This document shows positions 1-62,629 of a stretch of DNA of 62,629 nt, piece after piece. The stretch covers positions 1 through 62,629 of the forward strand of contig QBML01000031.1 of assembly GCA_003242085.1 (NCBI GenBank). The letters run 5' to 3'. Source of the stretch: Pseudanabaena frigida (lineage in GTDB: Bacteria; Cyanobacteriota; Cyanobacteriia; Pseudanabaenales; Pseudanabaenaceae). Made by a program: the position numbers and the translations under genes. The notes below the pieces were generated by a model. That model saw only the letters and a list, made by a program, of their open reading frames with translations. It was not told the DNA's origin and did not search any database. Each line of letters opens with the position of its first letter. The first letter of the stretch is position 1.

Positions 1-11
1 ATAAAATACTA

Positions 12-1568
12 ATGAAACTAAAATCATTCCGTTTTCGCATAGCCTTACTATCTGCTTTATTGGCAGGAACTGCGATCGCGGGTTTTAGTGGAGTCACCTA
101 TTTTCTGTTCTATCAATCCAAACTAAATGCGATCGACAACGATATCAAAGATCAACTCCTACGAGAATCTCAAGTCCCAAAACCGACTTTCCATTGGCAA
201 ACTTACGAAAAAAATCGCTCCTCATTTTTGGGAAATCAATCCCAAAGTGATATTGCTCTATTGGTAATCGATCCTAACGGTAAAACTATCCATCAATCAG
301 AAAACTGGCAAATAGAACTAGCTCCTGATTCATTATTTCCTAACTTTCCCGACTCAGCGATCGCAAATCCTCGACCTCTACAATTAGATCGGCTAGATCG
401 ACGACTGCCAAGACCTCAGCCTAATCGCAACCAATCAGATCTAAATCCACCCTTTGCTCCGCCTCTCAATAAATTAGAGCAGCCACCAAATCTAAATCTA
501 GAACGTCCTCAAGAAGGATTCTTTGAAGTTCCTAGGAATCTATCTAATCTAGTTACACGCAATATCTCTACAGGTAAATGGCGCATGGGTACTGTCTCTG
601 CACCGTTTATTAGAATTGCGATCGCAGTAAATTTACAAGTCATCGATCGCGAGATGAGTGCGATTCAAAATGTTTTCCTGATCGCTGTGCCTTTAACGCT
701 TTTACTAGTAATGCTAGGCGCATGGTGGTTATCAGGCGATGCATTGAGACCAATTAAAAATATTACGGCAACTATCCGTCGGGTCAATGCCAAAGGACTG
801 AATCAGCGTACCTCTGTCGCAGATACGGATGTGGAATTTGTGGAACTAGTCCAAGTATTTAATCAAATGATGGAACGCCTAGAACGCAGCTTCTTGCAGG
901 CTTCAAGATTTAGTGCTGATGCCGCTCACGAACTCAAGACACCTTTAGCGATCTTACAAGGAGAATTAGAGCTAGCTTTACAGCATACAGAGACAGGTTC
1001 AAAAATGCAGCAAACCTTGAGCAATTTACTTGATGAAGTCTGTCGTTTAAGTTCCATAACCCGCAAATTATTGCTGCTTTCCCTTGCCGATGCAGGTCGG
1101 ATGAATGTGCAAGCAGCCGTGTTTAATTTTTCGCAAGTTCTTGATGAATTAGCCGAAGATATCGAAATTCTAGCGCCTGAATTAAAGCTGACCTTGGATA
1201 TCTCACCCAACTTAAAAGTTCTAGGCGATCGCGAATTACTCACTCAAGTCCTCCAAAATCTAATCAATAATGCGATCAAATACAATTTGCCTGATGGCTG
1301 GATTCAACTTCTTGCCAAACCCAAGGGAAATATTCTATTTGTCACTGTGAACAATAGTTCGCAAGATATTCCAGCGGGCGATCGCGATCGCATTTTCGAT
1401 CGTTTCCATCGCGCTGACCCATCCCGTAATCGTCAGATCGAGGGCTTTGGTTTAGGCTTAAGCCTGTCGCGAGAAATCGCTCGCGCTCATAATGGCAATT
1501 TGCAACTCGATGGAGCAATTTCAGGCAGTACGAGTTTCACGCTCACGCTGCCAATACATAGCAACTGA
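12..1568 (+). CDS. Membrane sensor histidine kinase (HAMP-HisKA-HATPase)
   Basis: Two-component sensor kinase of 518 aa. A membrane segment spans about residues 8-30. A variable, proline- and asparagine-rich periplasmic region (about 31-215) follows, then a second membrane segment (about 218-238) and a HAMP linker. The H-box contains DAAHELKTP with the phospho-accepting His near residue 306. The N-box reads NLINNAIKYN and the G-box GFGLGLSLSREIARAHNG. This is the classic layout for sensing an extracytoplasmic signal and phosphorylating a response regulator. The ATG begins 11 bases into the window, so the partner regulator probably lies just upstream, outside it. The ligand cannot be read from the sequence. 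Confidence 0.93.
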   Translation: MKLKSFRFRIALLSALLAGTAIAGFSGVTYFLFYQSKLNAIDNDIKDQLLRESQVPKPTFHWQTYEKNRSSFLGNQSQSDIALLVIDPNGKTIHQSENWQIELAPDSLFPNFPDSAIANPRPLQLDRLDRRLPRPQPNRNQSDLNPPFAPPLNKLEQPPNLNLERPQEGFFEVPRNLSNLVTRNISTGKWRMGTVSAPFIRIAIAVNLQVIDREMSAIQNVFLIAVPLTLLLVMLGAWWLSGDALRPIKNITATIRRVNAKGLNQRTSVADTDVEFVELVQVFNQMMERLERSFLQASRFSADAAHELKTPLAILQGELELALQHTETGSKMQQTLSNLLDEVCRLSSITRKLLLLSLADAGRMNVQAAVFNFSQVLDELAEDIEILAPELKLTLDISPNLKVLGDRELLTQVLQNLINNAIKYNLPDGWIQLLAKPKGNILFVTVNNSSQDIPAGDRDRIFDRFHRADPSRNRQIEGFGLGLSLSREIARAHNGNLQLDGAISGSTSFTLTLPIHSN

Positions 1569-1579
1569 TTAATCTCACT

Positions 1580-2094
1580 ATGGTAATGAATTTAAAGGGA
1601 GTTGTACAACTTAAACGACAGGAATCAGAAGCTAAGTATGTTTCGACAAATGTAGCTTTAGCAACTGCATCCAGCCGCTTACATTTATTAGTGACAGAGG
1701 CAAAAATGAGCTGAGCAGGATGTGCAAGGTAGAGCGATCGCAGAAGCGAGATCGCAGATTTGTTGCCTATGAGTTACTGCGCAATCAGTTAGGGGGATCG
1801 CTAATTCTGGTGGACGGTTTGTTTAGCCCGATCGCTGATGTAGTTAGCGATCGCGAAGCAACTTTAGGCGAGTGGTGGATTCGGGCAAGCCAAGTGAAAA
1901 TTGGTCAAGCTGTACAGGAGAAATTGGCGAGAGACAATACCAGATTTGCGCCAAAGGTTATAGAGATCGGGGCAAACATTGATAGCAATACTCATGTTAA
2001 TTTATTTGCCAGCCATAACAAGAAAATAAAAAAGCTCCCCGTGAGGAGAGCCTTTTTATTTGTTAGTGAGGAACTAAACCATCGACAAGATTAA
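1580..2094 (+). pseudogene. Possible gene remnant between the kinase and psbA
   Basis: An ATG at 1580 opens a 44-codon frame ending at TGA near 1712. A second frame from ATG 1720 runs 124 codons to 2094, but its last codons read through the psbA terminator hairpin at 2028-2058. Neither product is a family I recognise. The second contains plausible protein-like sequence (GEWWIRASQVKIGQAVQEKL) and HIP1 sites. The region could be a decayed gene broken by stops, or simply non-coding. Confidence is low. Confidence 0.25.
2028..2058 (-). terminator. Intrinsic terminator of psbA
   Basis: Just past the psbA stop on the minus strand is a GC-rich 7-bp stem (one mismatch) with loop GTGA in plus-strand orientation, bracketed by A- and T-runs. 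This is the expected form of a Rho-independent terminator and could work in both directions. Confidence 0.75.
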
Positions 2095-3173
2095 CCGTTG
2101 ATAGCAGGAGCGCTCATCGCGACTGGTGCTACTTCAACTGCTGCCAAGTCAAGTGGGAAGTTGTGAGCGTTACGCTCGTGCATTACTTCCATACCCAAGT
2201 TTGCGCGGTTGATTACGTCTGCCCAAGATGGTACTACTCGACCTTGGCTGTCAGAAATCGATTGGTTGAAGTTGAAACCGTTCAAGTTGAATGCCATGGT
2301 GCTTACACCCAAGGATGTAAACCAAATGCCGACTACTGGCCATAGTGCCAAGAAGAAGTGCAAGCTGCGGCTGTTGTTGAAGGATGCATATTGGAAAATC
2401 AAGCGTCCGAAGTAGCCGTGGGCTGCAACGATGTTGTAGGTTTCTTCTTCTTGTCCGAACTTGTAGCCTGCGTTTTGGCTTTCGTTTTCGGTGGTTTCAC
2501 GAATCAAGCTGGAGGTTACCAAGGAACCGTGCATTGCACTGAACAAGGAACCGCCGAACACACCTGCTACTCCCAACATGTGGAAAGGATGCATCAAAAT
2601 GTTGTGTTCTGCTTGGAATACGATCATGAAGTTGAAGGTACCAGAGATTCCCAAAGGCATACCGTCAGAGAAAGATCCTTGTCCGATTGGGTAGATCAAG
2701 AATACTGCGGTTGCGGCTGCTACTGGTGCAGAGTATGCTACGGCGATCCAAGGACGCATACCAAGGCGGTAAGACAATTCCCATTCACGACCCATATAGC
2801 AGAAAATGCCGAGCAAGAAGTGGAATACTACCAATTGGTAAGGACCACCGTTGTATAGCCATTCATCAAGGCTGTCTGCTTCCCAAATGGGGTAAAAGTG
2901 CAGGCCAATCGCGTTGGAGGATGGTACGACTGCGCCAGAAATCATGTTGTTTCCGAATAGCAAGCTGCCTGCTACTGGTTCGCGGATTCCGTCGATGTCG
3001 ACTGGAGGTGCGGCGATGAAGGCGATTACGAAGCAAATGGTCGCTGCGAGTAAGCAAGGAATCATGATTACGCCGAACCAACCTACATAGAGGCGGTTGT
3101 TGGTGCTCGTGATCCAATTGCAGAACTGATCCCACAGTGACGCACTTTCGCGTCTTTGTACTGCTGTTGTCAT
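2091..3173 (-). CDS. psbA: Photosystem II reaction centre protein D1, Glu130 form
   Basis: D1 core subunit of photosystem II in the thylakoid membrane, 360 aa as usual for cyanobacteria. Key residues are at their canonical positions: Tyr161 (TyrZ), Asp170 (Mn cluster ligand), Glu189-His190, His198 (P680 ligand) and His215. The C-terminal Asp342-Leu-Ala344 is followed by a 16-residue extension that CtpA normally removes after Ala344. Residue 130 is Glu (GREWELS), the variant associated with high-light D1 isoforms; Gln130 marks the low-light form. The gene stands alone, with a 157-bp leader/promoter region separating it from murB on the same strand. It lacks HIP1 sites, unlike neighbouring genes. 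Confidence 0.99.
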
Positions 3174-3244
3174 AATTGCAAATAATCCTTTGGGGAATGA
3201 ATGGGTTATGAAAATTTATAAATAAGCTTGCGCTTATCTAAACT

Positions 3245-3273
3245 AGATTAGTTGAAGTATTGAGTAATGTAAA
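3245..3273 (-). promoter_or_regulatory. Putative psbA promoter
   Basis: On the minus strand TTTACA (3273-3268) matches the -35 consensus at five of six bases and lies 17 bp from TAATCT (3250-3245), a weak -10. It would give an A/T-rich leader of about 65 nt. The leader contains AAAGGA, a likely ribosome-binding site, about 11 nt before the psbA ATG. I did not find a clear paired HLR1 (RpaB) motif. Confidence 0.4.
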
Positions 3274-3330
3274 TACTTAAATGTTAAATCTATCTATAGT
3301 TCGATACGATCGCTGACAAGCCCTAAATAT

Positions 3331-4227
3331 TTAGAAATGACCGATCATCTTGACTTCGGTTTCCAGTACCACGCCATAGCGATCTGCGATCGCTTTCTGA
3401 ATGTATTGAATGAGACTGAAAATATCGCTGGCTTTTGCATTGCCAAGATTAACGATGAAGTTGGCATGTAGCTCTGATACTTGAGCATTGCCGATTTGAT
3501 AGCCCTTCAAGCCTGCATCTTGGATCAGCTTTGCTGCAAATTGGGGCAAAGGATTGCGAAAAACACTGCCACAATTAGGTAAGTGGTATGGCTGCGTCGT
3601 ATGTCTTAGCTTGAGTTTTGCCTCAGTATCCGCAGCGATCGTCTCTGGATTACCACCAATCTGAAATTTGAAGGTTGCGCCTGTAACTAGTCGGTATGAT
3701 TCTTGCAGGGACGAGGTGCGGTAGCTAAAATCCAACTCATGAGGATACATTAGATTTGTTTCGCCAGTTAACGCAACGGTCTGCACTGAAACTACACAAT
3801 CCGCCGCACATCCACCTTGTGCCCCTGCATTCATTACGACCAATCCGCCCACAGTACCGGGGATGCCGACTGCCCATTCAAAACCAGACCAACCATGACT
3901 AGCAATTTGCATCGCTAAACGAGCAACAGGCTCGCCTGAGGCGGCAGTAACCTGTCCAGTCTGTTCGTCAAATTCAATACCGCGCAAATGTCGGGTGCAG
4001 ATCACTAAACCCGCTAAACCTCGATCGCTAATTAAGAGATTGCTCCCTGCGCCGATAATCGTGATTGATAGATCGCGATCGCTTGCCCATACCAGACTAT
4101 TGGCTAGTTCCGTAGATGTGCGAGGCGAAATGAAATATTCAGCTGCGCCACCGACACGCATCGAAGTTAGCCCTGCTAGAGATACATTCGAGCGGATTGG
4201 GATTTGGGTTTGGAGTTCGAGTGACAT
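3331..4227 (-). CDS. murB: UDP-N-acetylenolpyruvoylglucosamine reductase
   Basis: FAD-dependent MurB, which reduces UDP-GlcNAc-enolpyruvate to UDP-N-acetylmuramate in cytoplasmic peptidoglycan precursor synthesis. The 298-aa product has the FAD-domain motifs GAGSNLLISD and GIPGTVGG and the MurB C-terminal motif GSVFRNP with the catalytic Ser. Length and motifs fit the short (type II) MurB forms. It follows murC on the same strand with a 57-bp gap, an arrangement common in cyanobacteria, so the two are probably co-transcribed. Confidence 0.97.
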   Translation of the reverse strand: MSLELQTQIPIRSNVSLAGLTSMRVGGAAEYFISPRTSTELANSLVWASDRDLSITIIGAGSNLLISDRGLAGLVICTRHLRGIEFDEQTGQVTAASGEPVARLAMQIASHGWSGFEWAVGIPGTVGGLVVMNAGAQGGCAADCVVSVQTVALTGETNLMYPHELDFSYRTSSLQESYRLVTGATFKFQIGGNPETIAADTEAKLKLRHTTQPYHLPNCGSVFRNPLPQFAAKLIQDAGLKGYQIGNAQVSELHANFIVNLGNAKASDIFSLIQYIQKAIADRYGVVLETEVKMIGHF

Positions 4228-4284
4228 CGGCTTGGGAGTAAAGCTATTTAACTAAAAGAAATCACACAGCGTTTTTTTAGTTTT

Positions 4285-5655
4285 TTAGTTGGTTAATTCT
4301 TGCATGGTTGGCGCGATCGCCTGATTGAGATTGCCAGCTCCAAGAAACACGGCTAGATCGCCAGACTGCAAGTTTTTCACTAAAAATGACTGGACTTCTT
4401 TGAGGGTTGGCAGATAATAAACTCGATCGCGTACTGAGGCGATCGCTTCGGCAACTTGTGCGCCTGTAATCTTGCCATCGTTAGGTTCACTGGCGGCATA
4501 GATATCGGTGACAATCACCATATCTGCATCGGTAAAGGAATGGCTAAATTCTGATAGAAACCGATGGGTACGGCTATAGCGATGGGGCTGAAAGATAGAC
4601 ACTACACGACTAGTAGTATTTTGTTGTCTTGCTGAGGCAAGCGTAGCAATAATTTCACTAGGATGATGAGCATAGTCATCGACAAAAGTAATCCCGTTCC
4701 GTACGCCTTTAATCTCAAAGCGGCGACTAGCACCGACAAAATCAGGTAAGGCATCAGCGATCGCTTGCCACTCAACGCCCACATAACGCGCCACCGCGAT
4801 CGCGGCTAGAGCATTACTGAGGTTATGCTTACCAAGAAGACCCACCGAAATGCGACCTAAAACTTTGCCACGTTCGATCACCAAAGCTTGTGTATCTGAA
4901 GGGGTGTACTGCACCTCAGTCACCGTATAGTCAGCCGTCAGATCGCTCAAACTGTAGGTAATATCTGAATGAATATGTGCCTTCACGGTTAGGCAATCAA
5001 TGCATCCCACTACTACTTCGCAGTGTTTAGCAAAAGCTTGAAAGATTTCAATTACCTGCTCTAGGCTGTGATAGTGATCGGGATGGTCTAGCTCAATGTT
5101 AGTGATAATACCGATGTGCGATCGGAATTTAACCAAAGTGCCATCGGACTCATCAGCTTCCGCAACCAAATATTTACCACTACCTAAGCGAGCATTACCT
5201 TGCCATGCGCTGACTTCGCCGCCGATGATAATACTAGGATCGAGTCCTGCTTTGAGCAATAAGAAGCCTACTAAACTACTAGTTGTCGTTTTGCCATGAG
5301 TACCAGCAACGGAAATAGCCTGAAATTTTTCGATCAAAGCTGCTAGTAAATCCGAACGATGCAAAATTGGTAAGCCTTTAGCTAGGGCAACCTGAAATTC
5401 GGGATTTTGTTGATTGATCGCAGTAGAACAGACGACTTGAGGGGCATTAGCTAGGTCAATATTATCGGCATGATGTCCTTGAAAAATTTTTACGCCGAGA
5501 GCCTGTAGCTTTTGAGTGATGCGATTGCTACTAAGATCTGAGCCAGACACCGTAAAACCCTGCTTCGCTAAGATATAGGCGATCGCAGACATCCCGATCC
5601 CACCAATACCTACAAAATGAAACGGTCTACCGCTGAAATCAACTGGATTCAGCAT
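4285..5655 (-). CDS. murC: UDP-N-acetylmuramate--L-alanine ligase
   Basis: ATP-dependent Mur ligase adding L-Ala to UDP-MurNAc, the first amino acid of the peptidoglycan stem. The 456-aa product has the N-terminal Rossmann motif GIGGIGMSAIAY, the ATP-binding loop GTHGKTTT, the EADESDGT motif and DDYAHHPSEI of the central and C-terminal domains. All expected catalytic blocks are present and the length is normal. It is the first gene of a murC-murB pair. Confidence 0.98.
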   Translation of the reverse strand: MLNPVDFSGRPFHFVGIGGIGMSAIAYILAKQGFTVSGSDLSSNRITQKLQALGVKIFQGHHADNIDLANAPQVVCSTAINQQNPEFQVALAKGLPILHRSDLLAALIEKFQAISVAGTHGKTTTSSLVGFLLLKAGLDPSIIIGGEVSAWQGNARLGSGKYLVAEADESDGTLVKFRSHIGIITNIELDHPDHYHSLEQVIEIFQAFAKHCEVVVGCIDCLTVKAHIHSDITYSLSDLTADYTVTEVQYTPSDTQALVIERGKVLGRISVGLLGKHNLSNALAAIAVARYVGVEWQAIADALPDFVGASRRFEIKGVRNGITFVDDYAHHPSEIIATLASARQQNTTSRVVSIFQPHRYSRTHRFLSEFSHSFTDADMVIVTDIYAASEPNDGKITGAQVAEAIASVRDRVYYLPTLKEVQSFLVKNLQSGDLAVFLGAGNLNQAIAPTMQELTN

Positions 5656-5697
5656 TTATACTTCTTACCCACCAAATAACGAGCCTAATGATAACAG

Positions 5698-5730
5698 ATT
5701 CGAAGGGGGCGCAAATCACCTCCTTCGAAT
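5698..5730 (-). terminator. Terminator-like hairpin after the Crp-family gene
   Basis: An inverted repeat (ATTCGAAGG with imperfect CC/GG extension) around a loop of about 9 nt sits between the Crp-family gene and murC, both on the minus strand. It probably separates the two transcription units. Confidence 0.5.
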
Positions 5731-5744
5731 TTGCAGAATTTAAT

Positions 5745-6437
5745 TTAAACCATCAAGGCTTCTAAGCCCTCAGGGTTGATGATGCACAGTACATCGCGAT
5801 CGGGAATGCGTTGAATTAGGTTTTTGCGTTCTAGTTTACCAAGTACGCGGGTGACAGTTTCTCTAGCTAAACCACTGAGACTACTAAGCTCTCGATGCGG
5901 CAAGTTCGGTATCTCTAAACCACCACTAACCTTCGTGCCCTGTCCCTCTGCTAAAAACAGCAAGACATCAGCAACGCGAGATGTACTATCTGCTTCACGC
6001 AGACGAAGGCGGCGATTAACTTGACGTAACCGCTTAGCCATTAGCCTTGCCAGATGAATCCCCGCAGTTGGCTCCGTTTCAATTAGGTGAACAAAATCAG
6101 ATGCAGGTAGGCTACCAATAGTAGTCGGGGTTAAAGTAATTACGTCAGTCGATCGGGGCACTTGATCGAGTGGAGCCATTTCGCCAAACATCTCACCAAA
6201 ACCAAGAATGTTGAGTGTGATTTCTTTACCGTCAAGATTATATGTACGAATTTTCGCCCAACCACTCAAAATAAAATAAACCGAGTTACCCCAGTCATTT
6301 TCTAGCAAAATTACTTGATCTGCTGGATGCGTGCGCGTGACCATGTGAGCAGTAGCTCTTAATACTGCTTCATCAGGTAACCCCATAAAGAATGGGGCAG
6401 ACATAATTTTTTGCTGAAGATCGTTGCCATCCCGCAT
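5745..6437 (-). CDS. Crp/Fnr family transcriptional regulator
   Basis: 230-aa regulator with an N-terminal cyclic-nucleotide-binding fold (about 15-130, including FGEMAPLD and PRSTDVIT) and a C-terminal winged helix-turn-helix (about 150-225, with LSSLSGLARETVTRVLGKLE). The family binds palindromic DNA as a dimer. It is related to NtcA and cyanobacterial Crp proteins, but I see no residue set that assigns it to either, so effector and regulon stay open. An alternative start is Met12. It has its own transcription unit between murC and a TerB-like gene, all on the minus strand. Confidence 0.9.
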   Translation of the reverse strand: MRDGNDLQQKIMSAPFFMGLPDEAVLRATAHMVTRTHPADQVILLENDWGNSVYFILSGWAKIRTYNLDGKEITLNILGFGEMFGEMAPLDQVPRSTDVITLTPTTIGSLPASDFVHLIETEPTAGIHLARLMAKRLRQVNRRLRLREADSTSRVADVLLFLAEGQGTKVSGGLEIPNLPHRELSSLSGLARETVTRVLGKLERKNLIQRIPDRDVLCIINPEGLEALMV

Positions 6438-6554
6438 AATATCTGCTCGTAGCCCTTAAAAAACTTTGCTGTATAAAATCGCCGTAAGTAATCACTTTAT
6501 CTGAGTTTGTAGCGATTATTGTTTAGTCTAAGCACAAAGACTTAGCTCTTCTGC

Positions 6555-7040
6555 CTAATTTTTAAGAAGCTTATGTAATCTTAGAGCCAATGCTTTGATA
6601 ATTCCGCTAGGCTGAGTTTCTTCGGGTGGGGAAATTGATGCTTCGATATCAGCTACGACTTGTGGGGGTAAGTCCAGTATTCTTACTAGCCTTTGATATG
6701 CCGCAGCTTCATCGAGATTTACTAGTGGCTCATCAGGATTACGGCGACTAGCTTGGATAACTTGATAACCAAGTCTGAGAGTCATTTTCCGATCTTCAAA
6801 ACTTTTAATATTCGGAATAACTTCTTCTAGAGGAATATTTTGTCCCAAGTATTCCCTAAGACGAGTTTTCAAGGTGCTACGTTCTGCCTCAGATTTGGCA
6901 AATAACGCTGCAAATTCATCAAGCATCAGTCGAATCTCATCAGGCTCAAGCTTGCCATCTGCCCAAGCCATAGCAGCTACTGCACGAAGCATATCCATCT
7001 GACGAGGACCAATCGGGGGTGGGAGTTCTTGAAGTGTCAT
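6555..7040 (-). CDS. TerB-like protein (tellurite-resistance TerB fold)
   Basis: About 161 aa from the ATG at 7040. A longer frame from a TTG at 7094 adds 18 residues that do not look like part of the domain, so I prefer the ATG. The core DMLRAVAAMAWADGKLEPDE is the acidic helical signature of TerB-like proteins (metal-binding helical bundle). It continues through about residue 135 and ends in a basic helical tail. Such proteins are common and largely uncharacterised in cyanobacteria; a role in tellurite resistance should not be assumed. No terZ/terD genes are nearby. Confidence 0.75.
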   Translation of the reverse strand: MTLQELPPPIGPRQMDMLRAVAAMAWADGKLEPDEIRLMLDEFAALFAKSEAERSTLKTRLREYLGQNIPLEEVIPNIKSFEDRKMTLRLGYQVIQASRRNPDEPLVNLDEAAAYQRLVRILDLPPQVVADIEASISPPEETQPSGIIKALALRLHKLLKN

Positions 7041-7185
7041 AGATTTACCCGCGAGCCAAATTTTTTTGCCAAAGATGAACAAATCATAGGGCAAAGCTTA
7101 GGTTTGACTACATTAAAATATTCCGTACTTCACTAATATTCACGATAGAGCTGCCACTAGACATGCTATGAAAAAATTAAGACCC

Positions 7186-7222
7186 AAAGTAGAGTTGGTA
7201 CTTTGCGCCACAACTCTACTTT
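7186..7222 (+). terminator. Hairpin followed by a T-run in the 7041-7356 gap
   Basis: AAAGTAGAGTTG and its exact complement flank a 13-nt loop and are followed on the plus strand by a G and six T residues. This is terminator-like, but no plus-strand gene precedes it closely. It may be a palindromic repeat. The 64-codon plus-strand frame over it is not convincing. The rest of the gap shows nothing else I can name. Confidence 0.45.
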
Positions 7223-7356
7223 GTTTTTTACAGAACGCCGTAAGTCCTAAATCATTTGGCGACATATATACTGCGAGGCCAAAGATTAAGGGTTTATGTG
7301 CTTACCTGATTTGTTCTAGCTATCTTCGAGAGCGATCGAGATTGATATTGATATAT

Positions 7357-7881
7357 TTATGATGCTGAAAGCTTTTGCTGGAGCAAGGAAACATTTGCAG
7401 CACTTAAATCAATTTGAATTTCTAGGCGCTGACTCTCATCTCGAAATAGTAAAACTGCATTACCATTAGGCTGCAAAAGGCTACCAAACTGCGGATCGGT
7501 GACTTGAATTTTTTGATAGACAATTTTTGGCAGCGTGATACGGATCTGATAATTTTTGCCTGACGAAGGCAGTATATCTAGTTGTTGGTTAAAGAGATCG
7601 AGTTGTAGGTAGCTGACACTAATATTGCGTTCGTCTGGGCTATTGGGTTTATACCAATAGAGGGTGATGCCGCGTAAGGTTGGAGTTTGAACCACAAAAG
7701 TTTCGTCGAGTGATTGTTTACTCCAGTCGATCGCCGAACGATCTACATTTTCAGGCAAGGGACGTTGTTGCCAGATAATATCTTGACCAGCAAGGGCTGA
7801 CCACCATTGGGCAATACGTCCAAGATTGGTCTCAGCATCAGGATCTGTGCTGCCAAGTGTCCAAGTAATGGTTGATTCCAT
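7357..7881 (-). CDS. Conserved-looking protein of unknown function, 174 aa
   Basis: Soluble protein with no signal peptide or membrane segment and no family I recognise. It is rich in beta-strand-like alternation (ITLYWYKPNSP, QLDLFNQQLDI, QIRITLPKIVYQKIQV) with a short C-terminal helix ending LLQQKLSAS. It looks like a compact beta-rich domain. It is transcribed divergently from tatA, with 78 bp between the starts. Normal codon use and a clean ATG support a real gene. Confidence 0.7.
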   Translation of the reverse strand: MESTITWTLGSTDPDAETNLGRIAQWWSALAGQDIIWQQRPLPENVDRSAIDWSKQSLDETFVVQTPTLRGITLYWYKPNSPDERNISVSYLQLDLFNQQLDILPSSGKNYQIRITLPKIVYQKIQVTDPQFGSLLQPNGNAVLLFRDESQRLEIQIDLSAANVSLLQQKLSAS

Positions 7882-7959
7882 TAGTTTTTAGGTGCGCTTA
7901 TTTGTCATTTGCGTAGAGAATAAAAGAATAGCAGATGCGTTTGAGGAGATGTAAAGAAA

Positions 7960-8145
7960 ATGTTTGGAATTGGCTGGCCAGAAGTAATCGTGATTTCGCT
8001 TGTCGGTGTAGCAATTTTTGGAGCAAAAAGAATACCTGAAATTGGGCGTAGTGTGGGACAGGCACTACGCGGTTTTCAAGATGAAGTTAAGGGTAAAAGC
8101 ACTGAATCATCAAATTCTCAAAACAAGAATGATAGCGAGATCTAA
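7960..8145 (+). CDS. tatA: Sec-independent protein translocase TatA/E/Hcf106-type subunit
   Basis: 61-aa TatA-type protein that forms the pore of the twin-arginine translocation machine. A single N-terminal membrane helix (about 1-21, MFGIGWPEVIVISLVGVAIF) is followed by the FGAKRIPEIGRSVG hinge and an amphipathic helix (ALRGFQDEVKG), then a short polar tail. Length and motifs are typical. tatC is not in the window. A potential client, a lipoprotein with an RRKFL signal, is encoded at 28955-30037. Confidence 0.95.
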   Translation: MFGIGWPEVIVISLVGVAIFGAKRIPEIGRSVGQALRGFQDEVKGKSTESSNSQNKNDSEI

Positions 8146-8149
8146 CCCT

Positions 8150-8186
8150 GAAACTAGATTCAGATCTTTTCTCTGAATCTAGTTTC
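8150..8186 (+). terminator. tatA terminator hairpin
   Basis: A 14-bp stem (GAAACTAGATTCAG and complement) with a loop of about 9 nt starts 5 bp after the tatA stop, between tatA (+) and tsaE (-), which converge here. The following T content is weak. Confidence 0.6.
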
Positions 8187-8218
8187 GAGCTTCTAAGTAG
8201 CAGCGATCGGGCAATGTA

Positions 8219-8782
8219 TCATTTCGCCGTTTGAAATTGTTTGAGAAGTTCGACATATTGTGCGCCTTGGGCAATTAGCTGAATTATGCGATCATCGGGG
8301 AAATCTTCTAGGAAGTCTTCATCCAATAAAAGGTCAAGATTTTCTGGATTTTTGGGTTGTTCGTTAGATGGCGATCGCGTAGGTACTGAGAGATCGATTT
8401 TAAGATAATTAAGTGGGACATTTGGCAGTTTACTTGCCCATTCGATCGCCACAACACCAAGAGGAAAATCTTTACCCCGCCAATATTCTTCTAAGTGTAG
8501 ACTTGGGACTTGGGATGGCTCTAAACGATAAAGATCGATGTGATAAAGAGGTAATCGACCTTCCGTATATTCGTCAATCAGGGTAAAAGTGGGGCTAGTT
8601 ATCGTTGTGCTAATACCTAGGGCGCGACCGAATGACTGCATGAAAGTAGTTTTGCCACTACCGAGATTACCTTCAAGCAAGATAATTGTACCTTCGGTAA
8701 CAATTTGGGCAAGTCGTGAGGCGATCGCTTGAGTTATACCAAGATGATTGGCATAAAGCTCGATCTTTACAGTCTCAGTCAT
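8219..8782 (-). CDS. tsaE: tRNA threonylcarbamoyladenosine biosynthesis ATPase TsaE (YjeE)
   Basis: 187-aa P-loop ATPase that works with TsaB and TsaD in t6A37 modification of ANN-decoding tRNAs. The Walker A motif is GNLGSGKTT, followed by the family motifs TSPTFTLIDEY and LYHIDLYRLE and the late block VAIEWASKLP. A C-terminal extension rich in Asp/Glu/Pro (about 135-165) makes it slightly longer than the usual 150-160 aa. It stands alone and converges on tatA. Confidence 0.95.
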   Translation of the reverse strand: MTETVKIELYANHLGITQAIASRLAQIVTEGTIILLEGNLGSGKTTFMQSFGRALGISTTITSPTFTLIDEYTEGRLPLYHIDLYRLEPSQVPSLHLEEYWRGKDFPLGVVAIEWASKLPNVPLNYLKIDLSVPTRSPSNEQPKNPENLDLLLDEDFLEDFPDDRIIQLIAQGAQYVELLKQFQTAK

Positions 8783-8912
8783 AATTCGGGTAAACTTTTG
8801 TACTAGGTGAAGAGTCTAGTCATTACCTATTGACGTTAGCCAGTAAGCAGTGATTAAACTCTTTCATGTTTCTTGTGTTTTTGTATTATCGTGCTAATTC
8901 GGCAAAGCTTTT

Positions 8913-9425
8913 ATGGATACGAATACTCTTCAGTCACTCTCTCATCTCGATCAAAATGGTAATGCTCAGATGGTGGATGTGACTCATAAACCGTCAACGG
9001 TGAGACGGGCGATCGCCATGTGTGAAATATCCATGAAGACTACGACCTTGGACGCGATCCAAGCGGGAAATTTACCGAAAGGAGACGTTTTGGGGACAGC
9101 AAAACTGGCGGGAATTATGGCTGCGAAACAAACTGCCAACTTGATTCCGATGTGTCATCCGCTGAATTTGACCAATGTCGATGTCAAAATTATGTTAGAC
9201 GAAAATATTCCAGGCTATCAGATTGAGGCAGAGGTCAAAACTAAGGCTGAGACTGGAGTAGAAATGGAGGCAATGACAGCCGTAACGATCGCTGCATTAA
9301 CGATTTACGATATGGCAAAGTCATTAGAAAAAACCATGATCATTTCGAATACAAGGCTAGTTCACAAGAGTGGTGGCAAATCTGGCGACTTTAACGCACC
9401 TAAGGGGGAGTCTTGCGATATTTGA
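8913..9425 (+). CDS. moaC: Cyclic pyranopterin monophosphate synthase MoaC
   Basis: 170-aa MoaC, which with MoaA converts GTP to cyclic pyranopterin monophosphate, the first stage of molybdenum cofactor synthesis. Conserved blocks include [22 protein letters not shown], the MAKSLEK helix and the C-terminal KSGGKSGDF. Length is normal. No other moa genes are in the window. An inverted repeat follows the stop. Confidence 0.97.
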
Positions 9426-9479
9426 GCTTAAGCTAGACGCTGGTTGAGCCCAGCCGCAACCAACGTCTAACTTAAGCTC
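9424..9479. terminator. Bidirectional terminator between moaC and the HMA gene
   Basis: GAGCTTAAG and its complement CTTAAGCTC bound a long imperfect stem (about 20 bp with small mismatches) around a GC-rich loop. It lies between the convergent moaC (+) and heavy-metal-associated domain gene (-). Confidence 0.55.
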
Positions 9480-9485
9480 GTAACC

Positions 9486-9680
9486 TTAGGAAACTTTATG
9501 ACCTGCAACCACGATCAAATTGCGAATTTTTGCTTCAGGTAGTTGACTATCAATTTCTAAGGATTTGTTTGCCACATCACCAACAATCGAAGCAGTAGCA
9601 TCAATCGATTGAATGGTTTTGGTAATAGTTTCAATGCAACTAGAACAACCAATAGAAGGAACTAATAGTTTTAAAGTCAT
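9486..9680 (-). CDS. Heavy-metal-associated (HMA) domain small protein
   Basis: 64-aa protein from ATG 9680 (a frame from 9707 adds nine residues). It has the HMA ferredoxin-like fold with the metal-binding motif GCSSC, i.e. CxxC, in loop 1, followed by the helix IETITKTIQSI and the typical beta strands. Small cytosolic HMA proteins carry copper or another soft metal to P-type ATPases. The shorter start is preferred because a TATAAT-like box (minus strand, about 9711-9716) lies too close to the upstream ATG. Confidence 0.85.
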   Translation of the reverse strand: MTLKLLVPSIGCSSCIETITKTIQSIDATASIVGDVANKSLEIDSQLPEAKIRNLIVVAGHKVS

Positions 9681-9711
9681 CAATCGATCAATGTAAAGAA
9701 CTTTCATCGAT

Positions 9712-9925
9712 TATAGCAATGCAAGTTTTGCTTGGGACATAAAACCCAAAAGAGTCACCCTGCCGCAAGCGGGCGGCATATAAAATTCTTTTTTACTAGA
9801 ATTTAATCACACCGCAGAGCGGTAGGGTATTTACCTTCTTAGTTCAATAAAATAGAGGAGGCGCGAAGCGCCTCCTCTATTTACTTTGGGTTGGATTTGT
9901 CTTAGCTATCTCTCGTATCGCTATA
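9712..9925. repeat. F1 palindromic element interrupted by a second element
   Basis: This covers most of the 9708-10094 gap. The outer part is an F1 element in inverse orientation: it starts TATAGCAATGCAAG, reaches AACCCAAA near 9750, then resumes near 9848 with the GAGGAGGCGCGAAGCGCCTCCTC core. It ends in the partner arm GGGTTGGATTTGTCTTAGC and a terminal TATCGCTATA. About 98 bp of different palindromic sequence sits between the two halves. The remaining 170 bp before the next gene shows no named feature. Confidence 0.7.
9754..9831. repeat. Nested MITE-like palindrome inside the F1 copy
   Basis: The ends TCACCCTGCCGC and the inverse of GCGGTAGGGTA form an imperfect terminal inverted repeat. 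Each arm has its own mini-hairpin (GCCGC-AAGC-GGGCGGC; CCGC-AGA-GCGG), joined by AAAATTCT and AGAATTTA that also pair. It contains no coding sequence. Confidence 0.6.
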
Positions 9926-10094
9926 TAAAACCTAGAGATGATGAAACAGACATTATTTGTCGTTGCGATCGCGTTAGAAGAATTTAGAAGAACTAAGTTA
10001 AGTAATATGTCGAAAGTATAAAAATTGCTAGGGAATATATTTTAGCTCATCCCAATCACGTCAAATCCTAATAGTTATCATAGAATTAGTATAG

Positions 10095-12932
10095 ATGCAA
10101 AATTTGGCAAGGAATTTGGCAATTATGCAAGATATTCTAGATTATATTCAATGCGGAGTTTTTGCTTTAACAGTTGAGCCAAATTCCGATGCATTTAAAC
10201 TAGACAACTCAAAGTTTACTTTACGTTTTACAATCGCAAATTCGGCTTTTATCAAACTTATTTTTGGCGATCGTGATGACGGACAGACTGGGAAACTAAT
10301 TGGTTTGCAGCCCGATGAGTGTCTACCTTCAGATTTTTTTCAATTATTAAATACTCATGTTTTCCAATGTTTACAATCTCAAGAACAAGTTGAATATGAA
10401 GCTAAACTTAACTTAGTTTTGGCGGTCTCTCTTACTCTGAAGATTGAAGAGAATGATAATTCTTGGCAGATTATTGGGACTTGTCAAGATATTACAAATC
10501 AACGTCTATCGAACCCCCAAATTAAACACTTCAGAAAGGATGCGAAATTCAGTAATTTAGTTAATGAAATTTCAGATGCCATTGTGATTATCGATCGTGA
10601 AGGCGTTGTTTGCTATGTCAACCAAACAGCGGAAAAACTGTTTGGATACAAAGCTGAAGATATTGTTGGTGAAGTTTTTGGCATTCCAGTACTATCGGGA
10701 GAAAGTACGGATATTGATATTCTCAATCACGGCAAGATCACTACCGCTGAAATGCATGTATCAGAAACTATTGATGAAGATCAGATAGTTTATGTAGTAG
10801 CTTCTTTGCGTGATGTTTCCGAACGCAATCGGGTTGAGGAATCTCTAAAATTAAGAGAACGGGCGATCGCCGCAAGCTCTAATGGGATTGTAATTACTAA
10901 TGCTACCCAACCTAATAATCCCATAATTTACGTTAATCCCAGCTTTGAAAGGATTACTGGTTATAGTGCAACAGAGGTGATTGGACGCAATTGCCGATTT
11001 TTACAAGGTGGCGATCGCAACCAGATCGGCATTTTAGATTTGCATCAAGCTATTCAAGAACAGCGAGAATGCCATGCTGTCCTACTTAACTACCGTAAAG
11101 ATGGTACCCCATTTTGGAACGATCTATACATTGCTCCTGTATTTAACGATCGCGGCGAACTCACAAATTACATTGGCATTCAAACTGACATCACCGCACA
11201 AGTAAAGTCAACACAAAGATTGCTCGAAAGCGAAGAACGTTTGCGGACAGTACTTACTTCAATCAAAGAAGGCATCACCTTTAGTGATGACACAGGTAAT
11301 TTTGCAATTTTTAATTCGGGGATGGAAAATCTCACAGGTTATACGATCGCTGAAGCAAATACAAGTAATGATTTTACGAACTTTTTATATCCTGATTTTA
11401 CGGAACACAACGAAGCATTGCAAAGATTGCAGCAGCTACAAGAAACAGGTCGATCGGTAAGTGTCGAGACTCGCATTTGTCATAAAGATGGCACATTTAA
11501 AGATGTATTAGTCTTCACAAGACTAATTTTATACAAAGGCAAACGCATGTATTTGAGTAGTTATTACGACATTACAGAGCGTAAAAAAGTCGAAACTCAA
11601 CTACGCTACCAAAATGAAAGAGAGCACCTATTAAATGCAATTTTACTAAAAATACAATGCGAATTAAATCTCGAACAAATCTTAGCAATCACCGTTAAAG
11701 AAGCTCAAGAATTACTTCGGATTGATCGGGTTGTAATCTATCAGTTTCAGGAGGATTGGAGTGGCAAATTTGTTGTAGAAGAAGTTAACGATCCATCACT
11801 ATCAATTCTTGGAAATACAATTAGCGATCCATGTTTTAACGAAAATTATATACATCAATATCAGAACAAACCGATTTCTAGTATCAACGATCTCGATCTT
11901 GCGGAATTAAGTCCTTGCCATAAAAAGCTTTTACAAAGTTTTCAAGTCAAGGCAAATATCGTTGCCACAATTTCTTTTGGTGGTACTCTATGGGGATTGT
12001 TAATCGCTCACCAATGCTTAGCAAGCCGTCAATGGGAAGAATTTGAAATCGATCTACTCAGACAACTATCTAATCATGTGGCGATCGCCATTCAACAAGT
12101 CAAATTATTTGAACGCGTCCAAGAATTAAATAAAAGTCTAGAGCGTCAAGTTGCAGATCGAACTCAACAGTTGGAGCAAAGTCTAAAACAATTAGAAAGA
12201 GCATTGCTCAAAGAGAAAGAACTAAATGAACTGAAATCACAATTTATTTCTAGAGCATCCCATGAATTTCGTACTCCACTTGCAACTATTCAAACAGCTA
12301 GTGATTTACTAAGAAATTATGGATATAAAATGTCAGACGAGAAAAAATTAGAAAGAATCGACAAAATCCAGCGTGAAGTCAGGAGCATGACAAGCCTACT
12401 AGAGGAAGTGTTAATTATTGGCAAGTCTGAATCTGGAAAATTTGAGTTACAAATCGAAGAGATTAATTTAGAAGAATTTTGCTTAGAAATAATAGAACAA
12501 ATCAAAGTATTAGGAGGTAGTAAGCATCGAGTTGTATTTAAGAACGTTAATGCTCCCTCGAAGTTAGCGATCGATACTAAATTTTTTAAGCAAATTATTT
12601 CTAATTTATTGTCAAATGCAATTAAATATTCTCCCAATGGCGGAGAGGTAGCTTTTACGATTTCCCAAACTAGCGAAATCGTTCCCAAGCTTTTATTGGA
12701 GTTTAAAGATCGAGGAATTGGGATTCCTTTGAGCGATCAGGAAAAAGTGTTTGAGCATTTTTACCGCGCTCGAAATGTTGGTATGATTGCAGGAACTGGA
12801 CTAGGAATGGCAATTATCAAAAGCTCAATTGACATTCTTGGCGGCACAATTCAACTTAATAGCATTGAAAACGAAGGAACAACCATACAAGTAAAGCTTC
12901 CAAGCTTCTCAGAACAATTTGCGATTAGATAA
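10095..12932 (+). CDS. PAS-LOV-PAS-GAF(cyanobacteriochrome)-histidine kinase
   Basis: 945-aa soluble multi-sensor kinase. An N-terminal PAS-like region (about 10-135) and a PAS (about 150-245) precede a PAS at about 255-370 with the LOV signature GRNCRFLQG (Cys300 would form the flavin adduct), plus NPIIYVNPSF and FWNDLYIAPV. Another PAS spans about 375-495. A GAF domain (about 520-670) has SPCHKKLL (Cys608-His609, the canonical bilin site) and DPCF (Cys580), exactly 28 residues apart as in DXCF cyanobacteriochromes. A coiled coil, HisKA (SHEFRTP, His723) and HATPase end in GLGMAIIKS. It is probably a blue-light and bilin-light sensor. Its likely output is the REC-GGDEF-EAL protein encoded 345 bp downstream on the same strand. 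Met11 is an alternative start. Confidence 0.93.
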   Translation: MQNLARNLAIMQDILDYIQCGVFALTVEPNSDAFKLDNSKFTLRFTIANSAFIKLIFGDRDDGQTGKLIGLQPDECLPSDFFQLLNTHVFQCLQSQEQVEYEAKLNLVLAVSLTLKIEENDNSWQIIGTCQDITNQRLSNPQIKHFRKDAKFSNLVNEISDAIVIIDREGVVCYVNQTAEKLFGYKAEDIVGEVFGIPVLSGESTDIDILNHGKITTAEMHVSETIDEDQIVYVVASLRDVSERNRVEESLKLRERAIAASSNGIVITNATQPNNPIIYVNPSFERITGYSATEVIGRNCRFLQGGDRNQIGILDLHQAIQEQRECHAVLLNYRKDGTPFWNDLYIAPVFNDRGELTNYIGIQTDITAQVKSTQRLLESEERLRTVLTSIKEGITFSDDTGNFAIFNSGMENLTGYTIAEANTSNDFTNFLYPDFTEHNEALQRLQQLQETGRSVSVETRICHKDGTFKDVLVFTRLILYKGKRMYLSSYYDITERKKVETQLRYQNEREHLLNAILLKIQCELNLEQILAITVKEAQELLRIDRVVIYQFQEDWSGKFVVEEVNDPSLSILGNTISDPCFNENYIHQYQNKPISSINDLDLAELSPCHKKLLQSFQVKANIVATISFGGTLWGLLIAHQCLASRQWEEFEIDLLRQLSNHVAIAIQQVKLFERVQELNKSLERQVADRTQQLEQSLKQLERALLKEKELNELKSQFISRASHEFRTPLATIQTASDLLRNYGYKMSDEKKLERIDKIQREVRSMTSLLEEVLIIGKSESGKFELQIEEINLEEFCLEIIEQIKVLGGSKHRVVFKNVNAPSKLAIDTKFFKQIISNLLSNAIKYSPNGGEVAFTISQTSEIVPKLLLEFKDRGIGIPLSDQEKVFEHFYRARNVGMIAGTGLGMAIIKSSIDILGGTIQLNSIENEGTTIQVKLPSFSEQFAIR

Positions 12933-13030
12933 ATAGTCACATAATGCTAAATAATTTATGGTGAGCTTCGACTTCGTCCAAACATCAATGCATAGCAATC
13001 TAAAAATAGTAATTGTAATAGTAATTGTAA

Positions 13031-13087
13031 AAGGCTTGAACTCCGCTTAGCCATGTGTTTACTTTGGCTGAGCGGAGTTCAAGCCTT
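13031..13087. repeat. Long hairpin in the gap after the LOV kinase
   Basis: AAGGCTTGAACTCCGC and its complement form a stem of about 23 bp (one G-T pair) with an 11-nt loop, about 100 bp after the kinase stop. There is no T-run, so it is more likely a palindromic repeat than a terminator. Nothing else is recognisable in the 12933-13277 gap apart from short AGTAATTGTA-like direct repeats at about 13006-13030. Confidence 0.6.
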
Positions 13088-13277
13088 ATCTAAATTTACA
13101 AATGATTTCGGATTGCTATAATCTAACCAAATAAAGCCGAGACATTACCCTAAAATACAGATTATTTTTGATCTTTACGGATTTTTACTAAAATTACATT
13201 AAAAATGACTTTACAAAAATCTAGTTTTCCCTCTCACGAAAAGTTCTCTACGGCTATCTAAATGGAAAGATGAAATT

Positions 13278-14999
13278 ATGACAATGATCTTGGTCATCGA
13301 AGATGTAGAAGCTTTACGGGAGGAGATTATGGAGACACTATCCTATGAGGGCTTTGATGTACTGGGGGCTGAGAACGGAGCCATTGGTGTTCAAATAGCC
13401 AATACCTATTTACCAAATTTAATTATTTGTGACATAGCCATGCCAGAACTGGATGGTTACGGAACCCTAGTAGCGCTTCGGCAAGAGCCTAAAACCTCTA
13501 TGATTCCGTTCATCTTTTTGACTGCCTTGACTGAGAGATCGGATATGCGTCAGGCAATGCAATTAGGCGCTGATGATTATCTTACAAAGCCCTTTACTTC
13601 TATAGAGTTACTTGGAGCGATCGCGTCACGCCTGCAAAAATACAACTCAGTCAGAGAGCACTATTACGATGAGATCAAAGCTGTTGGAGCAAGGTATGAA
13701 TATTTGTCTCACCACGACGAGCTTACGCAACTCCCAAATCGAATTCTTTTTCACGATTCATTGAGCCAAGCAGTTCTCCATGCAGAAATCAACAAGAAGA
13801 CCCTAGCTTTGCTCTTTTTAGATATGGATAATTTCAATATCATTAACAACACACTTGGGAATGATATTGGCGATCAATTGTTTAAAGCAATAGCTGAAAG
13901 ACTGAAACGATATACAGCTCCTTGCGATATGGTGGCCCGTATACAGGGAGACGAATTTGCCATGATTATCTCTGATATTAAGGATGTTAATAATGTAAAG
14001 CTTGAGGCTCAGAAAATTTTAGATTTATTGAGCCGTCCTTATAATTTATACGGTCATGAAGTTTTTATTACTAGTAGTATTGGCATCACTATTTTTCCTG
14101 AAGATCATCGAGATGTAGACGGATTAATAAAAAATGCCGAATTAGCAATGTACTATGCCAAAAATCACGGCAGAAATAGCTATAAGTTGTATAGCTCTGA
14201 CCTCAATGTCCAGTCTTCCGAGTATATGGCTTTGGCTAATAGTCTGCATCGAGCCATCGATCGCAAAGAAATTCGTGTTTTTTATCAACCTTTAGTTGAT
14301 TTAAAGTCAGGGCAGGTAGTAGGAGCAGAGGCACTGGCGAGATGGCAACATCCAGATCTTGGCATCATTATGCCAGGCAAATTTATTCCAATTGCTGAAC
14401 AAACAGGATTGATCCTGCGTTTAGGTGAGTTGGTACTAGATGCAGCTTGCAAACAAATGCAATCGTGGCAGGAGTTAGATATAAATTATGGGTTTATTGC
14501 CGTAAATTTATCAGGTCAGCATTTCCGCCCAGACAATAACTTGCTCGAACTGATTAGCAAGGTTTTGCAAGAAACTGGTATAGAGGCTCATCATTTAGAG
14601 ATCGAACTCACTGAAAGTATAATTATGCAAAATGCTGAATATACGATTGAGGTTTTATCTCAGTTACAAATTATGGGTGTCAAGGTAGCAATTGATGATT
14701 TCGGTACAGGCTATTCATCCTTAAGCTATCTCAAACATTTTCCCGTTAACACTCTAAAAATCGATCGCTGTTTTATTCAAGATATAATCACCGATCGCCA
14801 TGATGCGACGATTTCATTGGCAATTATTGATTTAGCCCATAGTTTGTCATTGCATGTTGTAGCGGAAGGAGTTGAAACCAGCGAGCAAGCTAATTTTTTG
14901 AAGGAGCATGGTTGCGATCAGATGCAAGGATATTTCTTTAGTCCACCTTTACCTGCGTCTGAATTTGAAAAAATACTTCTCGAGAGTAAATGCTTATAA
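13278..14999 (+). CDS. Response regulator with GGDEF and EAL domains
   Basis: 573-aa cyclic-di-GMP enzyme. A receiver domain (about 1-120) has phospho-acceptor Asp52 and Lys104. It is followed by a GGDEF domain (about 140-300) and an EAL domain (about 320-565). The GGDEF motif reads QGDEF at 223-227, so diguanylate cyclase activity may be lost. The EAL motif (EALARW, from Glu351), the LTES block and DDFGTGYSSLSYL are intact, which suggests phosphodiesterase output. It follows the LOV/cyanobacteriochrome kinase on the same strand, so light-controlled c-di-GMP breakdown is a reasonable inference. Confidence 0.95.
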   Translation: MTMILVIEDVEALREEIMETLSYEGFDVLGAENGAIGVQIANTYLPNLIICDIAMPELDGYGTLVALRQEPKTSMIPFIFLTALTERSDMRQAMQLGADDYLTKPFTSIELLGAIASRLQKYNSVREHYYDEIKAVGARYEYLSHHDELTQLPNRILFHDSLSQAVLHAEINKKTLALLFLDMDNFNIINNTLGNDIGDQLFKAIAERLKRYTAPCDMVARIQGDEFAMIISDIKDVNNVKLEAQKILDLLSRPYNLYGHEVFITSSIGITIFPEDHRDVDGLIKNAELAMYYAKNHGRNSYKLYSSDLNVQSSEYMALANSLHRAIDRKEIRVFYQPLVDLKSGQVVGAEALARWQHPDLGIIMPGKFIPIAEQTGLILRLGELVLDAACKQMQSWQELDINYGFIAVNLSGQHFRPDNNLLELISKVLQETGIEAHHLEIELTESIIMQNAEYTIEVLSQLQIMGVKVAIDDFGTGYSSLSYLKHFPVNTLKIDRCFIQDIITDRHDATISLAIIDLAHSLSLHVVAEGVETSEQANFLKEHGCDQMQGYFFSPPLPASEFEKILLESKCL

Positions 15000-15119
15000 C
15001 AAAAGCGATAGCACTTTGCCTAAGCACTCTTTTTTATCCTAACAATACTGGCGATCGCGATAAATTTATCGGTATGCTAACAAACAATCTTTTGTTGAGT
15101 CCTTTCTAACAATAACTTC

Positions 15120-16190
15120 ATGAGTAAATCTAAACGCGCTTTAATCACAGGCATTACTGGTCAAGATGGATCTTATCTATCGGAGTTGTTACTAGCAAAA
15201 GGGTACGAAGTCCATGGCATTATTCGCCGCACTTCAACGATCAATACCGATCGCCTCGATCATATGTATCAAGATCCGCATTTACCAGAGACCAAATTAT
15301 TTTTACACTATGGCGATTTAACAGATGGAACAACCCTAGGACGCATTTTAGAAGCTGTACGACCACATGAAGTATTTAACTTAGGAGCACAGTCTCATGT
15401 GCGCGTCAGTTTTGACTCTCCAGAATATACCGTTGATGCAGTGGGGATGGGAACACTGAGACTGCTAGAGGCACTGCGAGATTATCAACAGCGCAATAGT
15501 AGAGGAATCCGTTTTTATCAAGCAGGTTCTTCGGAAATGTATGGATTAGTACAAGCAGTACCTCAAAATGAGACGACTCCATTTTATCCACGTAGTCCTT
15601 ATGCTTGCGCGAAAGTATACGCTCATTGGCAAACCATCAATTACCGCGAATCCTATGGACTGTTTGCTTGCAATGGAATTTTGTTTAATCATGAGTCTCC
15701 ACGCCGAGGAGAGACATTTGTGACTCGAAAAATCACAAGGGCGATTGCTCGCATCATCACAGGACAACAGAAAAAGCTATATCTAGGAAATTTGGACTCC
15801 AAGCGGGACTGGGGATACGCAAAGGACTATGTTGAAGCAATGTGGTTAATGTTGCAGCAGGAAGAAGCCGACGACTATGTGATTTCGACAGGTGAGACCC
15901 ACTCAGTAAGGGAATTCTTAGAGGCATCATTTGCCTATGTCAATCTCAAATGGGAAGATTATGTAGAGATCGACCCTCGTTATTTTCGACCAGCAGAGGT
16001 AGATTTGTTATTAGGAGACTGCACGAAGGCGAAACAAAAACTTGGCTGGGAACCCAAAGTTACGTTTAAGGATTTAGTCGAGCTAATGGTTGATGCTGAT
16101 TTGGAGGCATTAGGCTTGCCAAATCCCAAAGGCACAGCATCTAAAGACATTGCAACACTGCGAAATGCTCAACAGACATCAACTTGGTAA
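15120..16190 (+). CDS. gmd: GDP-mannose 4,6-dehydratase
   Basis: 356-aa short-chain dehydrogenase/reductase that converts GDP-D-mannose to GDP-4-keto-6-deoxymannose. It has the NADP-binding motif [30 protein letters not shown], the catalytic SSEMYG and [10 protein letters not shown] with the YxxxK pair, and the [15 protein letters not shown] substrate loop. Length is typical. The GDP-L-fucose synthase gene follows on the same strand, forming the two-step GDP-fucose branch that feeds cell-surface polysaccharide. Confidence 0.98.
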
Positions 16191-16191
16191 T

Positions 16192-16228
16192 AAAAATCGA
16201 GGTAACGCTAAGCGTTACCTCGATTTTT
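16192..16228 (+). terminator. Terminator hairpin between gmd and fcl
   Basis: AAAAATCGAGGTAACGCT and its exact complement meet with a single central A, ending in five T residues, directly after the gmd stop. It is a strong intrinsic terminator shape, so fcl may have its own promoter or depend on read-through. About 60 bp on is a CCCCGCCACAAGCG stretch loosely like the 9.75-kb repeat. Confidence 0.75.
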
Positions 16229-16333
16229 GTGATGGTTTCTAAGATTAATTCCCCACCTTTCAGTGGCATAAGTATATTGACAAGGATTTAGATACCCCGC
16301 CACAAGCGAACTGGATGATTTATTTATCACTAA

Positions 16334-17308
<975 letters not shown>

Positions 17309-17456
17309 ATCAATTAGACGGAAAATCAAGCCATTATTTTGGGATTTTAATCGCGATCGCTATAGAAAATTTTGCATATGTGCCATGCTTTGGTATGATT
17401 ATATTCCGCGCAATTAAACAAGTAACTTCGCAAGAAATTTTTGTGGCGTAATGTGA

Positions 17457-17543
17457 GGAGAGATGGCCGAGTGGTTGAAGGCGCAGCACTGGAAATGCTG
17501 TTTAGGGGTAACTTTAACGAGGGTTCGAATCCCTCTCTCTCCG
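17457..17543 (+). tRNA. tRNA-Ser (anticodon GGA)
   Basis: 87-nt tRNA with acceptor GGAGAGA pairing with TCTCTCC, discriminator G, and a serine-type long variable arm. The anticodon stem CAGCA/TGCTG has loop CTGGAAA (anticodon GGA at 17491-17493, reading UCC/UCU). The T-arm is GAGGG-TTCGAAT-CCCTC. CCA is not encoded. Confidence 0.97.
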
Positions 17544-17553
17544 TAGTAATAGA

Positions 17554-17590
17554 ATAGGCTCCTGCTTTTAGCAGGAGCCTATTTATTTTT
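17554..17590 (+). terminator. Terminator of tRNA-Ser
   Basis: ATAGGCTCCTGC, a five-nt loop TTTTA and the exact complement are followed by TTATTTTT, 10 nt after the tRNA 3' end. This is a textbook intrinsic terminator. Confidence 0.85.
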
Positions 17591-17609
17591 GAAGCAATGC
17601 TTCATGTTT

Positions 17610-17756
17610 AACGGGAGTTCGGGATAATTTAAAACGGGCTTTGAGAGAGGGTTTGCTACGCAAACCCTCTCTCAAAGTGCAGAAGTAAAAGCCTTGCTTA
17701 GCAAGGCTTTTACTTCTGCACTTATAAAATTTGCAAGCTTAACCCGAACTCACGTT
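17610..17756. repeat. F3 MITE-like element with two internal hairpins
   Basis: The ends AACGGGAGTTCGGG and the inverse of CCCGAACTCACGTT form an imperfect terminal inverted repeat. Between them are two perfect hairpins, 17639-17677 (18-bp stem, loop TAC) and 17677-17721 (21-bp stem, loop TTA), which meet at one base. There is no coding content. It sits between tRNA-Ser and a hydrolase gene. Confidence 0.7.
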
Positions 17757-17818
17757 GTTTAGGGTTAAAACTAGTGACAGCTATAGTAGTAAAGAAATGT
17801 AAATAGGAAATTTTTCAT

Positions 17819-18862
17819 ATGTTCTACACTCCGCCTTGGCATCTAACAAATGGACTGCTAATGACTCTTTATACGGCACTGCGGATTAGTAAAAAGTGGG
17901 AAAATTTCACAGTAGAGCCAGAACCAATCTATCAAGAGCATATATTTATCGGTGCAAAGGACGTTCCCATCTTTGGCAAATATGCAATTCCTCAAAATGC
18001 TAAGGGCACAATAGTTGGAACCTATGGGATTACAGGTGATTTAGAGAATCAATGGTTTCTTAAAATTTTGGGTCGCAAAGCTTTTGCTAAAGGATACGCA
18101 ATAGTTTTATTCGATTGGCGAGCGCATGGCAAAACAGCTGAACTTTCATCGACTCTAACTTCTGATGGGCTACATGAAGGTGAAGATTTTATTCGGATCG
18201 CTAATACTGCTAAACAATTAGGTTGTCCTGCACCATTTTGGTTAACTGGATATTCTCTCGGTGGTCAGCTAGCTTTGTGGGGAATCAAGGCAGGAGAGAC
18301 GATCGCTAGTTGGGGGAGCGATTTAGAAATTACATCAGCCGACATTGCTGGTGGGGCTGTGATTTGTCCTAGCGTTGACTCGAATCGATCGCTTACTTAT
18401 TTAGTCAAAGATGAGTTGGGTAGATTTTTAGAAAAGGCGATCGCTCGCGAACTAAAAAAACTGGCGCGAGTGATGGCAAACAATCATCCCGAAGCGATCG
18501 ATCGCGATGCAGTAGAAAGAGCTAACAGCATTTGGGGATTCGATCATGAATTGACGATCGCTAAATTAGGCTTTGACTCTGTAGAAGCATATTACGATGC
18601 CAGTTGTCCGCTATATTTCATGCCACATCTCCAAAAGCCAACCCTCATTCTTTATGCTCAGGACGATCCGATGTTCGATCCATCGATTGTGAATGACTTA
18701 GAAAAAATTGCTCAAGATAACCCTGCTATTAAATTAATAGTTACGCAATACGGGGGGCATGTTGGTTACGTTAGTAATAAAAAATGCCAAAATCACTATG
18801 GCGATCGCGATCGTTGGTGGGCATGGAATCGCATATTTGAGTGGATTGAAGCATTAGGTTGA
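17819..18862 (+). CDS. Alpha/beta-hydrolase fold protein
   Basis: 347-aa hydrolase. The nucleophile elbow is GYSLGGQ (Ser in GxSxG). The oxyanion-side strand VLFDWRAHGKT precedes it, and the C-terminal part has the expected acid (AQDDPMFDP) and base His (YGGHVGY). It resembles the YheT/serine aminopeptidase-like group, but the substrate is unknown. There is no signal peptide, so it is probably cytoplasmic; an alternative start is Met15. It is followed by an F1 repeat. Confidence 0.85.
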   Translation: MFYTPPWHLTNGLLMTLYTALRISKKWENFTVEPEPIYQEHIFIGAKDVPIFGKYAIPQNAKGTIVGTYGITGDLENQWFLKILGRKAFAKGYAIVLFDWRAHGKTAELSSTLTSDGLHEGEDFIRIANTAKQLGCPAPFWLTGYSLGGQLALWGIKAGETIASWGSDLEITSADIAGGAVICPSVDSNRSLTYLVKDELGRFLEKAIARELKKLARVMANNHPEAIDRDAVERANSIWGFDHELTIAKLGFDSVEAYYDASCPLYFMPHLQKPTLILYAQDDPMFDPSIVNDLEKIAQDNPAIKLIVTQYGGHVGYVSNKKCQNHYGDRDRWWAWNRIFEWIEALG

Positions 18863-18865
18863 ACT

Positions 18866-18972
18866 TATAACAATGCCAGAGATAGCTAGGACAAATCAAA
18901 ACCCAAATAAATAGAGGCGGCGCGAAGCGCCGCCTCTATTTATTTGGGTTTTACAAAACTTGCTTTGCCATA
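18866..18972. repeat. F1 palindromic element
   Basis: Runs from TATAACAATGCCAGAG through TAGCTAGGACAAATC and AACCCAAATAAATA to the core GAGGCGGCG-CGAAG-CGCCGCCTC, then back through TATTTATTTGGGTT to TTGCTTTGCCATA. The element sits between the hydrolase (+) and the orphan gene (-) and could act as a bidirectional terminator. Confidence 0.85.
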
Positions 18973-18981
18973 GAAATTAAT

Positions 18982-20376
18982 CTAAAGGTTCAGGGTTTTG
19001 GTTGTATCCTGCTGAAAATTCAGGGTTTTAGTTGTGTCTTGGCGATCGATTGGCTGATTAACCAAATTCACAAACCTTCTTTGTGAAAAAACTCGATAAT
19101 TTTCTAAATCTACATCAGGGAAATCAGTTTCAACATTTTTCATTTTAATTAGGCTATAGTTTGTATCCTCGTCAAAAATAGCTAGAGTGACATTTAGAAC
19201 ATCAAGAAAATTAATAAAAGAACGACATTCTACTTCATCATAGTTACTATAGAATTGGATTAATTCAGCAACATAACTTTCCAAGTACAAGCGACTATTA
19301 GGAAAGACAAGCACAACTTTTAGTAATAAAATTACTGGACTAAGAAAGTTATTTAACTCCAAAGATAATTGAAGAAATTCAGAGGGTTTACGACGTTCGC
19401 TTAATAAAAGATATTGCAAAACACGATTGCAAGCTACATGTAGCAAGCTAAGTGTCATTTTTTGGTCGTCTTGGTATGATTGAAAATGTTTTAATTTTTC
19501 TACTACTGTCAAGCGCATGATTTCAGTAGTTTCTAAATCATCTTGTGAGATACCTAAATATGCGAGTAGGTTTTCTTTAAACTCTAAGAAAGTCATATTA
19601 CGAATTTCATTACAGAATTTCTTGGCAACATTCCTAAAGTTCTCATTTCCCTCTTTATTTAAGACTTTTTTGATCAAAACCAGTACCCCGTCCCCTAAGG
19701 TTGTAGGATTTTTGCGCTGAGTGGGAACATCTGACTTTGAGCCAATCCTAGCCGTATACATTGCCAAATCAAACTTAAATTGTTTTTTCAGCTTTCGTGA
19801 TAATGTTTCCGCGTATTGTCTTTGTTCTGGCGGTTTATTTAAATCGGTATATTCTGAAGTCAATAAATAGGAGGAAAACCGTTCGCTCCAATTATGATAA
19901 TTTTTGCGTACCCCTGTTCTGCCAGAAAGCGCTCGCAAAGTCCTATATTCTTCGCTTTGAGCAAAGCTTTGCAGCCATTGTCTTAGCTTTTTTAATTTGT
20001 GGATCCGAGTTGGAATCCCAATAGAATTTGACAAAAAAAGATCGACCAACTGTTGGCAAGCATCGATATTGCCATTGATCGCCCAGTTATTATTAAGAAT
20101 ATAGCAACAGCGTAAGAGGGTGTACTTAAACGCATCCTCCTTGTTATGAAATATAATTTCACCTAAGGCGTAATAAGCCTTAATATTATCAACTTCTTCA
20201 TATCTAATAAACAATCTGTCAAATTGGTTTAATATTGCTTCAGATTGATAATTTTTAATTATTCCTAAAAAGAAGTTATAGATATATTGCTGCGCTTTAT
20301 CAATACTACCAGCAGTTATATCTGTAATTTGTTCAGCAAATTGTTCTGAACGGCGATGATTATAAAACTGTGCCAT
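18982..20376 (-). CDS. Orphan protein of unknown function, 464 aa
   Basis: Not a family I recognise. It is predicted mostly alpha-helical and soluble, rich in Leu, Asn, Tyr and Phe, without membrane segments or clear catalytic motifs. The C-terminus ends in a tandem 10-residue repeat, QDTTKTLNFQ then QDTTKTLNL, encoded by a diverged direct DNA repeat. AT-rich codon use and lack of a full HIP1 octamer set it apart from neighbours and suggest recent acquisition. Copies of the F1 repeat in the same orientation lie just downstream (18866-18972) and upstream (20678-20793). Confidence 0.7.
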   Translation of the reverse strand: MAQFYNHRRSEQFAEQITDITAGSIDKAQQYIYNFFLGIIKNYQSEAILNQFDRLFIRYEEVDNIKAYYALGEIIFHNKEDAFKYTLLRCCYILNNNWAINGNIDACQQLVDLFLSNSIGIPTRIHKLKKLRQWLQSFAQSEEYRTLRALSGRTGVRKNYHNWSERFSSYLLTSEYTDLNKPPEQRQYAETLSRKLKKQFKFDLAMYTARIGSKSDVPTQRKNPTTLGDGVLVLIKKVLNKEGNENFRNVAKKFCNEIRNMTFLEFKENLLAYLGISQDDLETTEIMRLTVVEKLKHFQSYQDDQKMTLSLLHVACNRVLQYLLLSERRKPSEFLQLSLELNNFLSPVILLLKVVLVFPNSRLYLESYVAELIQFYSNYDEVECRSFINFLDVLNVTLAIFDEDTNYSLIKMKNVETDFPDVDLENYRVFSQRRFVNLVNQPIDRQDTTKTLNFQQDTTKTLNL

Positions 20377-20677
20377 GTTAATTAATATTCCTAAGCAACA
20401 GTGAAGAATTTCAAAATATAAGATTTGATTACATTATACTAATCGACAAAAAAGTTGACTCAAAAATTGACTCAAAAATTCATCTTATTTTTTTATAGAA
20501 ATTTATCTGACAATCCTCAGTAAAGGCTCAAACTAAATTTTGTTAAAAAACTTAGAATAAGAGATCGTCAAGATTTTTAATGAAATATCTGTTTCTAGAG
20601 ATAATTTGAACAAATCAACTCTACTGTCAGGTGTACCGTATGGCTATCGCCATAATGCTTAAGACAAATAAAACTTA

Positions 20678-20793
20678 TATAGTAATACAAGAGATAGCTA
20701 GGACAAATCAAAACCCAAATAAATAAAAACAGAGCAAAGTTCCGTCTTTATTTATTTGGGTTTTATGCTCTAGGCAAAACTTACATTGCTATA
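20678..20793. repeat. F1 palindromic element, decayed core
   Basis: Ends TATAGTAATACAAG and TTACATTGCTATA. The left arm is nearly identical to the 18.9-kb copy (AGATAGCTAGGACAAATC then AACCCAAATAAATA), but the central GC stem has decayed to AGAGCAAAGTTCC. It fills the middle of the 20377-20959 gap. The upstream part of the gap has a short direct repeat (TTGACTCAAAAA twice, about 20455-20478) and nothing else I can assign. Confidence 0.85.
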
Positions 20794-20959
20794 AATCTGA
20801 TGAGATCGGCACTACATCTTATTTCACGATGAAAGCGATCCCCGATTAAGGCAGACTAATTAAGGTCTGATATTTTAGTGGCTGTTTTTGGCAAATTAGC
20901 TGCCCAAACGCTGTATAACTAGTGCTAGAGCTAACCTAAAATCTAAATTAAGAATTAAG

Positions 20960-21583
20960 ATGCCAGCTTTTAAGATTTTTGATAACGATATTGATTTTGA
21001 AACCCTTCAAGAGTATCTCAGTTGCGAAGCGATCGCGATCGATACTGAAACTATGGGATTGATTCCTAGGCGCGATCGCCTGTGCTTGATCCAAATTAGC
21101 AACGATGACGAAAATGTAAGTTTAGTAAGAATTGCTCAGGGGATTAAAGAAGCCCCAAACTTGAAATATTTGTTTGAAGCCCCCGATGTAACTAAAGTTT
21201 TTCACTTTGCGAGATTTGATGTAGCAATGTTGGAAGCGCATCTTAGCATTGCTACCCATCCAATTTTTTGCACTAAAATTGCTAGCAAACTAGCTAGGAC
21301 ATATACCGACAAACACGGCCTAAAAGAGCTAGTCCGCGAACTTGAAAAGGTTGAGCTTGATAAAACATCGCAGTCTTCTGACTGGGGGAATATCCAGCTT
21401 CTATCGGAAGAACAACTAAAATATGCCGCTAATGACGTGCGCTATCTACTAACTGTCTATCGCAAGTTGATTGATATGTTGATTCGTGAAAATCGTTATG
21501 AATTAGCAAAAGCTTGTTTTGCCCACATTCCTACACTTGTATATCTAGATTTACTCGGATATTCAGACGTTTTTGCACATTAA
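20960..21583 (+). CDS. Ribonuclease D-like 3'-5' exonuclease
   Basis: 207-aa DEDDy exonuclease domain. Exo I is AIDTETMGL (Asp, Glu), Exo II is VFHFARFDVAML (Asp) and Exo III is YAANDVRYLLTVYRKL (Tyr, Asp). The length covers only the catalytic domain; the HRDC domain of full RNase D is absent, as is common in cyanobacterial homologues. It probably trims structured RNA 3' ends. It is a single gene with no obvious operon partner. Confidence 0.92.
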   Translation: MPAFKIFDNDIDFETLQEYLSCEAIAIDTETMGLIPRRDRLCLIQISNDDENVSLVRIAQGIKEAPNLKYLFEAPDVTKVFHFARFDVAMLEAHLSIATHPIFCTKIASKLARTYTDKHGLKELVRELEKVELDKTSQSSDWGNIQLLSEEQLKYAANDVRYLLTVYRKLIDMLIRENRYELAKACFAHIPTLVYLDLLGYSDVFAH

Positions 21584-21730
21584 TCAAGGTTTATAGGAGT
21601 CGATTTATACCCTTATATAGGACTTGATTGTACTTTTTGCGACTACGCCGAAGGCAAAAAAACGCAAAGAATAGTGCTGAAAAACAAGATGAATAGACTA
21701 TCTTGACCGCTAACTACTATCTTCTGAGTC

Positions 21731-23062
21731 ATGCAAAACCAAACCATAAAGGGATTTCGAGCCAGTTTTCTAGATGTAATCGCCGATCCTTTTTATGAAA
21801 CTGAAGCTGATTGTGTTCGATACTTTCCTGACGGTTTGCTAGTAGTAGAGCATGGCAAGGTAAAGGATCTAGGGGATTATGAAACGTTATATCCTCAATA
21901 TGCCGATATTCCAATTACTTACTATCGCGATCGCCTGATTGTCTCAGGATTTATCGATACGCATATTCATTTTCCACAGATGGAGATGATCGCCTCCTAT
22001 GGCGAACAATTATTAGAATGGCTCAGTACTTATACATTTCCAACAGAAAGAAAATTTGCCGATCGCAACTATGCCCTTGAAATTTCTTCGCTCTTTCTCA
22101 ATGAGTTACTGCGAAATGGAACGACGACCGCTTTAGTATTTACGTCAGTATTTCTCCAATCCACGGATGCTTTTTTTGAGGAAGCGCAACGTCGCAATTT
22201 ACGAATGATTGCGGGCAAGGTAATGATGGATCGCCATGCGCCAGATTTTTTGGTGGATACTGCGGCATCTTCTTATCTAGAAACTAAGCAGTTAATTGAG
22301 AAATGGCACAAGCGCGATCGCCTACTTTATGCGGTGACACCACGCTTTGCAATTACTTCCACATCAGAGCAATTGACCAATGCAGGTAAACTTTTAGCCG
22401 AATTTCCCGATGTATATTTGCATACGCATCTCTCAGAAAATGTGAAAGAAGTGGAAACTGTTGCTGAGTTCTTCCCTGAAAGTGAAGGTTATCTTGATGT
22501 ATACGATCGCGCAGGTTTAGTTGGCTCAAAGTCAGTCTTTGCTCATGGAGTACAGCTCACCGATCGCGAATTTGCAAGATTATCGGAAGCAAAATCAGCG
22601 ATCGCCTTTTGTCCGACTTCCAATCTATTTTTAGGAAGTGGGCTATTCAAACTAGAAAAAGCTAAATCATCAGAAACTCCTGTAAAGGTGGGATTGGGAA
22701 CTGATGTGGGAGCGGGCACGAGCTTCTCGATCTTACGTACTGCGAGCGCTGCCTATCAAGTCGCGCAATTGCGATCGCAAAAACTTTCTGCTTTTAAAGC
22801 TTTATTTCTGGCAACATTAGGCGGTGCAATCGCACTATCACTTGACGATAAATTGGGTAATTTTGAGATTGGGAAAGAAGCAGACTTCATAGTGCTGAAT
22901 CTACGCTCAACGCCAATTATGGCTTTAAGAAATAAATCTTCAGATCAAGCGATCGCGACTACACTTGCTGAAATTTCCGATCAACTATTCGCGACCATAA
23001 TTATGGGTGATGATCGGGCGATCGAGACAACCTATATCATGGGCGAGAAAGCAGAATTTTAA
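21731..23062 (+). CDS. guaD: Guanine deaminase
   Basis: 443-aa amidohydrolase that deaminates guanine to xanthine and ammonia. The zinc-binding HIHFPQME, HTHLSEN, FAHGVQL and GTDVGAGTSFS blocks are all in place, and FCPTSNLFLGSG is typical of guanine deaminases. Length is normal. It would salvage purine nitrogen. A terminator hairpin follows the stop. Confidence 0.96.
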   Translation: MQNQTIKGFRASFLDVIADPFYETEADCVRYFPDGLLVVEHGKVKDLGDYETLYPQYADIPITYYRDRLIVSGFIDTHIHFPQMEMIASYGEQLLEWLSTYTFPTERKFADRNYALEISSLFLNELLRNGTTTALVFTSVFLQSTDAFFEEAQRRNLRMIAGKVMMDRHAPDFLVDTAASSYLETKQLIEKWHKRDRLLYAVTPRFAITSTSEQLTNAGKLLAEFPDVYLHTHLSENVKEVETVAEFFPESEGYLDVYDRAGLVGSKSVFAHGVQLTDREFARLSEAKSAIAFCPTSNLFLGSGLFKLEKAKSSETPVKVGLGTDVGAGTSFSILRTASAAYQVAQLRSQKLSAFKALFLATLGGAIALSLDDKLGNFEIGKEADFIVLNLRSTPIMALRNKSSDQAIATTLAEISDQLFATIIMGDDRAIETTYIMGEKAEF

Positions 23063-23084
23063 ATATAGAGCTAGCTATTATCCA

Positions 23085-23135
23085 AATCCAAAATATGAGA
23101 GACGGTGCGAAGTACCGTCTCTCATATTTTGGATT
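23085..23135 (+). terminator. guaD downstream hairpin
   Basis: AATCCAAAATATGAGAGACGGT and its exact complement form a 22-bp stem around a 7-nt loop, 22 bp after the guaD stop. It resembles an F1 core with replaced sequence and probably ends guaD transcription. Confidence 0.65.
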
Positions 23136-23170
23136 TTATATCCTACAGATCTTTGCGCTCAATCCCAAAC

Positions 23171-23248
23171 CAAGAAAGATTTTGAAAGCTTTGCTTCGCA
23201 AAGCTTTCAAAATCTTTCTTGTGGTTCGTTTGATCGGCAATTGCTGTA
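23171..23248. repeat. F2 palindromic element
   Basis: A 23-bp perfect stem with loop CTTCG is followed by the conserved tail TGGTTCGTTTGATCGGCAA then TTGCTGTAA. The same tail follows other stems at 57166-57245 and, inverted, at 36129-36205. It lies between guaD (+) and asnS (-). Confidence 0.75.
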
Positions 23249-23270
23249 ATAAGGATTGCACTAACCATAT

Positions 23271-24671
23271 TTAAAATTCTGCACTTTGAGGGAATCGGGG
23301 GAATGGAATCACATCACGAATATTTCCCATGCCTGTGATGAATTGAACTAAGCGCTCAAAACCAAGACCAAAGCCAGCATGAGGCACGGTTCCATAGCGC
23401 CGTAAATCGAGATACCACCAATAGTCTTCAGGATTTAGACCGACACTGCGAATTCTGGCTTCCAATACATCAAGGCGTTCTTCACGTTGCGAACCACCGA
23501 TTATTTCACCAACCCCAGGCGCAAGAATATCCATTGCCCGCACTGTTTGCCGATCGCTTGCAGTATCTTCATTCACCCGCATATAAAATGCTTTGATCCC
23601 CAAAGGATAATCCATTACAATTACAGGCTTTTGGAAATGTTCCTCAGCTAAAAATCTTTCATGTTCTGATTGTAAATCCAAACCCCATTCCACTGGAAAT
23701 TCAAAGGTTTTGCTACATTTCTCGAGAATGGCGATCGCCTCAGTATAAGTAACGCGCTCAAATTTCTCATCGACAATTTTGCGGGCATTTGTCATCACTT
23801 GAGCGTTTACCCGTTCTTGGAAAAACTCCATATCTTCGGGACAGGTTTCCAAAACGTAATTGAAAATGTATTTGAGAAAATCTTCAGCAAGATCGGCATC
23901 CCCTTCGAGATCGCAGAAAGCCATTTCTGGCTCGATCATCCAAAACTCAGCAAGATGACGCGAAGTGTTCGAATTTTCAGCACGAAAAGTTGGACCAAAA
24001 GTATAGACATTAGAAAATGCCATCGCCATAATTTCTGCTTCTAACTGACCACTTACAGTCAAAAAAGCAGGCTTCCCAAAAAAATCTTGCGAAAAGTCTA
24101 CAGGTTTACCTGCTGCTGCCACTTTATTTAGATCGAAAGTGGTTACGCCAAACATCTCACCTGCGCCTTCACAATCGCTAGCAGTGACAATCGGTGTATG
24201 TATCCACAAAAAGCCACGTTCTTGAAAGAACTTATGTATTGCAAAAGCACAAGCATTTCGCACGCGAAATACTGCCCCAAACATGTTAGTGCGCGGGCGC
24301 AAGTGGGCGATCGTGCGAAGAAATTCGATCGAGTGGCGCTTTTTTTGTAAGGGATAAGTTTCAGCATCGGCAGTCCCAAAAACAGCGATCGCCGTCGCTT
24401 GCATTTCTACTCTTTGACCTTTCCCCATTGATTCGACTAACATTCCAGACACTTCGATCGATGTGCCTGTAGTAATTTGCTTGATCAGGATTTCATAGCT
24501 ATCAATCGTCTGAGGCAAAACAATCTGTAAGCCTTGTAGCGATGACCCATCATTTAGCTCTAAGAAGGCTATTCCCTTACCTTCTCGTTTAGTCCGCACC
24601 CAACCACGAACAGTGAAAGAGTCACTAGTCTGACCACTACGTAATAGGTCAATAATTCTTGCAGATGCCAT
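23271..24671 (-). CDS. asnS: Asparaginyl-tRNA synthetase
   Basis: 466-aa class II aminoacyl-tRNA synthetase charging tRNA-Asn. An N-terminal OB-fold anticodon-binding domain (about 17-100, [19 protein letters not shown]) leads to the class II core with motif 2 [15 protein letters not shown], the Asn-type [17 protein letters not shown] and motif 3 [12 protein letters not shown]. Length is typical of bacterial AsnRS. The 297-bp upstream gap to the next gene has no clear feature beyond A/T-rich promoter-like sequence. Confidence 0.98.
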
Positions 24672-24968
24672 ACGCTAAAATAGTTGCTTGAAATAACTGT
24701 GCACATACCACAGAGAAATGAAATCGCGATCTCATAGCTCAGGCAAGTATCCTAACATTTCAGCGTTTGGCATTGTTGTAAACCCTGAATCTTCTCCTTA
24801 AGAAGGATATCCCCAATATTTAAACCTATCAAAATTCAATCATTAATAATTTAATGTCTGAAAAATTGAGAAACACAAATATAAAGCCACAAAACTGAAA
24901 GAAACCTTAAAGCTAGAATTTAGATAAATCCCAAGAAATTAAACCCCAAAATTTAGCTCGAAAATCGA

Positions 24969-25178
24969 TTAATTCTGATATGCCATTTCACGAATCAGTG
25001 GTATGCGATCGCTGATGTAGTGACTGAGGTCATTCTGCTGATGATAGTCCAAGGCAGAACGCTCTTTAACTTGATCGACCAACCAGCTCATTAGTCCATC
25101 ATCATCAAGATTTAGGAGCAGATTAGGATGTGCTTGGTTAACCGAATCCCAGAAAAGGCGTATGATAGCAGGTGACAT
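24969..25178 (-). CDS. Small protein of unknown function, 69 aa
   Basis: A 69-aa acidic soluble protein (RLFWDSVNQAHPNLLLNLDD; LVDQVKERSALDYHQQ). It looks like a small helical cyanobacterial protein, but I cannot name the family. The ATG and frame are clean. It is transcribed away from the structured 25179-25602 gap. Confidence 0.6.
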   Translation of the reverse strand: MSPAIIRLFWDSVNQAHPNLLLNLDDDGLMSWLVDQVKERSALDYHQQNDLSHYISDRIPLIREMAYQN

Positions 25179-25377
25179 GTATGTTTACCTTAACCTTAAT
25201 ATTTTCCTAACAATTTATACATTAGTACATCTCTACATCAGTACTGTTAAAAATCACACAAAATGAAATAAATTCCACCTCCCCTAAGATTGATTGATAA
25301 ATATCTATACAAAAAGTGTCATTAATTCATTTACATTGCAGCACTTTGCACTTTCTCAAAACCCAATAAATTCCCTA

Positions 25378-25450
25378 AAAGTGTTACTAAATAACACTTT
25401 CAAAATTTTCGATCCTACATAAAGCCTAAACGGGCTGTAGTTTCGAAAAT
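25378..25450 (+). other. Structured intergenic segment upstream of pgl
   Basis: The 25179-25602 gap holds two neighbouring hairpins: AAAGTGTTA-CTAAA-TAACACTTT (25378-25400), and a larger one (25405-25450) pairing ATTTTCGA with TCGAAAAT, CTAC with GTAG and AGCC with GGCT around loop TAAACG. A third small palindrome GAGACGTGACGTCTC follows. No riboswitch class is recognised; a small RNA or structured leader is possible. Confidence 0.4.
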
Positions 25451-25602
25451 GTTAAGCGCTTCAATTCGAGACGTGACGTCTCAGTTTCTCGTAAAAATCA
25501 GTTTCTAAATGATGCTAATGCTTATGTTAACTTGTTGGTACATTTTTACATGTGCCCTAGGTAACCGCTAAGCATGATGTAAATTTTAGAGAGGATATAT
25601 TT

Positions 25603-26319
25603 ATGGCTAGACAGGTAGAAATTTGGAACGATCGCGCTGAGATTGCCTCAAGAGCACTGTTGTTGTGTCAACTTGCCTATGATGAAGCGATCGCCAAAAG
25701 CGAAAGATTTACGCTTGTTGCGGCTGGAGGTAGCACACCTCGCATTTTATACGAACTATTGGCAAAGAAAGATTGGGACTGGTCGAAGGTGCATGTATTT
25801 TGGGGAGATGAGCGTTACGTACCTGTCACCGACCCTCTAAGTAATGAAGGAATGACTCGTAAAGCATGGCTCGATCTCGTTGCCATACCTGTAGAAAATA
25901 TTCATGCAGTTCCGACAGATGCAGACGAGCCTGCGATCGCGGCGGCGAGATACGAGCAGCATATTCAAGAATTTTTTGGAATTAGTGAGGGAGAATTTCC
26001 TCAATTTGATTTGGTTTTGCTAGGGATGGGCGATGATGGTCATACTGCGTCATTATTTCCACATACAAAGGCTCTTAAAGTAAGCGATCACCTTGTGACC
26101 GTTGGCGAAAAAGATGGACAGCCTCGGATCACAATGACTGTTCCTTTAATTAATCAGGCAAAAGAAATTATTTTTATGATTGAAGGTGCTGCCAAAGCAA
26201 AAGCTCTGAAGGCAGTCTTAGCTCCTAATGGCGATGTCAATCAATATCCTTCGCGATTGATTACTGGAAATACTATTTGGCTATGCGATCGCACAGCGAT
26301 GAATCAAAAGCAAGCCTAA
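25603..26319 (+). CDS. pgl: 6-phosphogluconolactonase
   Basis: 238-aa lactonase of the oxidative pentose phosphate pathway, hydrolysing 6-phosphogluconolactone to 6-phosphogluconate. Family blocks AAGGSTPRILYELL, VFWGDERYVP, LLGMGDDGHTASLFPH and RITMTVPLIN are intact. GAGAGGA, about 10 nt before the ATG, is a good ribosome-binding site. A DUF3493 gene follows 52 bp downstream on the same strand. Confidence 0.97.
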   Translation: MARQVEIWNDRAEIASRALLLCQLAYDEAIAKSERFTLVAAGGSTPRILYELLAKKDWDWSKVHVFWGDERYVPVTDPLSNEGMTRKAWLDLVAIPVENIHAVPTDADEPAIAAARYEQHIQEFFGISEGEFPQFDLVLLGMGDDGHTASLFPHTKALKVSDHLVTVGEKDGQPRITMTVPLINQAKEIIFMIEGAAKAKALKAVLAPNGDVNQYPSRLITGNTIWLCDRTAMNQKQA

Positions 26320-26371
26320 CTAACTGTAGGCATCGAAATATGCTGCCTATAGTTAATTTACAAAAATACTT

Positions 26372-26617
26372 ATGTCTAAATTAAATTCCGAGCAATATGA
26401 ACGCCTTAGGCGCGAAGCTAAATCTCCTTATCGGGGTTTACGCATATTTATCTATATTGCTTTGGCAGGTTCGGGCTTTATTGGAGCAGTTGTTTTTTTT
26501 ACAAGACTAATTGCGGGTAACGGTGAAATTGGAACAAATCTTGGAAATTTCGCCCTACAAATTGGTGGCTTAGCTTTTATGTTGTGGCTATATCGCATCG
26601 ATCGTAATAAGCAATAA
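26372..26617 (+). CDS. DUF3493 family small membrane protein
   Basis: 81-aa protein with an N-terminal basic segment (RLRREAKSPYRGLRIFIY) and two membrane helices (about 26-47 and 56-74). This matches DUF3493, a cyanobacterial and plastid family that includes plant LPA3, implicated in photosystem II assembly. Whether the bacterial protein has that role is not shown here. It follows pgl. Confidence 0.8.
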   Translation: MSKLNSEQYERLRREAKSPYRGLRIFIYIALAGSGFIGAVVFFTRLIAGNGEIGTNLGNFALQIGGLAFMLWLYRIDRNKQ

Positions 26618-26978
26618 ATAAATCATCACTCAGTAGTCTTACTAGGCTTATATAGCAGTCCTAAATCATTCGTAAGATTCAGAGCTTACGCTTCTTAGTC
26701 CTTTAGCTGAGTATAGCAAAGCCTATTTCATATCATTTAGGATTGATACAGTAAAAGCTATAAAAACACTTGATTTTGTTTGAAATTGTTATAATGTCAA
26801 AATATTTTTAAGTTTGACTTGAAAATATCCTAAGTAAGAGCACTATAACTACATATTTATTGCAACTCAGGAAGTTTTAATACCCAAAAAATTGCAATTA
26901 GGTTCATGTAATAATTTCGATAGCGGCTTTCACTTTTAATTACACTTAAATTTCATATTGGGTTTGGGACGGCTTGAT

Positions 26979-28028
26979 ATGCAAAGTTGCAAAAATGCTA
27001 TAGAGGAAATGGTAATTAAAGAAATTGACTTACAAATTTCTCACTTACCTCAATATCGTCGAGATCAGATTAATTTAAGCGAAATTGCAGCTTATGCTCT
27101 AAATCGCCTTCCACCGATGTATGCGACATCAAAATCTGGATGGACTAGACAACGGCAAAAAGCGGCAACTGAAATGCGATCGCAAATAGAATCCGCAGTA
27201 CGTAGAGCCTTAACCAGCGTCAAGCCTGACGCTCTGCGAGATTCTAAACCATTACCATCACAAGAAGTCGCTAGCCACGCGCGATCGCTTTCCGACCTTC
27301 AACAGGTTCTGGGTGCAGAAAATATTTCTTGGAGAGATGTTCCGACAGCTTTAGAGAATGCTTTGATAACTATCAAGCTTAAGAGTGCTGTTAGTAATAC
27401 TTATATGGTTACTGGCAAACGTGAGGCGATACTCTCAAACGATGAAACTGCATTTAGCAAAAAACCACCTGAGATCTCTTGGAAAGGCAGACAAGTTCAA
27501 CCTTCATCCAAGTTATCCAGTGACGAGCAGAAGGCTAAAGACTTCAATACCTATATGGTGGATGCCAAGTATGAATTTAGCAATGTTTTAGAAAAATTAG
27601 TCTTGTCTCTCACTTACCATCAAATCCAAAAACTGCATCCAGCGATCGCCGAAACGGTCGATCTAGGGGAAGCCACTGCCTATGTTTTAAATCGTCTGCC
27701 AACTATGTATGCCACTTCCGAAAAAGGTTACAAAGAACTAAGACTGAGAGCACGTGAAGTTTATGGGAAGGAAATAGTTGCTCTACTAAAGGAGGCGATT
27801 TCAGTTTGTGTAGAAGCTCCTAACTTAGAAAAAGTCCCATTACCTCTGGCTCGTTTTGAAGCAGAAATAGAAGAAGCGATCGAGCAAGTTGGTTGGATTT
27901 TGCAACGTGACGATATTAATTGGCGCAATGCTCCATTTATTATTGAAGAATGTCTAAATAAAGCGATCAACAACGAAATCGAATGGCGTAAACGTAGTGA
28001 TTATAACTATCAAGTAAGTTCAAACTAA
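26979..28028 (+). CDS. Protein with two ComFB domains
   Basis: 349 aa from ATG 26979 (the frame also opens at a TTG at 26958). The first domain (about 1-80) contains INLSEIAAYALNRLPPMYAT and the second (about 205-290) VDLGEATAYVLNRLPTMYAT. Both are ComFB (late competence) signatures, so the gene is an internal duplication with a linker and a C-terminal region. ComFB proteins from cyanobacteria have been linked to cyclic dinucleotide binding and to cell size or motility, so this is a candidate receptor for the c-di-GMP enzymes in the window. The 340-bp upstream gap shows only a TCCTAAATCAT / ATTTAGGAT inverted pair. Confidence 0.85.
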   Translation: MQSCKNAIEEMVIKEIDLQISHLPQYRRDQINLSEIAAYALNRLPPMYATSKSGWTRQRQKAATEMRSQIESAVRRALTSVKPDALRDSKPLPSQEVASHARSLSDLQQVLGAENISWRDVPTALENALITIKLKSAVSNTYMVTGKREAILSNDETAFSKKPPEISWKGRQVQPSSKLSSDEQKAKDFNTYMVDAKYEFSNVLEKLVLSLTYHQIQKLHPAIAETVDLGEATAYVLNRLPTMYATSEKGYKELRLRAREVYGKEIVALLKEAISVCVEAPNLEKVPLPLARFEAEIEEAIEQVGWILQRDDINWRNAPFIIEECLNKAINNEIEWRKRSDYNYQVSSN

Positions 28029-28121
28029 TCCTAGGATTAGGCAATCAAAAAATTCTTTCTTTTGACTAAGTAGCTCAGCAGTTTCGCCCGCGTAGCGAAC
28101 GACGACACAAGCTTCTGGGTC

Positions 28122-28958
28122 TTATTTCATGATTTGCTGGATTGATTGAGGAGAGTTAATTAAGCTGGAGTCATTAACGTTATACTTGCCAATACATTTG
28201 AGCTTGGGACTACGTTCAACTATCTCATCTAGCATTGATAGACGCTCTCGCAAAGCAATCTTGTCATTTGGATTAGCATCAATCCACTTGGTGTAAGCAT
28301 CAAGAGCATCGTACCAGTAACGGTTATTTGCAAATATTCTCGCTCTCGCCAAATCTGTAGAAGCACCTTCGATCTCAGACATCACTGCGGGGTTACTCTC
28401 CCGACGCACAATTGCTCGGGCATCAATTTGATCGATGGGGGTATCTCCATCTTTACTAACAGAACTTGCATATCGAATATTCCAAGTGTAAGTTTTATCT
28501 ACTTCCAGATTCGGAGAATTAGGAGGAAGCGTAAACCTATATAGTCCAGAATTATCTTTGCGGTAACCTTTAGATCTAAAACTAAAAATTGATTTTGCAT
28601 TACGTCCAAAACCACTCCTCAAAATAAAACTTATCCCAAAAAATTCTTTATTTTCTGTCTCGGGGCTGGAAGCTTTAGCGTCGAGTGATTTATGCTCGAT
28701 ATACCAATAAAAAGTTGGGCGAGATGACAGTGTCCTAGCGCCATCGTCAGGAGCCAGAAGATCTACAGCAACCAGTTTAGTCTTAGGACATCTAGTCGCT
28801 CCTTCTACGACATTATTTGGAATAACGCCTAAGCCATAAAAACTGCTGCTTTTAGAATGCACAGCAACAGGCAGACACCAGCCGATCGCGCTGAAAGCCA
28901 CTAGCATAAAAATTAATTTAGGATAGCGAAATAGCGATCGCCATGCATCAATTTTCAT
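28122..28958 (-). CDS. Secreted DUF928-like protein
   Basis: 278 aa with an N-terminal signal or anchor helix (about 15-33, FMLVAFSAIGWCLPVAVHS). The body has LLAPDDGARTLSSRPTFYWY and a later TYTWNIRYA, resembling the cyanobacterial DUF928 family of exported beta-sandwich-like proteins. It then has a short helical TPR-like tail (DAYTKWIDANPNDKIALRERL). Its start overlaps the preceding lipoprotein gene by 4 bp, so the two are translationally coupled. Confidence 0.65.
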   Translation of the reverse strand: MKIDAWRSLFRYPKLIFMLVAFSAIGWCLPVAVHSKSSSFYGLGVIPNNVVEGATRCPKTKLVAVDLLAPDDGARTLSSRPTFYWYIEHKSLDAKASSPETENKEFFGISFILRSGFGRNAKSIFSFRSKGYRKDNSGLYRFTLPPNSPNLEVDKTYTWNIRYASSVSKDGDTPIDQIDARAIVRRESNPAVMSEIEGASTDLARARIFANNRYWYDALDAYTKWIDANPNDKIALRERLSMLDEIVERSPKLKCIGKYNVNDSSLINSPQSIQQIMK

Positions 28959-30037
28959 AGTGTTCCCGATCGCAATTTAGTCCAAATATCCTTATATTGT
29001 AATAGCGACGCCTGAGATAAAGGTGAAATTAACTCACTCTTAGCTAGAATACTCTGCGGGAAAAACTTGATCGGATCGGCTTTGACACTATCAGGAACTT
29101 GAGATAAGTCACTAGATGGGCTGACAGCATCAGTTAAAGAAGTAATTTGAGCCGCGATCGCAGGTGTAAGACAAAAATCCATCCATTCTGTTGCCGCGAT
29201 CGCAACTTCGCCCTTAGGAATTACCCAAATATCACTCCATAGAGCAGTTCCATCTTGAGGAATTACTACTTTGAGATTAGGGTTTTGCCTTTTAGCTTTG
29301 TACATATCACTCGTCCATCCAACCGCCACCAGCGAATCGTCTGCCAATAAGGACTGCAAGTAATTATCAGATGTATAAGTTAAGACTTGTGAATTTAAAC
29401 TTTTGAGTTCTTGGGTAAGTGTGGCAATGTCCCGACTCTCTAGTAAGTTTTCTTGCTGGTAGGATTGCCCCATTTTTTTTAAAACTAGACCGATGACTTC
29501 GCGAGCGTCGTCTGGCAATGTCAGCTTTAACTGTAGTTCTGATCGCCACAGATCCGACCATTGCGTAATATCAAATTTCAGTTTGTCACCTCGGTAAGCG
29601 ATCGCCGTTGCCCCCCAGCGATAGGGAATCCCCCAGACTTGATTGTTGCGAGTAACGCTGTTTTGCCAGATTGGACTGAGTTTTTGCCACTGGGGCATTT
29701 TTGCTAACAGATCGGGAGCGATCGGTTGAATCAAGGATTGGGCGATCGCCAGATCGAGCCAACTATCGCCAATGCTAATCAGATTTTGGGCTTTGTCTTT
29801 AGAACTAGTTGGGTAATTTTGCAGTTCTTGCCAAAGCTTAGAGGGCAAATTTTCCGCTTTATATTCGGTCTTTTTTTGAGAAGTCGATTCAAATTGGTTA
29901 ATAACTTTACTAGGAAGCGCTCCTAACAGCCCCAAAATTCTGAGGCGTTCGCTTCGATCGAAAGGATTTGACCATTGGCATCCGCCAATACCCGCGATCG
30001 CGGCACCACCTAAAACTAGAAACTTACGCCTATCCAT
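28955..30037 (-). CDS. Extracellular solute-binding lipoprotein, PotD-like
   Basis: 360-aa type 2 periplasmic binding protein. The N-terminus combines a twin-arginine-like RRKFL with a hydrophobic run and lipobox GIGGC (Cys20), so it is probably a Tat-exported lipoprotein. The body has the polyamine/iron-type fold (WGIPYRWGATAIAY, ALWSDIWVIPKG). No ABC permease or ATPase lies beside it; the partner is the overlapping DUF928-like gene. The ligand is unknown. Confidence 0.85.
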   Translation of the reverse strand: MDRRKFLVLGGAAIAGIGGCQWSNPFDRSERLRILGLLGALPSKVINQFESTSQKKTEYKAENLPSKLWQELQNYPTSSKDKAQNLISIGDSWLDLAIAQSLIQPIAPDLLAKMPQWQKLSPIWQNSVTRNNQVWGIPYRWGATAIAYRGDKLKFDITQWSDLWRSELQLKLTLPDDAREVIGLVLKKMGQSYQQENLLESRDIATLTQELKSLNSQVLTYTSDNYLQSLLADDSLVAVGWTSDMYKAKRQNPNLKVVIPQDGTALWSDIWVIPKGEVAIAATEWMDFCLTPAIAAQITSLTDAVSPSSDLSQVPDSVKADPIKFFPQSILAKSELISPLSQASLLQYKDIWTKLRSGTL

Positions 30038-30069
30038 GCATCTTATAAAAATATCTTCTTTACTCTAGC

Positions 30070-30106
30070 AAAAAGAGAGGCGGCGCAAAGCGCCGCCTCT
30101 CTTTTT
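30070..30106. terminator. GC-rich hairpin, F1-core type
   Basis: AAAAAGAGAGGCGGCG, loop CAAAG, and exact complement ending in five T residues. It has the F1 core sequence without the outer arms and lies in the 90-bp gap between two minus-strand genes. It is a strong terminator shape for the 30128-30913 gene. Confidence 0.75.
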
Positions 30107-30127
30107 AGATTTTAAAATACTTCGTTT

Positions 30128-30913
30128 TTATTTAACAAATGGACGCATTAGCAGATAGCCAGCACCAAAAGAAGTTAGCACGATCGCCACAATTGTAAGA
30201 GTTAATACCCAACCGCTTAATCCTGCTGATTCTTTGGAGTCTTCCATCAAATCAGTACGGAGAGGTCGAGAAGATACTTCTTCTCGGATTTCTAGCTTTG
30301 GCATTGCTTTTGGTGCTGGTGCTGTTGTTGGTGCAGGAGCATCAAAAGTGGCAAAAGAGCTGTCGTAATATAGTGTTTCACTGCCAATAGAATCAGGGCT
30401 TTGTGTAGCTGGGGCTGAATCAGTAGCAAGTTGTCTAGCCCTAGAGATCGCCTCTTGGATCGCGTTAGTTGTTTGTTGTACAGATGTTTTGCGGGGACTT
30501 GCCTGAGTTGCTGGCTTGTCAGCAGGGCGAGGCTTGGCAGCAGGAGGGCGACCTTGAGGCTGAGAATTGTTTCTAGATGGTGCGGGGTTAATTTGAGAAG
30601 AGGCGCGAATACCTGCTAAAACTTCAGACAATTTTGATTCAGGGAGGTTTGACTGAGTGAGGATCGCCTGAACCCGATCCGTTGATTGGGCGATCGCTTC
30701 AAACTCCTGTAATAGCATCTGATTTTGCCGAGCTAGCTGCTCATTTTGCAACTGAAAGAAAGATAGCTTAGCTTGAGCAGATTGTAGCTCCGCAGCCAGT
30801 TCTCGATACACAGTTACAGGTACTGATGCCTGATAACTAGATTGAGGTGCCTGATAACCAGACTGAGAAGATGTAGGTTTTAAGACTGGATTGGCTTGCA
30901 TAGACGGCAGCAC
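30128..30913 (-). CDS. Tail-anchored coiled-coil protein of unknown function
   Basis: 261 aa. A helical coiled-coil region (about 33-80, VYRELAAELQSAQAKLSFFQ) is followed by a long low-complexity Pro/Ala/Ser/Gln linker, then one C-terminal membrane helix (about 236-256, LTLTIVAIVLTSFGAGYLLM) and a short basic tail. This suggests a cytoplasmic scaffold anchored at its C-terminus. I do not recognise a named family. Confidence 0.7.
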   Translation of the reverse strand: MLPSMQANPVLKPTSSQSGYQAPQSSYQASVPVTVYRELAAELQSAQAKLSFFQLQNEQLARQNQMLLQEFEAIAQSTDRVQAILTQSNLPESKLSEVLAGIRASSQINPAPSRNNSQPQGRPPAAKPRPADKPATQASPRKTSVQQTTNAIQEAISRARQLATDSAPATQSPDSIGSETLYYDSSFATFDAPAPTTAPAPKAMPKLEIREEVSSRPLRTDLMEDSKESAGLSGWVLTLTIVAIVLTSFGAGYLLMRPFVK

Positions 30914-31002
30914 CGTAGACCGTGAAAAATTTAGTCGAGACTATACCATATGATTTGCTGTCTTGCCTAACCAAACCCAAAATTCAGCAATTTTCACTAT
31001 AA

Positions 31003-31100
31003 AAATCGGTTTTGATAAAAGTCTGCCGATGGTGGACTTTTATCAAAACCGATTTGGGGATTTTTAGCGCCATAGATACTAAAAATCCCCAAATCGGTTT
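31003..31100. other. Two overlapping, mutually exclusive hairpins
   Basis: In the 30914-31195 gap the sequence AAACCGATTT can pair leftward (31003-31055, 21-bp stem) or rightward (31046-31100, 22-bp stem), because AAATCGGTTT or its complement occurs three times. It lies between two divergent genes. It may be two abutting palindromic repeats or a switching structure. Confidence 0.55.
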
Positions 31101-31195
31101 CATAATTAGAATTTCTGCACCAAGTTGAGTCAGCAGAAAAAGCTCACCGACTCAATTTAGATTGCTAAACTACTTAGTCTACTAATCTTAGAGCT

Positions 31196-31888
31196 ATGCT
31201 TTTATTACAGTTCAGTACTTCTCACTATTGTCGGAAAGCTAGGCTCGCTCTTGGCTACAAGCAAATTGCCTATCAAGTCGAGAATCTCACTCCAGGTCTA
31301 CATATTTTACGAATCAAGCCACTTTCTGGTTTGACAACTGTGCCTGTTCTTTTCCCCCAGCTCAAAAATTGTCCAGCCGTAGTAGCTGACTCCACTGAAA
31401 TCATTCGATTTCTTGAGGCATATCAACCGAATCCACCACTTTATTTTGAAGACTCTTTACAGCAAGCGGAAGCTTTGCGCTTAGAAGATCATTTTGATGA
31501 ATTAATTGGCACGGCAGCGAGGTTTGTTTACTATCAGTTTCGCGCTAAAGAGGGTAAACAGATCGATCCGTCATGGACGAGTCAAATAGTGATTGCGATC
31601 GTTCGATCGCAATACGGTATTAATGCTAAATCAGCCAAAGTTGCAGAACAAAAAATTACAGATGCGATCTCAATGCTAAGTGAGTTCTGGCAAGATGGAT
31701 ACTTGATAGGCGATCGTTTTAGTGTTGCTGATTTGACTGTGGCAGCCTTGCTTTCTCCACTAGGCTTAATTCCTGCTTATCGCCGCGCATATCCTTGGTT
31801 GTTTGAGCGAATTGTTGATATTCATCAGCTCTGCCACGAACCTTTACCAAAAAGATGGGACATGGCGCTGAGCATGACCAGCCATTGA
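31196..31888 (+). CDS. Glutathione S-transferase family protein
   Basis: 230-aa GST-fold protein. The thioredoxin-like N-terminal domain begins LLLQFSTSHYCRKARLALGY, with a Ser/Cys region at the usual active site, and has the TVPVLF cis-Pro block and DSTEIIRFLE. The C-terminal helical domain carries DRFSVADLTVAALLSP, the GST folding motif. The substrate is unknown; roles in detoxification or redox metabolism are typical. Confidence 0.88.
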   Translation: MLLLQFSTSHYCRKARLALGYKQIAYQVENLTPGLHILRIKPLSGLTTVPVLFPQLKNCPAVVADSTEIIRFLEAYQPNPPLYFEDSLQQAEALRLEDHFDELIGTAARFVYYQFRAKEGKQIDPSWTSQIVIAIVRSQYGINAKSAKVAEQKITDAISMLSEFWQDGYLIGDRFSVADLTVAALLSPLGLIPAYRRAYPWLFERIVDIHQLCHEPLPKRWDMALSMTSH

Positions 31889-32051
31889 CAAGCTAAATAG
31901 CAGGACTCCTACTTAGTTACAATGCTGCGAGAGCCTACAGTCAAACTAAAGTAATGCCAATTACTGTGTCATAACTTAACATCTAATTTTGCCTATAGTC
32001 GGTAAGCTAAAAATAATTAGGTTCTTAGAGGCGATTAGTGCGAGTAGTCAT

Positions 32052-32705
32052 ATGGCTGTTAATGTTAGTGAATCTTTATTTGAGCAGATTCTTGAGTATC
32101 TTCGAGAGCGGACAAAAGCAAGCGATCCCACTGCTCAAAACTTGCTAAGAACATTAGAAACTCTAACATCTAGTAATGATTCTAGTAATTCCACTCCGCA
32201 GTCAAGTAGCAATCGCCCCGACGATCTAGCATCACAGTTTGGTCAAAAGCTATTTGAAGCTTGGAAAGAGCTAGCTGACTTACAGGTTGGGGAAAATTAT
32301 TGGAGCTATCCAGTTATGTTTGAAGACTTGGCGGAAACAATGGAAATTTCCGTTGATGTTTTTGTTCAACACCTTGCAAATACCCAGATTGGTAGTTTGC
32401 AGTTAATCCAAGGACGGGGGTACAACTATCAAGTAAATGGACAACAAGCTGCATCATTGACTTTTCACTCTGCGCCAACTCTAAAAAAAGCCGCAATTCC
32501 TAAAGTCTCTGATAGCAAACAGGAATCAGGCTCAAAAAGCAAAACTTTTAAAGTTGGCGATCGCGTATGCGTAAATGCCAATCGCCAACAATATGCCAAT
32601 CATAAAGGTATCGTTGAGCAGGTAATCAGCGTAAGCTGTCGTGTCAAGTTAGATAATGGTTGGACGGCTTTTTTACCAAATCATTGTTTAGATCATATTA
32701 AATAG
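32052..32705 (+). CDS. Protein of unknown function with C-terminal KOW/SH3-like domain
   Basis: 217 aa from ATG 32052 (the frame also opens at TTG 31989). An N-terminal helical segment (about 5-35) and a Ser/Asn-rich linker lead to a middle domain (about 70-130, FGQKLFEAWKELADLQVGE). The C-terminal beta domain (FKVGDRVCVNANRQQYANHK) resembles KOW or SH3-like barrels that bind RNA or protein. The family is unnamed. A strong terminator hairpin overlaps its 3' edge. Confidence 0.65.
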   Translation: MAVNVSESLFEQILEYLRERTKASDPTAQNLLRTLETLTSSNDSSNSTPQSSSNRPDDLASQFGQKLFEAWKELADLQVGENYWSYPVMFEDLAETMEISVDVFVQHLANTQIGSLQLIQGRGYNYQVNGQQAASLTFHSAPTLKKAAIPKVSDSKQESGSKSKTFKVGDRVCVNANRQQYANHKGIVEQVISVSCRVKLDNGWTAFLPNHCLDHIK

Positions 32706-32730
32706 AGAGATGCAAAGCATCTCTCTATTT
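32700..32730 (+). terminator. Intrinsic terminator
   Basis: AAATAGAGAGATGC, loop AAA, and exact complement ending TATTT, starting within the last codons of the upstream gene. It also shows that a start at ATG 32710 for the next gene would be inside the hairpin, so the ATG at 32743 is preferred. Confidence 0.75.
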
Positions 32731-32742
32731 AGCTTGGAACTC

Positions 32743-33252
32743 ATGAAAAATATGACTTTTGAAGAGGCGATCGCCTATACAGAAGAACTGCTCGCACGCA
32801 ATCATCTCGAAGACTCTCAACTAGAGTCAGAAATTTCTGCGCTCATCCAAACCTCAAATGGAGCGCGAGGCTTTTTTGTATGCTTTTTAACTGGTGAATC
32901 ACAATTAGCTGATGCTCCCAGTGATGGAGTGATTCGAGCATTGAAATCTTCACCTATGGCGATCGCCGAACTGCTTGTCAAAAATCTCGCCATGTCAACC
33001 GCAATGGCGATTGTTCATCGCCGTGCAGTAAATATCGAACAAGCACAGGGCTCCGATCGCGTGGCTAAACGAACTGCTCTTTTAATTAAGAAAGTCGATC
33101 TAGCGGAAGTTCGACGGATAGCCACTCAAGTCCAAAGTTCTGCAATTTCAGGGAATGGCGAATATGCAGCTTTTCTAGAGAAATGGGGATACGATGCCGA
33201 ACAAAAACAAGCGATTGCCAATGCGTTGGACAATATATTAGCCAATGTTTGA
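32743..33252 (+). CDS. Protein of unknown function, 169 aa
   Basis: Helical soluble protein from ATG 32743 (MKNMTFEEAIAYTEELLARN); the earlier in-frame ATG lies in a terminator. It has regular helices (SEISALIQTSNGARGFFVCF; MAIAELLVKNLAMSTAMAIV) but no motif I can name. Its stop overlaps the DUF309 gene by 8 bp, and that gene overlaps the acyltransferase by 4 bp, so the three form an operon. Confidence 0.75.
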   Translation: MKNMTFEEAIAYTEELLARNHLEDSQLESEISALIQTSNGARGFFVCFLTGESQLADAPSDGVIRALKSSPMAIAELLVKNLAMSTAMAIVHRRAVNIEQAQGSDRVAKRTALLIKKVDLAEVRRIATQVQSSAISGNGEYAAFLEKWGYDAEQKQAIANALDNILANV

Positions 33253-33637
33253 ATCTGTTGTCGATCCAGAATTTGAGCAGGCGATCGCACAATTTAATAG
33301 TGGGGATTATTATGCTTGCCACGACACTTTAGAGGCGATTTGGAATGACTCATGGCAAAGCGATCGGGCTTTTTATCAAGGTATTCTCCAAATAGCAGTT
33401 GGTCTTTACCATCTCAAAAATCAGAATTGGCACGGAGCCGCTATTTTGTTAGGTGAAGGCACAAGTCGATTACCAGCATATCTTCCTGAATATCAATCCA
33501 TCGATCTTGAGAATCTGCTAGAAGACAGTTTGCATATCTTGCGAACTGTCCAAATAAATGGGAAAGAAGGAATCCTCTATACTTTAGAACTGATCGATCA
33601 GGGGGACTTGAAAATCCCCATAATCCTTAAGCTATGA
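33245..33637 (+). CDS. DUF309 family protein
   Basis: 130-aa small helical protein with the DUF309 signature: FNSGDYYACHDTLEAIW, then FYQGILQIAVGLYHLKNQNW. The His and Glu of the CHDTLE helix and the Gln/His of the following helix look like a metal- or ligand-binding site. Function is unknown. It is the middle gene of a translationally coupled trio. Confidence 0.88.
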   Translation: MFESVVDPEFEQAIAQFNSGDYYACHDTLEAIWNDSWQSDRAFYQGILQIAVGLYHLKNQNWHGAAILLGEGTSRLPAYLPEYQSIDLENLLEDSLHILRTVQINGKEGILYTLELIDQGDLKIPIILKL

Positions 33638-34830
33638 CTTGGGAACTCTCTGACTTATTACGAGCGATCGCAACTACACTCGTAATCGGCATTCATGCCT
33701 CTCACCATTGGTGGTTTGGGGTGAATAATGTCACTAATATTAACTTTGAGATTTTTATTGACACGATTGTTAATCAAGTTGGACGCTTTACCGTACCAAT
33801 ATTTGTGATTTTATCGGGATATGCTCTTTCCAAGTCTGAAGAAAAGCGTCCGTTTGATTTAAAAATTTTTGTTCAACGTCGTCTATGGCGAATTGTGCCA
33901 CCTTATGTTCTATTTACGTTGCTTAATGTAGTTGGGCGATCTCAATTTCGAGACTCGGATTGGTTAGAGCGTGGGCAGCAAATTTGGCAAGCGATCGCCA
34001 CAGGTATGGGTGACTATCATCTATATTTTTTAGGAATTATTTTGCAGTGCTATGTCTGTTATCCATTCTTGCGCCATATTTCGTTTTCAGTAAAGAACTT
34101 ATATATACTATTAATCTTCACATTCTCTCTGTTTAGCCTGCGCTGGAGCACTGCTAATTTTGGATTGCTCCCCAATATTGGCAACTTACTGTCCGATGGA
34201 AATCATGTAATCTATTGGTTGCCTTACTTTCAAATTGGTATTTGGCTGGCAAAAGATCGGGAATGGACTAACTTATTTGTAGCAAAATGGCGATCGCGTT
34301 TATGGGGATATTTGTTTGCGATCGCTGCTACTTTAGAACTAAGCGAATTCTATTGGATGGCGATATTCAAAAACTCTGCTGAAGCGATCGGTCACTATAC
34401 CCGTCCAACTGTAGTTTTGATGACTTTGAGTTTTTTGCTGTGGTCAATCTCTTGGAAAAGTTGGCAATCTAGATCTTTTCCGATATCTATAGCAATGCAA
34501 GAGATAGCTAGGACAAATCAAAACCCAAACAAAGAAAAGCGGCGCATCGCGCCGCCTTTCTTTGTTTGGGTTTTATGTCCTAAGCTAAAATTGAGTTGCC
34601 ATATTCAAGATTTGTGGAAGTCTTTTCAAATCTCTATTAAAACATTAGCTAATGCCAGTTTTACCACTTATCTAATTCACGTGTGGATATTAAGAGCGAT
34701 CGCACCTTTGGAAATAGTTGGCGGTATTTTATTTGTACTCCTTGCAGCAGTTATATCATGGCTAATTGGGATTACCGTCTGGAAACTAGTAAAAACCAAG
34801 CGATGGATAGAAATCATTTTGGGTGCATAG
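33634..34830 (+). CDS. Acyltransferase family 3 membrane protein with embedded repeat
   Basis: 398-aa multi-pass membrane acyltransferase (family 3, which O-acylates sugars, polysaccharides or peptidoglycan). The start has LLRAIATTLVIGIHASHHWW with the catalytic-type His, followed by about ten hydrophobic helices, ending TTYLIHVWILRAIAPL. Residues about 285-323 are not family sequence: they translate an F1 palindromic repeat (34488-34603) lying in frame in the cytoplasm-facing or loop region before the last helices. Whether the protein is still functional is open. Confidence 0.85.
   Translation: MTWELSDLLRAIATTLVIGIHASHHWWFGVNNVTNINFEIFIDTIVNQVGRFTVPIFVILSGYALSKSEEKRPFDLKIFVQRRLWRIVPPYVLFTLLNVVGRSQFRDSDWLERGQQIWQAIATGMGDYHLYFLGIILQCYVCYPFLRHISFSVKNLYILLIFTFSLFSLRWSTANFGLLPNIGNLLSDGNHVIYWLPYFQIGIWLAKDREWTNLFVAKWRSRLWGYLFAIAATLELSEFYWMAIFKNSAEAIGHYTRPTVVLMTLSFLLWSISWKSWQSRSFPISIAMQEIARTNQNPNKEKRRIAPPFFVWVLCPKLKLSCHIQDLWKSFQISIKTLANASFTTYLIHVWILRAIAPLEIVGGILFVLLAAVISWLIGITVWKLVKTKRWIEIILGA
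34488..34603. repeat. F1 palindromic element inside the acyltransferase ORF
   Basis: A full-length 116-bp copy with TATAGCAATGCAAGAG at the left, core AAAGCGGCG-CATCG-CGCCGCCTTT, and TTGAGTTGCCATA at the right. The reading frame stays open through it and returns to family sequence after it. If the target duplication is TA, the net gain is 114 bp, i.e. 38 codons. Confidence 0.85.
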
Positions 34831-34850
34831 GTCGATGCGATCGCTTTAAA

Positions 34851-34887
34851 AGTATTTGGAACTGTGCTAAGCACAGTTCCAAATACT
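34851..34887. terminator. Bidirectional terminator
   Basis: AGTATTTGGAACTGTGCT and its exact complement around a single A, between the convergent acyltransferase (+) and oxidoreductase (-) genes; it touches the stop codon of the latter. Confidence 0.7.
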
Positions 34888-36025
34888 AACTTATCCCCAT
34901 TAAACCTTTAGTGAGTCGCTTAATGGCGGCGCCAGCCACGTCACGATAACGCATCTCTCCACAAAGAATTTTGCCCATACGTTGACTAGCACTAGGGCGC
35001 TTCACTCCCATCTTGTAGCCAAAGCTAGGAATACGATAGAAGATATTGGCAATGCGCTGAGCCCATACCATGTCTTCTCCCCATTCTTCTTGGACTTTGA
35101 GAGTGTATTGTTTGAGCGCGTCAGTATTGCCACCGATCGCCTCATCAATTGCCTGACCTGCCAGCATCCCCGTTAAGAGTGAAGGTCGAATTCCCTCTGC
35201 CGTAAAAGGATCGACAATGCAAGCAGATTCTCCTGTCAGCAGAGCATTTTGAGTATGTAGCGGTTGATTACCATCCCAGAGGCAAATGGGATGTCCAAAT
35301 TGCTTGATAGAAGTTACATCAATGCCAAACTGTTGGGCATAGTTCGCCGCAATCTCCTTAAGATTTTGCTTTTCACCACCAATAAAAGTACCAGCCCCTA
35401 TCGAATAACCATCAGCTTTAGGGAAATTCCAAATATAGCCATTTTGAACGGAGCCGAAGTCAAAGTGCGCTGCACTAACGTCTGGATTTGGATGAGGCGC
35501 TTCGACTTCGAGGGCAGCTCCCATGCGCCGCCTACGTTCCTTAAATCCCAGCCATTTTGCCATTGAGCCTTTTGCCCCATCAGCGGCAATTACATATTTA
35601 GCTTCAAAAACCTCTTTCTCTCCATTGCGTTCTGTTTTGATTAACCAGCGATCGCTTTTCCACTCAATACCAGTGACACCAGTATTGTCACGGAGTTCAA
35701 CACCTAATTTTTGGGCTTGTTGTACTAAGTAATGATCGAAAATATCCCGACGCACCATCCAGACAGGTTCTTTGGCAGTTAGCTCGACTAGTTCTGGGTC
35801 GCCCATCTGCCATGTGTAGCGAATTTTGTTGACAGTTAGGGAAACCGCAGGAGCAAAATCAAAGTCAAACCATTCTTGTACCATTGGTGAAACACCCCCA
35901 CCACAAGGTTTATACCGAGGTAGTTTCTCCTTCTCAAGTAATAAAACTGAACGTCCTCGTTTTGCTAAATGATAGGAGGCTGAACCGCCAGATGGCCCTG
36001 CTCCCACAACAATGCAGTTGTACAT
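34886..36025 (-). CDS. Geranylgeranyl reductase family FAD oxidoreductase
   Basis: 379 aa from ATG 36025, where the FAD motif begins (CIVVGAGPSGGSASYHLAKRG). The frame extends 27 codons upstream into a palindrome and is not credible there. Other blocks are LPRYKPCGGG, VIAADGAKG and GESACIVDPFTAEGI, all of the GG-reductase/ChlP-like group. It is not obviously the chlorophyll-specific ChlP: relatives reduce isoprenoid or other polyprenyl double bonds. The exact substrate is unknown. Confidence 0.88.
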   Translation of the reverse strand: MYNCIVVGAGPSGGSASYHLAKRGRSVLLLEKEKLPRYKPCGGGVSPMVQEWFDFDFAPAVSLTVNKIRYTWQMGDPELVELTAKEPVWMVRRDIFDHYLVQQAQKLGVELRDNTGVTGIEWKSDRWLIKTERNGEKEVFEAKYVIAADGAKGSMAKWLGFKERRRRMGAALEVEAPHPNPDVSAAHFDFGSVQNGYIWNFPKADGYSIGAGTFIGGEKQNLKEIAANYAQQFGIDVTSIKQFGHPICLWDGNQPLHTQNALLTGESACIVDPFTAEGIRPSLLTGMLAGQAIDEAIGGNTDALKQYTLKVQEEWGEDMVWAQRIANIFYRIPSFGYKMGVKRPSASQRMGKILCGEMRYRDVAGAAIKRLTKGLMGIS

Positions 36026-36087
36026 AGGAAAAATTATGTTTAGGTGAAAGTACAAGAAATTCTTATAGATTCTACCTCTAAACGCCA

Positions 36088-36123
36088 TACTGTAGGGGCA
36101 ATTCATGAATTGCCCCTACAGTA
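36088..36123. repeat. 36-bp perfect palindrome
   Basis: TACTGTAGGGGCAATTCA followed by its exact reverse complement with no loop. It sits directly upstream of the oxidoreductase start and beside the F2 element. It could be an operator, a cruciform or another small repeat. Confidence 0.75.
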
Positions 36124-36128
36124 GCGTT

Positions 36129-36205
36129 TACAGCCATTACCGAGCAAACAACCCAAGGAAAATTTTAAAAACGTGGCTTCGCCACGTTTTTAAAATTTTC
36201 CTTGG
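36129..36205. repeat. F2 palindromic element, inverse orientation
   Basis: The tail (TTACAGCCATTACCGAGC then AAACAACCC) comes first and is followed by a 25-bp perfect stem (36153-36205) with loop TTC. The tail is the reverse complement of those at 23.2 and 57.2 kb. Confidence 0.75.
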
Positions 36206-36275
36206 AGAGGCGTAGCTTCACGTCGCCTCTCCTATGTGTTTTATAAATTGCCATGATGCGATAATTCCTAAAATA

Positions 36276-38267
36276 CTAGGATTGCCTTTTAAGAATCTCT
36301 TTAGCCATCTTCAGAAAATAGTCGGGATTAGACGCATTATTTTCATTTTTTGCATAATTGGAACTAGAAGCTCTAGAATCACTAGCTTTCTGGGCTATGT
36401 CCAGATCGGAAAGAACTACAGGTGTAATATCGAGAGTGCTCGGTGGAAGAACCTCAGATTGCGCGGGCGGCAAGGCTTTAGGTGTATATAGCAAATATAC
36501 AATGCGATCGCCTTTTTCCCATGACATATCGGCAGAGACGATTTGTAGCTGACCTTTACGCTCATATAGTAACGGCAATAATATACCAGCATTAAACATC
36601 GTATTAAAACGATTCAATTGCTCCTGAAGTTCCTCATCTGTAAGCAAAAATTCCCCAACCCTCACTTCTCTTTGAAGAATATATTGGTTCCATGTTTTAA
36701 TTGGAACGCGAGAGCTAAATGCTTGCTGGACGACTATTCGATCGTTACTATCGCCGCGATCGCTCTCTAATTCTCTAATATAAACCGCAAATACTTTAGG
36801 AGGATTAAATTCTTTAATTGCGATTTGAGCAATCACGATATTCACATCGGTATTAATTGTCAGAGCCACAAAGGTTCCTACCGAGTCAAGTCCTGCTGCT
36901 GCTAACGATCTAGCATCCAATCCATTGCTGATAAAGTTAGGAATATCATAGGCATCAGCTTGCTTACAAAGTTCAGCGCTAGTATCGATTATGGCTACTT
37001 TCTGTCCATTAGCTTGAAACAAGCGTGCCACTAAAATACCGATAGGATTGCTGCCGACAATTACCAATCCTGAGATGTCAGATCGGTTTAAGCCCAGAAG
37101 TTTTGCGACTAGTTTAGCTGAAAGTCCCTGCAAAAACACTGTCATCGCGATCGTCAGGAATACCAGAGCCTTGATCGATTCACCACCATTGACTCCACGT
37201 TCTGTTAATAAAATTGCAAAGAGCGAAGCAACCGAAGCTGCAACAATACCTCTAGGGGCACACCATGACAAAAAAGCCTTTTGCCGCCATGTTAGGCTGC
37301 TATTCCACGTACTGACGATCACATTAATGGGGCGGACAATAAACATAAGAAAAAGAACTGTCTGCACCCCACCCCAGCCCAGGGCAAAGATACTAGGAAT
37401 AGAAAGGTTTGCCGAAAGTAAAATAAATAGAACTGAGACCACTAGCGCTACTAATTGGCTTTTGAATTTAAGCAAGGCACGGCTATTGGGAATCTCGGAA
37501 GCGCGTAAGACAATTCCCATCAGTACAACCGCCGTTAGTCCTGATTCACTCTGAATTTCTTGGGCAATCCCGAATAGTCCTAATACCGCTGCCACCACCA
37601 CCGCACTTTTAGTGTCCTCAGCTAAAAACACAGCCCGCTGCAAAAATTTTCCCAATAACCAACCCGCGATCGCTCCTAGTACACCGCCAACTCCCAAACG
37701 CAACCCTAGATCGCTGACTACAGCAAAGACACTAAAAGTCGGATTTAATGCTACATCGAGGACTACCACTGCAAGCACTGCACCGATTGCATCAATCAGT
37801 ACACCTTCGCCCTCTAAGATTGTGGCAAGGCGTAAATCCAGTCCTACTTCCTCAATAATTGGATTGATCACAGTTGGCCCAGTTACTACTACTAGAGCTG
37901 CGTATAAAAATGCGATCGTCCAAGGAAATTCACTCAGCCAATAGGCAGCTATTCCACCACCAATCAGCGTAATCAAAGTTCCAATTGTAATCAGATTGCG
38001 TAAGCTTTCTGAAACCTTGCCAAGTTCTTTAAGTTGTAGATTAAGTCCACCATCGAACAAAATTAGCGCCACAGAAATAGAAACGATCGATTCTAATCCA
38101 TCACCCAACAGTCTTGGCTGCACTAAATTAAGCCCATCCCCCCCCAAAGCCACGCCAAAAAGTAGTAGAAAGACAATACTCGGCACGCGAAAAAAGTTCG
38201 CTATGGCACGAGCAGAAACTCCTGCGGCGATCGCAATAATAATTATTAAAGAGAGAGAGCCTTCCAT
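36276..38267 (-). CDS. CPA1 cation/proton antiporter with TrkA-N domain
   Basis: 663 aa. About 12 membrane helices (1-390) of the sodium/proton exchanger fold have VVTGPTVINPIIEEVG and LEGEGVLIDAIGAVLA, where the usual ND pair is replaced by ID. A Rossmann TrkA-N-like domain follows (about 395-520, LVIVGSNPIGILVARLF), then a TrkA-C-like region with LTDEELQEQLNRFNTMF and a polar tail. The nucleotide-binding part suggests ligand-gated K+/H+ or Na+/H+ exchange. It is a single gene. Confidence 0.9.
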   Translation of the reverse strand: MEGSLSLIIIIAIAAGVSARAIANFFRVPSIVFLLLFGVALGGDGLNLVQPRLLGDGLESIVSISVALILFDGGLNLQLKELGKVSESLRNLITIGTLITLIGGGIAAYWLSEFPWTIAFLYAALVVVTGPTVINPIIEEVGLDLRLATILEGEGVLIDAIGAVLAVVVLDVALNPTFSVFAVVSDLGLRLGVGGVLGAIAGWLLGKFLQRAVFLAEDTKSAVVVAAVLGLFGIAQEIQSESGLTAVVLMGIVLRASEIPNSRALLKFKSQLVALVVSVLFILLSANLSIPSIFALGWGGVQTVLFLMFIVRPINVIVSTWNSSLTWRQKAFLSWCAPRGIVAASVASLFAILLTERGVNGGESIKALVFLTIAMTVFLQGLSAKLVAKLLGLNRSDISGLVIVGSNPIGILVARLFQANGQKVAIIDTSAELCKQADAYDIPNFISNGLDARSLAAAGLDSVGTFVALTINTDVNIVIAQIAIKEFNPPKVFAVYIRELESDRGDSNDRIVVQQAFSSRVPIKTWNQYILQREVRVGEFLLTDEELQEQLNRFNTMFNAGILLPLLYERKGQLQIVSADMSWEKGDRIVYLLYTPKALPPAQSEVLPPSTLDITPVVLSDLDIAQKASDSRASSSNYAKNENNASNPDYFLKMAKEILKRQS

Positions 38268-38316
38268 AATTATTTAGTTATTAGGAGCAGAGCAGAGCAC
38301 TATGTCTAATAACCTT

Positions 38317-39909
38317 TTAGTTAGATTCTAATGACACTGACAGCGTAACGTTAAATTGAGATTCAAAAGGTTGTTTTTTATAATCAAGACTCCAAAGCTC
38401 TAAACTACAGGGATCGTTAGGTTGTTTAGGTATAAGTTGTAGCGTACAAACGCGAGATCGAGGATTAGATGACACGCGAATTGAGGCGATCGCACCAATT
38501 TGGCGGCGATCTAGTGCCGTCGCCAAGCGCAAAAAAGTACTGGCTTGACGTACGAACTGTTTCTGATGCTCGCTGTCCAAACGTTGGAAATTATCATGCT
38601 TTTTCTTCGGCTCACTCTTGCGATGATATCGGGCAAGATTGGCGATCGTTTCAATTTCTGACTCCGTATAGCCGAGCAATTCACCATTGCGAATTAAATA
38701 GTAGGAATGCTTGTGGTGAGCATCATGGCTGATGTGATGTCCTGAGTTGTGGAGCATAGCCGCTGCCCAAAGCAAATGCCGTTCATCATCACCCCATTCA
38801 TGTAAGATCCCGCGAGTTTGGTCAAAAAGACTCAGCGTATGTTCCGCAACCTGTTTGGCATATTTGACATCAATGCCATATTTATCTGAAAGTTTGAGAA
38901 TGCTGCGATCGCGGACAGTACTTTGATAACGCCAACCATCTTCGATATAGCCATGTCGGATCATCCAATCAACAACTAGACCTTCACGCAAAGCCCTTTG
39001 ACAGAGGATAATTTTTGGAACTCCTAATAAACGCATAGTTTCTAAAAGGACTAATGCTCCAGCTAAAATAATCTCCGCTCTTTTTTGTCGAACCATCGCC
39101 GTGCGCTCTTCAAGATTGGCACGACGTAAGCGCCAGACAATATTTTCAAGATCTGCAAAAGGAATCTCATAACCTTGTAAAGGATTAGGAACGATTCCTG
39201 CCTTTTCTTTGGAATGCAAAATAGCAAGAGTTTCAATTGTTCCTGAAGTACCGATCGCCTTTAATACCTTCCCTTCACCCTTTTCTTTAAGTAGCGATCG
39301 CAAATCATCGGTCGGGCGATCGATTGAGCCAAGGATATAGCCTAACAAGCGATCGTATTCTATCTGCGAAATTGGATCGGTGGTAACAAATAAATCCGTT
39401 AAGCGTACAGCCCCTATTTTGGTACTGCTGAGATAAATAGGATCGCTCCCATCCCCCAAAATCATCTCCGTAGAGCCACCACCAATATCAATCAAAATAT
39501 GTGGCTCATCTTTGAGTTCCATTGCTGAGATTACGCCTAAATAAATCCGTCGCGCTTCTTCTTGCCCTGAAATAACCTCAACATGCAATCCCAATTCTTC
39601 ATAAATACGGCGAATAAAGTCATGTCCATTAGGAGCCTCGCGAGTCGCACTGGTTGCCACTGCCACGATCTCTTCCACCCTTTGAGTACGACAGATTTCC
39701 TGACATCGTTTTAAAGCTTCAAGAGATCGCTTCATTGCTTCTTCAGTCAAATTTCCCGTTTGAGCGCATCGCTCTCCAAGTCTCACGGTTGCTTTTTCCG
39801 ACTCGATTACAGTGAAACTAGGAATCGAAGTCTTAATTTGGACAATTACCATATGAATGGAATTTGTCCCAACATCGATTGCTGCTAAAGTTTTGACATC
39901 TGAAGTCAT
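38317..39909 (-). CDS. ppx: Exopolyphosphatase / guanosine pentaphosphatase
   Basis: 530-aa Ppx/GppA protein. The ASKHA ATPase-like domain (about 8-305) has AAIDVGTNSIHMVI, ATSATREAPNGHDF and the phosphate-binding LIDIGGGSTEMILG. The C-terminal HD-type domain (about 320-530) has AAMLHNSGHHISHDAHHKHS. It degrades polyphosphate and/or pppGpp. Length matches the two-domain bacterial form. The gene stands alone. Confidence 0.96.
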   Translation of the reverse strand: MTSDVKTLAAIDVGTNSIHMVIVQIKTSIPSFTVIESEKATVRLGERCAQTGNLTEEAMKRSLEALKRCQEICRTQRVEEIVAVATSATREAPNGHDFIRRIYEELGLHVEVISGQEEARRIYLGVISAMELKDEPHILIDIGGGSTEMILGDGSDPIYLSSTKIGAVRLTDLFVTTDPISQIEYDRLLGYILGSIDRPTDDLRSLLKEKGEGKVLKAIGTSGTIETLAILHSKEKAGIVPNPLQGYEIPFADLENIVWRLRRANLEERTAMVRQKRAEIILAGALVLLETMRLLGVPKIILCQRALREGLVVDWMIRHGYIEDGWRYQSTVRDRSILKLSDKYGIDVKYAKQVAEHTLSLFDQTRGILHEWGDDERHLLWAAAMLHNSGHHISHDAHHKHSYYLIRNGELLGYTESEIETIANLARYHRKSEPKKKHDNFQRLDSEHQKQFVRQASTFLRLATALDRRQIGAIASIRVSSNPRSRVCTLQLIPKQPNDPCSLELWSLDYKKQPFESQFNVTLSVSLESN

Positions 39910-39999
39910 GCGCTGTTTCCGAGAAATATCTCAAGTTATGGTAGATGAAAATCTGGCAGAATAAAAGCTATAGTCGCTCAATAACACTAAATTAATAGC

Positions 40000-41096
40000 A
40001 TGGGCAATAAGCAAGTAGTTTTAGTCGTAGATGATGACCCAGTTAATTTTGATGTAATTGAAATTTTATTGTTCAAAGAAGGGTATGACCTTCACTATAA
40101 AGATAATGGGGCAGAGGCATCGCTACTCTTGCAGAAACCAACCCTGACATCATTTTACTAGATGTGATGATGCCAGATATGGACGGTATTGAAGTATGCC
40201 AGCAGCTTAAAAATAATCAGCAATGGCATCATATTCCAGTTATTATCGTCACCGCCTTATCAGACAAAGAAGATCTTGCTCGTTGCTTAGATGCTGGAGC
40301 AGATGATTTCATCAGCAAGCCAATCAACAGCATGGAACTCCGCGCCCGCGTGAGATCGATGTTACGGATTAAGTCTCAATACGATCGCATTCAAGACACA
40401 ATGCAGCTGCGCGAAGAGATGATGCAGACTATTGTTCACGATCTCCGCAATCCTTTAATCGGGATCACGCTGGGTTGTGATTCGCTAAAAGCGCTGGATA
40501 TATCTGAACGAGGCAAACAAAGAATCGAGCAGATGGGTAAAACTATCGAGCAAATGCGCTTTCTTATTGATGATATTTTGACGATTGGTAGGATTGAAGC
40601 CAAGAAATTAGTTCTTAACTTCACGGCGATCGACATAGTTGAAATGGCGAGATCGATAATTGCTGATTTTGAGTCAATTATATTAAGTAAAAAGCTTCAA
40701 CTTTTAGGTGAATTTCCTACAGAGCCAAACTATATCTCTGGAGATACACATCTAATTCGCCGCGTACTAAACAACTTAATCGATAATGCCATCAAATTTT
40801 CTCCTCAGCAAAGCTCGATTATTATCAGAATCGAACATTTGCCCGAAAATCCCGATCGCCAAGATCTTATTAAGATTCAAGTAATTGACTGTGGTATTGG
40901 CATTAGCCCCGAACAAAAACAAGTGATATTTGAGAAATATGAGGTTGGGAATATTGTGACGGGAATCTCTCAGATTGGCTTAGGGCTTTCATTTTGCAAG
41001 ATGACAATTGAGGCTCATCACGGAACTATATCCGTGACCAATAATCACCCCAAGGGATCGATTTTTACGGTTTTACTAAATAGAATGCAGCAATGA
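40000..41096 (+). pseudogene. REC-histidine kinase hybrid split by a one-base frameshift
   Basis: From ATG 40000 the frame reads a receiver domain start (VVLVVDDDPVNFDVIEILLF) and then stops near 40160. The true continuation is one frame over, starting ATLAETNPDIILLDVMMPDM at about 40119. Restoring one A between GCA and TC at about 40119 joins them into an intact 365-aa protein: REC with LLDVMMPDMDG, then HisKA (IVHDLRNPLIG), an N-box NLIDNAIKFS and GLGLSFCKM. It is either a recently broken gene or a sequencing error. A similar hybrid follows at 41433. Confidence 0.88.
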
Positions 41097-41432
41097 GATA
41101 ACGAACGAAGTCTGCGATCGCAAGCTAGAAATATTAAGTCAAAAAACATACTGACGATAGATAGCTAAATATAAAATTACAGGGTAGTAAACTATAGAAG
41201 TACTAAATCATTATCATTTGTGAGATTCATTACTTCGATAACACTCAACCAACGCAGACAATTGCACTGAGCATGTCGAAGCGTCAAAAGCCTCGCAAAT
41301 TTAGTTTGATTGTTATATGAGCTAGATTAAACTTTAGAACCTTTGCAAAATTAAAGTTTTAAAATTTAATTTCGGTCGAAGCGAACGCATAGCGCTGTAT
41401 GGGTAGTATCCGCATAAAAACGCCGTAAATAT

Positions 41433-42521
41433 ATGACACGAATATTAGTCATTGAAGATGAAGATTTAATTCGGGATTCGCTTGAGGATCTTCTCTTGAT
41501 AGAAGGTTTTGAAGTAATTACAGCCGAAAATGGGGAAAAAGGAGTATATTTGGCAACTCAAAGACATCCAGACTTGATTCTTTGTGATGTGATGATGCCG
41601 ATACTTAATGGTTATGAAGTACTCGAACAGGTACGTAAAGATAAAGAATTGAGTACTGTCCCTTTTTTGTTTTTGACTTCGATGATGGATCGCCGTAGCA
41701 ACCGCAAAGGAATGTCTTTAGGCGCTGATGATTACTTAGAAAAGCCTTGTACAAAGGACGAATTACTAACAGCAATATCCGTCAGTCTCGGCAAGCAAAA
41801 AGCCATTGACCGACGTATCGAAGAAAAAATGGATGCTTTGCGTAGTAGTATCACCCTATCTTTGCCCCATGAGTTTCAAACTCCCCTCTCAGGCATTATG
41901 GGGCTGTCAGAATTGATGATGATGCAAGGAGAAGATCTAGTTCCTGCGGAAGTATACGAATATGCTGAAGGGATTCATCGTTCGGCTGAGCGTCTTTATC
42001 GACTAATCCAAAACTATCTCCTTTACAGTAAGTTGCTATTACTGAGATCGCAGGGTCAAGAGAGGTTTACAGCTCCTTATCCTTGCAACACCCAAATGAT
42101 TATCACTAACATCGGCGATCGTAAAGCTAGAGAATACGATCGCCATAACGATTTAGAGCTAGATCTTGTAGAAGTCGATTTAGGATTTTCTTCTGAAGAC
42201 TTAATTAAAATTGCCGATGAGTTAATTGATAATGCATTCAAATATTCAAAAAAAGGTAGTAAAGTTTTTCTCAGAAGTTATATCACTGACTCACAGTGGA
42301 TATTTTCTATCCAAGATAGTGGCCGTGGCATGAACGAAGAACAGATTGCTAATATTGGGGCATATATACAGTTTGAGCGGCAATTTTACGAGCAACAGGG
42401 GATGGGACTGGGGTTATCCTTAGCAAAGACTTTAGTGGAGTTTTATGGTGGTGATATCAATGTCCAAAGTCAAGAATATCTAGGTACAAAAATCTGTATC
42501 TCAATTCCTATTACGCTTTGA
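41433..42521 (+). CDS. REC-histidine kinase hybrid
   Basis: 362-aa protein with an N-terminal receiver domain (phospho-acceptor Asp52; Lys at LEKPCTKDE), then a HisKA-like helix pair with LPHEFQTPLSGIMGLSEL (His146) and a HATPase (LIDNAFKYSKKGS; GMGLGLSLAKTLVEF). Receiver-first kinases of this form are frequent in cyanobacteria and relay signals between proteins. It lies 336 bp downstream of a related, frameshifted hybrid; nothing recognisable lies in that gap. An F1 repeat follows. Confidence 0.93.
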   Translation: MTRILVIEDEDLIRDSLEDLLLIEGFEVITAENGEKGVYLATQRHPDLILCDVMMPILNGYEVLEQVRKDKELSTVPFLFLTSMMDRRSNRKGMSLGADDYLEKPCTKDELLTAISVSLGKQKAIDRRIEEKMDALRSSITLSLPHEFQTPLSGIMGLSELMMMQGEDLVPAEVYEYAEGIHRSAERLYRLIQNYLLYSKLLLLRSQGQERFTAPYPCNTQMIITNIGDRKAREYDRHNDLELDLVEVDLGFSSEDLIKIADELIDNAFKYSKKGSKVFLRSYITDSQWIFSIQDSGRGMNEEQIANIGAYIQFERQFYEQQGMGLGLSLAKTLVEFYGGDINVQSQEYLGTKICISIPITL

Positions 42522-42527
42522 AGTTTC

Positions 42528-42627
42528 TATAGCAATGCAAGAGATAGTGAGAAATCAAGAAAGGCGGCGCGAAGCGCCGCCTTTCTTGATTTGGGTTTTA
42601 TGATGGCAAAGACTAGCGATAGCTATA
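42528..42627. repeat. F1 palindromic element
   Basis: Left arm TATAGCAATGCAAGAGATAG, core AAAGGCGGCG-CGAAG-CGCCGCCTTT, right arm GATTTGGGTTTTATG ending AGCGATAGCTATA. It separates the hybrid kinase from bciB. Confidence 0.85.
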
Positions 42628-42689
42628 ACTTCGCTAATAACCTAAAAAAGCTATGATCTAGTTAGATCTGTATAGTAAAAAATAGCAAA

Positions 42690-43886
42690 ATGTCGGTTGT
42701 CCCATCCCATCGCAAGTCAAAGGGTCTCGCAGACGTCCAGCGCCGCCCAGCTAAAGAACTGTGCAGTGAATGCGGTCTCTGTGATACCTACTACATTCAT
42801 TATGTTAAAGAGGCTTGCGCGTTTATCACTCAACATATTGATGAACTTGAAACGCAGTCTCATGGGCGATCGCGTGATCTCGATAACGAACAAGAATTAT
42901 ATTTTGGCGTGCATCAAGAGATGATCGCTGCCCGTAAAACTGAACCAATTGAGGGAGCGCAATGGACAGGCATTGTGTCTAGTTTGGCGATCGCGATGCT
43001 CGAAAAAGGCTTAGTTGAAGGTGTGGTGTGTGTGCAGTCGAGTCCTAGCGATCGCTTTAAACCCCAGCCTGTAATCGCCCGAAATCGCGAAGAAATATTA
43101 GCCGCACGAGTCAATAAACCGACCCTTTCACCAAATCTCTCAGTTTTAGAGCAGATCGAGCAATCGGGGATCAAAAGACTATTGGCGATCGGTGTTGGTT
43201 GTCAGATTCAAGCCCTAAGAACTGTCGAAAAAGAACTCGGCTTAGAAAAACTCTATGTATTAGGTACGCCTTGTACTGATAACGTCACGAGATCGGGCTT
43301 GCAAAAATTTCTGGATACCACTAGCCGATCGCCTGAAACTGTGGTGCATTACGAATTTATGCAAGATTTTAATGTGCATTTCAAACATTCTGATGGCTCA
43401 ACCGAGCAAGTGCCTTTCTTTGGACTAAATACGAAAGAACTTAAAGATGTGTTTGCACCTTCCTGCATGACATGCTTCGACTACACTAATGCTCTCGCTG
43501 ATATCGTCGTGGGTTATATGGGTGCAACCTTTGGCTGGCAATGGATTGTCGTTCGCAATGAGACAGGCAAAGAAATGCTAGAGCTAATCAAAGATCAATT
43601 GCAAACTCAGCCTGTAATATCCAGTGGCGATCGCCGTGCTGCTGTCCAACAAGGCATCTCTGCCTATGACAATGCAATGACGATTCCGATTTGGCTAGCT
43701 TGGATTATCAGTTTTGTAGTCAATAAGGTGGGACCAAAGGGGTTGGAATATGGACGATTTTCGATTGATTCGCATTTTGTTCGCAATTTTCTCTACGTGC
43801 GCCGCAACTATCCCAAAAAGCTAGAAGCCCATGTCCCCGAATTTGCTAAGCGGATCATTGCTCAGTACCAATTGCCCAAAGTTTAA
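42690..43886 (+). CDS. bciB: 3,8-divinyl chlorophyllide 8-vinyl reductase, F420-type (BciB)
   Basis: 398-aa FrhB-family flavin/iron-sulfur protein of the Slr1923/BciB type, which reduces the 8-vinyl group of divinyl chlorophyllide in chlorophyll synthesis. It has the N-terminal CSECGLCDTYY cluster-binding segment, the GTPCTDNVTRSGL block, SCMTCFDYTNALADIVVGYMG and a C-terminal RRNYPKKLEAHVP. Length equals that of cyanobacterial BciB. A 46-bp palindrome spans its stop codon. Confidence 0.93.
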   Translation: MSVVPSHRKSKGLADVQRRPAKELCSECGLCDTYYIHYVKEACAFITQHIDELETQSHGRSRDLDNEQELYFGVHQEMIAARKTEPIEGAQWTGIVSSLAIAMLEKGLVEGVVCVQSSPSDRFKPQPVIARNREEILAARVNKPTLSPNLSVLEQIEQSGIKRLLAIGVGCQIQALRTVEKELGLEKLYVLGTPCTDNVTRSGLQKFLDTTSRSPETVVHYEFMQDFNVHFKHSDGSTEQVPFFGLNTKELKDVFAPSCMTCFDYTNALADIVVGYMGATFGWQWIVVRNETGKEMLELIKDQLQTQPVISSGDRRAAVQQGISAYDNAMTIPIWLAWIISFVVNKVGPKGLEYGRFSIDSHFVRNFLYVRRNYPKKLEAHVPEFAKRIIAQYQLPKV

Positions 43887-43927
43887 TATCTAGACAAGGG
43901 GCTTAAGCCCCTTGTCTAGATATTAAA
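43882..43927. terminator. 46-bp perfect palindrome at the bciB stop
   Basis: TTTAATATCTAGACAAGGGG and the rest of its reverse complement pair without mismatch; it contains the bciB TAA. It also lies 9 bp beyond the end of the convergent operon and probably terminates both. Confidence 0.75.
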
Positions 43928-43935
43928 TTAAACAC

Positions 43936-46176
43936 TTATTTCTTTTGCTTGTTCATTGCCATATATTCTCTAATGTACTTAAACGGAAAAGGAAGAACTG
44001 TACTTTGACCAGTTCTTACAAAATCTACATCCATTGTGGGAAGTAGCTGTTGAAACACTAGTTTTGAGTCTTTATTTACTGCGACAATTTTACGTAAGTG
44101 ATAAGAATCTTTTAGAGAAGATTGTATGCTTGCTTTACTACAACCAACAAAGTAATAAGCTTCATTATCAGTTTCACCAAAGTACTTAATATCAACTGTA
44201 GCGTCAAATATTTCCTCTTTACTTCGATTGTCTTTAGGAAAAATAAATCTAACTCCATACTTTTCCCAGAAATAAGCTCTGAGTTTATCAGGATCTTTAC
44301 CCTTTGCTGCTTTCCCAGATTTACTGAGGTGTTTGCCAATTAACTTATGAAATTCATTCTTATTTACTGGATTACTGCCAAATTCTTTAAGTTCATCGAG
44401 TAAGCTGTTAGAACCTTGTTGCGAAGAAACAGAATGTATTTTTAAAAATTGTTGAACTATCTCGCAAAGATCATATCCTGTAGAAATCTCTTCTGGGAAT
44501 GACACCTCTCTCTCTGAAAGAAGAGTATGTATTCTTTCTAAATCAGGCAAAGTAATTTCCTGCGTTAAAAAGATTTGGTTTATATCACCTTCGTTAGAAA
44601 TAATCAAACCTTCTAAATTAGGTTTCTTTTTCCTTTTTTGATTCAAATTATTTTCATCTTCATAAGAGGTTAAATCTTTTGTATCGGATTTCTTGTAAGA
44701 CATATGCTCTAAATATGTATCAAATTTAGAAACATTGAAGAGATCGCAATCCTGAGAACGCCTCGAAAAACTAAACTGACCATCGTGAAGAATTTCCATA
44801 AAGATAACATTCTCTTCATCTTCATCCCAAGCCGCAAAAGTCCAAGTACCAGATAAACCTAAATTAGACCATTTAAACAAACTAAATTTAAGTTCACTGA
44901 TATCTTTTTTAATTAATAGTTCTTTAACACTTGTTTCTATAATATTCTTAATATTTTTATTTTGAAGCTTTAAAGATTCAATAGTGATGTTCTGCCTATA
45001 AATACTTAGATCTAGATCTGAGTATTTATACTCTTCTTCTATATTATTCTTTATGTAGTAAGACTTTTCATGGATTATTCTTATATTCAGTTTGTTAGGC
45101 TTATCTTCATTCCCAAAAGTAATTATCTTGGATGGTAAATTATACTCTTTCATGATAATTTCTTTTGAATTATCAATTATAGTCCTAGATTCATCAGTAC
45201 CAACCTTGTCTACAATGTGTATCTTCTGATCAGCTAATATAAGGTTCATCTGTTTAGGATCTTTGATTAGCGAATTTTTAAGCTCACAGTAATCAATAGC
45301 ATCTCGCCCTAACAAGTCTATAGAAATATATTCGGACAAATCTTTTTTGGCTAGATTAAAGATATTGTAAAAGATACCCGCTCGACTTTTATTAAAAGCC
45401 TCGACATTAGCAAATTCAAGAAAGGGCAATGATGCCTTTTCATTAGTTTTGCCACACTCAACATAAGTCGAATTAATATCAAGTTCGCCATCACTTGGAA
45501 GATGTCTTCTGAAAGTGGAAGTAGAAGTAGTTCCTTCAAATCTATAATAAGGCTTTTTTAGAGCTTTCTCTAATTGATCTTTTCGTCTGGGATCTTTTAT
45601 TTTTGCCAACTCAACATTTATATCTGATAACGAACGATATCGCACGATGCTAACATTTAGAAACCAATCTTCATCCTTCGCATCTATTTTTATTTTTGCA
45701 ATATCTAAATGTCCTTTTTTATGTGGACTTTGAAACACTACAAGAAGTGAACCTGTAAGATTACAAAATTGACATTTTTTATGTCGAGATGTAGATGATG
45801 CAAGATAGTTAAATAAAATCTGTACTAACCAAGCACCTCGAATATAACCATCAGTGCGATCTTTATTGTCTATAGGTATAACTTTTGTTATAGCAGTATC
45901 ATCATCAAATAATTTAGAGTCTCTAACCTTTGATATTAATGTATAAATATCTACAGTCTTTTTATTTATAATTTTTTTGAACATTGCATAGGCATATTTG
46001 TTATCTATAAATAGAGTTGCTACAGCCATGAATTCTTTTCCAAAAAGAGAGTCAAGTTGTGAAGCTCCTACCCACTTGTTTCCTTTTGTTTCCCTCTTAA
46101 TTCTAATAAAGACAAAATCACGTTCTATAGCTTCAATATTAAATTGAATTTGCAAACGGTTAGTAATAGTAATCAT
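43936..46176 (-). CDS. Unknown 746-aa partner of the helicase-nuclease
   Basis: I do not recognise a family. The product is soluble, lysine- and isoleucine-rich. It has a single CxxC (CQFC, Cys135/Cys138) after a basic patch, a central beta-rich region (GTWTFAAWDEDEENVIFMEI; LEGLIISNEGDINQIFL) and a distinctive C-terminal block (YYFVGCSKASIQSS; TVLPFPFKYIREYM). It overlaps the upstream helicase gene by 4 bp (ATGA), so the two are translationally coupled. Composition is strongly AT-rich and I see no HIP1 octamer. A nucleic-acid-binding or sensor subunit of a two-gene system is the simplest inference; a PIWI-like core cannot be shown from motifs. Confidence 0.9.
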   Translation of the reverse strand: MITITNRLQIQFNIEAIERDFVFIRIKRETKGNKWVGASQLDSLFGKEFMAVATLFIDNKYAYAMFKKIINKKTVDIYTLISKVRDSKLFDDDTAITKVIPIDNKDRTDGYIRGAWLVQILFNYLASSTSRHKKCQFCNLTGSLLVVFQSPHKKGHLDIAKIKIDAKDEDWFLNVSIVRYRSLSDINVELAKIKDPRRKDQLEKALKKPYYRFEGTTSTSTFRRHLPSDGELDINSTYVECGKTNEKASLPFLEFANVEAFNKSRAGIFYNIFNLAKKDLSEYISIDLLGRDAIDYCELKNSLIKDPKQMNLILADQKIHIVDKVGTDESRTIIDNSKEIIMKEYNLPSKIITFGNEDKPNKLNIRIIHEKSYYIKNNIEEEYKYSDLDLSIYRQNITIESLKLQNKNIKNIIETSVKELLIKKDISELKFSLFKWSNLGLSGTWTFAAWDEDEENVIFMEILHDGQFSFSRRSQDCDLFNVSKFDTYLEHMSYKKSDTKDLTSYEDENNLNQKRKKKPNLEGLIISNEGDINQIFLTQEITLPDLERIHTLLSEREVSFPEEISTGYDLCEIVQQFLKIHSVSSQQGSNSLLDELKEFGSNPVNKNEFHKLIGKHLSKSGKAAKGKDPDKLRAYFWEKYGVRFIFPKDNRSKEEIFDATVDIKYFGETDNEAYYFVGCSKASIQSSLKDSYHLRKIVAVNKDSKLVFQQLLPTMDVDFVRTGQSTVLPFPFKYIREYMAMNKQKK

Positions 46177-49100
46177 TTATTTGTTTCTCCTAAAATGAAG
46201 TTAACTGCTTCTTTATCGATGCTATTATTTCTATACAGATACGGGATCTCAATGATTGATATATCCTTTTGGATTTTCACTTTAAATGGTTGATCTTTTG
46301 GAGCAAGAAGATTAATAATCATAACTTTATTTGCTTTAATCTTCTCCATTTTATTGCGAATCTTACTTATTTCATCTTCAGCATCTCGTATAAATGCTCC
46401 ACTCCAAAACTTAAAATCTATATATACATTTTTTTCGGTTTTAAAGTCAAAGACTTCAAACTCATTAACATCTAGCTCAATTAAAGGTATATTTAACTCT
46501 TCAAAGACATGTTTGCCACAAACTTCTCCTAATGCTCCTTTATAAATATCATTGAACATTGGAGGCGTAAGCATATACTTAGAAGGCAAAAATGATGTTG
46601 CCCATCCATTCTTAGTAAACAATTTATAGAAGGAATCTATTTTCATTAATTCCGACAGACGGACAGTAGTCTCATCCATTAAACTAAAATCTGTATTAGA
46701 AAAAGAAATTTCCACATTACTATCACTTGGTCTATTAAAGTAATAGTAATTATTTGGTATAGGAAGTTGTAAATAAAGAGGTTTCCAACGATCAATCAAC
46801 TGAGAATCATCAATAACTGTTGGTTGCTTTAAAACTTGTTGACGTATTTCTAGCCATTCTTCTTTACTATCATCAGACCAAGAACCATATAAAAGTCTTT
46901 GATTTATGTAGCTAGCAGTTTTACAACTTACATATGAAGCTTTATTTTCTAAATCTATCAAGTTATTATGTGGATCGGAAATATCACTATCTAAAGATGC
47001 TGCACGGACAAGAGCATTATATTCATGTATTAAGATCATGTTTTTTGGCAAAGATACATTATTAAGATGTTCTTTAATCGTAATATCAGCCAAAATGTGA
47101 ATTTTATCCGCCTTCATATTCGTGCGACAAATTCTACCAATCGCCTGAATAATAAATTTATTTAGCAAACTAGAGTAGGCATTTGTATTATACAAATATC
47201 TATTAGAGTAATTATTTGGTTGTTCTTTTAAAAATGCTCTAAAAGCTCTTGTAAGTTCACTTTTGAACTCTTTAGGAGAAATATCTCCTGCTTCTCGTAA
47301 GAATTCTAATTGAAATATATATTTTATGAGATCATGCTCTGAAACATTACCATAATTTAAAGCAACCATTAAGTGAGTGGGCTTATCTAAATATATGGCA
47401 TTAATATCCATACACCCATCTTTATCTCGATTATTGGTATGTATTGGTTGAATATTTTGCGGGATTTTAAATTGCAAGTTCTGCCCCGACCCCACTGTTT
47501 GATAAGTAGAAACAATAAATCGACGCTTACCATTAGCTAAGTCATTTAATAATTTTTCTTTTTCCCTATCAAAATTCTCACTTGAGAGTATAACAATTAC
47601 GTTCGAGATATCATCAACTATATCTGTAGATTCATCATCATCCAGTAAATCCTTAGCATATTCGATGATTTTATCCAAATCAAGTTGTGGATCTTTTCTT
47701 TTAGGTAATTTATTTAATAAGCACAAAAATCCATGACAGTCATGATTATCTAAAAAATATTTCCATGCCGTCAAAATTTTGGCATAACGACCAAAGACAA
47801 AATCAATGGAATTATCTTCATCTTCTTTATTTCCTATCTCAAATTTTAATTTTCCATATATATCATTAACTATTGCTTGATCATCAAAAACTCGTTCCAA
47901 ATTTACTTTAGATTCTTCAAGGGATTTGCCACCAATAAAACTAGCTTTAATAGTTAGACGATCATATCCATTCGTACTTTCTTCATAAGCTTTTTGAAGG
48001 CTTGAAATCTCATTATTCTGCAATTCAAAAAACAATTCATTCAACGAGCTTTTTAAATATTCAATATCATAATTTCCAATATTTGAATTGATATTAGCTG
48101 TTGCCGAAATACCGACAACCATAGCTTTTTTGCAAATATCAACCAAAAATGATTCAGGAGTTTGATCGAATTCGATCATTTGAATCTTTGATAAAGTATC
48201 ATGATCTTCCTTGTCAACAACGCTGTAATAAGAAAATCCGCTCTCATAAAATGGAGCTAGTTTCTTAAGATTTTTTTGAGGTGATTTATATACGACCTCT
48301 CCAGCAACAATTTTATTAGCTAATAAATCTATATCTTTATCATCAACATTGAAGTGATGAAGCAAGGATTTAACTGCAAACTCGAATGCAAAAAGCTCTT
48401 TATCTAGTTTGCCTTCATCTTTTAAATGTTTGTAATTTTGAGATAAATAACTAATCCCTTTTTGAAAATATGTTAAAAAACTACTTAGCTCAATAAGTAA
48501 GGATCGTATATCAACAAAGGTATTATTAGCAGAACTCGAAATGTCATTATCACAAGTACGAATCCAATTTATATTCCCCTGAGTATCTGTAGCAACAACA
48601 ATTTTTTTCTTAGCATCTAAAATACTATAAAATCTATAGTCATAAAATAAGAAGTTCCTTTTTCTGTTGAACTCTTCTCCATCAGATTTACACTTGTGTT
48701 GCAGGTCATATTTTTTAAAAATATTTTGAGATTTTGTTCTCAATGTTTGAAGTAATTCATCAGGTGGTAGCCATTTTTTACCAGACGATTCTTTAATCCA
48801 CCACTCAGATTTTTTAGTGATATTTTTAGAATCTTCCATCTTGGCTAAATGGTTATGAATATCAACAAAAAAATCAATAAGATCGATACGATTCTTAATT
48901 CCTGATTCGATAATGTTTTGTAGAATAGTTTCTTTAGTGCTATCGAACTCATCAATAAAGATTAAAGATTCTTTTTTGAGATGTTCTTTAAATGAATAAG
49001 ATGCTTCAACTAAAGTAGAATTTTTAACAATAAATTTGTTAATACTAAGAAAAATCACTGTTTTTTCATCAGTAAATACGGCTGGATAAAGCTTGCCAAT

Positions 49101-49652
49101 CCACTGATATTCTCGATCTTCTTTAATAGCTCGTAAACGTGATGGTTTATCTGTGAAATTTTTTTTATCTCTTAGTTCTTGTTCAATCAATCTACGAAAT
49201 TCTGGTTCTAGCTCACTCGCTATTTTGAGATTTATATAATCCTCAAACTCTTTAGGAAGATCCGTCTTTTTTGCTAGATTCAAATATTTAACTAGATCCT
49301 TATACTGAGGTGTTTGTGTATACCTTTTTGGGATGTCATCCTCTATTGATAATAGATTTGCTTTAATAGCGTTAACGTTACTATCGATGAATAAAACATG
49401 CTTTTTAAACTCTTCTTGAAGATTATCCTCATCAAAACGCTTTTGCAAATCTTCCCAAGGCAAGTTTTTCTTGAGGTTAGTAACAAAGAAAATCTTTCTG
49501 CCTTGACTAGCAAAATCACGGTAATTCTTATAGATAAAGTCTAAAACGTTATAGGTCTTGCCAAATCCTGTTGGCATACTGAGCAAAAATAGACCTTGAG
49601 GACTTTGGTTACAGTAATTATGCAAAGTCTGACTAATTAGGTTCTTTTTCAT
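46173..49652 (-). CDS. Superfamily 2 helicase fused to a PD-(D/E)XK-like nuclease
   Basis: 1159 aa. Motif I is MPTGFGKT (27-33), motif II IFIDEFD (DEFD 234-237), motif III GISATAN (SAT 516-518), the motif V region STYQTVGSGQNLQF (715-728) and motif VI IIQAIGRICRT (835-844). Large insertions separate the helicase lobes. The C-terminus has GALGE (Glu1043), FDF (Asp1069) and YIDFK (Asp1079, Lys1081), the spacing of a PD-(D/E)XK nuclease core. Seven G residues just before the ATG may aid ribosome binding. It is the first gene of an AT-rich, HIP1-free operon. I infer a mobile anti-phage module; no known named system is recognised. Confidence 0.9.
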   Translation of the reverse strand: MKKNLISQTLHNYCNQSPQGLFLLSMPTGFGKTYNVLDFIYKNYRDFASQGRKIFFVTNLKKNLPWEDLQKRFDEDNLQEEFKKHVLFIDSNVNAIKANLLSIEDDIPKRYTQTPQYKDLVKYLNLAKKTDLPKEFEDYINLKIASELEPEFRRLIEQELRDKKNFTDKPSRLRAIKEDREYQWIGKLYPAVFTDEKTVIFLSINKFIVKNSTLVEASYSFKEHLKKESLIFIDEFDSTKETILQNIIESGIKNRIDLIDFFVDIHNHLAKMEDSKNITKKSEWWIKESSGKKWLPPDELLQTLRTKSQNIFKKYDLQHKCKSDGEEFNRKRNFLFYDYRFYSILDAKKKIVVATDTQGNINWIRTCDNDISSSANNTFVDIRSLLIELSSFLTYFQKGISYLSQNYKHLKDEGKLDKELFAFEFAVKSLLHHFNVDDKDIDLLANKIVAGEVVYKSPQKNLKKLAPFYESGFSYYSVVDKEDHDTLSKIQMIEFDQTPESFLVDICKKAMVVGISATANINSNIGNYDIEYLKSSLNELFFELQNNEISSLQKAYEESTNGYDRLTIKASFIGGKSLEESKVNLERVFDDQAIVNDIYGKLKFEIGNKEDEDNSIDFVFGRYAKILTAWKYFLDNHDCHGFLCLLNKLPKRKDPQLDLDKIIEYAKDLLDDDESTDIVDDISNVIVILSSENFDREKEKLLNDLANGKRRFIVSTYQTVGSGQNLQFKIPQNIQPIHTNNRDKDGCMDINAIYLDKPTHLMVALNYGNVSEHDLIKYIFQLEFLREAGDISPKEFKSELTRAFRAFLKEQPNNYSNRYLYNTNAYSSLLNKFIIQAIGRICRTNMKADKIHILADITIKEHLNNVSLPKNMILIHEYNALVRAASLDSDISDPHNNLIDLENKASYVSCKTASYINQRLLYGSWSDDSKEEWLEIRQQVLKQPTVIDDSQLIDRWKPLYLQLPIPNNYYYFNRPSDSNVEISFSNTDFSLMDETTVRLSELMKIDSFYKLFTKNGWATSFLPSKYMLTPPMFNDIYKGALGEVCGKHVFEELNIPLIELDVNEFEVFDFKTEKNVYIDFKFWSGAFIRDAEDEISKIRNKMEKIKANKVMIINLLAPKDQPFKVKIQKDISIIEIPYLYRNNSIDKEAVNFILGETNK

Positions 49653-49682
49653 ATATCCCCCCCAAATATTGAGTAAAAACTT

Positions 49683-49695
49683 CTATACAGTATAG
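49683..49695. promoter_or_regulatory. Palindrome at the helicase operon promoter
   Basis: CTATACAGTATAG is a 13-bp perfect inverted repeat with a central base, 31 bp before the helicase ATG. On the minus strand it holds TATACT, a good -10 candidate in A/T-rich surroundings. An operator overlapping the promoter is plausible. Confidence 0.4.
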
Positions 49696-49894
49696 CCAAT
49701 TTTTTCTGAATTTTAGCAGGCGAACATATAATTAAAATATGAATACTTATCTAAAATTCGGACACCAAGTTTTTTTAAGTAGCCCTGTTAGGTAATAAAA
49801 TCAAAAAGCCTCAAAAGTCAATCTAGCCAAAAGTTTCAAGACTATTGACTCAAATCCAGAGATAGCTAGCTGTAAAACTAAACAGCCTACTTTT

Positions 49895-49935
49895 GCTAAC
49901 ACCTAACAGTTTGTTAGGTGTTAGCTGCTTTTTAG
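49895..49935 (+). terminator. Orphan intrinsic terminator upstream of sigF
   Basis: GCTAACACCTAACA, loop GTT and exact complement (14-bp stem) are followed by TGCTTTTTAG on the plus strand. No plus-strand gene precedes it. It may end a small RNA starting after about 49750, or be an attenuator in the sigF leader. The motif CCTAACAG or its complement recurs at about 49784 and 49948. Otherwise the 49653-50059 gap shows only the helicase promoter region. Confidence 0.55.
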
Positions 49936-50059
49936 ATTTAAAAATCCCTAACAGCTTGCAAGGTGACCGATCTATACCAAAGCAACTAATCTAAGTACAT
50001 CGAAACAAGACAGTTATTCATGACTTAATTAGCAGACTTGATTAGTTCAGGGCAAAACT

Positions 50060-50902
50060 ATGACCACCGCAACACTCACGCTCCAATCCGATATTCTTAC
50101 TCAGTCAGGCAGTTCCTATACTCATAACAAAGTGCGTGAGTTTTCAGCGGCAGATAAAACTACAACCCTAGAACTACTCAAGCAATACCGCAAAGCACCA
50201 TCAGCCTATCTACGCGATCGCATTGTGCGACTCAATATTGGTCTAGTTAAAAAAGAAGTTCACTTTTGGGCGGATCGCCACTCCGAGCTATATGATGACC
50301 TATTGCAGGTTGGGTCATTGGGTTTAATCGGATCTGTCGATCGCTTTGAACTAAATCGCGGTTATGCCTTTAGTTCTTTTGCCGTGCGCTACATTCGCGG
50401 CGAAATTCAGCATTATCTTCGTGACAAAAGTTCTTCAGTTAGGATTCCTCGCCGTTGGATGGATTTGCAACAACAAGCAGTGCGGGTGATGCAAAAGCTC
50501 CGCAATACATTACAAAGAGAGCCTTCCACCCAAGAAGTTGCTAATGCCCTTGGAGTTACGCTTAGTGAATGGCAAGAAGCCAAACTCGCTTGTCAAAACC
50601 GCGCCCCTTTAAGTTTGGATGCTCCAATTCGTTGTGAAGAAGAAGATTCTGCTTCTATCGGCGATTTAGTTGCCGATCCCAAAAGCAATATGCAATTACA
50701 ACAAGATGAAAAATTTCGTTTACAACAGGCTTTAGCACTCTTAGAGCAACGCACTAGAGAAATTGTCGAGTTTGTCTTTATTGAAGATTTACCTCAACGA
50801 GAAGTTGCCAAAATGCTAGGTGTCAGTGCAGTTACAATTTCTCGCCAGCTCAAAAAAGGCTTATCAACTTTGCGTTGTGTATTAGAAGCCGAAGCTTGTT
50901 AA
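50060..50902 (+). CDS. sigF: Group 3 RNA polymerase sigma factor SigF
   Basis: 280-aa alternative sigma factor of the SigF/SigB/WhiG type. Region 2 has DDLLQVGSLGLIGSVDRFEL and FSSFAVRYIRGEIQHYLRD, region 3 VRIPRRWMDL, and region 4 LPQREVAKMLGVSAVTISRQ as the -35-recognition helix-turn-helix. In cyanobacteria SigF drives type IV pilus and motility genes; that role here is by homology. It is a single gene with a terminator downstream. Confidence 0.93.
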   Translation: MTTATLTLQSDILTQSGSSYTHNKVREFSAADKTTTLELLKQYRKAPSAYLRDRIVRLNIGLVKKEVHFWADRHSELYDDLLQVGSLGLIGSVDRFELNRGYAFSSFAVRYIRGEIQHYLRDKSSSVRIPRRWMDLQQQAVRVMQKLRNTLQREPSTQEVANALGVTLSEWQEAKLACQNRAPLSLDAPIRCEEEDSASIGDLVADPKSNMQLQQDEKFRLQQALALLEQRTREIVEFVFIEDLPQREVAKMLGVSAVTISRQLKKGLSTLRCVLEAEAC

Positions 50903-50937
50903 AAATAAAGAGGAGCGATTTGCGCTCCTCTTTATTT
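50903..50937. terminator. Bidirectional terminator between sigF and the hexomutase gene
   Basis: AAATAAAGAGGAGCG, loop ATTTG and exact complement, flanked by A- and T-rich ends. It directly follows sigF (+) and meets the end of the convergent hexomutase gene (-). Confidence 0.85.
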
Positions 50938-52414
50938 AGTTAAATTGCTCTGCCCAATTGGAAATCCAATTGAGAGTTTTATGAACTAGTTCGGGAGTTG
51001 CAGCCTCGCAATAAAGCCTTAATAAAGGTTCAGTACCACTAAAGCGGATTAATAGCCAACTGCCATCTACTAAACGGAACTTAAACCCATCGGGCGATTT
51101 TGCCTCGACTACTTTTCGTCCTGCGATTTCTGTAAGCGAAAATTGCTGAAGTGTGGATACTAACTTCTCACGGGCTGCCATGCCTGAAAGTTTTTTGTCG
51201 ATGCGATCGTAATGGGAAACAAAGTTAGTTTGCTTTTGGAGATCACTGTAGAGCAGACTTAAATCTTTACCTGATTTAGCGATCGCTTCTAGCACATACA
51301 AAGCTGACAGCAATGCATCGCGTTCGGGAATGTGATTGCCGTAGCCAATGCCCCCTGATTCTTCACCGCCTAATAGACAAGGAGTTCCAGAAAGCATTCT
51401 CTCGGCAATATACTTGTAACCGACAGGTGTTTCGTACACTGGCAAGTCGAAGAGTGCAGCAACTTTGGGCATCAGGTCAGAGCCGCTGATAGTTTTAATC
51501 AATTCTCCTTTAAAGCCTCGATTCTTAGCGAGATGCTCTAGCAAGATCGGAATTAGGATTTGAGAACTCAGGAAATTACCTTCGCTATCCACAGCCGCAA
51601 TGCGATCGGCATCGCCATCAAAGACAAATCCCACTAAAGTTTTTTCGGGATGTTCGTGATGATAGGTTTTGACTTGGCGGAATAAGTCAGCGATATAGCG
51701 AGGAAGTGGCTCAGGTGCACCACCACCAAACAGAGGATCTGTCTCACTATTTAGTTCAATCAAATTGGCTTGAGCATCGGGCGGCAATTCTAAAATTTTT
51801 GCTAAACCACCTGCTGCGGCTCCGTGCATCACGTCCACGAAGAGTGTCAGCTTTCCCACCGCGATCGCCTCCTCGATCGCCTCGATATCTACCTTGCCAC
51901 GCAAAGCTTCGCAATAACTTGCCCATGCATCAAAGGTTTCGATTTTGCCTTTCTGAGGACTTTCATAGACAAAATCGCCGCGTTCTAAAATTTCTTCAAC
52001 TTTTGCCGTCACATCTGGCGATACCGATCCACCAAATGCGCCTTTAATTTTTAAGCCAGAGTAATTAGCAGGATTATGACTAGCAGTGATTACCAATGCT
52101 CCTAAAGCTTTGCGTTCATAGGCTGCCCAACTAAAAGCGGGTGTGGGCGCAAAATCATCGGCTAGTAGTACATCAAATCCGATCGCGGCAACGACTTCAG
52201 CAGTGCGTTTCGCAAAAGCATCGGACATAAAACGACGATCGTACCCGACAATAATTGTATTACTACCTGATGCTCCAAAGGTTTCGCGCAAGATATGGGC
52301 AGCGATCGGCGCGACAGCAGCTAGGCGATCGAAGGTAAAGTCGTCTGCAATGATACCTCGCCAACCGTCAGTGCCAAAGCGTATGGGGGGATGCAATGGG
52401 AATTTACCGTGCAT
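50936..52414 (-). CDS. Phosphoglucomutase/phosphomannomutase family protein
   Basis: 492-aa alpha-D-phosphohexomutase. It has FGTDGWRGIIADDF at the start, the phosphoserine loop LVITASHNPANYSGLK, the metal-binding FVFDGDADRIAAVD, the sugar-binding GGEESGGIGYGNH and the phosphate-binding RFSGTEPLLRLY. All four domains are present. Substrate (glucose, mannose or glucosamine phosphate) cannot be decided from these motifs. A mannose-phosphate role would link it to gmd/fcl, but this is inference. Confidence 0.93.
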   Translation of the reverse strand: MHGKFPLHPPIRFGTDGWRGIIADDFTFDRLAAVAPIAAHILRETFGASGSNTIIVGYDRRFMSDAFAKRTAEVVAAIGFDVLLADDFAPTPAFSWAAYERKALGALVITASHNPANYSGLKIKGAFGGSVSPDVTAKVEEILERGDFVYESPQKGKIETFDAWASYCEALRGKVDIEAIEEAIAVGKLTLFVDVMHGAAAGGLAKILELPPDAQANLIELNSETDPLFGGGAPEPLPRYIADLFRQVKTYHHEHPEKTLVGFVFDGDADRIAAVDSEGNFLSSQILIPILLEHLAKNRGFKGELIKTISGSDLMPKVAALFDLPVYETPVGYKYIAERMLSGTPCLLGGEESGGIGYGNHIPERDALLSALYVLEAIAKSGKDLSLLYSDLQKQTNFVSHYDRIDKKLSGMAAREKLVSTLQQFSLTEIAGRKVVEAKSPDGFKFRLVDGSWLLIRFSGTEPLLRLYCEAATPELVHKTLNWISNWAEQFN

Positions 52415-52494
52415 AAGCCTTTAAAAATTTCTCTTAACTAAAGTTTATCGTGAATTCTCATCATGTATAGCTAAAGCCAACTAAATTAAGACAT

Positions 52495-52547
52495 AAAACG
52501 CAGAAGAGATTTGCAGTGCAAAGTGCCGCAAATCTCTTCTGCGTTTT
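52495..52547. repeat. F1-like palindrome, divergent stem
   Basis: AAAACGCAGAAGAGATTTGC and its complement form a 20-bp stem around a 13-nt loop. The flank AAGACATAAAAC resembles the inverse of the F1 right arm. It lies in the 52415-52779 gap. Confidence 0.6.
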
Positions 52548-52601
52548 GTTTTGTCTTTGTCTCAAACATAACTGACTACGATAATAAACAAAATTAGCTA
52601 A

Positions 52602-52682
52602 CTGAAAATTTTTTTGATAATTACTGAAAATTTTTTTGATAATTTTTAAAGACCTTGCATAGTAAGGTCTTTAAAAATTATC
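52602..52682. repeat. 22-bp tandem duplication leading into a hairpin
   Basis: CTGAAAATTTTTTTGATAAT occurs twice at a 22-bp period (52602, 52624). The second copy runs into a 19-bp perfect stem (52638-52682) with loop GCATAGT. The remainder of the gap up to ilvA shows no other feature. Confidence 0.65.
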
Positions 52683-52779
52683 TAGGTTTGATTAGAGTGT
52701 AAAACACTATAGTTTTTGGGTTTTGCAAAAAAAGAGTAAAATTGGATCTTGCTCTATTGATGACTAAGTTGACGGCGCT

Positions 52780-54291
52780 GTGCAATCTGACTATTTAGAA
52801 CGAATCCTCAAAGCTCGCGTGTATGATGTCGCGCAAGAATCTCCCTTAGAATTTGCTCCTAATCTATCGGCAAGATTAAATAATCGATTGTTGCTGAAAA
52901 GAGAAGATATGCAATCGGTATTCTCTTTTAAACTGCGTGGTGCTTATAACAAAATGGCGCAGTTGCCACCCGATCTGCTCTCGAAAGGAGTAATCGCTGC
53001 CTCCGCAGGAAACCACGCTCAGGGAGTAGCGCTGAGTGCTCGTGAGTTAGGCACAAAGGCAATTATTGTCATGCCAGTGACTACTCCACTGGTGAAAGTA
53101 AACGCAGTAAAAATGCGTGGTGGTGAAGTAGTCCTGCATGGTGATACCTACGATGATGCCTATGCCTATGCGCGTCAACTGGAAGCAGAGAAGAATTTAA
53201 CTTTTATTCATCCCTTTGACGATCCTGATGTGATCGCAGGACAGGGAACGATTGGCATGGAGATCTTGCGCCAATATCAGAAGCCAATTCACGCTATTTT
53301 TGTCGCGATCGGTGGTGGTGGTTTAATTTCGGGAATAGCTGCCTATGTCAAGCGCCTACGCCCTGAAATCAAAATTATCGGCGTGGAACCAGTTGATTCC
53401 GATGCCATGTCCCGATCGCTACAGGCTGGTCATCGAGTGCGCCTTGAACAAGTCGGTCTGTTTGCTGATGGTGTGGCGGTACGCGAAGTTGGTCAAGAAA
53501 CTTTTCGCCTTTGTCAGCAATATGTCGATGAGATTTTGTTGGTGGATACCGATGATACCTGTGCAGCGATCAAAGATGTCTTTGAAGACACACGCTCGAT
53601 TTTAGAACCTGCGGGAGCTTTGGCGATCGCTGGTGCAAAGGCTTATGTCGAACGAGAAGGTATCGAAGGACAAACTTTAGTAGCGATCGCCTGTGGTGCG
53701 AATATGAACTTCGATCGCTTGCGATTTGTTGCCGAACGCGCTGAACTAGGCGAGCATCGCGAAGCGATTTTTGCAGTGACGATTCCCGAACAGGCAGGGA
53801 GTTTGCGGAAATTTTGCGAACTGATGAGCAATCGCAACCTCACTGAATTTAGTTATCGGATTGCCGATCGAGAAATTGCTCATATTTTCATCGGTGTACA
53901 GATTATCAATCGTGCTGACGCGGCAACCTTAGCAAAGACTTTTGCCGTGAATGGATTTACCGCGATCGAGATTACCGATGATGAACTCACGAAACTGCAT
54001 TTGCGTCATATGGTCGGTGGGCGATCGCCTCTTGCCCATAACGAATTGCTCTATCGTTTTGAATTCCCTGAGCGTCCAGGTGCATTAATGAAGTTCGTTG
54101 GCTCGATGAGTCCCAATTGGAACATTAGCCTATTCCATTATCGCAATAATGGTGCTGACTATGGAAGGATTGTTGTCGGCGTGCAAGTACCTCCATTAGA
54201 GATGGAAGAATGGCAAGCATTTCTCAATACCCTCGGTTATCGCTATTGGGATGAAAGCCAAAACCCAGTCTATAAGTTATTTTTGGGTTAA
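52780..54291 (+). CDS. ilvA: Threonine ammonia-lyase, biosynthetic
   Basis: 503-aa PLP enzyme converting L-threonine to 2-oxobutanoate, the first step of isoleucine synthesis. It starts at GTG. It has the PLP lysine motif SVFSFKLRGAYNKM, ASAGNHAQGVA, the glycine-rich phosphate loop AIGGGGLISGIAA, and a C-terminal pair of ACT-like regulatory domains (about 325-500, FAVTIPEQAGSLRKFC; YRFEFPERPGALMKF). The two ACT-like units indicate the allosteric, isoleucine-sensitive form. Length is typical. Confidence 0.97.
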   Translation: MQSDYLERILKARVYDVAQESPLEFAPNLSARLNNRLLLKREDMQSVFSFKLRGAYNKMAQLPPDLLSKGVIAASAGNHAQGVALSARELGTKAIIVMPVTTPLVKVNAVKMRGGEVVLHGDTYDDAYAYARQLEAEKNLTFIHPFDDPDVIAGQGTIGMEILRQYQKPIHAIFVAIGGGGLISGIAAYVKRLRPEIKIIGVEPVDSDAMSRSLQAGHRVRLEQVGLFADGVAVREVGQETFRLCQQYVDEILLVDTDDTCAAIKDVFEDTRSILEPAGALAIAGAKAYVEREGIEGQTLVAIACGANMNFDRLRFVAERAELGEHREAIFAVTIPEQAGSLRKFCELMSNRNLTEFSYRIADREIAHIFIGVQIINRADAATLAKTFAVNGFTAIEITDDELTKLHLRHMVGGRSPLAHNELLYRFEFPERPGALMKFVGSMSPNWNISLFHYRNNGADYGRIVVGVQVPPLEMEEWQAFLNTLGYRYWDESQNPVYKLFLG

Positions 54292-54778
54292 GTCAAAAGC
54301 GATCGCGGAGAGGAAATTTTGTAGCAATTTTCGACTAAGGATAAGCGGTACATTACATCTTTTATTCTTACTCGAAAATTCTTTTGTCTAAATTAATAAA
54401 GCGAGAATTAGTGAAGTACATGTAGCAACATAAATTGTATAAGCATTATGTCGATTGGCTTAGCAAACAATAATGCTTTATAGATTTATTATCAATTGCT
54501 TACTATTACTGCGATTTTTAATCCTAAATATCAAATGAGTCTCAATACTTTGAGACCGTATATTTGTATCTCATAAAACGTAATTTCCTAAGAGATTAGG
54601 ATTTATATAAATTATAAATAACTATTTATGGAATATTTGATTAGTATAATAATTAGTTAGCATAGTAAGCACAAGGACTTATCAGGCATGATAATTAATA
54701 AAGCAGTAAAGAAAATCAGTCCATAGCAAATTCTAAATACAACTCATTCATCTCTTTCTATAACATTCAGAAATAATC
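54292..54778. other. 487-bp gap upstream of the FIST gene
   Basis: A/T-rich sequence without a credible reading frame. The only structure seen is a small hairpin GTCTCAA-TACT-TTGAGAC at 54539-54556. It probably holds the promoter of the FIST-kinase pair, but I cannot place it. Confidence 0.4.
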
Positions 54779-55915
54779 ATGAAAATCGAACAATGTAGAT
54801 GGACGGTAAATCAAGGATGGGAACCGAATTCACCCAATGTCAATCAATCGGCTCATTTGGTACTAGTATTCGGTGGGACAGATATTCTTAAAAATGGGAA
54901 TTATCCTCAATACCTGAGAAATATCTATCCCAGCGCTACTATCATTGGCTGCTCTACTGCTGGGGAGATTTATAGTACTCAAGTTACTGATGATACGATT
55001 GTAGTTACTGCGATTGAGTTCGAGCATACTCAGATCAAGGGGAATTATCTACCTATTACCAGGACCTCTGATAGCTTTGCCATAGGTGCACAATTAGCTC
55101 AGAGCTTTCTAACAGAAGATTTATCCCATCTATTTGTTCTATCAGATGGCTTAATAGTTAATGGTAGCGATCTCATCGCAGGACTGCGATCGCAATTACC
55201 AGATCGCGTGACGATTACGGGAGGTTTGGCAGGAGATGGATCGAGATTTGCAGAAACTCTCATTCTCTGGAATGAGCTTTTAGAGAAAGGAATAGTTGCC
55301 GCGATCGCGATATATGGCGATCGCCTTAAGATTGGATACGGCTCCTTAGGGGGATGGACAACATTTGGGGTTAAAAGGGTTGTAACTAAATCACAAGGTA
55401 ATGTTCTCTACGAACTGGATGGATTATCTGCGCTGGAATTATATAAAAAGTATTTAGGTGACTATGCGATTGGACTACCAGCATCAGGACTATTATTTCC
55501 TCTGAGCCTCTACAACTCTGAAGGCGATCGCTCTGTAGTTCGTACGATTTTATCCGTAGATGAAGAAGAACAAAGCTTAACGTTTGCAGGAGATGTTCCA
55601 GAGGGAAGCGTCGTGCAATTAATGCAAACTAACTTCGATCGCCTAGTGGATGGAGCGATTGGCGCAGCTCAGACTAGTACGAGCCATATTGCCGAGGGTT
55701 CTCCCGACCTCGCAATTTTAATTAGCTGTGTTGGTCGGAAATTGGTACTAAAACAACGTATCGAAGAAGAAGTCGATGGCGTAAGAGAAGTCATGGGACA
55801 ATCAACAGTTCTAACGGGCTTTTATTCCTACGGCGAAATTGCACCTGCATCTCTTGGAGAGCGGTGCGAACTCCATAATCAAACAATGACAATTACCACT
55901 TTCTCTGAGCAATAG
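54779..55915 (+). CDS. FIST domain sensor protein
   Basis: 378-aa soluble protein with FIST-N (about 25-220: LVFGGTDILKN, GCSTAGEIYSTQVTDDTIVV, GGLAGDGSRF) and FIST-C (about 225-370: ALELYKKYLGD, CVGRKLVLKQR, GFYSYGEIAP). FIST domains are proposed to bind small ligands such as amino acids. The gene lies 16 bp before a histidine kinase lacking its own sensor, so the two probably form one sensory unit. There is no signal peptide. Confidence 0.93.
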   Translation: MKIEQCRWTVNQGWEPNSPNVNQSAHLVLVFGGTDILKNGNYPQYLRNIYPSATIIGCSTAGEIYSTQVTDDTIVVTAIEFEHTQIKGNYLPITRTSDSFAIGAQLAQSFLTEDLSHLFVLSDGLIVNGSDLIAGLRSQLPDRVTITGGLAGDGSRFAETLILWNELLEKGIVAAIAIYGDRLKIGYGSLGGWTTFGVKRVVTKSQGNVLYELDGLSALELYKKYLGDYAIGLPASGLLFPLSLYNSEGDRSVVRTILSVDEEEQSLTFAGDVPEGSVVQLMQTNFDRLVDGAIGAAQTSTSHIAEGSPDLAILISCVGRKLVLKQRIEEEVDGVREVMGQSTVLTGFYSYGEIAPASLGERCELHNQTMTITTFSEQ

Positions 55916-55931
55916 TTTTTTATTAAATACA

Positions 55932-57068
55932 ATGCACCGCTTACTCCAGCGCCAGATCAAAAAACATTTTGGTAATTTAGAAACTTTGCCCCCAGAATGG
56001 CAGAGTTTCTTAACCGATATCGATACTGCCTACTGTCAATTTGATGACGATCGTCGGATGATCGAACGCTCTTTAGCGCTGAGTTCTGAGGAACTTTTAC
56101 AAGCTAACAATCAGTTACAGAATTTGCTTAAAACCGTTGAAGGTCAGGTTGCCGAGCGTACCACTGAACTTACCAAAGCCAATATCGAATTAGAAGAAAC
56201 ATTAATCAATCTTAAAAAGACTCAAGTTCATCTAATTCAATCTGAAAAAATGTCTTCTTTAGGACAATTGGTCGCAGGTATCGCCCATGAGATCAATAAT
56301 CCTGTCAACTTTATTCACGGTAATCTCAGTCATTTAAAAGACTACATAACGAAAATCTTAAACTTTATCAAACTAACTCAACAAAATCATCTCCAAGGAA
56401 TTCCTGAAATGGAAAGCCTTGCTGAAGAAATTGAATTGGAATTTATAAGTCAGGATTTGCCCCAAATCATTAATTCGATGGTAGTGGGAATAAGTCGGAT
56501 TCGAGGCATTGTCCAGTCGTTGAAAAATTTTTCGCACATAGACGAAGCTGAATTTAAGCAGGTCGACATTCACAAGGGAATTGATAACACCCTGCTAATT
56601 CTCGAACATCGTCTAAAGTCGAAGTCGAATGCTTGGCACATCCAAATTATTAAACAATATGGAGATATCCCCTTAATTAATTGCTACGCTGGGCAGCTCA
56701 ATCAAGTTTTTATCAATATTTTGGCAAATGCGATCGATGCATTAGAGGAAGCAAATTATCATTCTCAAAGCGATCCAAAAGGTGATAAGTCGGAGCGATC
56801 ACCCTATATCAAGATTCAGACTAGACTCGTTGATGATAACTTTGTTGAAATTGCGATCGCCGATAATGGTATTGGCATTCCCGAAGCAATTCAGCCGCAA
56901 ATATTCAATCCATTTTTTACCACTAAACCTGTAGGTAAGGGAACGGGAATGGGAATGGCGATCAGTTATCAAATAATTACGGAAAAGCATCAAGGGGTAC
57001 TAACTTGCCATTCTACATTAGGCAAAGGGACTGAATTTCGCATTCGTATTCCTATGCTGTACGGGTAA
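55932..57068 (+). CDS. Histidine kinase paired with the FIST protein
   Basis: 378-aa cytoplasmic kinase. The N-terminal 85 residues carry no recognisable sensor domain and lead through a coiled coil (about 45-105) to HisKA with LVAGIAHEINNPVNFIHGN (His119). The HATPase has NILANAIDALEEA, IADNGIGIPEA and GTGMGMAISYQI. Lack of a sensor and 16-bp spacing from the FIST gene suggest the FIST protein supplies the input. The last codons and stop lie in an inverted repeat. Confidence 0.95.
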   Translation: MHRLLQRQIKKHFGNLETLPPEWQSFLTDIDTAYCQFDDDRRMIERSLALSSEELLQANNQLQNLLKTVEGQVAERTTELTKANIELEETLINLKKTQVHLIQSEKMSSLGQLVAGIAHEINNPVNFIHGNLSHLKDYITKILNFIKLTQQNHLQGIPEMESLAEEIELEFISQDLPQIINSMVVGISRIRGIVQSLKNFSHIDEAEFKQVDIHKGIDNTLLILEHRLKSKSNAWHIQIIKQYGDIPLINCYAGQLNQVFINILANAIDALEEANYHSQSDPKGDKSERSPYIKIQTRLVDDNFVEIAIADNGIGIPEAIQPQIFNPFFTTKPVGKGTGMGMAISYQIITEKHQGVLTCHSTLGKGTEFRIRIPMLYG

Positions 57069-57082
57069 TACAGCATAGGAAT
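57048..57082 (+). terminator. Hairpin enclosing the kinase stop codon
   Basis: ATTCCTATGCTGTA, a seven-nt loop CGGGTAA, and exact complement. The TAA stop is in the loop and the left stem is coding. There is no immediate T-run. Confidence 0.55.
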
Positions 57083-57095
57083 GCAAGTTTTTAGC

Positions 57096-57136
57096 AAATC
57101 AATAGAGGCGGCGCGAAGCGCCGCCTCTATTGATTT
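57096..57136. repeat. F1-core hairpin
   Basis: AAATCAATAGAGGCGGCG, loop CGAAG and exact complement (18-bp stem), followed by GGGTTTTGATTTTTCC. It has F1 arms in part (ATGCAAGTTTTTAGC before it; CCTAGCTGTCTCTACC after it). Confidence 0.75.
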
Positions 57137-57165
57137 GGGTTTTGATTTTTCCTAGCTGTCTCTAC

Positions 57166-57245
57166 CGAGGAAAATATTGAAAGCATTACAATGTAATGCT
57201 TTCAATATTTTCCTCGTGGTTCGTTCGTTCGGTAATTGCTGCAAG
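57166..57245. repeat. F2 palindromic element
   Basis: CGAGGAAAATATTGAAAGC and its complement form a 25-bp stem around a single central A, followed by the F2 tail TGGTTCGTTCGTTCGG and TAATTGCTGCAA. It abuts an F1 core and precedes hflX (-). Confidence 0.75.
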
Positions 57246-57264
57246 TTTATTGATACTTAGCTAC

Positions 57265-58938
57265 TTAACCCAATGCACCGATCGCATATTCAATCAGTTT
57301 TAATAATGATTGGCTCATTTCTTGAAAACCCTCTCGTTTTAGAGCAGAGATGGCGATCGCTTCGGGATATTTATCTAGAATTGCTTTTGGATCTTCAACT
57401 ACATCGATTTTATTGAAAACTAATAAAACTGGACCAACAGCGATCGGCATATCTTTGAGAATTTTATCCACTGATTTTAGTTGCTCTTCCCATGAGGAAT
57501 GAGAAGCATCGACAAGATGGACTAATACATCAGCTTCCGATACTTCCTCAAGGGTGGCACGAAAAGCATCGACGAGGGATTTAGGAAGTTCGTGAATGAA
57601 GCCTACTGTATCGGTGAGTAGAACCGTGTGGATTTTGTCATCTTCACCCGTAAGACTGAGGCGACGAGTAGTCGGATCGAGGGTGGCGAATAATTTATCA
57701 GCAGCATAGACATCGGCTTTGGTCATGGCATTGAGCAATGTTGATTTACCTGCATTGGTGTAACCAACGATCGCTACTGTGGGAACCTCTCGATCGACGC
57801 GTTTCTGCCGAATACGCGATCGCTGCGCTTGCAGGTGATTTACCTGTTGCTGAAGGAAGGTGATGCGCTTTTGGATCACGCGGCGATCGGTTTCCAATTT
57901 GGTTTCACCAGGCCCACGTGTGCCGATACCACCACCGAGCCTTGAGAGCGCTTGACCGTGCCCTGCCAGACGAGGTAAGCGATATTCTAGTTGGGCTAGC
58001 TCGACCTGCAACTTCCCTTCGGACGACTGAGCGCGTTGGGCAAAAATATCAAGAATTACTTCAGTGCGATCGCTAACTCTTAAACCGATCGTTCTTTCAA
58101 TATTGCGGGTTTGCGAAGCAGTTAGTTCGCGATCGAATACAACCAGATTTGCACCTTTAGTTTGAGCGACGATCGCCAGTTCTAGGACTTTACCTTCACC
58201 GAGAACGGTTTGTGGATGGGGTCGCTCGCGCTTTTGCCAGAGCGCATCTAGCACCTTGCCACCAGCACTTTCTACTAACTGACCGAGTTCGATCATTGCA
58301 AAGGGCATTGAGTCAGATTTTTCCTTTTGATGCATTAATCCGACAAGTATCACGCGATCGCGATCGTCATCAGTGGCACGACCTGCAAAGTTGCGGCTAA
58401 ATTCTTCTTCTAAGCCTTCAACTAATTCTAGGAAATCTTGCTTAGCGAGCGCATCGACATTCATCGGTACTGAGACGCGCCAAGCAGACTGCTGTTCTGG
58501 CAGTTCTGTATCTGTCGCTGGTAATAAGTGCGCCAAATATCCGCGCTCAGTATAGCCTTTGAGATTAACAGGCAAAATCACCAATGCATCAAGACGTTGC
58601 ATTAACATCGCCGTTAAATCTGTGTCATTCGGTGGCAATGCCTCTGGACTTGCACAAATACAGCGTAATCCACTCAGGCGATCGCTACCATAGCGCGGTA
58701 ACTCCAGTGGTGGAATTTTAGTTTGATTGGGCGTACCGATGGCAACTCTAATTACTTGTCCGCGCCGATTTATATAAATACAAATAGACTCCTTTAACTC
58801 CGCACTAACACCAGCAAGGCGTTGAGCTAATTCGGGCGTAATAAGACTATCTTGAGGTAAGCGCGAGCGATAGAGACGATCTAATTGCTTGAGTTGATGC
58901 GCCTTTAGTCCTTGGGTTTTTCCGTAAATAGTTTCGAT
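57265..58938 (-). CDS. hflX: GTPase HflX, possible non-canonical start
   Basis: Ribosome-associated GTPase that splits stalled ribosomes. It has G1 GYTNAGKSTLL, G3 DTVGFI, G4 NKID and the glycine-rich GGIGTRGPGETKLE. The first plausible standard start is a TTG at 58638 (457 aa), but the frame stays open and protein-like for 100 more codons: IETIYGKTQGLKAHQ at the top, then ICIYINRRGQVIRV and IPPLELPRYG. This is the usual HflX N-terminus, giving about 557 aa. At the expected start the codon is ATC (58938-58936), preceded only by CAT, ACG, GTA and a TGA stop. It therefore starts at ATC or another weak codon, or the base is wrong. Confidence 0.9.
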   Translation of the reverse strand: METIYGKTQGLKAHQLKQLDRLYRSRLPQDSLITPELAQRLAGVSAELKESICIYINRRGQVIRVAIGTPNQTKIPPLELPRYGSDRLSGLRCICASPEALPPNDTDLTAMLMQRLDALVILPVNLKGYTERGYLAHLLPATDTELPEQQSAWRVSVPMNVDALAKQDFLELVEGLEEEFSRNFAGRATDDDRDRVILVGLMHQKEKSDSMPFAMIELGQLVESAGGKVLDALWQKRERPHPQTVLGEGKVLELAIVAQTKGANLVVFDRELTASQTRNIERTIGLRVSDRTEVILDIFAQRAQSSEGKLQVELAQLEYRLPRLAGHGQALSRLGGGIGTRGPGETKLETDRRVIQKRITFLQQQVNHLQAQRSRIRQKRVDREVPTVAIVGYTNAGKSTLLNAMTKADVYAADKLFATLDPTTRRLSLTGEDDKIHTVLLTDTVGFIHELPKSLVDAFRATLEEVSEADVLVHLVDASHSSWEEQLKSVDKILKDMPIAVGPVLLVFNKIDVVEDPKAILDKYPEAIAISALKREGFQEMSQSLLKLIEYAIGALG

Positions 58939-58950
58939 ATGCGTTACTCA

Positions 58951-58992
58951 GTATAATTATGATGGTTGTTAAAGCAGCCATCACAATTATAC
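58951..58992. promoter_or_regulatory. Inverted repeat between divergent hflX and cbiX
   Basis: GTATAATTATGATGGTTG pairs with CAGCCATCACAATTATAC over 18 bp (one mismatch, one G-T) around loop TTAAAG. TATAAT stands at each outer end, one per strand, in suitable positions for overlapping divergent -10 boxes. It is likely a shared promoter/operator, and in RNA a leader hairpin. Confidence 0.55.
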
Positions 58993-58995
58993 TTA

Positions 58996-59772
58996 ATGGA
59001 TACTATGAACGATGCAGCGCTTTTTTTAGTAACGCATGGTAGTCGAGATCGCCGTTCGTGGTTAGCATTACAAAATTTGGTCTCAGTAGCTAGATCTAAA
59101 AGTGCTCTTTATATTGGTGGTGGGTGTTTGGAGGGACAGGAGCTCAGTCTCGCTCAGCAGTTAATGCAATTTGCTGATGAGGTTAACCAGCTTGGAGGAA
59201 CAGAAATTATAATAATGCCAGTCTTTTTATTGGCTGGAGTTCATGTTAGCGAAGACATTCCCACAGAAGTGGCGATCGCCCAAAATCAATTGTCAGAAAA
59301 ACTTCAAAAGCCCCTAAAATTTCGCATAACTCCTCATTTGGGCACAGATTCTCAAATTTCTAGTTTGCTGTTGCAGCAATTTGAGAAGTATCGGGTACAG
59401 GAGATCTTATCCACACCTTCAGGAAGCATACCCAACCACACTTTAATAAACGAAAAAGACCAAGGTCGAATTTTGATAGCCCATGGTACGCAACGAATGG
59501 GAGCCAACCAAGCAATTGAGGATTTAGCAAACGATTGTCATGCGATCGCCGCTTATTGGGGAGTCGAGCCTAAAATAGAAACCCAAATTGAGAAGTTACT
59601 AGCACAAGGCATTACTAAAATTGACGTGTTACCATATTTTTTGACCGAAGGGGGAATTACTGAAGCTGTGGCTAAAAAACTCCAAATCTATAGCGATCGG
59701 TTGCAGATTCGGCAATTACCTGTGCCACTATCAAGCGAACAGATTGTAGATTTATTATGGAAATTCATTTAG
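58996..59772 (+). CDS. cbiX: Sirohydrochlorin chelatase-like protein (CbiX/SirB family)
   Basis: 258 aa from ATG 58996 (the frame extends 10 codons into the inverted repeat; ATG 59005 is also possible). Two CbiX-type halves are visible: LFLVTHGSRDRRSW with VFLLAGVHVSEDIP, and ILIAHGTQRMGANQ with DVLPYFLTEGGIT. The conserved His of each half would bind metal. Family members insert Co, Fe or Ni into sirohydrochlorin for cobalamin or siroheme. Which metal is used here cannot be told. Confidence 0.85.
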   Translation: MDTMNDAALFLVTHGSRDRRSWLALQNLVSVARSKSALYIGGGCLEGQELSLAQQLMQFADEVNQLGGTEIIIMPVFLLAGVHVSEDIPTEVAIAQNQLSEKLQKPLKFRITPHLGTDSQISSLLLQQFEKYRVQEILSTPSGSIPNHTLINEKDQGRILIAHGTQRMGANQAIEDLANDCHAIAAYWGVEPKIETQIEKLLAQGITKIDVLPYFLTEGGITEAVAKKLQIYSDRLQIRQLPVPLSSEQIVDLLWKFI

Positions 59773-59864
59773 CTGACTTTCGACAGATTGTTGTAAGCTT
59801 TATAGCTAAATTATGCTGTATGTTGCAGTTTTCAAATCATTACTGTACATATAATTAATTCTTT

Positions 59865-59884
59865 AAAGGCTTTTAAAAAGCCTT
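59865..59884 (+). terminator. Short hairpin after cbiX
   Basis: AAGGCTT-TTAAA-AAGCCTT, about 95 bp beyond the cbiX stop in A/T-rich sequence. It is a weak terminator candidate. Confidence 0.35.
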
Positions 59885-59938
59885 CTAAAGTAAAGCTTTT
59901 TAAAATTATTTGGTCTTAAATGGACAAGGTAAAAATAG

Positions 59939-62476
59939 TTGGCTGAAAGATATAAACATCTTAATCCGATATATCAAGAGATCCTCAAACAAGAGCGTCT
60001 CAACAACTTAATGCGGATAGCTAAATGTTTTGAAAATAGTACGGTTGGCGTTTTTGAAACGACTTTAGACGATCGAATTAGTGAAATTAGTTTATCTTTC
60101 TGTGATTTGTTAGGATATAGCACTTCGCAAATATGCCACCTCAAATACGAACAAATATGCCATCCTGACGATCTATCTGCTTACTATTTTTTAAAAGAGA
60201 GACTACTCTCAGGCGAAATCGATCATTGTTACTTAAATGTTCGTTATATTCGTGCTGATGGTCAAATCGTACAAGTTCTCCAGAGCACCGATCTTGATAT
60301 TGGGGAAGGTCAAGAGCCTCACTTCATGAATAGATTTGAAGACATAACGGATTGGGAACAGACTGCTAGAAATCAAAGTGCTTCAGAAAATAGGACACGC
60401 TATTTATTTGAAAACAACCCCAATCCCATGTGGATTTACGACCTAGAAACTCTCCAGTTCCTAGCGGTAAATCAAGCGGCAATCAATCACTATGGCTATA
60501 GTGAAAGTGAATTTCTATCGATGAAAACACTGGATATTCGACCACCCGAAGATGTGCCTAAGCTCTTAAATGCGATCGCCAATATATCCACAGGATTGAG
60601 CATACCTGAGATTTGGCGGCATTGCAAAAAGGATGGTAGCCAGATTTTAGTAGAAGTCTCAGCTCATACGTTAACTTACAACAATCGTAAATGCGAACTT
60701 ATTTTAGCGAATGATGTTACTCAAAAATTGCAAGCTGAGGAAGCCCTCAAAAGAGCAGAAGCCAAGTATCGCGGCATTTTTGAGAATGCTGTAGAAGGGA
60801 TTTTTCAAAGCTCAATTGATGGAAAATTTTTGATTGCCAATCCAATGTTGGCAAAAATCTATGGATATGATTCTCCCGAAGACTTGATTGCCAATCTTAC
60901 AGATATCCAGCATCAAATCTATGTCGATCCCCAACGTCGGACGCTGTTGCTCGAACTCTTACTAGCACAAGAAGATGTCAAACAGTTTGAATCACAGGTC
61001 TATCGTAAAGATGGCACGATCATTTGGACTTCGGAAAATGCTCATGCAGTTTACGACACAATAGGAAAATTCCTCTACTTTGAAGGCACAGTTGAAGACA
61101 TTACGGAAAGTAAGCGTGCAAAAGCTGAAATTGAATATCTTGCTTTTCACGACTCTCTCACTAATTTACCAAACCGAGTTCTATTTCGCGATCGCCTTAA
61201 AATTGCTTTAGACAATGCCTACGAGCAACTGCAAACTCACTTTCAACAAGATAGTCAAAGAGAAATTAAAACAATTCCTCCACTTCTAGCAGTAATGTTC
61301 CTAGATTTAGATCGTTTTAAATTAGTAAACGACACAATGGGACATGCTGCTGGCGATCGCCTCTTAATCGAAGTTGCCAAGAGACTGAGTGAATGCATGT
61401 TTGCAAGTACTTTTCTGGCGCGGATGGGAGGTGATGAGTTTATGATATTTGTATCTGAATTGCAAAGTGTTGAGTCAATTCAACAATTCGCTCAGTTAAT
61501 TCTGCAATCTTTTGAAAACCCTTTCTTTGTAGAAGAAAGACCGATTTATATTGGTACGAGTATTGGCATTAGTCTTTATCCAAGCGATGGATTGGATGAA
61601 GATGCTTTAATGAAAAATGCCGACACGGCAATGTTTCGAGCTAAAGAGCGCGGCAGAAATCATTATCAGCTCTATAATCATGCGATCGGTGCAAAAGTAA
61701 TGGAGTATGTGGCGATTGAGAATGGCATTCGCCAAGCTCTCGAGCGCTCGGAGTTTCAAGTTTTCTATCAGCCTCAGATCGATCTGCTTACGGGCGAAAT
61801 TGATTGTATGGAAGCCTTAGCACGTTGGCTCCATCCAGAGCTTGGTTGGGTTCCACCCAATCAATTTGTTCCTGCTGCCGAAGAGCATGGTTTGATCGTT
61901 CGTTTGGGAGAGTGGGTTTTGCAGACTGCTTGTATGCAAAATCGAATGTGGCAAAAACAGGGATTACCTCCCATTCGGATGGCAGTAAACTTTTCGGCAA
62001 AACAATTTCAAGTCCCGACATTGTGCGAGCGCATTATGCAAATCCTGAAGGAAATTGAATTGGAACCTAAGTACTTAGAAATAGAAGTTACTGAAAGCTT
62101 AGTGATGCAAGATCAAGCAACGACAATTAAAATACTACGGCATTTGCAATCACTGGGGATGAGTGTATCGATTGATGACTTCGGTACTGGCTATTCTTCG
62201 CTTAGTTATTTACGATTATTGCCCGTTAGCAAAGTAAAAATTGATGCAAGCTTTATCCGCGAGACTCCACAAAACATTGAAGACTCAGCAATTACATCGG
62301 CAATTATTGCGATGGCGCATAGTCTCAAACTGAGGGCGATCGCTGAAGGGGTAGAGCGTAAAGAGCAATTAGAGTTTTTGCGATCGCATAGCTGTGACGG
62401 AGTTCAGGGCTATCTGTTCAGTCGTCCCGTTCCTGCCCAAGAAGCCACTTTATTCCTTCAATCTCAATTCAGGTAA
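59939..62476 (+). CDS. PAS-PAS-PAS-GGDEF-EAL cyclic-di-GMP protein
   Basis: About 845 aa from a TTG at 59939; an ATG at 60011 (821 aa) is an equally good start and keeps all domains. Three PAS domains (about 25-145, 150-265 and 270-395) precede GGDEF (about 410-570; motif GGDEF intact at 497-501) and EAL (about 585-840; EALARW from residue 625, VTESLVMQD, DDFGTGYSSLSYL). Both motifs are intact, so either synthesis or breakdown of c-di-GMP is possible. Ligands of the PAS domains are unknown, and none has the LOV cysteine motif. Confidence 0.94.
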   Translation: MAERYKHLNPIYQEILKQERLNNLMRIAKCFENSTVGVFETTLDDRISEISLSFCDLLGYSTSQICHLKYEQICHPDDLSAYYFLKERLLSGEIDHCYLNVRYIRADGQIVQVLQSTDLDIGEGQEPHFMNRFEDITDWEQTARNQSASENRTRYLFENNPNPMWIYDLETLQFLAVNQAAINHYGYSESEFLSMKTLDIRPPEDVPKLLNAIANISTGLSIPEIWRHCKKDGSQILVEVSAHTLTYNNRKCELILANDVTQKLQAEEALKRAEAKYRGIFENAVEGIFQSSIDGKFLIANPMLAKIYGYDSPEDLIANLTDIQHQIYVDPQRRTLLLELLLAQEDVKQFESQVYRKDGTIIWTSENAHAVYDTIGKFLYFEGTVEDITESKRAKAEIEYLAFHDSLTNLPNRVLFRDRLKIALDNAYEQLQTHFQQDSQREIKTIPPLLAVMFLDLDRFKLVNDTMGHAAGDRLLIEVAKRLSECMFASTFLARMGGDEFMIFVSELQSVESIQQFAQLILQSFENPFFVEERPIYIGTSIGISLYPSDGLDEDALMKNADTAMFRAKERGRNHYQLYNHAIGAKVMEYVAIENGIRQALERSEFQVFYQPQIDLLTGEIDCMEALARWLHPELGWVPPNQFVPAAEEHGLIVRLGEWVLQTACMQNRMWQKQGLPPIRMAVNFSAKQFQVPTLCERIMQILKEIELEPKYLEIEVTESLVMQDQATTIKILRHLQSLGMSVSIDDFGTGYSSLSYLRLLPVSKVKIDASFIRETPQNIEDSAITSAIIAMAHSLKLRAIAEGVERKEQLEFLRSHSCDGVQGYLFSRPVPAQEATLFLQSQFR

Positions 62477-62485
62477 ATAAAAACC

Positions 62486-62524
62486 AAAAGATAGTTGCGG
62501 CGCTGAGCGCCGCAACTATCTTTT
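62486..62524 (+). terminator. Terminator hairpin after the GGDEF-EAL gene
   Basis: AAAAGATAGTTGCGGCGC, loop TGA and exact complement ending in four T residues, 10 bp after the stop. It has an F1-like GC core (GCGGCGC) without the outer arms. Confidence 0.8.
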
Positions 62525-62583
62525 GTGGGTAGTGATCAAGAGGGAATGATAAGAATCATAGATTGGATGAGAGTATTGTAGTG

Positions 62584-62629
62584 ATGGACAAAAAGCCAAA
62601 TCATAGCAATGTGATTATCGAACTTTTTA
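62584..62629 (+). CDS. Possible start of a gene cut by the window edge
   Basis: ATG at 62584 opens a frame (MDKKPNHSNVIIELF) still open at the last base. Too little is visible for a family call, and the ribosome-binding site is weak. Confidence 0.3.
   Translation, partial: MDKKPNHSNVIIELF

Follow-up and report, generated by a model that had tools for sequence, protein, structure and literature searches.

In this study, we have explored a sensor histidine kinase of Pseudanabaena frigida, encoded in the window (the whole stretch of 62,629 nucleotides that was analysed), and we find that a single open reading frame combines a LOV domain with a GAF domain of the DXCF cyanobacteriochrome type. 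Judged by sequence and predicted fold, both sensor domains are intact, the HisKA/HATPase kinase is complete and the adjacent regulator gene is conserved. In our judgement it is likely that the two-photosensor kinase and its neighbour, a REC-GGDEF-EAL response regulator, make up a two-component system in which separable blue (LOV) and blue/green (GAF) inputs act on c-di-GMP, mostly through phosphodiesterase activity. Each module (LOV, DXCF GAF and kinase) is well known on its own, and it is their combination in one natural kinase that appears to be new: no description of a natural LOV-cyanobacteriochrome protein was found in the open-access literature searched. Broader surveys of LOV and cyanobacteriochrome proteins may list such architectures. 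The features of the locus are as follows.

10095-12932, forward strand: sensor histidine kinase open reading frame, 945 amino acids, ATG start, predicted order PAS-PAS-LOV-PAS-GAF(DXCF)-HisKA-HATPase_c
10095-10529, forward strand: N-terminal region, amino acids 1-145, with predicted strands and helices; the least conserved part of the kinase
10545-10829, forward strand: PAS domain 1, about amino acids 151-245 (best PAS_8 stretch 151-196; C-terminal limit from the model)
10851-11201, forward strand: LOV domain, amino acids 253-369, with the putative flavin-contact residues Gln304, Asn332, Asn342 and Gln363
10992-10994, forward strand: Cys300, predicted from sequence to be the flavin-adduct cysteine; kept in 26 of 26 genus orthologues
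11220-11594, forward strand: PAS domain 3, about amino acids 376-500, between the two sensors (best sensory_box stretch 378-503, and the model)
11628-12110, forward strand: GAF domain, amino acids 512-672, of the DXCF cyanobacteriochrome type (Pfam, sequence matches and fold)
11832-11834, forward strand: Cys580, second cysteine, of the DXCF motif (TePixJ alignment); kept in 24 of 26 genus orthologues
11916-11918, forward strand: Cys608, predicted canonical bilin-attachment cysteine (TePixJ alignment); kept in 23 of 26 genus orthologues
12234-12437, forward strand: HisKA domain (Pfam) with the predicted phospho-acceptor His723 in RASHEFRTPL; His723 is present in 26 of 26 genus orthologues
12573-12902, forward strand: HATPase_c catalytic domain (Pfam)
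13031-13093, no strand assigned: palindromic dispersed repeat in the gap that separates the two genes, with 22 further matches at 19 places in the genome
13278-14999, forward strand: predicted partner response regulator, REC (Asp52)-GGDEF (altered to QGDEF)-EAL (motifs intact), from Pfam, motifs and adjacency

Pfam reports three PAS_9 stretches, a GAF, a HisKA and a HATPase_c domain on the kinase and no PHY domain, and we read the domain order from these matches and the predicted structure together. HisKA and HATPase_c lie above the Pfam cut-offs, and the N, G1 and G2 boxes are present (NLLSNAIKYS, DRGIGIP and GTGLGMAI). Judging from the model, the first 145 residues may be PAS-like, a point that the Pfam output leaves unsettled, and the true start of the protein may be Met11 (at 10125), because the alignable part of its relatives begins near this residue (MQ.ILD..). 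The full-length model has a mean pLDDT of 79.8 and a pTM of 0.38; given the latter, single domains can be used and their arrangement is unreliable. We assume that the kinase is a soluble protein.

The original prediction was built on five short motifs (NPIIYVNPSF, GRNCRFLQG, FWNDLYIAP, DPCF and SPCHKKLL), all of which are found in the 945-residue frame, and it read GRNCRFLQG as the mark of a LOV domain with its adduct cysteine at Cys300. Comparison with solved proteins bears this out: at a threshold of E 1e-6, 150 different solved sequences match the 137-residue LOV stretch, the best being the Pseudomonas short LOV protein 7r5n (E 2.7e-43), and the fold agrees. The LOV-only model (pLDDT 89.3) superimposes best on MrLOVe 9vf7 (Z 21.3, rmsd 1.5 over 140), followed by PpSB2-LOV 7a6p (Z 20.4, rmsd 1.9 over 143) and PF5-LOV 7r5n (Z 20.2, rmsd 1.7 over 142). 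A loss of flavin-binding residues around Cys300, set beforehand as a reason to give up the assignment, was not seen: Gln304, Asn332, Asn342 and Gln363, which we take to be the flavin-contacting positions, align with the solved LOV domains and are, together with Cys300, invariant in all 26 same-genus orthologues. In this same set, position 299 is Asp and not Asn in 20 proteins, and the Pseudomonas LOV proteins likewise read DCRFLQ; position 301 is Arg in 19, Lys in five and Gly in two; Arg308 is kept in 25; and the C+17 position, His317 in the window protein, has Arg in 15 proteins and His in the remaining 11. The variation at the FMN-phosphate arginines (301 and C+17) counts against our main reading. 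Of the four arginines described for PpSB1-LOV (R54, R61, R66 and R70; PMC13322254), the first two have counterparts in Arg301 and Arg308, and the places of the others are taken by Ile313 and His317; this partial match gives a weak hint, by analogy, of fast dark recovery.

The second sensor had been proposed to be a DXCF cyanobacteriochrome domain with its two cysteines 28 residues apart, and both elements of this proposal hold. The spacing is exact (608 - 580 = 28), TePixJ is the best match of the 95-residue stretch around the cysteines, with Cys580 and Cys608 aligned without a gap to both of its own, and the GAF domain of the full-length model agrees in fold with the blue-absorbing form of TePixJ (4glq; Z 23.9, rmsd 2.2 over 149 residues). 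When the GAF domain is compared with solved proteins, cyanobacteriochromes come first (6oap, E 3.1e-38; TePixJ 3vv4, E 6.3e-27). The canonical Cys608 is directly followed by His609, and in the alignment of the cysteine region the GAF domain has Ser at the position of the miRFP670nano Trp, presumably the red/green-type Trp. A chance match of motifs was rejected on the E-values and predicted folds of both LOV and GAF. In the host genome, four matches to bilin reductases exceed the cut-off of the family, so that bilins should be available. Typical DXCF domains bind phycoviolobilin and are described as blue-absorbing in the dark and green-absorbing after light (PMC11284453). If the GAF domain is a typical member, LOV and GAF would both take blue light first, and the extra information gained from the second sensor would therefore be mainly that of blue versus green.

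At E 1e-90, the kinase is matched in 34 of the 38 genomes of the order that were searched and in all 26 of the genus, Pseudanabaena SR411, UWO311, mucicola FACHB-723 and cinerea FACHB-1277 being named close relatives; no match at this threshold was found in G033, G034, G035 and G037. Within the genus, the LOV cysteine is present in 26 orthologues, Cys580 in 24, Cys608 in 23 and all three in 23, while over the 34 matching genomes of the order the LOV cysteine is found in 30, the bilin cysteine pair in 30 and all three in 26. Outside the genus, all three cysteines are kept in G006, G007 and, spread over two contigs, G001; G005 keeps the LOV domain and has Val at the Cys580 position; G036 keeps both bilin cysteines with a LOV domain that lacks the Cys motif; and G002-G004 have no LOV domain and keep both bilin cysteines. 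One or both GAF cysteines are missing in three of the 26 genus orthologues, as in G005, and the motif itself varies, with 26 residues between the cysteines instead of 28 in L016 and L116, no Asp of DXCF in L112 and L117, and no Phe in L108. On the kinase tree, the loss of LOV takes two changes and the loss of bilin cysteines three; this quick, unrooted tree was made without the LOV and Cys columns and without G001, and has long branches at L121 and L118. Some relatives have thus lost LOV and kept the bilin cysteines and others the reverse, which speaks for two inputs that can be separated and implies that the integration of both is not obligatory. As the sensors can be discarded singly, their input would be OR-like or additive, with no obligatory AND.

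The same losses bear on two other readings of the protein. LOV could be the sole working light sensor, with the GAF a bilin-binding domain that is losing its function and acts as spacer or dimer interface. Among the sensory domains, LOV is the best conserved within the genus (mean pairwise identity 0.892 versus 0.799 for GAF), and its cysteine is lost in none of the 26 genus orthologues, to be set against the three changes that removed GAF cysteines on the tree. We nevertheless hold this to be unlikely: both GAF cysteines are retained in 23 of these 26 proteins, three genomes outside the genus have the DXCF pair and no LOV domain, and L109 and L110 show joint changes of the GAF cysteines and nearby pocket residues (C580N, D599N, C608S and H609Y), as if the site had been constrained until it was lost. 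Conversely, the bilin GAF could be the sole signaller, with LOV binding flavin as a redox or flavin-level sensor and not as a light sensor. PMC8846402 describes a c-di-GMP enzyme with a LOV-like PAS domain that lacks the cysteine and is linked to light and flavin; other roles are thus open to LOV-like domains, and in G002-G004 the kinase-regulator pair is still there without LOV. To this reading we give only a very slight chance, as Cys300, needed for the light adduct, is present in 26 of 26 genus orthologues and also in G001 and G005-G007.

A third reading accepts that both sensors work and places the real target of the kinase elsewhere than in the adjacent REC-GGDEF-EAL protein, and here the evidence comes from the locus. 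Related kinases abound in the genome, which holds 151 matches to the protein, many of them to its kinase part, and the two genes of the window are 345 nt apart, with the dispersed repeat and a promoter-like site (13095-13122, score 11/12) between them, promoter-like sites overall being at the level of shuffled sequence (19 versus 18.5). Against this, a REC-GGDEF-EAL gene directly follows the kinase in 18 of the 19 loci checked, namely those with downstream sequence (the window, L013-L016, L152, L154-L159, L160, L161-L163 and L168-L170), the sole exception being G036 (L160), where another open reading frame comes next. In the relatives checked the two genes lie at most 163 nt apart and, at the other extreme, overlap by 4 nt; the kinase stop and the regulator start overlap in three genomes, and the pair is kept also where the other neighbours differ. 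In most loci of the genus, the pair is preceded by moaC and followed by gmd and fcl (gmd and fcl are absent at L016 and moaC at L170), and none of these three genes was seen beside it at the loci examined in other genera. A different target is thus quite improbable in our view. No Rfam match was found in 9000-16500.

We therefore return to the pair as a two-component system: the adjacency of the regulator in these 18 loci makes it likely that the output of the kinase is c-di-GMP, mainly its breakdown. The solved proteins nearest in sequence to the product of 13278-14999 are GGDEF-EAL proteins. Its EAL motifs, which we take to be the catalytic ones, are intact (AEALARW, NLSGQ, ELTES, DDFGTG, LKIDR, AEGVET and QGYFF), and it reads QGDEF instead of GGDEF, as do all ten other genus copies examined. 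With the EAL intact and the GGDEF altered, net breakdown of c-di-GMP is expected and the regulator is, on its sequence, most likely mainly a phosphodiesterase; the QGDEF domain might still have diguanylate cyclase activity. The regulator of G013 (L169) has altered EAL motifs (EISER and AKGVET), and those of G002-G004, where LOV is absent, read AQGIET at the last motif, so that outputs may differ between lineages.

Upon wider sampling, the pairing of the two sensors extends beyond the order. A LOV profile (E 1e-38) found matches in 90 of 386 sampled cyanobacterial genomes, and 10 of the best 85 LOV matches carry, in one frame, a GAF domain with both bilin cysteines; all ten have the LOV cysteine, and they come from genomes of six genera (G000, G015, G026, G029, G233, G109, G164, G172, G209 and G099). 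As the profile contained several of the paired proteins, 10 of 386 genomes should be taken as a minimum, and 10 of 85 probably overstates the rate of pairing because the best matches are enriched by members of the profile itself. Among 80 of these best 85 proteins, 12 have no LOV Cys motif by pattern match. Outside the order, the named cases are Trichocoleus FACHB-40 (L018), Coleofasciculus LEGE 07092 (L020), UBA8803 (L017) and the MAG MS008 (L070); L019 keeps LOV and the canonical cysteine and misses the second one. The architectures are diverse, with LOV-PAS-GAF-kinase in L017, L018, L020 and L126, CBS-GAF-PAS-LOV-HisKA_2 in L207 and L218, and MHYT-GAF-LOV-MCP in L240, whose bilin cysteines are lost. 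A single origin of LOV-DXCF kinases was rejected in the GAF tree, where the Pseudanabaenaceae family and the LOV-first group do not form one clade (p-AU 0.005), each alone being compatible with a clade (p-AU 0.278 and 0.26, respectively); the one-clade test on the LOV tree gave p-AU 0.103. These are quick trees from which near-identical sequences were thinned (101 of 118 LOV and 47 of 67 GAF sequences used), and their sampling is biased, the sequences coming from searches seeded with the same families. The rejection of the joint GAF clade suggests that the LOV-cyanobacteriochrome pairing probably arose more than once.

There are clear differences between this kinase and the systems that it resembles. 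By sequence, the closest solved relative of its GAF domain belongs to entries 6oap, 6oaq and 6ob8; we take 6oap to be the dual-sensor histidine kinase PPHK (Shin et al. 2019), which fits the PDB entry titles. The 6oap GAF lacks the DXCF cysteine (DQYF in the alignment) that the window GAF has. PPHK is described as combining light with a second input, which is phosphorylation and not a second chromophore, and its reported logic is OR (PMC8584932). With TePixJ and other DXCF cyanobacteriochromes the window protein shares the DXCF GAF, its cysteines in register and the same fold; however, the solved TePixJ chain is named a methyl-accepting chemotaxis protein, whereas the GAF studied here would drive a kinase and shares its chain with LOV. 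LOV histidine kinases (Brucella LOV-HK, with the order LOV-PAS-HK, and the engineered SB2F1) have LOV followed by the kinase and similar folds, and a spine has been described for the Brucella protein (PMC8092228), but both are without a bilin domain. YHF, an engineered LOV and haem-PAS kinase, has two serial sensors and an integrated output, and the same source describes regularly spaced serial sensor domains with coiled-coil linkers that may integrate signals (PMC6798134); in YHF the second signal is oxygen, while the window kinase is natural and has a bilin GAF. Light is also linked to c-di-GMP by SesA/B/C (blue, teal or green) and SL2 (blue; LOV-GGDEF-EAL), as reported in PMC9090330 and PMC8846402, with sensor and enzyme in one protein, whereas here sensing and enzyme are divided between two proteins, and the kinase bears both types of sensor. 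Finally, plants and algae have neochromes, in which one protein holds both bilin and LOV sensors (PMC4525182, PMC12558739); in ferns, hornworts and zygnematalean algae, bilin and LOV-type sensors came together in one kinase protein through two separate fusions (PMC4525182). Neochromes are eukaryotic and join a phytochrome photosensory module to a phototropin, whereas the window protein joins a single-GAF cyanobacteriochrome to a histidine kinase; without a PHY domain and with a histidine kinase, it was rejected as a member of the neochromes, and the comparison is one of working principle only.

Based on our results, we infer the following course of chromophore binding, photochemistry, phosphotransfer and signal logic. 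Blue light would form the flavin-Cys300 adduct in LOV, and would also convert the GAF bilin from the blue- to the green-absorbing form, green light reversing this step. Both changes would be relayed along the helical PAS/GAF spine as far as His723. The kinase would set the phosphorylation of the REC domain of the regulator, which would then alter c-di-GMP, most likely as a phosphodiesterase. With separable, OR-like or additive inputs, LOV would read blue and the cyanobacteriochrome blue versus green.

The combination of two light signals can be studied with engineered fusions, and this kinase family provides a natural set, in which the same kinase carries both sensors, an intact LOV alone or the cyanobacteriochrome alone. 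As the type of regulator is constant in 18 of 19 loci, this natural series of sensor losses makes signal integration by serial sensors directly testable, and the kinase is a candidate dual-colour module for optogenetics. If our reading is true, two blue-light systems are joined to one c-di-GMP output in filamentous cyanobacteria. We put forward more tentatively, as possible rather than likely, that cyanobacteria built natural flavin and bilin photoreceptors more than once, as a prokaryotic counterpart of neochrome, and that the Pseudanabaena protein is a light-colour calculator, in which a LOV channel for blue intensity and a cyanobacteriochrome channel for the blue/green ratio would converge on one histidine and be read out as c-di-GMP. 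With its two predicted light sensors and the c-di-GMP regulator beside it, one kinase may compare the colours of light to steer a lifestyle signal.

The DNA flanking the kinase gene holds two elements.

9850-9882, in the intergenic stretch that separates moaC from the kinase gene: strong terminator-like hairpin with a stem of 15 pairs and a loop of 3 bases.
13031-13093, between the kinase gene and the regulator gene: palindromic dispersed repeat.

When the genome was searched with a 121-base query for the repeat, 24 match rows were returned; two are the place itself, and the other 22 fall at 19 genomic places with 73-86% identity.

Two further features of the window lie away from this pair of genes.

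43936-49652, minus strand: a DdmDE-like pair of ORFs that overlap, one of 746 aa and the other of 1159 aa.
59939-62476, plus strand, at the window's end: PAS-GGDEF-EAL protein.

Neither of the overlapping ORFs has a Pfam or NCBIfam match. A DdmD match covers most of its length (E 4.9e-53) and a weak DdmE match covers the C-terminal part (E 5.2e-06), so that, judged by sequence, the pair resembles the DdmDE plasmid-defence pair. The PAS-GGDEF-EAL gene is the window's second c-di-GMP gene, besides the partner regulator.

Alongside the LOV-DXCF kinase, its genome encodes a second LOV kinase (G000:C7:53306-53716; also labelled L008, L172 and L249). Its reading frame spans 1199 aa, its NCRFLQ motif is intact, and its GAF domain is devoid of the bilin cysteines. 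In two genomes of one genus, kinases at loci L207 and L218 have the order CBS-DXCF GAF-PAS-LOV-HisKA_2; they share both photosensors with the window kinase, but in the opposite order (GAF before LOV) and with a different kinase type. Locus L240 (genome G335) encodes a MHYT-GAF-LOV-methyl-accepting chemotaxis protein, whose GAF looks like a cyanobacteriochrome that has lost its cysteines.

In some lineages (loci L169 and L154-L156), the partner regulator genes carry altered EAL motifs (AKGVET, AQGIET), and their GGDEF states also vary. These changes suggest that in these lineages the regulator's effect on c-di-GMP may have been switched or lost.
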